DNA from: Isoperla grammatica
Lineage: Eukaryota; Arthropoda; Insecta; Plecoptera; Perlodidae
DNA length: 64,000 bases
Reading direction: 5' to 3'
Assembly: GCA_945910005.1 (NCBI GenBank)
Contig: OX246739.1
Location: forward strand, 1,890,001 to 1,954,000
Positions 1-64,000 of this stretch are shown here, one piece after another. Both the position numbers and the translations under genes were made by a program. Position 1 is the first letter of the stretch. The number at the start of each line of letters is the position of its first letter. The notes beneath the pieces were generated by a model. That model was not told where the DNA came from, searched no databases, and saw only the letters and a list, made by a program, of their open reading frames with translations.

Positions 1-3000
1 TACAGGAGATAATCTGATTGGCCAGCATTTATTGTGTTAACGTCTGCACTAGTCTTAACGTGTACGACTCAGTAGAATGGAAATAATTGTCCCCGTCGAC
101 CACTAGACAGAATAGGTTCGCTTAATCAGCGATGGTTTAGCCCCTCGGGCCTTGTTATTATGTCACCACGCTCGCATATTGGGTCTTCACTCAATTACGC
201 TTTGAGCGAAGCTGAGCACCAACCTGAGCGTCAAGCACTCTAATGGAGGCGTTTAGGGGTTATATAATTGTTGTTGTGCACAGTTGTTGCAAAGGTATTC
301 TGGAAGAATAGTGTCAGAAATCACAAAATAAATAAGAACTAAAAGTTTGAAACACTACAAATAAATAAAACAAATGTCGGTGATAGAAGAGAAAAAATAA
401 AAAATGATTAAGCCGTAACGTTTTTAAGGAGACAAAATAAAAACAAGATATGATGCAGTAGAAATCACAGAATGAAGAAAATGTGATAAAATAGTATGTC
501 AACAGATATGACACAGAATCTCAGTACACGCGTACATTATTGTTATATTGGAATACTCAATAGAAGAAACTCAGATATAAAAATATTAAACCTGTCTCGA
601 ACACAAGGAATGATTTAGCACATGAAATTTAAAACATTAAAATAAAACGCAACGCAACATAAAAATGTAAAGTTTTCATCCGTTCGGCGTGAGCTACATC
701 TATTTCTGGCGAATGAGGATAGATGGGGCTCTGAACGATCAATCTCAGGCTGTGAGAAGTGACGTGTTCTGTAGGGTCAAGTGATTGATTTTATTGTGGG
801 GCTTTACTTCTCATGTTTATGCGTCCAGGCTTAGCTTGATTGATATGGGATGACGGACGGGGGAAGCTGGGTAATGTATGCCGCAGCATCCGTCAGGTTT
901 AAGTCATGCAGTCCCCGGGCCGAACCCTCTAACAAACAGACTACTTAGCCTACTTACAGGGTAGTTGCTCTTTGATAGATGGTGCTGTGGATAGTGGTAT
1001 AAAAGATGCAAGATTGCCAAGTTTTTTTTAATTATTTGTATTTATTAACTTCGTATTATGGATTCAAAATATGTCATTTTGTAAAAAAAAAAAAAACACC
1101 CTACCTTAACATGACATGTCACAACGAAACATGATTTAATGAGCACATTCAAACACATTTCTGTGTATCTTGATAACCATAGTTTTCTATTTCCAAGTAC
1201 TTTTTTATTAAAACATACCATTCTTTCACATGTCATCAACATATAAATACGACATAGCTCGGATAAAATGCATGGATGCAGACAAGAATTATGCTTTGTG
1301 TTATACAATACTCTGTGACAGTTTAACTAGACTCCTCTCTCCTTTCCCTCCAACAAGATTCAAAATGAACGACTTCGTTTGAAACATCTATCTACGCAAC
1401 TTATACTTCAAATTACTATTTCTCCAAAAACAATGGTAATTGTCGGAAATTCTCAAGGTAAACTGTTTGACGTGAACTTCTGAAACTAGAAAAATATTAG
1501 CTGAGCCATCAGCCAGGCTCGTTCGAGACATATGAAAACTAATATTGTTTAAGGAAAACTGTGAGGAAATTCTGTTTGACAAGCCTGGAGGATAGACATA
1601 GTAACAAAATAACTTTATGAGAACTTTCAACAATAATAATAACGGGAGTGTGTACGAGTGTGTTCGTATGTCTAACAAGGGACTCAATAAAAGCCCGTCA
1701 AGGTGACACTACGGACTAAGCGAGCATCCAACAGTAATAGCAAAATTAATACTGTAATAGGTAATAGTTCTAATGCCCTGACATTCAAGTCTTATTGCAA
1801 GTCTGTCAACCACACTAGACTTAATCGTCAGTGGAATATATGCTAAACTTTAATGTGAAGCTCGTTGTTATCAATGTTGTGACATGATCACTATTTACAC
1901 TTATTCCATTCACAGACAATGACGCCAAACACCACATGCTAAACATTAACAATGGCGAGTGTCATATGCAGTCTAAATTTTCTGGCCGGGTCTTGATGCA
2001 GTAGATGAAATGTGTATTATTGATGTCTATCGTACCTCCTATGTGAGATCTATACAACCTTGCCCTCCAGCGAACATCGAATATTAAAAAGTTATCTAAT
2101 ATTTGAGCATTGATATGTTTCAACTATAACTGTAAGTTGTCTTGGGCGGAGATTCTTTAATAAGTATCTGATGTTCGCAGGAACGGATATTAAAACGGAG
2201 CCGGAATCCTCTGCAATATTTGCCGTTCAATTGCTATGACTTGCTGTTGCTGCTACCTAGATAGTCATGCCGATCATAAAAACAAGTATAACAATAAGTA
2301 TGAGACTAACCTTGATCACCATACTAACGGTATGAATGTAGATATGCGAGTTCGAGTCTCTTAAAGTGTCTTGGTAAGAACTTAAGAAGCATTCATGTTT
2401 GATCTTTTCGAGTATATACTGTGCTTTAAATGGAAGACATACTTTATTCCCCACAGTTCCAAGGAAAGAATCACAAACGAGCTTAAATAAGATAGTCCGG
2501 AAACGTTGGTGTTATAAGGTTAATTGTTTAGAAGTTTTCCATTTAACACCTTCGGTCAACTCGAAGAAATGAAACGTGAAAACAGTATTTTTATTTCACT
2601 ACTTACGCCGCTCTTGAATGGGAGGTGTTTTGTGTTTAAAGGGGGGAAGGGGGGCACATTTGATAATTCACCCAGTGATGAAAGAGTCAAGTGAATGCAA
2701 AATGCTTTCGATTCCAGACTTACCGAGTGATTGCGTACAATAATTAACAGCCATGTACACAAGTTTACATCGGATTGTGATGAATGATGTGTTGGACATT
2801 TTTAATTAAAACTCTCGTCGATCGAAGCGTGAGCGAAGAGTAACAATAGAAAAAAACAGTTTGTTCGCGTAGACATTTAAAATGAAGTTTTCAATATAAA
2901 AACTATGCGTAACCAACGCTGCTTTCTATAGTTTTTTGGAGTACACGTTAACATAGCTGTTTTATTATTTCACCATAAAATCTAGAGACAAAAACTAAAG

Positions 3001-6000
3001 TAAATTTTAGGCAATTTAAATTTTGTAATAACGGCAGGGAAATTGGTAATGTGGAAAAAGACATTTCCACATGAACGAACATTATGCCACATTGGTTGTT
3101 ATTTTGGTAAAACTCATTTATAAACCTTACATTAAAAATACATTTAATATATTCATATATTCAAGTAGTATTGATCTTATTCCAAATATTGTTTTGTTCA
3201 AACCGTGTAAAGTACTAATATGATAAATTACAAAATAAATATTACAGTCTTATTTATTGAAATAAATTAAAAATGTTTCACTGCCTTCATTTTCCCCAAA
3301 AAGTGAACACAAAATAACGTTTTATTAACTTGTTGTACAGTGCATAAACTTGAGGTGTGGTGGTTTTTTCTTTCAGGTAACCTGGCTGTGAGGGAGTGGT
3401 ATGCAATAGAAGTATATGTGTGTATATTGCCGTTAGGGGTAAGTGGCAAACTCTTCATTTAATTATTTTCCAATTGAAACCTACCCTTAAAAATAGTGTA
3501 TGCAATATACACATAAACTGTTCGACCCGGAATCTAGTGATGAAATTTTCACTTAAATATAAAACTGTAACCACTGAACTTTCTGACTTTTTTATCTTAG
3601 TTACAGATTGATATACGTGTAGCTGATTCATCATATATATCATAACTGCTAATATCAATTTAATTGAAGTTTATTCTCGCTACTCTAGTAGCTTACTTGG
3701 CAAGATAGTATAGAGTCAAATGATCTGGGTTCGACAAACGTGTATTACAGTTGGTGTATCTCCATACTTACATGTGGGCCCAACGACCCTGGGCATCAAA
3801 GAGCAGCGGCCAATAAAACCAACCATCACCACAGCCTATCATTTAACTCCCGCAATCGATACCAGGGTCGCATCGGATCGAGTCGAGTGTCACATCTCGA
3901 GATATATCGCGGTGGTCGACCCCCAACTCACTCCATCCCCGCCAATTAACAGACACATTTATAGTGATTTGTTTACGAACGGGACCGACTCCCACATTTC
4001 GATTTGGGACCCCGTAAATTCACTCCACTACTCTGTTCACAGTACACACGCTGTAATTGCGCAGTATACACACGCATTAATCACAATATTGTTTAGATTA
4101 CTCGCGCACAGTTGAAGGGTTACATAACGTTAACGTAGGATGACACATGGCGATGACGTGGTACGTGTGGGGGGGCCGAAATGCAAATTAAAATATTTTG
4201 TTGGTGGTTATGATTGGATCAGTTGGACAGTCCTTCACAGCGGAATATTTACTCGAGAAATACGTTGGATTACATTCAGAATGTGCTCGGCTTATAATTG
4301 TCTGGACATTTTGCTTTCGTGGTCTTGATAACTCTAATAAAACAGAGGACACAGAAAGTGTAGAGGTGTTGAGGTGTGGAAGCCTTGTACAGCTGATATT
4401 CACTAGTATTCGCAACACGTCTAGATTTCCGCCCGATAAATCAATGGTAGTAGAGTCTTAATCTCTTCGAATATTTTAGAGAGTTCCTGGTTCTTGCCGA
4501 GGCTGCACAGAGTATTATCCACAAGGTTTGGGTGGAGGGGAGGGCGTCTGTAGACTGCTGTACAAACCCGTGTTGTTTTAAACAAGCATCACTCAATTAA
4601 CTGAACCTCATTGAAATAACAAAAGTGGAATACAGGAGAAATGAATAGATATTGTTTCAATAATACTGTCCTCTATAAGCCTTTATTGCACTTACAGTTC
4701 TCAAACCTAAGGAGTTGTACTCGAGCAATTCTCTACTTGATATAACGAAGTCTTCCTCCAATACAATAACACGGAGTTACGCAGCCGTACTTGTGAAGAG
4801 GCCAAATTAAATTCCTCTTCTCATAACTTAATTAACTTTCTACTGACCCAGTCATATATGGGGCATTATATTTATATCATGATCGTAATTTTGGTCTAGG
4901 TTGTTATATTCTTGCCTTCATTTAAGGACACTCATTGTTGCGTTCTCTGTTATGGCATTGGGCTTAGCTTATACAGATGATTTGAATTTAACCTGATAGT
5001 AGAATATTGTATCACTGGTCAATCAGTTAACTGGTGAGTTTTCACTCATTAGAAAATGTAAACATGTATTCTATCTTGAGTGGTAAAAGCTAAATGAACA
5101 ATTTGTTTTCCTATTCAAATGATCCTGTTCAGTTCTCGTTGAATTGAGGAGTTAGATAACCTCGCACTAGAACTTTGAAGGTGTATTTATAGTAATAGTC
5201 AAACAGTTGATAGTGTCAAAACAAAATTACCAGGTTTTGTTCACAGCTGTGCCATTTTTTGTTTTTATCACAGTTGGCAGGGCATAAGAATTAATGACAT
5301 AAGTAATAAGCTTGATCATCTTGTACCTTCTAATATATTGCTTAATAATGGTCGACATACAGATCATAATCTCCGAAGACTGAAGTTTGGAGTGTTTACC
5401 GTCTTTTGGGATGATTGGCAATTCTAAAGACAAACATTGGCCAGTCCAATGACGTAGACAGGCCCACATAGTGTAGACAGCTTAGCGGCTTAAATATGGG
5501 CTTTGCGGCGCTGCCACAGTTGTTAGCATAAGATGGGGGTGGCAGACATGATATTAGTGTTTTATGTGAAAGAATGATAATATGATGATATCCACAGTTT
5601 AGTTCACGGTGAAAATATTAGGTTGAACGTGTCTGAAGAGCATACAACGTGTTGTAGAGAAACCGATGAATGGTTGTGTCCCCTTAAATACCGATAAAAC
5701 ATTGCGTGGTATTGATATGTGAAAAGCACAGACTGACCTGCAGGGGTCAAATCCATGAACTGTGATTTTGGCAACACCCGAATCAGCCAGCAAGATCAAC
5801 AGTGTTCGGTAGATTCGAGCCGGCCAGACGTAACTCAGAACCAACCCCCACAGGAGGGTTGTTTCTGTTTATTCTGGCCTCGTACGTGTTGCGTGGATTT
5901 AAATTAAAAGCTTTTCACGTTCCATAAAAATAACATGTCAGCTTTAACTTGGCTTTATAAAACCAATGCGTCCCACACAAACATCCTGTGCAAGTTCAAA

Positions 6001-6019
6001 ATTCGTGACTAGAGATTTC

Positions 6020-6022
<3 letters not shown>
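1..6022. other. No gene recognised
   Basis: AT-rich sequence with many stops in all frames. The longest open frame (131 codons, 3720-4115 plus) shows no recognisable motif, signal peptide or membrane pattern, and I do not support it as a gene. Confidence 0.6.

Positions 6023-6068
<46 letters not shown>
6023..6068. repeat. (GA)23 microsatellite
   Basis: About 23 uninterrupted GA dinucleotides. Confidence 0.97.
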
Positions 6069-6069
<1 letters not shown>

Positions 6070-9000
6070 GCTTCCGAACTGAATTTCCACTACAGCAAAC
6101 ACGCGTTGTCCGTGCGTACAAGAATATCTTGTACAGCCCATGATACAAGAATGTCTCGTACAAACCATGGGAGACGCAGAAATACCTGACTTTCCAGACT
6201 GAACCACTGCACAGTGTGTTGGTACATTACGCATTACGTAAGCCAGTATTATTTATTCTGTAAGCAAGTATAATTAGGTCCACTGTAAAACTAAACACAC
6301 ATTCGTCAATCAATTGACGATTGTTTCCAACAGTGTCACCAAAAGTTCTTAATTCACTCTTTGCTTCTTAAAGGTAGTCTTACTAGGTGCATCAGACTCC
6401 AGTGCACCTAATATGCTTATCTACATAATGCCAGAACGCTGAGCAGTATGGAGTGTAGATGTAGACGATATAAATCACCATTATCTGCTCGGCCGTGTAA
6501 TAGTAGACGCATTGAGGCAGGGACAAGACAATATTAGCTCTGACGTGTTTAATAGTGAGCGATGCGACACGTTGACGTGCGGCCTCCATGGAGCTCTGGG
6601 GACTTAACACGAGATGAAGGCTGTGCCGTCAAGTGCGGCCAGATGAATTATGTTAGGAGACTTGGTTTGGCATTAAGAAACCGCACAAAACTAGCTGAAT
6701 CGCGTATATTTGTCCCTACAATACCTGACTGATGCTTTCGTCTTAGACAAGTGAGTGGTGGGCCACAGCGATGACTGATTGATCACAAATCATTCAATTG
6801 TGACCAAAAATTACAGACAACAGTGTAATCTTTGCTGTGACTAGAGCATCAGTATAAGGTGTTTTGGGACAAATGTCATCTGTAAAGGGACATATCAGAC
6901 CGTATTGAGTTCTAGTGGACTTCATTTATACGATGCACTACTTTAGGAGCATACTTATAGATGGAAGTAGCTACATGCAGATGATATTGAATCTCGCCAG
7001 CCTTCTACAACTTTCTAGACCACAAAGCTCGCGAACTGAAAGTTCAGACTAGGTCGTGCGGAATATGATCTCCTTCATGAACAATTGATCCATGAGTCGT
7101 GAACGAGAATCAAGTTCATCGAGATTTATTCTTCTCTCAACCATATTAAGTTGACCTAGTTTACCCCGTCTGCTTCCCTCGTGTGCGGTGATCGCATATC
7201 CGATATTAAATTGAACTTGAGCTGCGTTGAACTCTTGTCTGAGCAACGAACAATGCAGGTAAATTGTTCGTGCATGGAATATTTAATGTTTTCAAAGAGA
7301 GTCTTCGAGTACGATGCTGAGATTGTCTCAATGGAGCGTATCTGAGTATTATGCAGGGATTCAAGGTAGCTCTGGTGAGTCGTATGAACTCTAGGGGAGT
7401 ATATTGTGAGCGATCTGGCGGGGGCTAGAAGAACCACGCCGATAAAATGCGAACCCGCAGACTTCTGCTTTTGTCCGATATCCTGAATGATGCTTTTGTA
7501 TATTTCCGTACGAATGAAGATGCTAGTTCCATTGGATTCTATGAGGTTTGCAACCCACGACTGTCTATGCGGTATTCACCAAATGATGCGGGGGAGTCAA
7601 GCGAACTCTTCATGAAGAAGTTGCGGTTTTTACACTTATACTGAAAATAAATATAGCAAGTTGCGATTCCGAATCTAAAATAAGCAAACAAGTAATGGTT
7701 CAATCTATAAACGATGCGATTCTTCAGATGGTTTAGTATTTTAATCTCTGTGATGTGATGTGTGGATGCTTTCACAGATTGTTCAGTTCGCCCCCAGTCT
7801 GGCTCGGAATGGATCCCACGAGCTGTGGAACCAAGTGTGAAATTAAACCTACCTTGGTAATTACACCGGAGTAATGCAATTTAAATATGATGATTGCCTC
7901 GGTTTTTAAATGGTGCCCTATTTAGGCTAGTTTAAATCGACTGGGTTAACTGTTAATTACTACAATTACTTCTGGAAGACAATTGGATTTACTTGTCACT
8001 GCTTGATTCATTACTTGCTTGCGGATACAAATATTTTCCTTGTTTTTATGTTCTAAGTTTTCTTCGTTTTGATTTAGACTACGTATACAAAATATTGGGA
8101 AATTGTTTTGTGTTGTTAATTGTACATGACATTGTATAGGTGTGACATCATCCATAGCAACGTGTAACAGGTGTTGGGCCAACTTACCGTGTCATGTCAC
8201 GTCCACGGCAGAAGTGGTCGAGGCAGAGCTTTGTACTTTAGTCCATTGATCGAACAACTTGTGATTTAGAAACAGTTTCTCATTCATGCTAACGTGAGCT
8301 TGATTAAAACACGCTGTGAGGGACATTGTTCACGAGATTATACTAAATAATAACACTGAAATAATGCATGAAGAAGAAGACTGAAGGCTTGGTGAATAAC
8401 TATAGTTAAGTCATTACAAGTTTAAGCGATATTTATCTCCATTCTTTTTGGGAGGGATGCGACGAATATAACATTTCTAAATACTAAAGTTATAAATTTA
8501 CAAATAAAGTTGATGTTAGTGGCAGTTGATAAGGATCTGAGGTTGATATGATACTAGAAGGTTGGATCTAGTATAATTGTGTGGTACAATACATTGTGTT
8601 AGAATAATGTATGTAAGTTGTTGCTTGTGGAACGCCAATGGTTGTATTGTTGTATTGTGGTACATATGACGAGTCGGGTAAAAGAGAAACAAATGTATCG
8701 TTACTTGTTTTCACTGAAGGCGGTTTCCGCTGGTTGAGCACCGGGTGTGTTCTGGTTCGCTGAGCAACATAACAGTGACGTCACGACTATGACGCAACCC
8801 GATGCTGCACTCGGAGCGAGAACTACGGTCTAATGGAACAAGTATTTCATACCCGTTCAATCTTACTATAATCTTCTTCAGTGTGCAGAAGCGCTTCTGC
8901 TAAAAAACGTCGGCTGTCAAAAAACTGCTGTCAAACTCTCAATATAGCTGTCCTACCCATGGCAGCTCAAACATTGAAAACATGTTCATTTCCATAGAAT

Positions 9001-10080
9001 AAAATGTGATGTAAAATGCAGAGCAGATATTGGGATATAGTATATTACCCAACCTAGTGCCAGATGTTTGTAGATAATGTATTTTCATGTTATTAAATAA
9101 ATATTTATCATATTTATATTATTGTACATATGCAAAATATTAGTTCTGACCCGGTATCATAAACGTTTGTTATGTGAGAAATTTGTAATCAAACCATGTG
9201 TGGCTTGAAGCCTCCATGTGTGCCGTAATGTAAGTTAGCCAGAAGCCCTCTTAATTACGTGACTCGCATTAATTACTGTGAATGTCCATATAAACATGCT
9301 TTTTGTGTGGTCCGAGCAGAAAGTTCGTGCAAATAGTTCGGTCCGAGTGAACATAGAGTGCTCGTCGGACGTCGATGCCCAGGGGACGCTTGTTATTGGA
9401 GGACGAGGGACAATGTACACAACTCTCCATTCAGCCCGTGTTAGAGTCAGCACCCTTCCAACGGCGGCGCTGACAACCTGAATGGGCTGCGCGTTCGAAC
9501 GAACACATTGTGAAGGTTTTATTCAAACTCTCCGTGTTTCGAATAGGTTTGAAAGTGAAACAAAGAACGCTGATTTCAAGGTAACACAAAACAGTTTGCA
9601 ACAACCATACATTTACATACTTTGATTTATATTGTAAATGTTACGATTGGCGTTGCTTTCATGTTGAAACTGAGTTCTAATGGAGAAAAAAACAGGTAAA
9701 TTAATCACTGTTGGGTAAATAGTATATCGGGAAAAAGGATTACAAGCTATAAGTTGTTGTGAAATTGCAACAAAATGACCACGACTGGACTTGAACACAG
9801 TTTTCTACCTCCGTTTGGGCGTCTTATCAACTTTACCACTTTTACTGGGATTAAGAGTTTGACCCTTGGAATTTGCACAATGCACTAAGACTTGCTGAAA
9901 TCCATAATAGTGTTGACTACATCTAACCGTGTTTCTTCTATAATCACGCAAGTTAGTTGTGTTTGAAACTGTAATGGCCGCCCGGGAATCCTCAACAAGT
10001 GTCTCGTGACCTCGTGACCCCATTGTCAAGGTCACGTCCGTCTTCGCGAGCGATCTCGCGTCCCGTGACTGCTGACCATT
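6069..10080. other. No gene recognised; isolated CRE and palindrome
   Basis: No supported gene. It holds a TGACGTCA palindrome at 8776-8783, a perfect 16-bp palindrome at 8885-8900 and a GC-richer patch at 9955-10080 leading into the satellite, which includes TCAAGGTCA near 10026. Confidence 0.6.
8885..8900. repeat. Perfect 16-bp palindrome
   Basis: GCAGAAGCGCTTCTGC equals its own reverse complement. Confidence 0.9.
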
Positions 10081-13000
10081 CATCCCTCTAGACTCTGACC
10101 TTGTGTGGCGCCCCGGTTGCAGCGTGCATGTCTAGCAGAGCTCGCATGTCTTCGGGGTTGATCTTATTCATACCTCTAGACTCTGACCTTGGGAGCTGCC
10201 GGCCCCGGTTGCAGCGTGCATGTCTAGCAGAGCTCGCATATCTTCGGGGTTGATCTTATTCATCCCTCTAGACTCTGACCTTGGGAGCTGCCGGCCCCGG
10301 TTGCAGCGCGCATGTCTAGCAGAGCTCGCATGTCCTCGGGGTTGATCTTATTCATCCCTCTAGACTCTGACCTTGGGAGCTGCCGGCCCCGGTTGCAGCG
10401 CGCATGTCTAGCAGAGCTCGCATGTCCTCGGGGTTGATCTTATTCATCCCTCTAGACTCTGACCTTGGGAGATGCCGGCCCCGGTTGCAGCGCGCATGTC
10501 TAGCAGAGCTCGCATGTCCTCGGGGTTGATCTTATTCATCCCTCTAGACTCTGACCTTGGGAGCTGCCGGCCCTGGTTGCAGCGTGCATGTCTAGCAGAG
10601 CTCGCATGTCCTCGGGGTTGATCTTATTCATCCCTCTAGACTCTGACCTTGGGAGATGCCGGCCCTGGTTGCAGCGCGCATGTCTAGCAGAGCTCGCATG
10701 TCTTCGGGGTTGATCTTATTCATCCCTCTAGACTCTGACCTTGGGAGCTGCCGGCCCTGGTTGCAGCGCGCATGTCTAGCAGAGCTCGCATATCTTCGGG
10801 GTTGATCTTATTCATCCCTCTAGACTCTGACCTTGGGAGCTGCCGGCCCCGGCTGCAGCGCGCATGTCTAGCAGAGCTCGCATATCTTCGGGGTTGATCT
10901 TATTCATCCCTCTAGACTCTGACCTTGGGAGCTGCCGGCCCTGGTTGCAGCGCGCATGTCTAGCAGAGCTCGCATGTCTTCGGGGTTGATCTTATTCATC
11001 CCTCTAGACTCTGACCTTGGGAGCTGCCGGCCCTGGTTGCAGCGCGCATGTCTAGCAGAGCTCGCATATCTTCGGGGTTGATCTTATTCATCCCTCTAGA
11101 CTCTGACCTTGGGAGCTGCCGGCCCTGGTTGCAGCGCGCATGTCTAGCAGAGCACGCATATCTTCGGGGTTGATCTTATTCATCCCTCTAGACTCTGACC
11201 TTGGGAGATGCTGGCCCTGGTTGCAGCGCGCATGTCTAGCAGAGCTCGCATGTCTTCGGGGTTGATCTTATTCATCCCTCTAGACTCTGACCTTGGGAGC
11301 TGCCGGCCCTGGTTGCAGCGCGCATGTCTAGCAGAGCACGCATATCTTCGGGGTTGATCTTATTCATCCCTCTAGACTCTGACCTTGGGAGATGCTGGCC
11401 CTGGTTGCAGCGCGCATGTCTAGCAGAGCTCGCATGTCTTCGGGGTTGATCTTATTCATCCCTCTAGACTCTGACCTTGGGAGCTGCCGGCTCCGGTTGC
11501 AGCGCGCATGTCTAGCAGAGCTCGCATGTCTTCGGGGTTGATCTTATTCATCCCTCTAGACTCTGACCTTGGGAGCTGCCGGCCCTGGTTGCAGCGCGCA
11601 TGTCTAGCAGAGCTCGCATGTCCTCGGGGTTGATCTTATTCATCCCTCTAGACTCTGACCTTGGGAGATGCCGGCCCTGGTTGCAGCGCGCATGTCTAGC
11701 AGAGCTCGCATGTCTTCGGGGTTGATCTTATTCATCCCTCTAGACTCTGACCTTGGGAGCTGCCGGCCCCGGTTGCAGCGTGCATGTCTAGCAGAGCTCG
11801 CATATCTTCGGGGTTGATCTTATTCATCCCTCTAGACTCTGACCTTGGGAGATGCCGGCCCTGGTTGCAGCGCGCATGTCTAGCAGAGCTCGCATGTCTT
11901 CGGGGTTGATCTTATTCATCCCTCTAGACTCTGACCTTGGGAGCTGCCGGCCCCGGTTGCAGCGCGCATGTCTAGCAGAGCTCGCATGTCTTCGGGGTTG
12001 ATCTTCTTCATCCCTCTAGACTCTGACCTTGGGAGATGCCGGCCCTGGTTGCAGCGCGCATGTCTAGCAGAGCTCGCATGTCCTCGGGGTTGATCTTATT
12101 CATCCCTCTAGACTCTGACCTTGGGAGCTGCCGGCCCTGGTTGCAGCGCGCATGTCTAGCAGAGCTCGCATGTCATCGGGGTTGATCTTATTCATCCCTC
12201 TAGACTCTGACCTTGGGAGCTGCCGGCCCTGGTTGCAGCGCGCATGTCTAGCAGAGCTCGCATATCTTCGGGGTTGATCTTATTCATCCCTCTAGACTCT
12301 GACCTTGGGAGCTGCCGGCCCCGGCTGCAGCGCGCATGTCTAGCAGAGCTCGCATGTCTTCGGGGTTGATCTTATTCATCCCTCTAGACTCTGACCTTGG
12401 GAGCTGCCGGCTCTGGTTGCAGCGCGCATGTCTAGCAGAGCTCGCATGTCTTCGGGGTTGATCTTATTCATCCCTCTAGACTCTGACCTTGGGAGCTGCC
12501 GGCCCTGGTTGCAGCGTGCATGTCTAGCAGAGCTCGCATGTCTTCGGGGTTGATCTTATTCATCCCTCTAGACTCTGACCTTGGGAGCTGCCGGCCCTGG
12601 TTGCAGCGCGCATGTCTAGCAGAGCTCGCATGTCTTCGGGGTTGATCTTATTCATCCCTCTAGACTCTGACCTTGGGAGCTGCCGGCCCTGGTTGCAGCG
12701 TGCATGTCTAGCAGAGCTCGCATATCTTCGGGGTTGATCTTATTCATCCCTCTAGACTCTGACCTTGGGAGCTGCCGGCCCTGGTTGCAGCGCGCATGTC
12801 TAGCAGAGCTCGCATGTCTTCGGGGTTGATCTTATTCATCCCTCTAGACTCTGACCTTGGGAGCTGCCGGCCCTGGTTGCAGCGCGCATGTCTAGCAGAG
12901 CTCGCATGTCTTCGGGGTTGATCTTATTCATCCCTCTAGACTCTGACCTTGGGAGCTGCCGGCCCTGGTTGCAGCGTGCATGTCTAGCAGAGCTCGCATG

Positions 13001-13992
13001 TCTTCGGGGTTGATCTTATTCATCCCTCTAGACTCTGACCTTGGGAGCTGCCGGCCCTGGTTGCAGCGCGCATGTCTAGCAGAGCTCGCATGTCTTCGGG
13101 GTTGATCTTATTCATCCCTCTAGACTCTGACCTTGGGAGCTGCCGGCCCCGGTTGCAGCGCGCATGTCTAGCAGAGCTCGCATGTCTTCGGGGTTGATCT
13201 TATTCATCCCTCTAGACTCTGACCTTGGGAGCTGCCGGCCCTGGTTGCAGCGCGCATGTCTAGCAGAGCACGCATGTCTTCGGGGTTGATCTTATTCATC
13301 CCTCTAGACTCTGACCTTGGGAGCTGCCGGCCCCGGTTGCAGCGCGCATGTCTAGCAGAGCTCGCATGTCTTCGGGGTTGATCTTATTCATCCCTCTAGA
13401 CTCTGACCTTGGGAGCTGCCGGCCCTGGTTGCAGCGCGCATGTCTAGCAGAGCACGCATGTCTTCGGGGTTGATCTTATTCATCCCTCTAGACTCTGACC
13501 TTGGGAGCTGCCGGCCCCGGTTGCAGCGCGCATGTCTAGCAGAGCTCGCATGTCTTCGGGGTTGATCTTATTCATCCCTCTAGACTCTGACCTTGGGAGC
13601 TGCCGGCCCTGGTTGCAGCGCGCATGTCTAGCAGAGCTCGCATGTCATCGGGGTTGATCTTATTCATACCTCTAGACTCTGACCTTGGGAGCTGCCGGCC
13701 CTGGTTGCAGCGTGCATGTCTAGCAGAGCTCGCATGTCTTCGGGGTTGATCTTATTCATCCCTCTAGACTCTGACCTTGGGAGCTGCCGGCCCTGGTTGC
13801 AGCGCGCATGTCTAGCAGAGCTCGCATGTCTTCGGGGTTGATCTTATTCATCCCTCTAGACTCTGACCTTGGGAGATGCCGGCCCTGGTTGCAGCGTGCA
13901 TGTCTAGCAGAGCTCGCATGTCTTCGGGGTTGATCTTATTCATCCCTCTAGACTCTGACCTTGGGAGCTTCCCTGTCTTCGGGGTTGATCCT
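10081..13992. repeat. 92-bp satellite/minisatellite array, 43 units
   Basis: Units begin CATCCCTCTAGACTCTGACC and end GGGGTTGATCTTATT. The first (10081) is a divergent 88-bp version. From 10169 onward unit starts fall every 92 bp, and 10261 to 13941 is exactly 40 periods with no net insertion or deletion. The last unit (13941) has an internal deletion of about 42 bp and ends near 13992. A typical unit is about 58% GC with about five CpGs, against AT-rich flanks. Units differ at a few recurring positions: GGCCCCGG or GGCCCTGG, GCGCGC or GCGTGC, CATGTC or CATATC, GAGCTG or GAGATG, and AGCTCG or AGCACG. All frames contain stops, and 92 is not a multiple of 3, so it does not code for protein. There are no unique spacers, so it is not a CRISPR array. 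Confidence 0.98.
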
Positions 13993-14075
13993 TCTGTGTA
14001 GGTTTGCTTCAACTTGGATAAGAGGGGTTATTAAAAACTTTGAACTTCATTAGCGATTTCTGGACATGCCTGGAA

Positions 14076-14100
14076 GGGGGGGGGGGGGGGGGGGGGGGGG
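14076..14100 (+). repeat. G25 homopolymer run beside the satellite
   Basis: Twenty-five consecutive G residues lie about 85 bases after the last satellite unit. The run could form a G-quadruplex, and its exact length is prone to sequencing error. Confidence 0.9.
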
Positions 14101-17100
14101 TTAATTATTCAGCTCTATTCATTCATGTTTTAGATGTGGTTGTCTTCCGTTATTGTGGCGTGGCCTGAAGGTTGTTGGGTCCCAGTGGAGTAGGTGAATT
14201 ATTGCCCTGCACTAAACGTACTTTAACTATAGAGATAGGTATATTATATCTCTGTAAGGCCATTGCGATACGTGGGTTATACCTCAGTTGTATTTACTTA
14301 AGCGTGAGCATAATCTTGTCTTGGGGATGTTTTTAGTATGTTTCGTGTGTCAACATGTATAAGCTAGTGTATAATGTAACTTTGCTGTTTACATTAACTA
14401 TTCACATAACATGGTGCTTGCGTACATTTCACAAGTTACTGCTGATGTCTTAGTAGGGAATTATGCTTTGCACGTTGAACCGCCCAAACCATTTTAATAC
14501 AGTTCACGTGTTTCACAGCTTCACCGTCAACCATATCCACACATCATTAACTACCGGTATTACTTATAATAATACATGTTACGTTTAACATTGTTCATTT
14601 GTTATACATGGCAAACGTACACGATACAACAGACAACTTGTAATCGATCATTTATAATAAATAATATTTTCTAACAGGAGTTATTTGTACTCAAATATTT
14701 CAGAATGGTGTAAAAAAATGGTACAACGCCTATTACAAAATCAAATTCCGAAATTCACATAAGATTTTGCATGGATAATTGAACTGATGTACTTGAGCTG
14801 AGCTTTAAGGACCTTGTGTTATGTCTGCAACATTGCTATTGCGTTGCTATTATTATAGTATTATATTCAAGTAGTATTGGCTGCATCAGGAAACAGATTA
14901 ATTGGACCAATTAGACTCATTCTCTGAGCATGGACTAAACAAGCAGTCCGCGCAATCATTGTGTTTCCGGACCAGCAACACATATTATTGACTTGGTCCG
15001 CAAATACCTCCAAGTGTGTGTTACTGTTTTGGAACCTGATTGGTCAAACAGAGGACTTGAGGGGAGGAGTGGAGGGTGTGAGGGGAGACAATGATTGACT
15101 ATAGCGTGAAATTGTTACGGCATTGTTTAATTACGCCACAAAATGGCTGCAACAGTCTAGTCTGGCGTTGGATTGATCATGTCCTACACTGTTCACAATC
15201 ACATAGAAACACACACTAATCTAATATCAGTCGGCCCTCTAGTCTCGGTAGATCGATTGAGAATAGCTGGGCTACGACGAAAATGTGTTTTACCTTACAA
15301 CCACAGCAGCACTAGTATCTAATATCTACACCTACAACCTTCTATGTAAATCACAGTCAGAATTTAATAGTATTGAGATTAATACAAAATGTGTATAACG
15401 TAACAATTTGTGATTTCGTTCTATGAATTATATAACATATACGGAGTTCAAAAGAAGACACAAAGACGAAAGAAGAATACAAACATTCAGCAGTTTGCAG
15501 AGTAAGAGGAATTGACATACCAATAGTAATGGAGATAATGACGATAACTAAATAATACAAAAAATGATCGACCAATAGCGAGAGTCTATCTTCGAGTGAT
15601 ATCGATACGCTAGGTCGACCAATAGCGAGTCTCGAGAAGATAATTACTGTCCCGTCAGCCGGAAGATTAAGCTGGCCAAGCACACATAGTTCATAGTTGT
15701 TGCATCTCCTCGATACCTGACCACCCATTATATCCACCTCACTGACTCTTTAATAACACTTACCACCCCCCCACCCACCCCTCAATGTGCAGACCCCATA
15801 TTACCGGGCCTCGCATAAATGCTTTTAGTAAATTAAACCAGTATGGCTGTAATTTGGTTCGAAATATCTTGAATGCATATTATCATACATATCTCTCTAT
15901 ATATGAGGTAGTGCACAAGATGGTCATGCAAGCAATAAGCGGTCTGCGCCATAACGTCTGCAAACCTAGATATTATGTAAAATGGGGTATCTAAGTGAAG
16001 CTATCTGAATATTGAATTACTGCAAAGGCATATATAGCACACGAGTACACAAAACAAAAATAATAAAAGTGCATACGTTTTATGGGCAAAACGTGTATGG
16101 CACAAAAATCGAAATAACGTTTGATTCCAGATAATAAAGTACGAATTTCTTTTTTTTTTATTTAGCTCCAATTGTTTAACTTTTTTTTGAAACTTCTTAA
16201 TGTTTAAGACATGAAGAATATTTCATGAGAAAGAAAGTCCTTCTGAGGCAAAAAAAGTCTTACTCAATGGTATATAGAAGTATTTTTATAGTTTAGATGA
16301 ATAATTATTGTTATGAAGAAGTTAATTCAGATAAGACAGGGAAGATAAACGTGTTTTAACAAAATTAAAATGTGTCAGAACTATATTTAACAGGTTATCG
16401 GACTTTTGACACTTTGAATGAGAGTTGTTCATACTGGCACCGAACCCTTGTCAGTACTTTGAGTAATATCATTTTACTTCGCTTTCAGAGGTTTGATTAA
16501 TGTTTTGTTTAGAGTAACTTACTCAATGGCCTGTGCTCATCATTGCTGACTTTTAGAACTGTTGTCTATTGTTTTGTACTTTTACTGTTGGAATCACTAG
16601 GCAATGCGGCGCCTGCATATTGATGAGATTCGTTGTTATTAACGTCGTTTATATCTGTCTGTCAGTTGGCCTTTATTCGATGTTGATATATTTAGTAAAA
16701 TTACCGATATCGTATTGATATGATTGTTAGAGAAGCGCCCAATTGCCAAATAACACGTAGATCATGTTGTAGCAACCTCGGCTCATTGTTACTCTATTCT
16801 ATTGATGATATAAGATCGAAATACCTTTCATATTAAATAGTGTTGTTACATATACGCATAGAGAAAACCAAACAAATATGTACTCTAGATTACTCATTGT
16901 AATTTTCATAAATGCATAATGCATATAAAGCAGTAGAAGTCGTTTAAAAAGTTTTAAACAATTTAACCCTCCGTCAATCCGTTGACTAGACAATCGTAAA
17001 CAAATGCAGCGAGCTACTCGGGGTGTGTAGCGAGTAGAGACCCGTCAGTCACGTGACCGGTGACGGATGGTTCTACCCGGCTCGCAAGACTTCACAAGGG

Positions 17101-17287
17101 GATGAAACTGCGTCCACATGGGTTGTGCGTCAAGGATAACGGAGGCCCCGACCGAGCATGAGTGAATGTTAACATCCGTCTTAGTACCACATGTGAACGT
17201 AAATGTATTGTTCTTAGGTTTGAGTCGGTAATTTTTAACTTGGAACGTGCATCACATTACAATATGTTTTTACATTGTTTAAATGTG
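14101..17287. other. No gene recognised
   Basis: AT-rich. A 126-codon minus-strand frame at 15357-15737 is hydrophobic in its middle but matches nothing I recognise, and it crosses a short imperfect repeat (CGACCAATAGCGAG twice). It is likely chance. Confidence 0.55.
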
Positions 17288-17353
17288 GCTCAAATCCTGG
17301 TCGAAAATGGGAAGGATCAAGCTCAAATCCTGGTCGAAAATGGGAAGGATCAA
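17288..17353. repeat. 33-bp exact tandem duplication
   Basis: Two exact copies of a 33-bp unit starting GCTCAAATCCTGGTCG, at 17288-17320 and 17321-17353. Confidence 0.95.
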
Positions 17354-20300
17354 GCAAATAATCCCCACTGAGAAAACCAATATTGCACGGTGATAAAAAT
17401 ACGTCCACCATATCTGATGGTAACCATATTTCAAAAGTGCAGACCAAGTCTGTACATATTACGAGCTCATCACATTTAATACGCAATTCAGTAGTCACAC
17501 GGATGATGAGCTTCAATATGACAAAGCTCTGCCTCTGTATCTGTGTCAATCGTACCCATGAAGCTGCAACTGTAAGTCTGCAGGGTTAATCATTTCACCC
17601 GTATTCAATCGACTGAATCTTCCGGCCGAACTAACTCACATCTGATAACTTTGAAATCAAGAAAACAATATGTCACAATCAACCCCGCAGTGGATTGGTT
17701 CGGTCCAGTGGACGGGACATATTGCGCCATTTGTTACATATCGATGTGGGGTCCACCAACTAATGATAATCGAAGCCATGAACTAGTTGTTCAAGTTGTT
17801 CTAGTAGAGATTAGTGGTAGGGACAGTAGTAATAGTGGAGGTACGTCAGGTACTTCAGGTACTTCAAGAAGTAAAAGTGTTTGGTAGTAAAATTAATTTC
17901 GGTGAATTGGGGGTGACAGTAGTAGCTGAAGTAATACAAATACGTTGCAATATTACCAGTAGTATAAGTAATAATATAATACTAATGGTAGATCTTACAG
18001 AGCGATCAAAAAATAACTTCATTGAAATTTATACCAGCAACTACAGGGTACAGTGAATTATAATCATGTAACCATTACAGACATATTTAATTGTTTGCTG
18101 TATAAGTTTCCGCAATGTTCATTACTACGCGATCGAATTCTGTTTCTTCCTTCATTGTAACGTCCTAGTTTCAAAACAAAAGTCGAGTTTGTCAACTAAA
18201 AATAAAGATAAACTCAGAAAGCCCTACTGAATAGTTGATCGGCTCAGTATGTAAATGACAACATTCATGAAGTTTACATAGCCCCGCTCAACGATGCGTG
18301 GTTAGGAAAGTACGTGTCTGCATTAAATAAATATAAAACTAACAGAGCCACTATTGGATCGCACTTAGAATAAAAATTAATGTACTGAAAGTAATGCCAC
18401 AACTGTCAAATAAAGTTGGGTTTACTTGTTGAGAAATAGCGCAGTCAAGAATTAGGGCTAATGAAATGTTCATGCTGGGTTTCTTTCTTTGAAGTTTTAA
18501 AGTTCCTGTCACGACTGAATGTAGTAATCTCGTTAATAAATACTGATGGAGATATCATGGTAAATAAAGTGCAACGTTTGGTTCACTACATACATCACCC
18601 ACCAAAGTGTTCGTGGTCAATTACCAACGTTGCCCTAGTAAACTATGGTTCATGCAGTACAGGTTGCCAACGTAATAACGTAAAGCCCTAGTATTGGCGT
18701 CATCGAATATACGAATACAGTGAACGTATTTACATCACATCACATGACTTGCGTAGTATGTGCTGCACTCTAGGGGACAATGGTGAGGTCAGTACTTATA
18801 TTAGCAGGTTACCCATCATTATCAACACCGCATTGTGTGTCCCGACCGTACATTGTCCGATACAGGCATCTACACAATGGCTTTGACGTTGAAATATAAT
18901 TATTATTTATTAGAAAAATGCTCTCTGTGGTGAATGTATTTAAGTGGGCAACACCAACTTCAAAATGAACCCTGCATGGGGGGAGGGGGGGGGGGGCTCA
19001 ACCATGACTTCTTGTTTATTGCTGTCTTGTTTGTTACCTGGATCAGTTTGGAACGTCTCTCTATTCCTTCCTCTCTTCTGCCAGACCTCTCGTTTTCAGA
19101 TCATTTCGACGCATATCCAGAACTGTCTGTTGCCTGTATTCGAATGTTAGTGTTTTGCATGAGTGTTATGACAGTACAATACCGTACATAACCTTGTATA
19201 CCTATGAATTAGCGGACCACATATTTTAAAATCATAACCTATAGCAGGTTTCATCAAATACGTAAAAAAAGGAATGACCAAAATTACTAATTTTTTGAGA
19301 ACCACACTCATATGCATTTAATTGTTGAATACCGGACATTTTAGGAATAATCTTAGATGCAGTGTTTGAAAACACAATATTATCATCACAGTCAACGCTT
19401 ATTGCTTATACAAGCTTTCAGCATACCTCGTAGCTCACAGCTATCTTCTTTCATCAAATCACAGCAACATAAACCCAATACAATGCAGTCATTTATACCA
19501 TGAATGATGCTCTAAGTTCCTTAATGGATATTTTGATTAAATCCATTGAGATGTGAGCAACTATCAATTATTAACAATACTGACATATAACACTGCAACG
19601 TGCATCTCATACGTAGAACTCCCGTCGCAACAAGTTAGCTGCATGAATGAGCTAACCCAGTGTTTATTAACTGAATGCCGCATGAACTCGATCAAGTCAC
19701 TTGTGAAATGAAAGCCAATGCCGATAGCTAACTGACACTTCATATACTCTCTGTACTCGTTACATCCCTTGTCACCTACAATAACTCATTTACATGATAG
19801 TGTGTTTGTGTGTAGAATATTCAACTCGTCGTCGAAACCGTTCATGACGTCATAAGAGAATATTGGACGTTATTTTGTATTCATTGAACTAGTGCGTTTA
19901 TTCCTAGCGCGTTTCAGGTGTTGCTATTTTGTGCCGGGTTCTGTAGACGCTACTTCGTGTGGCAGTGATTACAATAGGTCAACTCAACCTCAGTCGTTTT
20001 ATTATCAATATACTCTACGCGAGTAGTTGTCATTAACTGATCCGAGGAATATTAATGTTATTATAAGAATAACACAAAGAGATGTTTGGACTGATCTTAA
20101 TGTTATACACTAATTAACTGAGTCTGCTGGAGGTTGGTTAAATATTCCCCTGATTAAGCTCAGTATAGAGTTAGCTTAGCGAAAAAAGAGCTCAACTCTT
20201 CTTATCTTTGTTTTGAATACAGCGTTAAACAAGTAATCGCATTCATCATGGCTTTAATAAAATGATAGTCTCGCTGTAATTCCAAACTATTTATGTAAGC

Positions 20301-22223
20301 TATGTTTCTCTGAGTTTCACAATTAGTTCTTTGACTCTAGTTATATTATATGTTACATACTTTCTAACAATGACACAGTTTTTATCTCCAGAAGATTTTT
20401 ATTCAAGAAACATTCTAGTGGTTTCCATTACCTGTCGTTTTTTCTATGACGTCAGAGTATGGTTTTTATTCATTTAAATCTTATGAAGGTTTATTTTCAT
20501 TTGCGAGTTTGCTGTCTATTCTACTACGGTTTTCCATGTGTCAGTATAATGAATTCCGTTGCAGATAAAGCTAAATGGTGATGTTATTATTATCTTCCGG
20601 TCTAGATGTGCAGAGCGTGGGCCTCCCCCCTCTCAACCCCCCCTCTCAATGCGTCTTCGCCATATCCGTTGTGACGCGTAAGGAATATAATATATTCCTA
20701 GACGACGGCCATCAAGTCCACACACTGCAGGGTTGTTACTTGGTAACATGGACACCTAAGAAAGGAAAGAGAAGAAATGTGTATTCACAGTTTGACGCAC
20801 ATATTAAGCTAATCCTTCTTGACAATATTATTATGTTTTCAGTGGATATATTTGAGCCCTATAAGTTGGTGGTTAGTTGAAGTAGTTTTAATATGTAAAA
20901 TGAGGGAGACATAATTCGTTGTTAATGACCAATAATTTATTGTGTCCCTTCTGCACTTGGTACTGATTTGTGTTAGAATACATCTTCTCAGTATCATCAC
21001 ATGTAGAGTGTAGACCACCACCTTTACAGTAATCCATTACAATAATCCATTACAATAATAATCATCTACAATATTTCTGCCGGCCCATTCACAGCTAAGT
21101 CAGGCATTAACATCATCTACGTGATATCGAAAAAAAAAACATTCCAGTTGCCACAATATGTTGCTCCTTTGACAATTTCCACGTATTTATTTGAGACATT
21201 ACTTTTTGTGTTGATATAAAATGAGTAGCTGAGATTTGAAAGGAAGTACATAATGCTGTAAACTGCCCATGTTTATTCAAGTCACTATAGGCCCGTTATT
21301 AATAAGCCGTGCTTATAAACCAAACATTTTCCTAAGAGTGAGAACGCGGCTTACAAAGAATGAAAACTCTTCTCATAAGTCTATTGAAGTTCCACAGACA
21401 CATACATTTTTAAAACTTTCTTACGTTTTCAAAACTTCCCAAACCGATTGACACAAGCCTCTTAGGTTCAGTTCCTTTATGGCGTCACATCGCTGCGAGG
21501 GTATATCAACGTCGTGAATGAGTCGCGTACCACAAAGACCATCTTCACTCATAAACATCTATTTATGAATGTGCTCTGCGATTCATACTTTTAGATCGTC
21601 TGCTTTTTGTAATAATTCCAATCTCACTTCGGTCTTGCGAACCAATATCGCTATCCTTCACGCCCTATCTATAGACACTTGGTTCAAAACACCGTGGTTG
21701 CTGGTTCATTGGTTACAGATGTGGTGTATTATATCATTCCCCCTGTAACTTGTCATAAACGTCCATTTTATTAATTTTATTTTTACATTTCCCGTCATAT
21801 TTATAGTGAAAATTAGCCCCCAGTGAATCTTTATAACCTGATCATGTTACTTCACATATCCAGCATTGACTCCCTTGCTTCTGTCAAGAGCAATGTGTTC
21901 TATTACGTCTGTTTCAATTGTAAACCGGCCGGGAGTCAAGTAGAACGATCTAAGGAACAAACAATTCCAGTCGGCTTGGGAATGAGAATGAAACGTTTGG
22001 TTGTCACGCAAAGTTACGAAATCAATAATCAATTCACTAAGAAACCAAAATGAATAATATATTACTGTCACAATCAACAAAAGCTCATGTATACACTATA
22101 TGGTTAAATAAAATCATCGAATTCAAATTAAAACTAATCTGGTTGCTCGTATTGTTTCCGTGTAACTAAAAAGAAAAACCCCAACAATAGACACACCGTG
22201 TGAACATGTAAACACGAGTCTGC
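17354..22223. other. No gene recognised
   Basis: AT-rich sequence with short open frames only. It contains a G-run broken by one A near 18978-18996, and TGACGTCA at 19845-19852 and 20447-20454. Confidence 0.6.
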
Positions 22224-22305
22224 TGTTGAATAATGGGAAGGGGGTCTGGGGGCCACCACCAATGCTGTTGAATAATGGGGACGGCGTCTGGGGACCCCCA
22301 TCAGT
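22222..22305. repeat. Imperfect 42-bp tandem duplication
   Basis: CTGTTGAATAATGGG, a G-rich stretch, GTCTGGGG and ACC recur with a 42-bp shift. Confidence 0.8.
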
Positions 22306-22447
22306 CAGTGTTTGGGATCCACACTGTTTATATTATTACCTCATTTTACGCTGCCATTCCTCAAAGTTTCTTTTCGTAATAAAAATTACTCTCGTCACTT
22401 TTTACCTCGTTTTCCTCCGTTTCCACACACAATTCGCAGTGAAAAGA

Positions 22448-22480
22448 CCTCTCTCTCTCCCTCTCTCTCTCTCTCTCTCC
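22448..22480. repeat. (CT)n microsatellite
   Basis: CT dinucleotide run with two CCCT interruptions. Confidence 0.92.
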
Positions 22481-22840
22481 CTCGCCTCATAGTGACGTAG
22501 CTGTATTCTCAGGCAGGTTTCATTTCATTGCGTCCATTGCAAGATATTTCTTTGAAAACACCGTGTTATATTAAATTCTAAAATTAGAAACTTGAATAAG
22601 AAACCTTTGATAAAGCGACATTCTATAGAAAATTAAGGTTACGTCGTAATATGTCGCGTGGACTTCCTTAATATTTCCTGTTAACTAAACGTTGTAAGGT
22701 ACAATTTTAGAAATCCTCTCAGGATGTCTGGCTAAACGAGATACGTTCATATTTCCGGGATGTGTTTCCTACGCTGAACTAGGTCGGTGAGCCCCACGCA
22801 TTCTAAGCGTTCGTTTATGCAAGTGATGCATCGGAAGCGG

Positions 22841-22937
22841 TCTTCTTCTTCTTCTTCTTCTTCTTCTTCTTCTTCTTCTTCTTCTTCTTCTTCTTCTTCT
22901 TCTTCTTCTTCTTCTTCTTCTTCTTCTTCTTCTTCTT
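22841..22937. repeat. (TTC)32 microsatellite
   Basis: About 32 TTC triplets, flanked on the right by a T-run. The poly-Ser and poly-Arg open frames over it are artefacts of the repeat. Confidence 0.97.
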
Positions 22938-24719
22938 TTTTTCTTCCGCATTCTTCTAGAAACCGTTTGATAGAGGGCCGACCTTAATAACTAATGCGAA
23001 TATGAGACCGTTTGGTTGTCTGTTACGGCGAAGGGGGAGAAATTCACAAAACTGTGATTAAACTTGAGGAAGCCTAAATGTAAAATAGGGTAACCCCAAA
23101 ATTGTCGGTTTTTACGGGTCGCTTTCGTTTTATCGACGCTTCCATTCCGTTCCCTGAACCAACATTCGTCCTCCAACTTCTTTGAGTTGATCCTCAATCA
23201 CATCACTATTGCTGGAGATTTATTGAATCCTCGTTCATACTGATTCCCGACACCGTGGCTGTGGGGCGCATATAATACTGTCTGTGAATACTCTCCAAAC
23301 GGCCACAAGAAGATATTTGAACGTATTCTATCAACATTACCGGTGTCAGGAACTGAACCCATATCCTATCCAGTCTGAATCCTCCAGCGACAATAACATA
23401 TTCCAGAGATATCGGGGAAATATCGTATTGAGAAGAGTTATGCTAATGTATATTATAAAGCATACATACATGAACGTTGATGATGTATTGGGGGTTTAGA
23501 GACTGCAAGTCGACACGATGAGCAGAGAGGGATGACAGACGAACTGTGGGGACAACATTGAAATATGGGCCAAACCAACCCTATACACACACACGTCCAG
23601 GGCAGAATATACCCATGTAAAAGTGACAGAAAAATTATAGATTATAGTCGCTACGAAATGTATTATCGCTCTAAATGGATCTTTCAGTCGCACCTGATTG
23701 ATAGTGAATTATATGTGGAATTTGTACTCACAAGTAGTGAAATACAACATAAAAATTATGTTAAAGGATTTGCCACCCTATAATGTGTGATGAAGCTATT
23801 CGGGAATTTTATTAGTGTAATAATGCACCACATTTACCCCATTTTCAACGTTGAAAGTGTTCTTAACTTATAACACTTAAAAGTTTATAATTAAATAATA
23901 TAAAGCATAAATGACTAATCCACTGTTAATGTTTTAGCTTTTAACACAGCTGATGTTGAGGCTGGACACCCAGCAGTACATAATGTGTATGGTTGCTGCG
24001 CCCCTCACAACGCACAGTAGTATCATATATCATATTGGTGACTGAAACCACCAGCACGATCCTGGAATAACCCCATAGAATCAACGATAACTGGTGTCTC
24101 TCTCTCTCTGTCTTCTAACAACACTTTTGTGACATATTATTTCTTTTCCTTAACAATCGCATCCATCAACTCCTTTCTGCAAGGATATTATTTCATTTGG
24201 TCTGAAATTTAACTTCGTTTCATTAAAAAGCACAATAGATATTGGAATTCTTTATTCGAATGATATCAATTACAATGAATTAATATTTCCAGTGAGTCGT
24301 TTCAATTAAGCAAAACAAATGCATCAGAATATCATACCAGTCGGTGATACTATGACAGTATATACCGAGCATTCTAAAACAAATTCAATTATGTTTCCAA
24401 TTTCAATTTCAATTAAATGTTAGCGTCGAATATATTGTTTCATGTTTCTCATTGGATAACAAAGTTTAGGCATGGGCGACGTCGCGCATTATGACGTAAT
24501 TGACTCAGTCGAAAGCTGTGATAGTTCAGTTTCTATTGGCCAGGCCGAAGGTGCACCAATATCCTAGCGAACGCTCACCCAACTTATGTCAGGTTAACAT
24601 TGGGGAAATGAATGCAACGACAACTTAAGTTCGAGGAAAATCCACAGGAGGTGAGCATATCTTCAGTGCTAGTTTAACACTATAACGCACGAGGATAGTT
24701 TACATGCTAAATATTATAC
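22938..24719. other. No gene recognised
   Basis: AT-rich sequence with short unrelated open frames. Confidence 0.6.
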
Positions 24720-24727
24720 CTACTGAC
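24720..24727. repeat. Target-site duplication, left copy (CTACTGAC)
   Basis: This 8-bp sequence abuts the left TIR of the hAT element and is identical to 25291-25298. Confidence 0.88.
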
Positions 24728-25290
24728 TAGGGTTCCCAACCGTCCCGGTTTCGCCGGGACAGACCAGGAATTAAAGGTCTTGTCCTGGTTTAAATTAAAC
24801 TGATTCCGAGACGCCAAATGTCCCGGAATTACATGAAAGTGTCTTGCTTCTGCCGCGACCCCGCGCCGCCCGAATCGTGAGCTCGAAACGAGCAGTGAGA
24901 ATGGATAATAGATTAATGTGAGCATTGTTTCCAAAGTTGACTTTTCAAATGCACTATGTTTCAATAAAAATAGGTATATATACTAAATAGTATATACCCT
25001 ATTAATATTGTTATAGCAACACAATACTTTAATAAAGTAACAATCTCAGGCAGGCACGTGAGCTCCTAATTTCTAATTAACTGCGAAAGATTTTTGTTTA
25101 AAAGGAGAATTCTTGTTTTCTCGTCAAGCAGTAAAAACATGTTTTTATAACGTCAATCATGAAAAAAAGGTCCAAAAAATTTCGCCTTCGGCGATAGGCC
25201 TCCGGCGGGCCTTCAGCAGTATCACGTGGGCCATTCCCTTTGCATGTGCTATTTGTCCCGGAATGTTATTTTGCAGAGTTGGGAACCCTA
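24728..25290. mobile_element. Non-autonomous hAT-type DNA transposon (563 bp)
   Basis: The termini are perfect 13-bp inverted repeats, TAGGGTTCCCAAC on the left and GTTGGGAACCCTA on the right. They are flanked by a perfect 8-bp direct duplication CTACTGAC at 24720-24727 and 25291-25298. An 8-bp target duplication with TIRs of this sort is the hallmark of the hAT superfamily. GTCCCGG motifs recur near both ends, and TGTCCCGGAAT occurs in both halves. The interior includes an AT-rich inverted repeat at about 24973-24998. Short open frames inside (for example 24707-24964 on the minus strand and 25113-25376 on the plus strand) show no transposase motif I can recognise, so the element would need a transposase from elsewhere. 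Confidence 0.88.
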
Positions 25291-25298
25291 CTACTGAC
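25291..25298. repeat. Target-site duplication, right copy (CTACTGAC)
   Basis: This 8-bp sequence abuts the right TIR of the hAT element and is identical to 24720-24727. Confidence 0.88.
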
Positions 25299-25437
25299 TC
25301 TCAAGACTATCTTCTGTCAGTATGTATAATTGATCAACGTAAAAACAAATGTATTTTAATTCATATTGATTTGTAATATGTGGTAATTGAATAAAATTGA
25401 ATTGAATTAAATGTACGTATTGGTCTCTACATAATCG

Positions 25438-25731
25438 ATTTCGGAGGCTTTCACGGCCGGAGTCAACTATACTATCGTGGTTTTCCGGGTACAACCGTGT
25501 CAAAAGGTGGAACCTATCCAAACCATTTAATCCTGTGGCTGAGCGGCTTTGCGATAGCGGCCGGTGTTATTCTGTTAGCATCACTGTCCAGAGTTCCCCC
25601 TCGTGACAGTTGTTGGTGTCAGTGTCAACACTCCACGAAGGTCCCTGGAGAAGCCCATTGCAATATGGGCGAAACGTTGGATTGGTTCCACCTTTTGACA
25701 CGGTTGTACCCGGAAAACCACAATAGTATGG
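25438..25731 (+). mobile_element. Penelope-like element fragment A with foldback arm and hammerhead-like core
   Basis: Bases from about 25543 to 25730 closely match 49955-50150. A left arm (25438-25515, starting ATTTCGGAGGCTTTCACGG) is the reverse complement of the right end of copy B, and its inner part is the reverse complement of this copy's own right end, so the fragment can fold back. The right end diverges soon after ATAGTATGG. The core reads CTGGAGA (25645-25651), a GCCCAT/ATGGGC stem, then GAAAC (25671-25675). From memory, CTGANGA-stem-GAAACGT cores occur in the terminal repeats of Penelope-like retroelements, which encode hammerhead ribozymes. Here the first core has G where A is required. 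No reverse transcriptase or GIY-YIG endonuclease frame is present. Confidence 0.65.
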
Positions 25732-25934
25732 TTTCTACATAGTTCGTCTGCTTTGGTTTATTCGTCGCGCAATCGTACTCAATATGCATTAGGCCTACAG
25801 GCGACCTTTGTGTCAAAGAATAAATTAATCTCTATTTCTCTATCGTGAAAGCAATTTAAAAATGCTCATGTTTGAAAACCTTTGTGAGACGAAATTAATA
25901 CTGAGCGCGGATTGCGATTAAAAGTGGATTATTA

Positions 25935-26044
25935 CCACGTGATAGCTTTTGTGTGACAGGACACCCACACGTCACGAGCTGGAAGTGGGCCACGTGATAG
26001 GTTTTGTGTGATAGGACACCCACACATTACGAACTGACTTTCAT
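25935..26044. repeat. 55-bp tandem duplication with E-boxes
   Basis: Two imperfect copies, beginning at 25935 and 25990, each start CCACGTGATAG and contain GGACACCCACAC. Each has a CACGTG E-box. Confidence 0.85.
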
Positions 26045-26369
26045 GACGTATGATCAGAACTCACTCTATAAGGTGTTATTTATTTTATTGTAAAATGGAT
26101 GGCTCTAGATCCTTGATGCCTTTAGAGACAATGTGGGGTGATAATAAAGATACGCAATCACAAAACTCTGTGTATTATCCCTAGGACCGCGGGCGGCTCA
26201 TATTATATTGAGATAGGTAGTTTGTGTTCCTTGGGTCCAGAGTAGGACTGTATGTTATAGCGGTATGTGGATAGATGATAATGCTATCTGGGATTTACGC
26301 ATCATATTTTGACGATAATGTTTATTTATTCGATATTCTTCTATAAAGCGTCTTGAATACAGCTCAATG

Positions 26370-26600
26370 TACGTAAGTCGGTGTGAAACGCGTCAGGGGG
26401 CTACGTGGATCTGTGGTCGTTGTTGAGGCGATAGAGAGCGCCACGCATCATGCAGCGACGCGCGCGCTCTCTCTGATCTCGCTCGGAACGATAAATCTCC
26501 AGCCGAGCTCTCGTGAATTACGACGCCGGGATCTTAAGTGCGCGACATCAACACTTCATTTCGGCCTCCTAACCGTCGTAGGGGATGTTACTGAAGCCTG
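26370..26600. promoter_or_regulatory. CpG-rich patch, candidate regulatory island
   Basis: CpG-dense stretch in AT-rich flanks. AGAGAGCGC near 26433 can pair with GCGCTCTCT about 30 bases later. No TATA box or clear initiator was placed; the function is a guess. Confidence 0.3.
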
Positions 26601-26602
26601 AC

Positions 26603-26702
26603 CAGTCAGCAGGTAGACCTTATGTTCACATCAGTGCAGTCAGCAGGTAGACCTTATGTTCACATCAGTGCAGTCAGCAGGTAGACCTTATGTTCACATC
26701 GG
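26603..26702. repeat. 34-bp tandem repeat, three copies
   Basis: CAGTCAGCAGGTAGACC followed by TTATGTTCACATCAGTG is repeated three times, the last copy ending in a variant. A TGACGTCA palindrome follows at 26707-26714. Confidence 0.95.
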
Positions 26703-26714
26703 TCTGTGACGTCA

Positions 26715-28129
26715 CAGTCGCAAACACATTCGGCGGTTCTCTTTAGCAAGGAGTACACGATGGGATTTACTTTTACATTGTTTAAAGAATAACATCGTCT
26801 TGTTTTGAAATCTCCATCAAATATTTGATATTGGGCTAAATCTAAGCTAATAAAATGTGGCGAGAAATCATTAAATTTAAACTAGAGAAAATGTTTAAAT
26901 CTACTATCCCATGTTTTGTATTCTTGAATAATTCAACGCCAAATAAGTAGGTCAGTGCAGAAACACGGTTCGATTTTGTGCCATACATTTTAAATCAGTT
27001 TTGTATAAATAAAATTGTGTATGGATTTTCACACTTGCGATTTAGATTCTCTCATCCATATTTACCTAAATGTAACGTGGTAAGAATATGCCGGAGAAGT
27101 AGTTTTCTATTTTCTCTTCCATCCCACTATATATACATTATAAGTTAAAGTCTGTCAAGATTGTACGGGTCACGTCTTGAGAGCCAAGCAGTTATTTGGA
27201 CCTCTTCTTTAAGAGGAAACTTTAAAAACTATAGATCCAGTCATGTTGTGTAATGTGTATTGGAGCTCAGCCAGAATTAGGTTCGGAATCAGACACTTTC
27301 TCGTTGTAGATTGAAGAACTAAACTAAACCAGACTAAACTTAAAACTACTGCGAAGTCAATGGACTGAAGTTTGTCCAGCTCGGTACAGTCGCAGCTCTC
27401 GACCTCATAAGGACAGGGATCAATCTTTCTCACACAAACACATGTTATACTTAAATACATTTGAGACAATATCTCATAAACTTTGTCGACGTACATCAAA
27501 AACACCGTTTCTAATTAGTAATTACTTTTGTCGTCCTTATCAAATTACACGTCTGGTAAAAATATGGTACTACTTTAAATAAATACATTGAAATACGATC
27601 AGTGACAAGAAACGATTTCCAACGAGGATTTTGTTTCATTGTTGCCAATCCGTGGATTGGTTTGGAAAATCTCTCCGTTCTTTCTATATTTCTGCCAGTC
27701 AGTTCTTTTCTTCATATCATCCTGGATTATCTGTTAAACGTATTCCTATCTTGGACTGTCTCTTCTATTTCCCAGTCTAGAAGCTGCAGTCAACACTTTG
27801 TTATACGCTTCACTGATGCGACGCTTCCACAAGCACTGTCACATATTATGTATATATGATAATATTATATCGATAGACATCAGTCAATTCCAGAAGACAA
27901 AATGCCTGCCGTGAACCTTGGACCTAGCACTGAATCTAATATAAATAAAAGTGGGTAGACTCTAAATGTGAATTTATTTATTTATTTTACTCATGCTGGC
28001 AATCGAGCTTAAGCATTTATAATGTTAATTAATTGTCATAAAACTAGTTCTTTAATAAATACTAACAAACTTTTAACTAGGCTCTCATTTTAAATCTGAG
28101 AGAATGTTATGAAGAAAGGCTCGACAAAA
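26715..28129. other. No gene recognised
   Basis: AT-rich; only a possible LINE tail near 27970. Confidence 0.55.
27970..28012 (-). mobile_element. Possible 3' tail of a non-LTR retrotransposon
   Basis: On the minus strand this reads GCTCGATTGCCAGCATGAG then TAAAATAAATAAATAAATT, a (AAATA/AATA)-type tail typical of LINE 3' ends. No coding remnant was recognised next to it. Confidence 0.3.
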
Positions 28130-28390
28130 GCTAAAAGCTACGCAGATGTATCGCTGGGCCGAGAGATCGTTCTCGTCTGTCTCGCGAAACACGAGACTAT
28201 GGTCGGCGGGCGGCGAGACCCCGGGGGAGGTTGTGCGTATAACTTAATTCAATCGGATCCGGGCAGCAAGGAGAGGAAATAAAAAAGTTATCGCGGGCAA
28301 AGCAGTGTTTGTCGGTCATATGAAGCGCGTTGAGACGCTGACGTACGTCATAACACGCGCTCGCTACCTCGTTGTGACGTCATAGTACAG
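28130..28390. promoter_or_regulatory. CpG-rich candidate regulatory island with paired CRE-type sites
   Basis: A GC-rich, CpG-dense segment. It contains the 12-bp palindrome TGACGTACGTCA at 28339-28350 and a full CRE, TGACGTCA, at 28375-28382, with GCGCGTT and CGCGCTCGC nearby. These are typical of CREB/ATF-responsive promoters. No transcript start or coding exon was identified beside it, so direction is unknown. Confidence 0.4.
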
Positions 28391-31300
28391 GACTTCGGGT
28401 AAATTTGTTGTGTACTTCAAGGAATGTAACCATAAAGTGGAAACGCCTTAAAGATTCGCATATATATTAACAAAGACTTTAATAGTTAGGATAAGAAACA
28501 CGCGTTTTTGTTGGCGACACATTTGTTTGTGGCGATCCTAGCGGTGAGGCTCTAAGCTCCGTCCTCCTCATGCAGCCTACAACGGTGACAATGGCCGCTA
28601 TACATTGTGAAACTGACCCCCTGACATCCTTGAATGATTCGTATCCACAGGCTGACCAAGTGGGATGTATCAGGATATAAGAATCTGAAGGAGACTTGTT
28701 TGCGATCATAACGGATTACACACATATGTTTGACATTATCACCACTCCTATACGTCGTTGCTGTTTTTATTTGTATTTATGGATAGGAATTATTTGAGAA
28801 ATAATCTAGGATTAGATGATATGTTACCTAGCTCTCACTCAACACTGACAGAATGTGTAATAATATTTAAAACCTGTAGCTACTCCCGCGTGAAAATACC
28901 GACATTACCTTCGGCACTAGAGCGAACAAATAACAGGTTTCATTTTATATACATGAATGCATGAAAATATGTTTTTAAAAAGTTAAACAACAAAGTCCAT
29001 TTGTTTAGAGCTCTTACTATAATAATACCGTATTGTGTCATTTGTGAATAACAAATAATAATACAGATCCTTGAGGGTGTGCATACTGCACATGGATGTG
29101 TGTACATTGGATTGTTCATAATGTCAGTGTTTTAACGAGATGACTGCAAATATATATTGTGTATTGTAGATATGTAGATGCAGATTGTGCGTGGGTTCGA
29201 GCACGGGTTTAAGTATGAGCAGTATAACAGATTGTGCGTGGGCTTGGAGTGGTTAACCTGGGTCTGAAGAGCCGCGCCGGATCGCACCGCTTTCATTCTG
29301 AGGAACAAAAAATATTTGGTTTTAATTAGTTTTGCTTGGAAGTTTCATAGCAAGAGCACTTCTATTTTATTTAATAAAAGACAAACAAAATCACACTCTA
29401 GCATGAAAGGAAAGTCTTCACACAGAACTCTTTGCAAAGAGAAACTGGAATCTTTGTTTCTTCTTTGAAAACTGAGGTAAATTCTAATTTTCTCCTCGAG
29501 AATAAATTACTATTGTAAAGTCTACTTACAATTAATGTTAACTAGTAAATTCGCTAAATATGCGTCTCTGTTTCAGAAAGTCTCTCCTACGCACTTTGTA
29601 CAAAGGTGTCAGCTTTAAAATAACAAACAAAGCCTTGTTTAATGTTTTACTTAATCAATGATGACATATGAAATCCAAATTCTGAGCGTTTAAAGCGCCG
29701 ACATTGCGTTCAACAATATCGCCCCGTTGTTTCGTTCCCAGCCCCCGCACGCACAACTTCCCTTTGTTCGCGTCGGAGCACTTTGCAAGAGTTCCCGTAG
29801 CGCAGCGCTAGCGTCACAATAGCCTGACTGCGGAGCGGCGGACAGGAAACCGTATTTACATTTATTTGGGTTACAAATGATTTTGTTAGCGGTGAAAAAT
29901 GATATTCGTACATTGTAAGGTTCGGGTACGCTGTGGGTGTGGGTGTTGTTACGGGTGGGGGGTGGGGTGGGGGGGGGGGAGGGGGGGGATGCAGTGATGA
30001 AGTGAGAAGCTTCTTTGAGGTCGGGACTTGAGAATATTTCAATTTACTAGAAAACAATAGGCGAACCGAGGTGTGAGTGAGAATTAAATAATTCGTAGTC
30101 TAGCTAGACTAAAGAAATAATACATAGCTAGTATCATATGGCGGTTTTTTGAACACTCGTATTCATCAATCATAAAAAAGATTAAATGTTTTTAGAGAGT
30201 TCGCTTTTTAAAAAATGATGCAATATGGACAGGCAAATATTCAATCTGAAAACACATCAAAGTTTGTTTCTTTGACGTGACAGCTTCAGTGACTCAGTGA
30301 GTAATCAGAAAACCGTTTTTGGGTGCTCATATTCTTTTGTAACCTAAGAAAGAAGTTGCGTTGGTGTTACGAGGTTTTTACATATAATATTACGTCATCC
30401 TGGAAGACAAGAATTATCTTACGTGCTACCTAGAAATTGGCGGTAATGTATATAAAATAACTCTAGTGGAAGTGTTACTCTATAAAACTGAAATGTGTTC
30501 ATTAAAAAGATAACGAATTTTACATTGGTCGTCAGTATTAGTGTATTACATCACAAGCAAAGATCAAAGGTGGAACTAATAAAATATGAGCTTAACTCTG
30601 ACATTCCATTAAAATATAATAAAATTTATAAGGAACATCAAGTTTTTAAACGAATATATGTCAAAACATACATATACACAGTTGTGCTCAGAACAAACAG
30701 ACCAGAGGTTGTGGGAAAGGGTTAACAGTTAGAGAACATGTGCAATACAAAGCATGACAGTATAACTAGGGTACCAACTAAACTTAAGGTTAATACTCAC
30801 GGATTCTCTTTAGGAATACTAGAATAGTGAACAAGAAGGGTATTTTAACACAACCATGATTAGCGAGCTAAAGGAAGTGTTACATGTGCTTTGTTATAAT
30901 CATTGGGATTACTCCACACAACAATGTCCATTAACCAAGGTACAGGTTCCAAGTATAGATGCTGACAACATGAACAATATTCTTACAGCCTTATTTTACT
31001 AATACATTTTATGTAGATTAGCTATTATGTTATGTATTCTAGTGTATTAGTTTATTTCAGCCAAGATGATGTCAATCATTCAGAGTCCATGTGTAATAAC
31101 GATGTATGTACCTAGAAGGTTGCAGACATTTTCTTTTAACTGATAAGGTGATAGGAGTGTCGACTCAATACACACCTGTCATTTTGTGTCTGTTGATATT
31201 GCCTTTCCTTGACACACTTGCCGTAAATAGAGGTAAATAAATAAACTGGACACCCTGTGTTAATATTAACAACACTTAACAACGGCATCACACTTGTAGA

Positions 31301-32753
31301 AGTGCAAAGCGATTACTGAAGTCTTCAATGTTGATCAGCTGGGAGTCTGGGGGTCTGGGGCCCATCAACCAATAAGTGGCAGACAGGAGAGTTCTGGAAG
31401 TGAATAGGAACTCATCAATACCCCGCTTCTCTCGAAACACGAGGAGGGAAACAGACAACTAATAAGCAATTTGGAGAAAGGTAACGACAAGATTTAAACA
31501 AGATTGGATAATAATGAATATTCATTTATAGTAGTTCACTTTTTGTTTTATTCCGAAATTTGTCGATTGAAATGTCTAAAAGGGAGTTCATTAATTTAAG
31601 ACGAACGTTTTCCTGATGGGAAAGTATTTAAATTCTGCTTGTTTAATGGAACGTGGGTGTATGGATTAGTGCAGTCTATGAGGTGCCAAAACATGTTTTC
31701 AGAACGTACGATTGACCGCGTCCAAACAGTTAACTAAGTATGATTAGCTCTCATAAAGGTTATCGACTTGCAAGGAAGATAGAGCGGAAGTCTAGAGGAA
31801 GCAGGAAAGGTTGTCTAAGGTAAAGTGTCCGGAGTCTATGTACACAACATGAATGTAATTACATATTAATATCCCAGGGTTGTGTATACGCCGTCATTAC
31901 TTTAGCCAAGAAACCGCTCACGTGGCATTGTGGTAAGGAGCCAAGACTCAGAGGATCAGGCACGTAGGACATGAGCAGAGATCAGGCATTTATATCGTCA
32001 CACATTAGATTTTGTATTAACTTATTACACTTAAATAAATGTTCTTGTATTGTGATAAACAAATTTGTATTTGACCTAAATAAATGCTATAACAGGAAAT
32101 AATTCAAAGAACGTGATACCAGAAAAACGTGTTAATAGATACAAGTTACCAAATACAGAGCATAAAATAATAATGTTAAACTGAAAGCACTTTAAAATTA
32201 TGTTTTTTGTTTACCCAGCTCACAATTACATAGCCTACATTAATTCAAAAGTGAAATGAGATACGGAATTTTATTTCAACAGCTATATAATTCACATCCA
32301 AAACCATGCACCAAACAAAAGCAGCAAAACTCTCCCTCCCCCCATTTCAACAACCAACCCATTTAACACTTAACGCTGTGTTACTCCTCAAATACGCTTT
32401 TTAGCGACAAACGACACTCAAATTTTAAACCCACACATCAAAGCCTTGCCAAAAGTTCCATATAATGCAATGCAAATAATTTCCTTGTGTACATATTATT
32501 ACATTTTGCTTCTGGCCGTGATTTATAAAAATAACGCAGCTACAGCTTTGACCCAGTGGTTTGAGTGCTGCGGTTGTCGGTTCGTTGCTTCGTTAGGCAG
32601 GTTTCCAGACGGCTGTTGTTAACTCAGCCATCATGTTTGTTTACATTTCTCTCTCCGCAGCCCAAGTATTACTGTCCTTGTAAACTCTCTCGCATACATC
32701 TATGTGTTGTTCCAAACCATGTTTCCATGCTTTGCCATAGACGAGTGATTCGT
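28391..32753. other. No gene recognised
   Basis: AT-rich. It includes a G-rich run (about 29930-29990) with several GGG tracts that explains a proline-rich minus-strand frame at 29710-30057. CAGATTGTGCGTGGG occurs twice near 29178 and 29228. Confidence 0.55.
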
Positions 32754-32816
32754 GGCCAATCAGCGGTCCCTAACTTCAAGTACTGATCGCTGATTGGCCG
32801 GTTACTCTTATATGTA
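32754..32816 (+). promoter_or_regulatory. Inverted pair of CCAAT boxes with TATA-like element
   Basis: GGCCAATCAGCG (32754-32765) and its exact reverse complement CGCTGATTGGCC (32788-32799) flank a 22-base loop. Each holds a CCAAT box (NF-Y type). TTATATGTA at 32808-32816 follows. A GTAAGC donor-like site lies near 32871. This looks like a promoter for a + strand transcript, but no coding exon was found next to it. Confidence 0.4.
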
Positions 32817-34793
32817 GGACGCCAGAAGCAACAAGTTCGATTCGGATCTACTTTCCATGTCTTAACCAGTGTAAGCCATATCGCTCGGGTAGATATATTG
32901 TTAGATGAGAAATTCTTAGAAATATAAATGTGTACATGATCTCAGATAAATACTAAGAAGGATTTTATGTCTAGCATTAATCTTAATAACAACGAGATTT
33001 ATGGTATCGCATTTAACAAGTGAAATGTGGTGGAAAGTAGCTGTCAGTTCAATGTTAGTAGGCGATCTGTTTACAGCCCATATTATAGCGTGATTCAGTT
33101 AGCAATTGTTCTTTGCGTATTTCAAAACATCTAAAGAAACTTAATATTGTGTAAAGTAATGGTTTATTGTGATATCATCACGACGAGAATTTTTTCAAAG
33201 ACAAACTGAAAGTAAGGATGTTTTCTTTCGGATTTTCTGTAAATGGTGGAGGCGCCGGGTATATTAGAATGACTTTCACTTGGTCTGCATCCTTAGTTGT
33301 CAGACCTTTTTACTCCATGTAACAATTGTTTATCATTGCCTAAAAAGTTTTCTTATTTTATGACTACCAAACCAAGTGCTTACGCGACTAGGATGTGTGA
33401 TTTTGATTGCAGAAGTTTGCCTCAGGTAACTTATTTAAATTCCTAAGCTTATAATAATGTTTATTGTAGATTGTAGATCGAAACGTTGTCTTAGCTTACG
33501 AATATAAACACGGCCACATGTGTGGTTACCAAGACGTGTTTATAAAGCATCCGTGCTTGCATTGGTTTACCACAATAGTTTCTTATGTTGTTGAACTTCT
33601 TGATACGAGAATAGTTTATTAATGATATCCATTCTGAACATCAAATCTTCGTTTTTCAAAAAAGTTGATTTTGTTGGTATTTTAATAAATAAGCTTGAAG
33701 ATCCAGCCAACATTAAGGGTGAGTGGTGTAGGTGCTAGATGTCTAATGTCTGTCTAAGTTATGAGTGACTTCTAATTATTTCCGTTAACGCTTTCAGTTC
33801 TCTTCGCGCTGAGATGGTTTCAGTGAACCCATCTAAACCGTTGAGAACCTTAACAACAGTGTATTCGCTTTTCATGCTGAAGGTTTGCCGGAAACAATTG
33901 TAACGCTTGTAAATTATTTCAAATGGTTGGAATATCTTGATATTTACACTGGACGAATGGAACACAACACAAAATACAGCAAGCATATCTCCAGTAATGT
34001 TTTAAATTTCGTGTACATTATTGTATATGATATATTAGGTCCCATGTTTTGCTTCATGTAAATAAATGGATTAGAATGGTAAGATGAATGGTATAAATGA
34101 CTGTTTGAATTATTGTGTAGTAAATAAACATTTACAATAAAGCGAGACAAATCTTTTAAAATCTTTGCATGTTGTCACACAGTATGACCAGCTCAAAAAC
34201 AAAGCTTTTAATGTAATCGTCCTCGTTCACAAGCATATTAGGTTCGTGTATTTCGATATAACCTCAATAATGGTTTCTCAACAGAGATTTATATACCACA
34301 TTTTATACAATAGATTGATTATAAACTTCCAGTGTTCGTACCAATAGCGATATCTATGAAACTAGTACAGATATAACAGCCGCAGTGACCCAAGGCTATG
34401 GGTAATACCGCTCCGTACATTTAACAGGAGAATAACAATTCCACGTACGCGTTCAAACCGATGATGCAAATTAGTATAATCCAACCATCACGGATCTATA
34501 ATCCTGTGGTTTGATGCGATTTAAAATAGTTTCAATATAATCTTCCTTGTATGAATTTTAAACCAACATTATAATGTTGAGCTGATCGTATTACTAATAT
34601 TACTTCGCCCTGAATGGTTTTTAACCTATAGAATGGCGGCATTAACGTCTCTTCGTTCATTAACGTAGATATTCAATTTGAATCAATTAGTGTTGCTAAC
34701 GAACCGCGTTGGTCGTGATGGAAACTTTAATCTCGACCTCTTTCTATAGAGCTGGGCTGCCTTGATACGGGTCACTGTATACGTCACTCTCTT
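32817..34793. other. No gene recognised
   Basis: AT-rich sequence with short open frames only. Confidence 0.55.
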
Positions 34794-34930
34794 CGCATAG
34801 ACTCGCATAAACTAGCATAGACTCGCATAGACTCGCATAGACTCGCATAGACTCGCGTAGACTCGCATAGACTCGCATAGACTCGCATAGACTAGCATAG
34901 ACTCGCGTAGACTCGCGTAGACTCGCGTAG
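34794..34930. repeat. 10-bp tandem repeat, about 13-14 copies
   Basis: The unit is ACTCGCATAG with variants ACTCGCGTAG, ACTAGCATAG and ACTCGCATAA. Confidence 0.97.
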
Positions 34931-37900
34931 CAGCAGGGGCGAGTTTGAATTAACTATAATCCAAAGGATTTTCACTGAAAATCGTAACGACCAATAAACG
35001 ATGAGGTTATGAGATTGATGGTCACAAACATGACGTAAAACAATCTTCTTTAATGTGTTTATCTTTAACAACCCCATTTACGACAGATATTGACGTTGTG
35101 TTTCAAGCCGTGGGTAGGCGAGTAGGCTTGTCACTTTTCATTAAATCTTATTTAATGATCAGCTTATCCATATATCCAGCTATATCCATTTATCCATGCA
35201 ATATAACACTAGTACACATTGAGAAAGGGAAAGATAACTAACCGTCTATTATGAGAATGCTTTCTTGTCTTTATAATATAGAGCTTTGGGCGATGATAAG
35301 TTCCGTTACTTACAGCAATCTCTTAAGTTGTGCGTTAAGATGGAAACGATCCACTGAGTACTTTGCTTGTGATCGTTTAAAGACAACACCAACATCTTTA
35401 CGTGTTAATCTAGTGGAATATGTATTAAACCTTGTAAATGAGTTGCGTAAGATGTTTGTATGCTGTGAGATATTCCCAACTTTCTACGCACTCGTTCATC
35501 GTTCATACTTCATCCCTGTCATGATCGTTGAAGACTGTGAGGACTAAAACTCAACTATTTTCTGAATGAGTTGTTGCATCGTGAGACCTAAAGGAACGCT
35601 TTATAAATTACCTTGAATGAATGCTAATAGATACAGCGACAATCTTGTACAACTATTCACCAAGAACTGCTCTTTATACTGTAACTAGAGTGATGTCGTT
35701 AGTATTGTGTGGAAGATTACATTATTCTATTCAATGTGTAGCGTCGCTTACTGCAAACATCTATTAGTCGTCTTTCTCAAGTGATTTAAACCGTCGTCTA
35801 GACCATCTCAGTCTTTCAGTTGAAGCGTCGTCTTTAACTTTCACTCATTCAACTTCATCAACCAGACGCTTGAAATATTTACTTAGAGCTTTAGGAAACT
35901 TTAATGCCTAACTAAACGCGTGAAACATGATTATTGTTACATAAAATGGAGAAACATTACTTTGGGAAAGTTGTCAGGAAAGTGAAACTAGTTCAACAAC
36001 AAAAGTTTTGTTTCATTTTAAACTGTTTCAAATTAATAATTTAAACGGGCATAAGGTGCCTGTAAGTGACTGTTGTTAGCGTTTATAATATTCAGGATAT
36101 GACCTCTAGCTAGACCTCTTGACAGAACAACGAGCCACACAGAATCAGATATTTATTCTTTCCTGAGTATTATTCATTATTGTCGTAACTTTACTGTCTG
36201 TAATGTCAGATTATCTATTGCCACGAGCAGATCCACGTTGGGTAGATATAAGACTGGCAAATAACCCACGCATTGATCATTGCGGTCATTGCGTCCTCAG
36301 AAAGTGAATCAAGATACAAATAACTAATAAGTATTAACAATTCGTGATCATAAAGTGTTGTAATATTTCCATCCTTACGGTTTTATATCGGAGACTTATA
36401 AATTACAAATGGTTTCGTTCACAAAATGGCAACGGTAACGTTTTCTTTAATTGAAACTTCTTGAATCCAGTCTTAATTTCCTACTAAATTATAGCTGGAT
36501 TATAAATTACTTTTCCATTATTAAATAGCGATCTCGTGATCTTATTGATATAACTTAAATAGGTTTATTTCGCGCATCTTTATTGGGAATATCCCTCCAG
36601 CCCGAATGATCTGTATACGCCATTCTTTCCTCCATCGAGAACAAATGAGCCAGTTAATTGGCCTAGTTTCATCTCTTGCTGCGCTGTTGCCATTGTTTTG
36701 AGTCTTCCGTCTTCACAATACGTGAAACTCATATAACTTGATGCAATATAACGACTACAACATCGAGTCGTGCTATTATATTCCATTACAATGAACTGAT
36801 TATCAACAGCGCACATAATGCATGTAATTAATTCGTTTGACTCTGCCAAGTGTTAACTTAACACAACAAACCGAGGACTTAGAGGGCAGACTGTTTTCTG
36901 AGACATATAAAAGTCTTGTAGCTGGAAGTGGAGAAAGACTTGACAAAACAGGAAGTAGGCCTATGCGCACGGGAACAAAGAAGGAAATATGTTTCAGATT
37001 TGTTTTCGCAGCAGGGAGCCTCAAAAATAACGTTTCACAATACTCCAGCTTCGAGAAGTCCTTGTTATTTTCCAGTAAATAAACCGTTTATTTTCCCAAA
37101 ACTCAAACAACTCAATTTATGTCCTTCACACGGTCTTAAATATCCGTAATATTTGTTCCTTGAGGCTTAATGGGCACCGGGATAAGTGCCGGGGCGTGCT
37201 TTAGGCCTGATCAAAACACTTATCTTAGCCCCTCTCACACCAATAACTGTGTTAGCCCCATCCATAGTCCTCTCGTAGCTAAACCAACAAGATTTAAGTA
37301 AAAGATAACAAAAACGTGTGTGAACAACTAACTTATCTAACCTACATCGATTGGAAAACCGTTCACAATTTCATTACGTTAATGGTTCCAATGATAATAT
37401 TTGGTTTCCACTCTCGAACGGTAAAATATGTCGATTGATTTAGAACAGTGGTTCTCAATCTTTTAGGTTATAAAACTCACTTTATGTCCTGAAATAATAA
37501 CACGGTGACCAAACTAGGTCTACTTAAATCCAATGTCAATTTAAATTCTCGCATGGAACGAAAAAGGTAATACATATTAACATGATTGTATATTATAGCC
37601 TTAGTACAACAAATATCATTAATTAAGGCAGTGGAATTGAAACTAATAAAGGGATTGATAATTATTAAATCCTGTATTATTCTGTTTGTATAATCACTAT
37701 ACTTGAAACCTGGTTTACAATTAAAACTTATAAGAGTGAAAAATTGTGTCTAAAAACATCATGTATATTTGTAGATAGATTTTACTTTTACTCTGAATTA
37801 TCGAAAATCATTACATTGACACCACCCAGCTATTATAGAAGTAGACAGTATGAAGGTGGTATTATCAACAATGTACAATTTAAATAATTAGGTGTCTAGA

Positions 37901-38929
37901 TAGACAACTACACCCAACATATTAAATAACATATGGGCCAAGGAATTTCGAGTGATATTAATTTATGTGTTTGAAAGAATCTCTTATTCAAGTCTAGAGT
38001 CTAGTTAAACGTTTACCTAACCACACATGAGCTACTGTACTAAAGTTGGGAAAATAACAATATTCCACGAATATTCTGTGCAGGGTGTGTGATTATAACT
38101 AATATGTGGTGAGTTATCTCAAACGCTGGCGCTGTGGTTAATGTAAAACATGTTATTGAATGCGCCGATCTGTATTGCACGGAAAACGAGATTGATTTTA
38201 GTAAATTTAATCAAATATTGTCTTTGGAGATGCGATCATTAAAGCTAGTAAAACACATTTTTGAAGGGTTCTGGATAAATTATGAAATTTGGAATTAAAG
38301 CCTTCCAGTTTCAACAACAAGAATATTTTCAACGCTCTACTAAATTTTGTAGGACGTTTGGGAATATTCACTCTTCTTCCTGTAAATTGAAGAGAGCTTG
38401 AATAATTGATTGTTTTTCCCTCAAGAACCAAATGAGTTAACGAACGCTACTTGCCGTCAAAATCAAAATGAATTTTTTATGATGTATTTTAATGCTCGGA
38501 AATATAATTAAGTTGCGGATGTTTACAAAATCGTTCGATCTAATGAAGTAAAAAATACATCATCATCGGCATCAGCGATGGAGAACCCAGGTCATCTATG
38601 AATGTCTTGATCGTTAGCGGAGAGAATCATGTTTGTCATCCATGTCCGACAGTCAATAGGCAAACTATGGTTACACTTATCATGGTGTATTGTTGTAGTA
38701 CCTAAGTATTCCGTAAAATGTGAGAAAGAAAACAGTGAAATCAGTACCCATAACACGGGAGCCGAAGTTTTAGTAAGAAACTGTGAGATGAAGTGAATGG
38801 GCCCCATGAAACAGACACACGTTGTACTTTCAAAATCGCATAGTTTAATTGCATTTTGATATTATAACATCAAAGTTTGAGTACAATCTTCAGTTAAATG
38901 ATTGATATTTGTTGTCTGTTGGTTTTCAG
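34931..38929. other. No gene recognised; presumed upstream intron of the GPCR
   Basis: The segment directly before the TM2 exon should be intron if the upstream exon is farther 5'. I looked here for a TM1 exon ending in phase 1 and did not see one. The frame at 35251-35547 is open for 98 codons but has no receptor motifs. Confidence 0.5.
37446..37560. mobile_element. Possible hAT (Charlie/MER5-like) terminal fragment
   Basis: CAGTGGTTCTCAATCTTTT at 37446-37464 resembles the conserved end of Charlie-type hAT elements. The matching opposite terminus and a target duplication were not found, so this may be a solitary truncated end. Confidence 0.3.
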
Positions 38930-39079
38930 GCTACTCCGCGGCTGCCCTGATGGCGATCCTCTTCGCGATACCCTTCGGTCTGCGAGTACTGATTCACCGG
39001 GAGACTGGAAGCTGGACCAACATGCCACAAGCATTCTATCACGCACACCTAGAGCTTTTCCTGGGCAACGGCTGCTTGG
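38930..39079 (+). CDS. Internal exon of class A GPCR (upper TM2, ECL1, start of TM3)
   Basis: This 150-nt exon is flanked by TTTTCAG at its 5' end and G|GTAGGT at its 3' end, and both junctions are phase 1. It encodes 49 whole codons: a hydrophobic segment starting YSAAALMAILFAIPFGL (upper TM2), a polar loop with RETGSWTNMP (first extracellular loop), then YHAHLELFLGNGC, which is the beginning of TM3. Its final G joins the GC at 60353 to make a glycine codon, giving NGCLG followed by VGVMMLLALTVERY, a normal TM3 ending in an ERY version of the DRY motif. This in-phase join is the main evidence that the two exons belong to one gene. The upstream exon with the N-terminus, TM1 and lower TM2 was not found in the window. 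The last 49 nt of this exon are part of a 69-bp tandem repeat that carries the splice donor with it. The receptor class is inferred from motifs; the exact orthologue is not known. Confidence 0.85.
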
Positions 39080-39379
39080 GTAGGTACACCCACACACACG
39101 CACACGCACACGCACACCTAGAGCTATTCCTGGGCAACGGCTGCTTGGGTAGGTACACCCACACACAAGCATTCTACCACGCACACCTAGAGCTTTTCCT
39201 GGGCAACGGCTGCTTGGGTAGGTACACCCACACACACGCACACGCACACGCACACCTAGAGCTATTCCTGGGCAACGGCTGCTTGGGTAGGTACACCCAC
39301 ACACACGCACACGCACACGCACACCTAGAGCTATTCCTGGGCAACGGCTGCTTGGGTAGGTACACCCACGCATACGAAC
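39031..39379 (+). repeat. Five-copy 69-bp tandem repeat containing the exon end and splice donor
   Basis: Five copies of the exon end (CACACCTAGAGCT, then the codons for FLGNGCLG) are each followed by the identical donor TTGG|GTAGGTAC and a CAC-rich stretch. The donor GT falls at 39080, 39149, 39218, 39287 and 39356, so the spacing is exactly 69 bp each time. Sixty-nine is 23 codons, and the frame stays open through all copies to a stop at 39445-39447. Copies 1 and 3 begin with GCATTCTA(T/C)CACG and carry CTTTTC; copies 2, 4 and 5 begin with ACGCACACG and carry CTATTC. Copies 2-5 lie in the intron if the first donor is used. Confidence 0.95.
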
Positions 39380-39878
39380 ACCCAAACGTTTTTACTAATT
39401 TTTTTTTCATGTACATAAAGACTATGCGCGAACTTCCAAAACGCTAAATAAAATGCTAATGGACGTTTCCTGGTGGCTTTTTAAATTTAAACATAAAAAC
39501 TGGTCCCAACTTGCATTATTCTCCGTACAGTGTAATAACAGTGTAATAACAGTGTAATATACCGTTACATTTTAATTGATAAATGTATGTGTTGACCATT
39601 TTGCTCGGTAAATGTTGGATATTAGCGTGCTGTGCTGTGGCTGGGTAAATCTCCATTGTTTCTCCAAACAATGGAACCGCTGACATGTACGTTTTACTCG
39701 TGTATGTCCTAATGGCAGTGGTGAGTCCCATAAGTGACGGACATTTGTACTTATGAAGCCTAACTTGTTCTTATTACTTTTTAACTTGATGTGTTTTACT
39801 TCAGAGTATGCGTTTCACTTAAGGAACGTTTCCTATTCTGACGAACTCACTGTGAAACTAATAGACGTTCTGAACGCT

Positions 39879-40010
39879 CTGTAGGCTGTAGGCTGTAGGC
39901 TGTAGGCTGTAGGCTGTAGGCTGTAGGCTGTAGGCTATAGGCTGTAGGCTCTTGGCTGTAGGCTGTAGGCTGTAGGCTGCTGTAGGCTGTAGGCTGTAGG
40001 CTGTAGGCTG
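39879..40010. repeat. 7-bp tandem repeat (TAGGCTG), about 19 copies
   Basis: CTGTAGG is iterated with a few variants (TATAGGC, TCTTGGC) and one slip. Confidence 0.96.
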
Positions 40011-41516
40011 GGGGTGTCTGGGATGTCGAAATTAAGCTCTTGTAAATGCCTCGTCTGTCCCGACCCAGCCGACATGTTTCTCTTCCAGCTCGGGGTAAAT
40101 CAATTATTTACTAGTATCATTTGCCGTTCGGTTGGTTTTACGATGTGTCCACAGAAACACGGTATTAACAGTTTAGCCTGTTATTCTGACCACCCGCTTA
40201 ATATTTAGCCTTGACGATGTAACTTCGAGTAACTATATGACTGTGGTGTGTAACTATATGCGTGTGATGGATCTCATTTGACCGTCTACTCTATATGATC
40301 TTATTTTGAAGTGCGTCGTTCAACAAAAAATACTGAATACTTTATTGCTTGGAATATTGCTTGGAATTGTTTTATTGCATGATAGTTTCCATAAGAAAAA
40401 CAAACTCCATTGCAACCATGAATAAATAAAGCTATACTTAACTTGACTGTGCATCTGGGAGTCCGTTGTTTCAACGTATGTAAATGGCAACACTGTTCTT
40501 CACCTTATGAGCGCGAAGTAAGCACCGTAGAGTTTAAAACATGTTCTATCAGAGCCTGTTATCGCCGCCTGCCCGTGGGCCGGTATATTCCATACAGAGC
40601 GAAGCACCTCATTAGCTGACCCGGCTGCAGCGTCGACGAACTGAGGGCCGGACGTTACCACCGCACTTTGCTAAATTAGCCCCCGCGGCATTCTTTGTCG
40701 CACTATGCTGGTCTGAATAACAGGGACCTATATTACCATCCAATCAGAGCTATCTTCTCGATTAACATCGTTGCTAACGTGTCAGTTTGACAGCCAAGAA
40801 CCATGGATCATACTTAGTTCAGTGTCATATGTTTTAATTAATTAGGGTTAGTATGAACCGTGTAAACCCACAGGAACAATATGAAGAGTTAACTTGGGAA
40901 ATACGTCATAATTTTACTTCCACGAAAAACCCGCCTTCTAGAAATTCTGAAAAATAGTAATTATTTCTAATGAATATACATTTTTAATCTGTATACGTTT
41001 AGAAAGTAAAGATATAAAATAGGATATAATAGTAGACAAAGATATTTGAAATTATTATTATTTGTAAGAAAAGCATAGTTTTTTCGCTTGGTGCCCATGG
41101 TGGTCGTAGACCCCATTACTCTTATTAAGTGCTTTACAGGGTCAAAGATTGTAAACACATAAGTTCACACAGTAAACAGGTAGGCTCAAACGTCACATGC
41201 TGACGTTTCAAATAGGAAACTATTTATTGTTGGGGATCGCGAAATTGTTCATATACATAAGAATGTCCTAAACCACCCCTAAGATAGCTCGTTACTATGT
41301 TTATTGTATATATGATAAATATATTTGCAGTGTTGAGGTTTTAAGTGAAGTGTGAACATATTATGTTCACGTCACAGGGAATAAATAAAACCATACATTA
41401 TTCACGTTTTATTCGTTCAAACATCCACGCGAATGATGTTATAACTGTCGGCCTCAGGGTAGTAACCCTCGTATCGCCCGTAAAACAATGTGAACAGATT
41501 CCAGCAACCTATATAT

Positions 41517-41553
41517 CGCACGACGCACGACGCACGACGCACGACGCACGACG
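41517..41553. repeat. 7-bp tandem repeat (CGCACGA), five copies
   Basis: Five exact CGCACGA units. Confidence 0.95.
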
Positions 41554-41904
41554 AGGCGTGACCGGCACGTTGATGAGATACTTCAATTACGTAATTCAAG
41601 TCGAGTTGATTCTGTTCGAGGAAACCCGGTGTGGATTGGACATGTCTGTTGTCTAAACAAAGACAAGTACGGACAACTTTCGCCAGGCTCGGTGTTGCGC
41701 ACAGTTGCCGCTAGGTAGCAGCACTAGCGCCAACCTCCTTGTTTTTACCTTTCATTTTACCTTTGTGACGCGTTGATAAGCGAGCTTGTCACATCTACGA
41801 ACATTCTCACCTAAAGTTCTCAATGTTGACGAATTAGACATTTAATTAAAAATAACAATTAAGACCAATTTAAAACAAGAACGTGCATACTGCATAACAC
41901 ATTT

Positions 41905-42000
41905 TTGTTTTCGTAGTTATACTTTAATTGGACCCGACGTTTCGAGCTGCTAATAAGAAAGTTAGTAGCTAATAACTTGCTTTCACAATGGCATTCATCA
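41905..42000 (-). mobile_element. Degenerate Penelope-like tail fragment with GAAACGTCGGG motif
   Basis: Read on the minus strand, this contains GCTCGAAACGTCGGGTCC (GAAAC complement at 41939-41943) followed by AATTAAAGTATAACTACGA. The string resembles the GAAACGT segment of the two fragments at 25.7 and 50.1 kb and of Penelope-like termini in general. The upstream CTGANGA element is not recognisable, so this is a weaker call. Confidence 0.4.
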
Positions 42001-42408
42001 TTCATAAAATCCAATTAATTGCTTTATAAGCTCCTATTAATTTCCTTGTAAGCTCTTCATAATACTAGACCGTATATGCAATAATGTTTTCAACGAAATG
42101 TTTAGATAATAACGTTGCATATCATTAACCAGTGTTTGTAGGGGACACGAGAATGGCGATTGTTACGACCTGACTATGAGGTTTGCTGAACCTCCGCCAG
42201 GGGATTGACGAACCTTGGTTCTAATGATAGAGTGTTTTAGCCTGGCCTGCTTTGAGGGGACGCGGTCGTAAAAAGCTCCACTCACAGTAGTTCTCGTATG
42301 AAACTTTGAATCGCGAGCAAAAATTCGGATATGCATTCTCGAACCATCTCGAAGTTTTAATTAATACAGCTGAACGTTAATTGTGACCCAGTTTGGTGAT
42401 GTGTGGTT

Positions 42409-42428
42409 GGGGGGGGGGGGGGGGGGGG
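42409..42428 (+). repeat. G20 homopolymer run
   Basis: Twenty consecutive G residues within the receptor intron. Confidence 0.9.
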
Positions 42429-45400
42429 TTGATGAGTATCACCGCTATTTGGTGTATTTGGTTTGGTGTCACTAGCGTTCACATATGAAAATAATGGTTA
42501 GTTGAAAAACGTCACTTTTGAGGACAGCTAATGTTGCATAGTAATGGGTGTTGTTGCGTCGGTGTAGAAGCAGCCTTCTTCGTTTTATAGTTTTTGCTTT
42601 ACTTCCTTTGATTTAAACTAAAACAAGACACCAAGTTGCCCATCTATCATTAATCTTCGCTTGAATACCGACTGTTGTTGGTTGAGCTCGGGTGAAAGGT
42701 GGCTCTGTTTTAAATTAATTACATGACGGTGCAGCAACGTCCGGCACTATAACAACCCGTTGACGAATACCCACTATGTGAACTTTACACGAACTTTGCA
42801 TTAATATTCCGAGCGAGAATACTTGCGAAGCTCATTACACTGAAACTTTTCTATGATATATTGTTTTAATTTTCTTCAACAAGAGAACGTATGTTGTAAG
42901 TTGTATATTGAAATTGCAAGATATAGCTAAAAGAAGAAAAGGTTATTATTTGGATTAAATTGCGTGATATCTGTAAAGAATTTCACTTAAGTATGAAGTA
43001 GTATCTTTTTAGCATTTCCGTAAACCTTTTCAGGACTGCATATGTTCCGAAAGCTGTTTACTCCCCAAATAACCTGATTTCAACATGGCTATACAACTAG
43101 CCTTAAGGACGGTTATTACAAAAACTAATTGAGCACCAGTTCGTGGAATAACATATTTTCATTCGACGAATAGACGTTATTGCGTAAATTCCCCACTAAA
43201 CATTCAAAGCTTTAAGGTCTTGCCAGGGAACAGTTAGTAGCTCACATGGGCCCACTATAAGTAGAGAAATAAATTGAACACATAACGAAAAAGATCTATT
43301 ACCGTGTGGTATGTTTATAAATAAACCGCGAACTGTGGTCAAGGGGGTGGACCCTGGTGGGGTGGAGGTCATTACACTTTGTTAAACGAGTGGTTAAGTT
43401 TATGGCCAGGAAAAGTCGTTACAAACGTTGATTCAAAGAAACGTTATCTCAACCTTCTTGTTTCACTTGTTATTCTATCCAATTAATGATTAATACATTG
43501 AAGGAAATAACACGATTTCTTGGCTATATTAATGGTTTTATAATTGCTGTATAACGTCTTCGTATTTGTTTTATTTATGTACTATTTGTCTCCATAATGT
43601 ATATAGTTCCACATAAATATATAACCATACTTTTAATTGCATTTACACATCTTTTAGTAGTGTAGTTAACGCTCATTTTTTAAACTTAAATAATGTGACT
43701 TGGAAAGAAAAACATTTCCAAAAACTTGACAAACACACAATAAATGAAAATAACACTTTTTGGTAGGGTACACGATTAATAAGCCAAGTTCCTTGTATGA
43801 GTATTTAAACAAATTTAAAACGTCTAAATGTATCACTATCTAAACAAAAGCTATGTAATATAATGATTGTGTGTGATAGTGTATCCCACCCACACCCCCG
43901 TTGAGTTCTCACCTCCAATCGTTCATGATCGTGTTAGAGACGTAGCGAGTACAGAAAAGAGAAGACCGACTCCACATTTTGTCCGGAAGTGTCTTTCAAT
44001 GAGGTATTGCTGACCCTTCCGGCTGGACGGTCGCTGCGATAGGGGGTGAGGGTTAGTAACCCCCCCACCCCCGCCAGTATCATGATAAAAGCAATTTCAA
44101 TACGGGTATCCTAAAACCCACCTGAAGGCAAAACAGTTCCGAAACATGCATGGAAATGCAAAATATTGTTCGATTGAAAAAATCTCGTTCTCAAAATATG
44201 AACCGAAACATTTTTGTTGCGTTTCACCTCAGTCAATGACCCCCAATTCCATCTCTAAATCCGTTCAATATTATTCTTTATCCGTATTTGATGAAGCGAG
44301 CATATGTCTATTTTTTGCTTCCAAACATCAATAACACCCCAACTGTACCGGTGCATATACACAATATACACAATACAAGTTGCTGTCACTATTTGGTGTC
44401 ATCCTTATTGCGAACGTCAAATATCACAAATCACTGCAATATCGCTGCAAAAAGAGAACTGATCGAGTCAGATTGAAATTGTGTTTTTCAGATTTATTAT
44501 TATTATGTTTTAATTTATTTGAGTGTACTGACATAAATATTAAATGTATCAATACCATTGGAAAGGCAGATTTGTGTAGTTTCGTTCACCTGCTAACACA
44601 CGACAGTTGAACAAACAAGCTCTAACGATACATCAACATAATACATGATATGTTCCAGTGATAACATTAAATTTGCAACGTTAAAGTTTGCAAAGTAATA
44701 AGATATGTGCATTACTTTTACAGGTGTTATAAAATAGGAGTTGAAAATTATGTTGTTTGATAGAATTGTGAATTGATATTTACCTTGTTTTTTCATTCAA
44801 TTGAAATTTCATTTGACTCCAGTTTTACCAAACAGAATCTCTCTCGTTAATACCTCTGAACGTTATTCGCTCATTTGTTGTTTGTGTCCCATGATATCAT
44901 GTACGACTAATCCACATAATATCAGCCTGACTGCCTAACAATAACACACAGCTCAAGCTAATGTGCGTTTTTCATCTCAATACATTGGGAGTTACATTTG
45001 GAGGCCGATTACGGGTTTTAAAATAGCTATAAATTCGCTTTTATGAAAAAAAAATACTGTAAATGTATTTCGTGTGAAAAACCGATAAATTTGTGGGTTT
45101 AGCAATACTTCACTTGCTATTCGCCAGCTGGTATTGTTGCTACCGCACGAGATATTCAGCACTCTACAGTTATTTACTGTCTTCCTTTGGAAATCAGTTG
45201 TATAACTGAATACTATAGACATTTGGGCCTACATAAAGAAAATAATTTCAATTATAGGAAAATAGCAATGATATTTCACTGTTAGATTCAACCAAATTAT
45301 TTAAGTAAATAACAGTGTATAAAAAAGTGTTTCTAATTTTTCTCTCTCTATAGAAATTCGGATAGTTGGCAGCTATGTAGAGGCAAATTATTCAATGTGT

Positions 45401-47759
45401 TCTTACTTCCAAAATACTTCCGAAATGGTGGCAGAGAAGTCGTGGTTTTACTCCATACTCAACATTTCCATACTACTAGTGTTAAAGCCCCTAGTTCTGT
45501 TAACATTCGTCTTATTAATACTTTCGAGCAATGAACAAGTTGCTCCAGGGCTGTTGAAGCTACACCAAGATATGTAAATCAAACAACGCGCGTCTGCAGT
45601 CTCAAGTATCTACATAATATACATCTTCCAAAAGCAAAATTTTCTTCTCGAGCTTTGGTTCTGTTTATACGTTTGTTCTGTCGCTCATCAAAATGCCCAT
45701 TAACCGCGAGTTGTGAACAGCGAACTGACCTACTTATCAAACAGTAAAATGATGTGTGGAAGTCGTCAACCTGAGAAAAAGTCAGAACTTTGCGGCATTT
45801 GAAATGAATGGTTGCATTAAAGTACGGAAGCGCTTTATGTAAACTTGAAAACTTCCACCATACAAAGGCGGTGAAGTGTCTTCCTTACGACGTTGCCAGG
45901 TTGTTAATCCAGATTCAAAACGAGTCAAACGTCACCACCCAATTCGTCCATTAACTTTGATTTATGGGGCGGGATATTCGTCGTCAAGAAATACAGCTCT
46001 ATATAACGTGTACACCGAAGGAAAATGAATGCTGAGCAACAAAATGCAGCAGTTTCCTCCATGTGAGATGTGGGTCAATAGCAAAATGTAATCGCAACCC
46101 GGTCAGAATGTTTTTGTTGGGTCTCCTGTACACTCACAAACATTCCTAAACAAATATTGAAATACTAAAATAAATTCAAAATATTGCGTGTTTAAAATAA
46201 AAAAGTAAAATAAACATTTCCTGACGTGATCATAATGGCCTGCCTTATTCTTAAAAGCAAAATTTGTTTTTCTAACCAAATGCGTTTTTGGATTTTTGGG
46301 ATATTTGCCACGAACACTTCTTTACAAATGAAAACACCAGTGTTCTGGAAAACAAGAATTTCTTTACTTAAACTGAACAAATATGTTTATTTTCATGGAA
46401 ACATTTTGAACCGTCTGTGTTTTTGAACATATAATAAAACATACAAATTATCTAGGTTTGACGTGACCGGAATTAAAGTTGAGTGATCGAAGCGGAAACA
46501 GAATAGCCTGTCAAGTAGAGGAACAAAATGGAGTGATGTAACCGTGGCTGTGAATACAAACACATGCATTTTACTCTATGAGTTCATCGTCAGCATGATT
46601 GCATAATGCATATCTCGTATCGCTCATTGTTTCAATAAGCCACTCGCCATTTTGCAAGCTTTAACCACAGATAATACAGTAATCATATTATGTGCTTGAG
46701 ACGTTTTACAACCTAAATAATTTAATAATATCGTCTAGTCAGTCTTTTAAAATATATTTTCTTTGTTATTAAGACAGTAAAATATGTCTTGGTTCGTTGA
46801 TGTAACAATCAGTAATAAACACAATTTTAATTAACAAACTAAGTTGAATGAGTATGAAAACAGATGTATATACTTATGCCTCCAAGAAAAGTAAGGAAAT
46901 AGAAATGTTGTATAAGGATTGGACTTCCTATCTTAGCTAAAGTTAGACCTACAACTGTCCAGTCAGTCAGTCAGCCATTTCTTTCCCTCTCAAACACACG
47001 CACATCCATTAAAAATAAATTCCCGCTTTAAAATGCTTCCGAGTTCTGTTTCGGTTCTGACAGCCTCATGTCAATCACACAGAGAACGCGTATTACCATG
47101 ATGTGTTACGTGTTAGAAATTCAATACCACACGTTCCAAAATTCGCGTTGTGTCATAAACCGTTTTCCACTCATTCAGACCTCCCCCCCCCCCCTCAGCC
47201 CCGCCAGTGTAGGGCCTACCGCTGCCGTAGAAACTGATAACAATTTTCCCCGTCAACATGGCACATTTGAGAAATATTCGAGTACTGGTTACTGAGTCGA
47301 TCAATAGTTATGTTTATTTTATTAAATTGTACTGAGATTAATAATAAAGAAATGATATTGTTAATTCCAAATAAGATAGTATAATAAATAATTATCTTGA
47401 AATGTTAGGTTTAGGAGTTTGTATTGGTTAGAAATGCCCTGTTAGTTCTGTGGATGAGGCAAAATGTCCAGCGCTGAAAATCAGTTCCTCCCTGAAGAGG
47501 GTTTTTCATTAATAATTGGATTGTTCGTTATTTCTTTTCAATCTGTTGAGACATACCGGTTCCAAATTGTTTGAGACATTACTCAACTGATGGCTTGATT
47601 TAATTTCTTGGCTTTTGAACTCGAAGATTGACAAATAATAATTGCAGTTCATCATTGTAGTACTCTGGTTTGGTTCAGATTACATATTATAGCTTCCCGA
47701 TTGAGTCCTTTACGAACAATCTCCCTAAAGTAATGGGCGGAAATGCCAAACTTCACCCA

Positions 47760-48110
47760 CACAACAAAATTAGCCAATCCTGCTCGTTGCCCTCGCTTAC
47801 ACTACTGCGTGAGTGACGTAATAGCGCTGTCGCTGTGTCTGACGGCGCGGCAACCCTGTACGCTGCGGCTACCGTGCTGTTGCCAAACAACAACCGTCGC
47901 TTGACGCGACGTTGCCAAACCGAAGTTAAATTACTTCATGTCTCGACGAGCCAGCATGACGTAATATGGACGGCTAGAATCCGATCTAAATTCTATAACC
48001 TGTCCTGTCACGGGAGGGATTCCGATGAGTGATTGCGCAAGATGGCGGAAAGCGTCGCTAGACGTAGATTTACGTGGAAATGTTCGGATCGTCGGGGGTC
48101 TTAGGGTAAA
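47760..48110 (+). promoter_or_regulatory. CpG-rich candidate promoter with YY1-type AAGATGGCGG site
   Basis: A CpG-rich segment inside the receptor intron. It carries CCAAT at about 47773, TGACGTAA at about 47814 and AAGATGGCGG at 48039-48048. The last is the YY1 core that in metazoan promoters often overlaps the initiator ATG. That ATG (48042) opens a 20-codon frame starting MAESVARRR and ending in TAG near 48104, so it could be an upstream ORF or chance. An alternative or nested promoter is an inference. Confidence 0.35.
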
Positions 48111-49954
48111 GGTCTTATCAATCGCGTTGCGCTGTCGTGAAATGATAGGGGTAGAAGGGGTTAGGTCTCGCCCCGCATCCGTTTTCTAAGCGTCTAGGGT
48201 TTACCTGACCCCGTGACCATTAGCGCAATCTACAATTTGAGGGCGTTACACCCATCCCACACGTATGTGCAACCTTAACCTTAACAGGAGAAGACATTTA
48301 CATTACTTACACAGTCCTCAATGACAGTTACTCATATTAATTTTCATGAAAAAACTATTTTTATATTTTTAAACGCAATTAGATTAGATTTAATAAACTC
48401 TGAACTAGAATTTGTTTTTCTCAAGGTTGACAAATAACAAAGGTTAGTAAATGAAAGTGAGTGTTGTAAATGTAATAATTGATTGTTAGTAAATGTTGCA
48501 ATTAATGCACAATTTTCCAATCATCGATCAATTCCCCACACAATCTTTAACAACCCACACTTTATTCCTGCGTCATATAAAGAACTTTCCTTTAACTTTC
48601 TCATTAAAACTTCCAGCAAAGTTTCAAATTATTTTTTAATCCCTATTGTAACTAGCACAGGTGCAGTGCTGAAACTGTAGGAGAAGAAGATAATTGAACA
48701 GACGTAGTTCTCCAGCCTATCAGTGCTCAGTACTTGACATCACATGGAAGTGTATTCTCATTTCTCGGTATTTTGTATCAATCTCGAGATATTACGAATA
48801 AAAGCGGTCAGATCTGTAGTTGGACTGTCCCGCCTCGAGCCTCTAGAATGTATTTGGTTTTATCGTCACTAGGATTGGGATCGCCAAGTGTTGTAACTTG
48901 TCAGGCCTCCGGTCAGGTAAACCTGCGATAATTGTATCACGGACTCTCAAACCAACCATTCAAACTGTATTGACCCGATTAGTAAAGTCTATTCAAAGTT
49001 CTGGTCCTAAAGGTCTACGTGGTTCACACCAATTAGGACTGAGAAAAATCAAAATTAAAGTACATCAAATCTGACAGTGGTCAGTGTGTGTGAAACGTAC
49101 ACTGGCAACTGTTCATTCCTCATTAGGACCCAACATGACATGTGGTCTTCAACACGGGGAACTATTCTAAAGGCAGGTTTACCAGGGGCCAACTGGAAGA
49201 AGGTGGGTGGAGTTTTCCATCTCTGTTGTTTGAAAATATTGTGTTGAAGGGCTAGTTTTGCGCGTTGCACGTGGCAATAGTGAAGGTCGAAAGGCGAAGG
49301 GGTGGGGAACCCAACCGAACCAGCCAATTAGGACACAATCGTGGAAAGCGCTGTTGTCGCGTGGTGGTTGCTTCTGTGCGAGATCATTGAATCAGGCACA
49401 TATCTGCGAGGCCGTAAGGGTGGATTTGGCAACACTGAGGGAGTCAAGCGCGTAGAATTGTCATCATTGACAGAATTGACATCGGGTTTGGTCCCCCGAC
49501 TGCCAATATAGATGGTAGGGAATTATTTTAGAGGTATTCAGTGTCTTGGAGGTGATGTTGTATTAAACGTTTAGTATGAAATGGCTGCAAGACTTTTTTG
49601 AACTTGGCTAAAAATAACATTTTCCTGTTTCTCGTGAAGAGCTAAGGACACAAAAGCTTCGAGCACAGAAACCCATTTCTAAATTCGTCCATTATTTTAT
49701 AGTGGATAGCTACTTGTTCAAAAGTAATATTATTTCTTCTATTTCTAATTGCCCCATCAAGGTACAATACAAAGAAGTCTGTTGTGGTAGACAACGCCCT
49801 ATAATTGCTTTGTTATTGTACGACGGACGCAAGCAGGCACTCATGACGCGGACGTGTTGTTGTTTGCGCGGACGTGCTGCAACCCGCACGCGTCGTGTTT
49901 TGATAGGCGAGGAGGGGTTGGAGGGGAAGTAGAGGAGCTATATAACTGAGCGCG

Positions 49955-50180
49955 CCTGTGGCTGAGCGGCTTTGCGATAGCGGGTGTTATTCTGTTAGCA
50001 TCACTGTCCAGAGTTCCCCCTCGTGACAGTTGTTGGTGTCAGTGTCAACACTCCACGAAGGTCCCTGAAGAAGCCCATTGCAATATGGGCGAAACGTTGG
50101 ATTGGTTCCACCTTTTGACACGGTTGTACCCGGAAAACCACGATAGTATAGTTGACTCCAGCCGTGAAAGCCTCCGAAAT
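49955..50180 (+). mobile_element. Penelope-like element fragment B with intact hammerhead-like core
   Basis: This second copy of the repeat starts CCTGTGGCTGAGCGG and extends to GCCTCCGAAAT, so it has the complete right arm but no left foldback arm. The core is CTGAAGA at 50065-50071, stem II GCCCAT (50073-50078) with ATGGGC (50085-50090) around loop TGCAAT, then GAAAC at 50091-50095. This matches the conserved hammerhead ribozyme elements CUGANGA and GAAAC. I could not place the third element (the stem III partner with the cleavage triplet), so self-cleavage is not established. It lies within the receptor intron. No protein domain is encoded. Confidence 0.65.
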
Positions 50181-51849
50181 AGATTATTTCTTCTATGTTT
50201 GCTTTTTCTCACTGGGTTTCAATTTTCAAACATCGATTTTCTGAATTTTATTTTTTCTTATAGCTGGAGTTATATTGAACTTTTAAAAAGAATAAACCAT
50301 TCTTTATTGTCCAGTGTGAGTCAAAAGGAAAACTAAAGGAGCAGTTGCCAGTAAAAAATATGTTCAATTTTCCGTAAGGTCTACGTAAAATCGTAACTGC
50401 TCTATTTTTCCGTAACCTCACACAATCTCACAGATTCATTAAAACTACCCAACTGAAATAATGGTGCCCAACAAAGAGCACACAGGCAAAGATAATTCTG
50501 CATTGCTGGAAGCTCAGGGCGCAGTATTTAAGACTGAGCCCGTCTGTGTCTTAGAGGGTTGAGTCTTAATGAGAATCACTGGTCTGTGCTAATTAAACTC
50601 GGGCACTTCAACACATGAGCGTCTCTACTCGATCGCAAAACACGGAGCAATTCGGCTCACTTGAAAACAGCTGTCCATTCTGGGCCGTCCATCAATCGTT
50701 GATGAAATGGGCCGTTGAGAACACGGCTCGACTGGGGGGTGGTTTTCACCCCATTACTTCATTTCTTGTGGAGCCCTACAAGTACCAACATTAAGTTTAC
50801 CAAAGTTACATTATACTTAACTACAGTATTGTTTGCTTACAAGTTACAAGTTCACCAAAGTCATGTAGAAGTGAAAAATTGAAAGCAACAAACATGTAAG
50901 CTTTTAAATCAAAAAAATAAGTAAGGCTACGGCCTAATTTATTTTTGATAATTATTAATATACAATGAAGGCCCAATTTTTTAATCATTGTCTCTGAGAG
51001 GTTTAGGTTTACGGTATAGCTTGAATTGAGTGAGATTGTTTAAACACTGTATCCATGCAAGTAACAAGAGTACAAACATAACGAGCTCTCAAATAAGTAA
51101 TAACCTTTGCTTTAGTAACTATAATGTGTGTGTTTTTGTAACAGTGATACAGTGGAGCCGTGAGACTAAACCACATATGAGTATTACATGTATGTTTTGT
51201 ACTCAGGGTCGCCAGTTAATTGACCAAACTGGGCCCAGGGGGGGGGGGATAGTTGTCTGGCTAGTATGAGGCGGCTAAATAGGTCTACGGGCAGTCTAAT
51301 GCGTCGTTAGAAGCAAACATTAGTTGCGATCACTGTTAAAATATTTAACGCACAGATTTCTCGATATGAACTCGACTATTCTTCCAACTAAAACAAGGAT
51401 GTTCTGACCAAAGCCAATAGTGTCGTCATTCTTCTTCATGCCCCACTCAGTGCGATCTCTTCATGTACTGTAAACACATTCTCATTTCAATAGCCGTGTG
51501 TGGATACATAAAACTCTGAACTGAAAACAACAGTAATTGAATCAATATCATCATCACAGGCATTATTAACTTACAAAAATCATTATGATGATTTTGATCT
51601 ATGGATTGTTTTCTGCTCCTGTAAAAGAAGGTAAACTCTCAATAATTTTCGACTTGCCATTTAACTTTTGGGTTCATTTATAAATAGGACACTGACCTAT
51701 GTAAACGGTGACTTGTTTGAGAAGCTTTCCATTTAAAACCTGCAGTTGAAGCCACGCTTTCATAAAATCCTACTCCTCTCGTACTCTCGTCAATGTAGCT
51801 TTTCCACTAAGGGTGGTTCAGAAGTAATTAAGGGGAGAGAGATAAACGC

Positions 51850-51939
51850 CACACATGTCAGACGAGGCAGGTCACACATGTCAGACGAGCATGTCACACA
51901 TGTCAGACGAGGCATGTCACACATGTCAGACGAGCATGT
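51850..51939. repeat. 22/23-bp tandem repeat, four copies
   Basis: CACACATGTCAGACGAG then (G)CATGT; copies start at 51850, 51873, 51895 and 51918, so the true repeat is a 45-bp pair. Confidence 0.95.
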
Positions 51940-53637
51940 TAAAGGTTATTCGATGATGCCGCCCTGTGAATACTAAACGGACATTCAATGTGCTTCACAA
52001 CGGACGATTTTGAATGATATGAGGAATTTAATATATTAGTGAGGATATAAAGTAAACGAGTTATCACTTATCAGAGAGTGTTATATGGTAGTTCACTTCT
52101 AAAGTTCTATTATCTACCTAACAAGCATTCTGCTTGATGGAGTTATCTACTTACATGACCGAACATTTAACTTAAACGCGTGTGGTAAACGTTTAAATGC
52201 GTTGGAACGGTACCTATAAGCTTGATCTGACTTATTTCTAATAACCATTCGTTTCTATTGGGGTGTATTCCATTGTCAGTTGTTGCGGGTTCAAATTATT
52301 GAATTTACCATTTGCTGCAGTGCTAGAAAATGAAACAAGTATGATCCGGATTCTAATACCTGTTCGTTAGATGTAATGTCCGAGCAAGTTAGATGACAAA
52401 ATGACAAAATGTGCTTAGTGCCGGAAGAATTATGTCCGTGTGACTATAATATATTAGTATAATTGGTAAGAAGAAGAACCAATTAGAAAACTGCTGTAGG
52501 TAACACCCTGTCCCAACATAATTCTAGCCTCAAAAACTTCTACTCCCTACCACAGCAATCCCACCTGCCAGAGAATCCAACACACTTGTGCAATGCATTA
52601 AAATAAAGTTCTTGACCCAGAAAATGGCATTAGGACTTATCTTGCGCATTACAGAGCGACGATAATACGAGAGTGGCTCTAGACTGAGAGTTGAGAGACC
52701 ATTATCCAATCCTGTAGGATGCTTTTATGCACTTACATTTAAAGATAACTTTGAATGTGATAAGTGGAATCGGGTTTAAATATAAATACAAGTTACATTC
52801 ATAAAAACTTAATGTAGGCACTAATACTTTCATAATGGTATGCAAAAACAGCTTGGCCCAATTCAGTGTACACGCCACATAATTCTGATGATTGACTACC
52901 ATATTTGATAGGAAATTAACACATTATATTATAAACTTTTCACAATTTCCCATATTGTGAAGTAAACCAAATTGAATTATTCCCCTTCGATGTATTGATT
53001 GTTCATTGGGACTAGAACGTCATTGTTTTCGAACCAATGTTAGTGGGACGACCTCAAAGTTGTGGGACCTCTGGGTGGGACATTCTTCCACAAGTAATCT
53101 AATCAATTACCGTGCATAATCCGTGTCAATGCTTTGTCCATTGCGAACTGAAATCTCTGGAAGTAACTCTCTCCAATGTGAGCTGCCTTGTTCAAACTAA
53201 TCACCATACCAACATACAAACATATTACTGAACATGCCGCCAACCTAACACCGTTATAAGAACCAAATCAATGACCACAGAACATGAACGCAAAGTTTTT
53301 TGTATGCATTTATTTTCTGCTCACATGAAAGGGAATGTCCAAAAGCGAGCCAAAAATCCCAAACACTCTAAAGCTCCTTTCAGCGTTTTGTTTTATGTTG
53401 AATTTATAACTTTTAATTAAAATCAAACTTTCGAGTTGTATACATGATGGAACACACGAGGACACTCGAGTGATTTGCTTTATGAAGACATTACAGGATT
53501 AAATTTAGGCCTACATTTCTGTCGTGCAGTCGGCTTGGGTTACGTATTTTGTTTACAAATTTATAAATACAAAACTCTCCACTAATGAGTTATTCTTTTG
53601 ATCGAATATTGGAAAGGATTCGAATACTTTCAGAGAG

Positions 53638-53679
53638 TGGGTGCAAGCTACTCCAGACTGGGTGCAAACTACTCCAGAC
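53638..53679. repeat. 21-bp tandem duplication
   Basis: TGGGTGCAAGCTACTCCAGA is repeated once with one change. Confidence 0.9.
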
Positions 53680-56249
53680 TCAGAAAGCTTTTCAATTCAA
53701 GTGTTAGGCTTCTGTATTGGCCATAAGATTATACGTTTCTGAAAGCACATATATACATCACATACAAATTCAACTTTTAAATAAACCATTCTTAATTACT
53801 CAAGTGAGAGGGACATGTATAAGGTTTGCCAAAAATTTTTTTTTATATACATAAAGGAGTGATTTTAAAGATTAATAAATAAATATTCAGGGTTGAATAT
53901 ATAGTGAAATGTGACCAATAAAAACATTAATCTGCTTCTAAAAACACACCTGAAAAAACAGTTTGATACAATTTCAACATACTTGTGTCCGTGAGTGTTT
54001 TTTATCACTTATATAACCTATATACAGTGATCAGTGTACATGTACTACTTGTATTCTAACAATACTTGAAAAATGATTGTATACTTAATATAATTCTCCT
54101 GGGCGTTAGTAAGTGGTTTTTCGGTTTACAGTTGTAGAGTATGAGTTACGGAGAAAACTATTAACTTGGCTTTGAACTAGTAGGGAAACAGTTGAGGTAG
54201 TATTACCCACCTTTCTTGAGAATGCCAAAATAAACGCACACAACCTTGTTACGAAAATTTCAATTAATACAGTCTAAGGTAACATATCAAACTTTACCTG
54301 GAAATAATATTGGCATGAGTATTGCGGGACAATTCCACGCAATCGCAAAAATAGCTACATTATTTTGTTTTCAACAACTTCAGTTTCAGTTTTTAGTTTT
54401 TATTTATTTTTCCCATTTGTGTATAGCCCTACATGGATGATACATTATGATATTTGTATGCTCCAATAAGATAACACTTGAGGCGGAGCATACTTTTTCT
54501 TATTATGAATATAAACAATACATGAAAAATAATGGTAATTGGGTAGCATAAAAAACATTTTAACGTATACATATTACTATAGTCATTTCTGTCGTAAAAT
54601 AGATTAACGTACAGCAAACTAGAACTAATCTTAAAAATAATTATTAATAACTAACTAACTAAAGTTAACGGTTAACCATTTATAAGTATTAAATGGAAAC
54701 ATAGTAAGTATTGGTAGGTTATGAACAGGTTTATGAACTGTTATTATATAGTTTCACACGTTACTCCCATGGAACACAAGTGTGTAGTAGTCTGTTATAG
54801 GTTGGCAATTGATCACTATTGCACCGTTACAAATGACTATCCCTTCGCTGCACGTCCGGTATCGTAATAAAACAACAAAGTGTCTAACGTGAAAGCAGAC
54901 ATGATTAATTTCTACACATGGAGCCTGAACCAGTCTTCTTGTCTCTGAATGTACTTAGGTTATGCAATCAATCTTCAGAGGACTCGCAAGAAATGTTAAT
55001 ACACTTCCATAGCACATTATCGCTTCTTTGGCATTGTGTTCAAGAATGAAACTCTCTTAGATTCTGAGCCAAGAATGAGCTTGGATATTTACTCAGGTCT
55101 TGGTACTACCTACGTGTTTCTATTAAGAGAAATACACATTTCAATAATCGTTTTGTTTCCATAGATTCTAATTAAAAAAATAATGTTATCAAATAATTCA
55201 GGATTGATAATTTTGTATTCACATTTCTGTTTGAATTGACAAGTAAAGGTTCATTTATTGAATTTTATAAAAGATAACTACTTCTCTTGTCATTATAAAA
55301 TAATGTATTGTCCTACATTTAAAACATGTTGTTCAATCAAGGGAGTGCATGCCTTACTTGAAATCATGGTTATCATGAAAACTGTACGTGTGCTAAAAGA
55401 CTTAGTTGAAAATAAAACTTTGATTGAACTTAAAAATCAGTATGATGTGAGGTTTCTACAGTTTTTCCTCCAAAGATGCAATTGATCTTATAAAATATTT
55501 TAATCAGTGCTCTGACTTCCTCGTACAACTTTACATAATGTAAATTAGTTTCAATGTAAACTTTAGATATTGAAAGAGGACTTATTAATAATTGAATTTT
55601 TCACATGAACGTGCCATTTTTAATCAATAAATTAACAGTTTTATTATAACTTTCTAATTCTTACCTTGTTTTGTTTGTTTACTGAACAATGTAGGTTCCG
55701 TCACTACTTATAATGCTTTACTTCTTAAAATAGTAAAATTGTCTAATGGAATCGAGCGAAACTGGTCTTTTAATTAAAGTGAAAGTCAACAGGAAAGTCA
55801 AAATTAAAATTGCAATAAGTTATATATTGACCAGTAGACTTTTACGTCATATAACAACTCGTTTAGAATAAAACCCAACAAAAGTGCAGAAGGGCTGGAC
55901 CTCCGATAGTTAGTTAGAATGCAGTCTTTGACGAGTAAGAGGGCTCAGAGAGAAGATAACAACCTATTCCGTTTATAAGTTGTCATTTCTTCACACCAAA
56001 TCATTAAGCTGTTTGATGTTATATAAAAATAAAAAAGTAGTGCATGTTTTGGGAAATATGCAGTGAGCCATCATGTCATAGAACGTGTCAGCATCAACTC
56101 TCAGCTTGAGAGTGAGTATTGGCAAACACGTTCTTCTAATCCCCTAGCGGAGGCTGGAGGTCCTCAGAATATCACTCTCGCCTCTAGCGTGCATTCATGC
56201 ACTGAACCTTTTCCTAATCTAACCTACTCCTTCCTATTTAATTGACGCT

Positions 56250-56560
56250 CATTTAACCGCATCGCTTGGGAACAGCTGCGCCGATAAGAAGCTGTCGTAG
56301 CTAGATCGGGCGGACCAATAGGAGATCGCGGAGGAATAAGGGGCGTCTTCATTTATCACACGGAATTACTCCGAAGCCGGTGAGATACGGTTGTCGCTCA
56401 ACGCTCACTCACTCCGCTACGTTGATTGATGCAATCGCAACCAAAAACGTTCGACGTGTAAACGTTCGGGCATTTCCTGATTACGAAACTCTTGTTCTTC
56501 TTCTTGGGCTGATGGTTGTTCAGTCGGTGCGTTGCTCGTGTAAGAAAACGGGTAATTGAG
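56250..56560. promoter_or_regulatory. CpG-rich patch, candidate regulatory island
   Basis: CpG-richer than its flanks, with CCAAT at about 56314. No other promoter signal was placed; weak call. Confidence 0.25.
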
Positions 56561-59145
56561 AGACCTGTCGTTCATCTAGCTCAACCGGAAGACACTTTAT
56601 GCGAAGCCAGTACCACATATTTATAGCAAGGGTCTCCAATCCTTTAATTCCAGCGCAGTCTTTTTTAAATCCGAGTTACTACACACGATAATGTGAAGCA
56701 TTGTAGTTCATATAAAAAGTCATTTGAAATAATCCGAAATTACGTAGTGAGAAGTCATTCTCATGGATGCGAGCCATAAATTTCAAGACATAGATTTCGA
56801 AATTGTTGTAGATAATAACTTTTTAAGCAAATAAGTAGTCCTTCCTTTTACTATTTTACCCTACTCAATAGTTTGATCTACACTCACAATCATTAGTAAT
56901 CAATAATTTCTGTTGAAACACGTTTTCTTTTCGATGTGGAGTTTGTGTCTGATGGACCTAAATAAATTTGTCGAACGTTCCAAAACATGTTAACTTGTAC
57001 CAAAAAAAGTTCCTACCCTGATGCCCGTGGTTCGAAATACCTAGATTGTATTGGTTTCAAAAGTTAGACCCTTAATTACAGATTTGAAAACAAGTATCCA
57101 AAAGCATAGTCTATAAATAATAATATATACTAGTAAACTCTATTAGTGTGTTTTAAAGGATGTTTTAAAAATTGAAAACCTTCATTGTAAAAGATGATGA
57201 CACTTATTGGTTCAAAACAATTTGCGACAGATCTCTTGAGTTTTGTGTTTCTTACGTTTTTTGATGTATTTTTATGTTCATACATTCACTAGTAAATGTT
57301 GCTGAATATTCCTGTTTACTCATTCCAAGCTCGCTGCCAATGTTTTCGTCTGGTCTTCGTCTTGATCCATATCGCCGACTTCAAATATGTCTTCTTATTT
57401 AATCCAGCCTCACTTAATATTATTTTTACAGACGCTTCCAAGAAAATCTTCTATCACTCGATGTTTTCGTATTGGTACATGTGCAGGGCTTCCCGTAGTT
57501 TCATGGATCAAACTTGTTTCCTAATTTTAAAGTTTTATAATTGGCATTTTGTGGGCTTCACATAACCAAATCCATATTCTTAAAGTTTAAAGCTATCAAT
57601 CTGAGTAAAGTTAAATCAACTTATCTATCCTCCGAGAGAAGAGTAACCTTACTCAATTCTAGTAATTCAATTTCAAAACTTGCAGCTCCTCTTAATTTAA
57701 TATCAACATTTTTCTATCTAATCTTCTCTCTTGACACAATTCTCCCCACAGACTCGAAACAAACACGTTTGGGACGAGAACGTCTGTCTCTGTATCTCGG
57801 CGCTCACGAGATCTCGCGTGATCCTTCGTTCTAACGCTCAAGAGACTCTTTTAATTACACAGCTTCTGTTTTGTTTGTGGTTTGGATTTTTCCCGCTAGG
57901 TGTGTAGCGTCGCGTACGGCGGGAATCTAATTAGTAGTATTCCATTCATTTCTGTCGGAATTGCGTAATAGAATTTCTCGCGTATTTTAATTGCAGGCTT
58001 AGGGCTGGCGGGATGGTTACGCGTAAAGGGATACACTCAATTAAGCATTGAGTTACACAGATAGTTGAATTTGATGTTGCTGAGTACAGAGCTTTGAATT
58101 ACGAGTCTACGCTATACTTCAGCATGGATGGTGGGCGAGTAATGGCAACAATGTTTGGGGGTGTATTCCATTCACCACATGAGTCAACATTATTCTGAAA
58201 CACACAACCACTGTTTTAAAATGTCGAACTTATCCACACTGTAACTTTTTAATTGATTGTAGCACCTAAAATTCGCATATGTTCCTCGAAGTTTCCATCT
58301 CTTCGTAAGAATACGAAGAGGATAGGGTGAAAAAATACTTTTGTCTGATGTTCCCATATTTAGGGGACTAATTTAGTTTGTGGCCTTTTCCTTCGCACGG
58401 CACGTGAAAAACTTACACTCCGCACCAGGTTTTCCAGCAGACTAGCTGGGAAAGCGGTAAAAACAACAAAATTACACGTCTGCAAAATGTTTAGTCTGAA
58501 GGTTTTTTGTGCTAGGTTTTGCTACGCGAAGTCTATAAAGCATCGGTGCTTTTTGTTGGCATACATATATTATTTAACGTTGAATTTATCTTAGATCCCC
58601 GTAGTTAAAATCGCATAAAACAGTACGAGCTGTGCAAATAATATTCACGAATAATAATCATGTTTTTCAGTATTGTTTTATAACAATTTAAATTCAAAAT
58701 TCGAGCATACGGTGAGAAGTACACGCTTTTCAGAAACAGAACTACCACCATTTTCTTTTTTTTTTTTGCCTCAACAATGTATCGATGTCGTGGACAAAGT
58801 AGCAAGTGATATTGTTCCCTCAACATGGAGACTGCGATGAAAAGTACTTTTCATCATCACTTGGTTTCCTCCCCTTGTGACGGGCGTTCAAAGATCCCTT
58901 CACAGAAAACACCACAAGTAGGGTATTTATTATCTATATCTTGTTTTACTACGTACTCGATATCTAGTTCACACAACGTCGGCCTATTAGTTGCCTATTA
59001 CGACAAGCAGAGCTACCCTTATGTGTGTGTTGTATTTGTGATGTGGTAGTAGAGCATAACAATTGTCAGTTGTTTCAAGCCTCCCACTTGGCCCTGTCTT
59101 CCCTTGCTGGACTCCTCTTATGATGGTTCTGATTCGGAAGCTGTG

Positions 59146-59180
59146 ATATGACCTAGCTGTCGAGTACGTCGTTAAATACC
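59146..59180 (+). mobile_element. SINE-like tail, copy 1
   Basis: ATATGACCTAGCTGTCGA, GTACGTCGTTAAATACC and then CAATCAAT closely match 60269-60300. The string ends in a short simple repeat, as SINE 3' tails do. The 5' boundary is unclear; GCCTATTACGACAAGCA at about 58990 may belong to the same or another element. Confidence 0.5.
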
Positions 59181-59246
59181 GAACAATCAATGAATTAAGT
59201 GAGGTTAAACACGTTTTTGCGTTGCTCCGTGATGAAGACTGGTGGT

Positions 59247-59362
59247 ATACTGAGCCTGGTGTCATGTTTCTATGGTGTCGACTATACTACATCATATCTG
59301 TGACATACTGAGCCTGGTGTCTTGTTTCTATGGTGTCGACTATACTGCATCATATCTCTGTG
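59247..59362. repeat. 58-bp tandem duplication
   Basis: Two near-identical copies start ATACTGAGCCTGGTGTC at 59247 and 59305, each containing TTTCTATGGTGTCGACTATA. Confidence 0.95.
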
Positions 59363-60159
59363 ACATACCGTGTATTGGTTTAATCACTGTCAAAGGAGGC
59401 TGTGACATCGCTGCCTGACACCGCTCAGACATAATGACATATTGTCAGAGTGTTTGCCGTGTATGTGTTATGTATGTCATGTTGTGGCCGGCCTGCCCAG
59501 ATGGTTTCGCTTATGTGGTCAATTGTCAAACAAGTAAACCCTTACTCTATGCGGTTATTGTGACAGGCGGAGACGTGAAGAAAACTGGGAGATAGGGGAA
59601 TTTATAAAGATTATTTTCGTAAAATATTAAAAGAGTTTTTAGAGGGGGATATTATTTATTATGTGTTTTAAGAAATGTTGGTAAAGCTTTGAAACTCGAT
59701 CCTTTAAAAAAGTTCTTTGACGATAGTTCGTGATTTTACCACAATAAACTTTGAATTCCATTCTCTTCAGTCAAAAAGCGTTTCGAACAAATCCTTTTAT
59801 CATTGAGCTTATTTGAAAACTTGCTAGAAATGTTTCACCATGCGATTAGAACACCTTGGAACTAACCATTGTGTGAATCTGATAGAATTAAAAACTTTGC
59901 TTTCAGATGCATTTTGTTTTTTCAATAAAATATGTCGGATTTTATCAAAGGTTTAACATTGAAAAAGTGTAAAAAGAAAACATTCAATGTTCAACATAGA
60001 AGTTTCGTTATTTTTAGCTCAGCCAGCTTTTGAACGAATGCAAAGAATTTTTTTTAAGAAATCGTTTAGAAAAATAACATTTTTTAGCCTCTGATAAAAC
60101 GTTCATATTTTTAGAAAAAAAAAACAGAGACTTAAAACCCACACAACAAATTTATTCCG

Positions 60160-60310
60160 TCTGGGTGTGGGGTAGAATTGGCTTAGGGTGACTCTGCCGA
60201 TCGAGCGAGATGACCAAATGAGGTCCTTTTAGCCAATTGATCTGTCCTCCAATCACTTACCGACGTCATATGACCTAGCTGCCGAACGTCGTTAAACACC
60301 AAAATAAAAT
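60160..60310 (+). mobile_element. SINE-like element, copy 2, just upstream of the terminal GPCR exon
   Basis: The 3' part (60269-60300) shares ATATGACCTAGCTG(T/C)CGA, CGTCGTTAAA and ACC with copy 1 and runs into AAAATAAAATAATG, an A-rich tail. It ends about 45 bases before the splice acceptor of the last receptor exon. The 5' boundary at 60160 is a guess; no clear polymerase III A and B boxes were placed. Confidence 0.45.
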
Positions 60311-60352
60311 AATGAAAAATCTAAGATTAATGAGTTGTACCTGTTGTTGCAG

Positions 60353-61191
60353 GCGTGGGCGTGATGATGCTTCTCGCCCTCACCGTGGAGCGCTACGTGT
60401 CAGTGTGTCACCCCGGCCAGCCCCGCCCCATGATGGGTCAGCCCCGACTCATCGTCACACTTATCCTCTTGCTCACCTTCATCGTGTACCTACCCGGCGT
60501 GTTCCGGTGCCGCCTCGCCCGGTGCATCGCCCCCTCCGGCCTGCTCCTCTACCGCAAGCAAGACAACACCGCCTTCCTGCACTCCGTCTACTACTCCATC
60601 TACAAGGTCGTGCTGGAGGTCGTGTTCAAGGTCGGGCCGACGGTGCTGCTCGCCGCGCTCAACCTGCGCATCATGATCGTGTACCGACACTCGTGTGACC
60701 GACGCCGCCGGATGACGTCAAGCCGAGCCACGTCCGATGATGACCCGCGCAAGTTCGCCGAGGAGCGAAGACTCATCCTCCTTCTGGGCTCCACCTCCAT
60801 CCTCTTCCTCGTGTGTGTGTCCCCCATGGTCATCCTCAACGTCACCCTCTCCCAGCAGAACCTGAGCCTCTTCTCGTACCAAGTGTTCCGCGCCGTCGCC
60901 AACCTGCTGGAAGTCACCAACTACTCCATTACGTTCTACATATATTGTCTCTTCTCCGAGGACTTTCGAAACACTCTGTTACGGACTGTGCGTTGGCCTT
61001 GGAGGACCACTCCCACGTCCGCCTACCCCCCGAGCACCCCCCTCGCTCGCAAGCTGATCACCCCCCGACAGAGCACCCCTCCCACCACCACGTCCACTAA
61101 TAACCCGTCATCACTCACTTCCGCTTCCTCTAAGATTCTCTGGCTCGGTTGCCCCTGTTGGTACCAAGAACCGACGCGGGAGAGCGTCTAA
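60353..61191 (+). CDS. Terminal exon of class A GPCR (TM3-TM7 and C-tail), FMRFamide-receptor/B0563.6-like
   Basis: This is the last coding exon of a plasma-membrane rhodopsin-family receptor. The acceptor is TTGTTGCAG; the frame runs 278 whole codons to TAA at 61189-61191. Counting from the first whole codon: rest of TM3 at 1-18 with ERY at 12-14, TM4 about 31-50, extracellular loop 2 with Cys52 and Cys57, TM5 about 78-110, a basic Ser/Arg-rich intracellular loop 3, TM6 about 139-165 with CVSP in place of CWxP, loop 3 with possible N-glycosylation sites (NVT, NLS), TM7 with NYSITFYIY in place of NPxxY, then helix 8 (LFSEDFRNTL) and a Thr/Pro/Ser-rich tail. This motif set is familiar from protostome orphan and peptide receptors annotated FMRFamide-receptor or B0563.6-like, so a neuropeptide ligand and G-protein coupling are inferred, not shown. 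The exon is GC-rich with mostly C/G third positions, unlike its AT-rich flanks. Class A assignment is firm; subfamily is moderate. Confidence 0.92.
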
Positions 61192-61212
61192 CACATTCCG
61201 CTTCCCACGCTG

Positions 61213-61238
61213 CCTCTCTCTCTCTCTCTCTCTCTCTC
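61213..61238. repeat. (CT)n microsatellite in the receptor 3' UTR
   Basis: A run of CT dinucleotides starts about 20 bases after the receptor stop codon, inside the presumed 3' UTR. Confidence 0.9.
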
Positions 61239-61446
61239 CCCCAACAATGCATTCCTTTCATCCCCACCGTCCCACCATTAGTCTTAATGTGGTCCGCAGT
61301 GACGAAAGGAGGTCCTAGATTGAATTTCACGTGCAATTTATCTTGTGTCATAGTAATAGATTGGCCTATCATCATGTTTCAACGACGCAACGAGGTTCAT
61401 GACTCCATGTATTGTATAGGCTATAATATATATTGAAAGCGATAAC

Positions 61447-61452
61447 AATAAA
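61447..61452 (+). promoter_or_regulatory. Candidate polyadenylation signal AATAAA for the GPCR
   Basis: This canonical AATAAA hexamer lies about 255 bases downstream of the receptor stop and is followed by AT-rich sequence. It would give a 3' UTR of roughly 280 bases. It is chosen by motif and position only; AT-rich DNA contains many such hexamers. Confidence 0.5.
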
Positions 61453-62083
61453 ATTCAATTAAATATCTATCAATTATTACTGTTGCTGTGTTATATAAAT
61501 GGAATCATTACAAATGTATTGTATTCTGTGTGTTCAATTATACCGAGGTGTGTTATTGACGTTGTTAATTGTGTTTATCCTAATTCCACATCCATTCGCA
61601 TTTTGTCTGTCAACACAACGATAGGCAAAGTGATTACGAGCCCAACCCCCTAAATTCCCACTCTTTCATGCACGATTTAAATGTCGCCCAACGCCCATTC
61701 AGTATTCATGAAATATATAAACAAAACCCCATTTAGGACTAGTGGTCTATTATGCAGCAAGGACCATTTTGTTAAATTTAGCACATCAATTTGCTTTAAT
61801 GCAAAACCATTAAATATGATTGATACTAGATATTGTAATGCATGTAAATTGTCGTACTTTCGTATAAGTATCTGATTTATACCGAGTGCATGGAAGCTAT
61901 CGTGGGCTGTCGAGCCAGACACCACTGAACGGCCGTTTAGGGATGGGCTGCATTTAGGTCACACACAGTCATTATTGGTTAATATCTCATTTGGAGAAGA
62001 TTGAGTTCCACAATGGCCATTGTCGCGTTATGATGCTTTGTGCGATAGATTCCCCAAACGCATTACGATGCACCATGCACAGT
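61453..62083. other. No gene recognised
   Basis: Intergenic AT-rich sequence after the receptor 3' end. Confidence 0.6.
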
Positions 62084-62230
62084 GTCACGTGACTGCATCG
62101 CAGCCAGAGTGCATGGTGGGTAATGCATTGCAGGCTGGGCGACGCTGATTGGTCGCATGCAGTGCGTCACGTGACTGCATCGCAGCCGGAGTGCATGATG
62201 GGAAACGCTCATTGGTCGCATGCAGTGCAG
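62084..62230. promoter_or_regulatory. Duplicated E-box/CCAAT element, candidate enhancer or promoter
   Basis: Two copies of an ~82/65-bp unit. Each has TCACGTGACTGCATCGCAGC, a GTGCATG(G/A)TGGG motif and ATTGGTCGCATGCAGTGC. CACGTG E-boxes fall at 62086-62091 and 62168-62173, each followed by an inverted CCAAT (ATTGG). The combination of USF/MYC-type E-box, NF-Y site and a GCATGATGGGAAA string is promoter-like. It sits about 0.9 kb after the receptor stop. Confidence 0.45.
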
Positions 62231-63836
62231 CATTGTGACCCTGGGAATCAGAACATACATGTGAAAACTTTCCAGCTACATTTGAAACTTTTATCAAACT
62301 GAGGCAATTTCACTTTATGATGGGGTTTATGAGTAGACTGGTGGTAATAACCCCAGGAATAACTTTATCAATATGTCTGCACGGTTTCTTTTATTGGTCT
62401 CTTCGCTGAGGAGCCTCTCGAAGTTGTCTCCGCCTAATTGAAAAGTTCACTGAAAATGCATTCGAGTAACGACATCATTACTGCAATAATGACATTGGAA
62501 GGGTTTCTAGGTCACGCTGCACTGAAGACGAGACAAATCGTCAATAAAGACGAACTGAATGTGATAGAACGTTTCTCAAGTAACTGGAATCTTTCACGCC
62601 TTTAACTTTAAGTACATGTAATCTTGCAAACTAGGATCACTAGTGTACAGTAATCACAGATAATCTTTAAGAAAAAAAACTGTTTTTTACATGCTACACA
62701 TCAATCAATCTACAACACTTCCTTTTGCCGTTGAATAAGTATTCTTTTGTATTCCTTTGTGCATTCAAGTGTGTCATATAAAATAAACGATTCTTACTTT
62801 ATAACCATTTATTTTGTCTGTTACTTCCTCATTTGTATTTGTGTCTGTATCTATCTACAATATCTTCAACACCATCGGGTGACGTCTCGACTGTCTCCCA
62901 CTTCGTATGTCCACTTGTGACTCCCACATTTCACGTTGATTCACTCCATGTGCGGCATCCATACATTACCTCTTCGTTTCAGTATTTATACTTAGTACTC
63001 ACTGATGTCAGACATTGATTACTTTGTAAGAACGTCTTATTGCTTCGCTCAGCTGCATTGCGATCTATTTCGCTCTGCCATTCCTAGTATTCCTTTCACT
63101 CGCATCACCTCTGTTTTTTATCATCAGGAAATTACTCCATTCCAGGACTGTCCATTTCATACGTAAATCTTTCCACCTCTTGTTTGTTTTCATAAAGTAT
63201 TACAATGCCGTAGGTAGTACACTTAATGTTCCCCATGCATCATGAAACTGCATTGCTAATGGTGCTGTGATATTTTATAAAGATGATCTTATCTTTACAA
63301 GAATGTACATTGTTATACAAAATAACCGTAAATAATATTTGAAGAACAACCATATATTATATCGGAATTGTTTGCAAAACAAATTCAATTTCATTTCTTT
63401 ATTCACTCTCCCCCCCCCCCCAACCCCCCCCCACCACCACGCTTTACTATGCCATCATAGGCTACAACATATTTTAACGTGTATTTATATTACACAGGGG
63501 GGTTATGAAAAAGATAAATGTGTTGTGAAGTTAGGTGTGAATGGAATCTAAACAATACGTTAGCGTAAACACATCCGCATCAGTATGACGTGTCACTCCA
63601 ACGACCACATACGCTGCTATAATAACAGAGATATGGTGGGGGGAGGGGGGGGGGGGGGGGAGAGAGCGCGACAATGCAACGCTGCATCGGTTCACCACTG
63701 TGTTCCGTGTTCAGAATGAGGTTAAGGCTCAGTCAGTGGACTCTGCTCTGCTGCATTACATTAGGGCTGCGCTAGGCCTGTAGACAACATAGTGATCAAG
63801 TACGCCTACGAACAACGCCGTACAAAGCAGTGGCGG
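62231..63836. other. No gene recognised; C- and G-runs
   Basis: AT-rich sequence with a C-run at about 63410-63432 and a G-run with GA steps at about 63637-63665. Confidence 0.55.
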
Positions 63837-63898
63837 ATGAACCCTTCAGCTGACACCAACAACTACCGGAGTCGACACAACAGGCGCAACAACAGGAG
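63837..63898 (+). CDS. Possible first coding exon of a downstream gene (partial, uncertain)
   Basis: ATG at 63837 within GGCGGATGA opens a frame of 20 codons (MNPSADTNNYRSRHNRRNNR) ending at a perfect donor, AG|GTAAGT, at 63899. The peptide is Asn/Arg-rich with no recognised domain. The same frame is also open upstream of the ATG (…IKYAYEQRRTKQW…), so the ATG may be internal or the whole exon may be 5' UTR. The continuation would lie beyond the window edge. Confidence 0.25.
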
Positions 63899-64000
63899 GT
63901 AAGTCCAAGCAGAGATTTACACATTAGTACTTATTAACACTGATCTTAAGAGTCCGTGGCAGCAGATTGTGAGATGTCTGTTCGTATCTTTAAAACGGAA

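Follow-up and report, generated by a model that had tools for sequence, protein, structure and literature searches.

Coding minisatellites that are seeded by microsatellites are built from a short unit, their copies are near-identical, and they undergo unequal exchange. The array dealt with here, a ladder of five splice donors in a receptor gene of the plecopteran Isoperla grammatica, differs from these in that its unit extends across the exon-intron border. Intron gain by tandem duplication, as described in a review (PMC3443670) and two further reports (PMC4974935, PMC3629103), resembles the ladder in that a short tandem duplication carries splice sites along. In potato RdRp (PMC4974935), the duplicated segment spans an intron-exon boundary, and the units of the 24-nt repeats of fission yeast carry a splice-like AGGC (PMC3629103). 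In these cases, it is the acceptor side or an internal proto-splice site that is copied and a new intron that is made, whereas the ladders of I. grammatica contain the 5′ splice site of a real exon in as many as 51 copies, and a functional new acceptor is not apparent; the only motif of the receptor array that, by eye, invites comparison with an intron-gain pair is CACCTAG. The splice-affecting VNTR of MIR137HG resembles the ladder in that repeat number goes with alternative donor choice; there, the donors lie outside the repeat, whereas in the ladder a donor lies inside each unit (PMC6692358). Identical donors in series on one exon are likewise known from minigenes, which carry two engineered sites, as compared with five to 51 natural sites in the ladders (PMC9225289). 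No report of tandem copies of an exon end together with its donor was found among the literature matches listed, which cover few subscription papers; PMC1559703, considered as a precedent, is not about exon-end-plus-donor copies.

The receptor ladder lies in the window, that is, the whole stretch of 64,000 nt that was analyzed and to which coordinates without a contig handle refer. Sequence similarity identifies the gene, which codes for a receptor of the rhodopsin type, as an ortholog of the insect orphan GPCR B0563.6/CG33639. There are 217 homologous proteins in the database at E ≤ 0.001 (best 4.2e-117); the top matches (120 listed of the 217) come from cockroach, termite, and stick insect, many of them named “probable G-protein coupled receptor B0563.6”. 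The Drosophila member among the listed homologs is CG33639, which appears as an orphan receptor in PMC9624432. The TM1 exon is located on the same contig and strand (C7:1785168-1785314) and ends with ATGCGAG/GTAAGC, the slash marking the exon border. Introns of about 143.6 kb upstream and 21.3 kb downstream flank the exon which bears the ladder. The three receptor exons, when joined, contain no stop, and the protein joins at the exon borders read MRG-YSAA and CLG-VGV, with MRG at the end of the TM1 exon. The features are as follows.

38930..39079, plus strand: receptor exon (TM2, loop 1, and first half of TM3), 150 nt, phase 1 at both ends, acceptor AG at 38928-38929
39031..39099, plus strand: unit 1, type A (QAFYHAH-LELFLGNGCLG), original exon end and intron start
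39040..39048, plus strand: CACGCACAC, a 9-nt exonic word matching the ACACGC hexamer, left edge of the type B copies
39080..39085, plus strand: donor 1, TTGG/GTAGGT, taken as the ancestral exon end from the join length in 107/109 homologs, U1 duplex -11.4
39100..39168, plus strand: unit 2, type B (HAHAHAH), with donor 2 at 39149
39169..39237, plus strand: unit 3, type A, with donor 3 at 39218
39238..39306, plus strand: unit 4, type B, with donor 4 at 39287
39307..39375, plus strand: unit 5, type B, with donor 5 at 39356; the intron departs from the repeat at 39370
60353..61191, plus strand: last coding exon (rest of TM3 to TM7 and tail), acceptor AG at 60351-60352, 7tm_1 at E 2.1e-10

Five units of 69 bp, all in frame, occupy positions 39031-39369, each combining the last part of the exon, the donor, and 20 nt of the intron, and the exon part of every unit ends at an identical TTGG/GTAGGTAC donor. 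The GTs start at 39080, 39149, 39218, 39287, and 39356, with 69 nt between neighbors, exactly as stated in a preliminary description of this DNA, and TRF returns the same period (score 607, period 69, 5.1 copies, 92% matches). The array thus fits the definition of a minisatellite (units of 10-100 bp in tandem with high identity). The preliminary description had further taken the last 49 nt of the exon to be repeated throughout. This is true of copies 1 and 3, whereas copies 2, 4, and 5 match the last 40 nt of the exon, bar one silent T to A exchange, and are preceded there by hexamer repeat; the last exon base has been corrected to 39079. The order of the units is A-B-A-B-B, where type A codes for QAFYHAH and type B for HAHAHAH before the common LELFLGNGCLG; a single base distinguishes unit 1 from unit 3 and unit 2 from unit 4, and two bases distinguish unit 4 from unit 5.

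That the end of a GPCR exon is repeated with its donor in an open frame was borne out by the presence of 7tm_1 in the last exon and by the array itself, across which only the receptor frame is open, both other frames having a stop in each unit. Each of the five donors gives an open frame when joined to the acceptor at 60351-60352, the predicted proteins, TM1 exon included, being 405, 428, 451, 474, and 497 amino acids long (+23 per step). The same joining upheld the view that every unit re-encodes HLELFLGNGCLG and that any donor leads to the same TM3 join. In U1 pairing, the five donors are equal, are the best among the 1394 GTs of the 21-kb intron, and reveal no decay. A search of the genome (874 Mb) with the array DNA gave one full match and no second allele. 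An allelic or second copy in the assembly was considered and is ruled out by this single full match, the nearest paralog (one open frame) being 33% identical. The same intron contains, about 490 bp past the ladder, a CTGTAGG heptamer array of 18 copies (window 39879-40010). At 10078-13969 of the window, a 92-bp unit is present in 42 copies with a GC content of about 57%, the window being mostly at 31-43%.

For comparison of the join, a set of 134 homologs was used, composed of the 120 listed of 217 and of 14 from a search for long isoforms. The TM3 pattern is matched by 109 of these; the remaining 25 were left out, among them P0003, P0007, P0008, and P0014, which start at or after the join, and P0006, which skips the exon. 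The CLG-VGV spacing is kept in 107 of the 109 scorable homologs, which are known from their proteins alone and not from their introns, and in these exactly 23 residues lie between the H of HLELF and the E of ERY. The two exceptions are P0119 with 21 residues and P0043 from Carabus blaptoides with 55, the latter carrying at the same join an unrelated insert of 32 residues, which may be a prediction error. Because the 107 homologs are devoid of an insertion at the join, donor 1 is taken as ancestral and the other donors as a later addition. The search for long isoforms, in which scoring was confined to the 7998 candidates with the most words in common, yielded 72 proteins, none of them spanning the array and none covering more than 27% of the query part. 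In a tree of 27 rows with midpoint root, the receptor groups with cockroach, termite, stick insect, grasshopper, dragonfly, and mayfly, its nearest neighbor standing at 81/76 support; wasps, beetles, and flies fall apart from this group. In isoform X2 of Bacillus rossius (P0006), as annotated, exactly the orthologous symmetric exon is missing, so that MRG is followed by VGVMM. From this isoform, exon skipping may occur in the B0563.6/CG33639 family.

Two further ladders are present in the same genome, both at predicted exon ends. One of them, found by the genome search (874 Mb) with the receptor array DNA, is located at C5:7108503-7108993 in the P-domain exon of a furin-like proprotein convertase (PF01483, E 1.2e-19). 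It has six GAG/GTGAGG donors with spacings of 224, 63, 70, 63, and 70, and one of the six keeps the frame without a stop. A 182-bp ACACGC tract separates its donors 1 and 2 (1510-1691 of C5:7107000-7111000; ladder region 1303-2027). The other, revealed by a genome-wide pattern scan, is found on the minus strand at C13:25708556-25712232, at the end of an alkaline phosphatase exon (PF00245, E 4.9e-13). It is the longest ladder seen (within C13:25707000-25716500), with 51 GGTGAG donors over 3.7 kb and spacings that are multiples of 6 in 45 of 50 cases; 11 of the 51 donors keep the frame without a stop. From the loss of frame in the sister ladders it follows that selection does not generally keep the frame. 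Selection for frame as the cause of the receptor units, a candidate explanation, is weakened accordingly, given that only 1/6 and 11/51 of the sister donors are in frame.

The ladder is likely a small minisatellite that arose from a CAC-rich exonic word against an ACACGC-like repeat at the intron start, with the array predicted to act as intron. The CAC-rich word would have slipped or mispaired against the intronic repeat, the stretch between the two would have been copied, and, by virtue of its position in this stretch, the splice donor would have been copied along. In all three genes, the copies start at an exonic CAC word and run through the donor into an ACACGC-type repeat. The start word lies 40 nt before the donor in the receptor (CACGCACAC) and 42 nt (CACAC) and 49 nt (CACGC) before it in the other two genes. 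Among 20,000 random exon-like 60-nt tails, 0.19% contain a hexamer match of 9 nt and 8.8% one of at least 6 nt. The start words of the furin-like and alkaline phosphatase genes comprise only 5 nt and are by themselves nothing unusual, and the alkaline phosphatase exon contains, 23 nt ahead of its donor, a longer word, CACGCA, that the copies do not use as their start. Slippage at the CA-rich intron start, which the preliminary description had mentioned as the chance alternative, is thus favored as the origin by the copy starts at hexamer-matching CAC words in three genes.

For the receptor, the first copy would have been 51 bp long, reaching from CACGCA in the exon (39040) to CACGCA in the intron start. 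CACGCA is the sole word of at least 6 nt that is common to the receptor exon and the first 61 nt of the intron past the last copy, and its offset is 51 bp. Enlargement of this copy by three hexamers would lead to 69 bp, and an A-B-B array crossing over two units out of step with itself would give A-B-A-B-B in register. Maintenance of the frame would need only a 1-in-3 first event, after which homologous exchange would preserve the 69 bp. This 51+18 history is one of several possible. Repeat number would be expected to vary between individuals, and the receptor array as a whole is probably a nearly neutral, hexamer-driven exon-end minisatellite.

A different role had been suggested for the ladder in the preliminary description, namely, that several donors could be used and a receptor size series could be made, with isoforms containing 0, 23, 46, 69, or 92 extra His-rich residues in loop 1. 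All five isoforms are indeed open with the TM3 join kept, which a model of use would predict as well (by chance, the probability is 1 in 3 for the first copy), and the identical donors outrank all other GTs of the intron in U1 pairing; their best pairing and lack of decay count against a silent array, though the copies are young. Use of the ladder is, however, left without support by the absence of the insertion from 107/109 scorable homologs, by the database matches, 0/72 of which span the array (coverage of the query part, 27% at most; 7998 candidates scored), and by the sister ladders, which are mostly out of frame. An extra unit would, moreover, put the hydrophobic LELFLGNGCLG (mean hydropathy 1.12) outside the membrane. 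Donor choice also speaks against use. In minigenes (PMC9225289), the upstream site is favored when an exon flanked by long introns carries donors of nearly equal strength, and it was used exclusively in five minigenes with strong donors; weakening of both donors led mainly to exon skipping in the larger constructs. Each of these minigenes was built with two donors and with introns of 365 nt, and insects may differ from them in donor choice. Since introns of about 144 and 21 kb flank the receptor exon and its donors are identical, donor 1 is predicted to be used by default, whereby the array would act as intron and the normal receptor would be made; by analogy with the minigenes, it is predicted that the extra donors mostly remain idle. 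Were later donors used in a leaky manner, the first extracellular loop would grow by 23 amino acids per step, with frame and TM3 left intact. A size series is, on balance, unlikely; if true, it could tune ligand or metal binding.

The idea that spare donors are kept as a rescue for a mutated donor 1 would agree with their being intact and in frame, but a rare back-up would be under weak selection, the near-identity of the units is explained by their youth, and spare donors such as those of the furin-like ladder would give frameshifts or stops, which makes such buffering very improbable. Birth of introns within the array is extremely unlikely. It would require that the donor of a unit pairs with CACCTAG/AG in the next unit, so that 42-nt pieces (39080-39121) are removed in frame; 42 is a multiple of 3, and an E codon followed by LFLGNGCLG would be left, as read by hand, but the piece offers only CA repeat without a pyrimidine tract, and an animal intron of 42 nt would be very short. 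Near-identical short tandem copies are difficult to assemble, and the data come from one assembly, so that the repeat number could be wrong or the array absent. Such an artefact is nevertheless highly improbable in view of the ordered A-B-A-B-B differences between units, the location on a contig of 75.8 Mb, and the occurrence of similarly built ladders in three unrelated genes.

Understood as hexamer-driven minisatellites, the ladders illustrate how a microsatellite located where an intron begins probably captures and multiplies an exon end. Exon ends captured in this way could lengthen proteins, break genes, or remain silent. With five and six identical and 51 near-identical donors in series, they constitute natural experiments in which the spliceosome has to choose between equivalent sites. 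A more far-reaching interpretation would see in the recurrent ladders a general expandability of exon ends conferred by ACACGC-type repeats beside 5′ splice sites, with unequal exchange of a 3n unit, such as that of the receptor, creating a heritable dial of extracellular-loop length that could be read by splicing; this is regarded as doubtful.

How far such arrays extend over the genome was approached with pattern scans restricted to some of the donor words. For GGTGAG-hexamer-GGTGAG, the whole genome contained 48 matches, confined to two loci, both at predicted exon ends, and the control contained none. With GGTAAG instead, a single match was obtained (none in the control), with the repeat present at two C1 places where no exon was seen by eye. 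The GGTAGG version with CACACAC, whose gap limit, by count, could not reach the receptor ladder of the window, gave 237 matches versus 243 in the control. With results this sparse and heterogeneous, no claim is made that arrays are enriched at real donors. Hexamer pairs with other sequence between them matched 277 times in the genome and 315 times in a backward-read control, which says little, as reversal of the hexamer yields the same repeat again, and the 277 are not shown to be above chance. Nine distinct loci, all on C1, were inspected from the 30 loci cut out for the 277 matches, and six of them hold an array. In our reading, exon-end ladders are the subset of hexamer-flanked arrays that happens to span a donor. 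At C2:81812-82050, a 57-bp array is found, the unit of which carries, by eye, a tRNA-like GGTTCGAGTC stretch beside ACACGC. Many of the listed matches of the GGTAGG repeat fall within C15:997387-1050657 at a spacing of 79 bp, which likely represents a large satellite.
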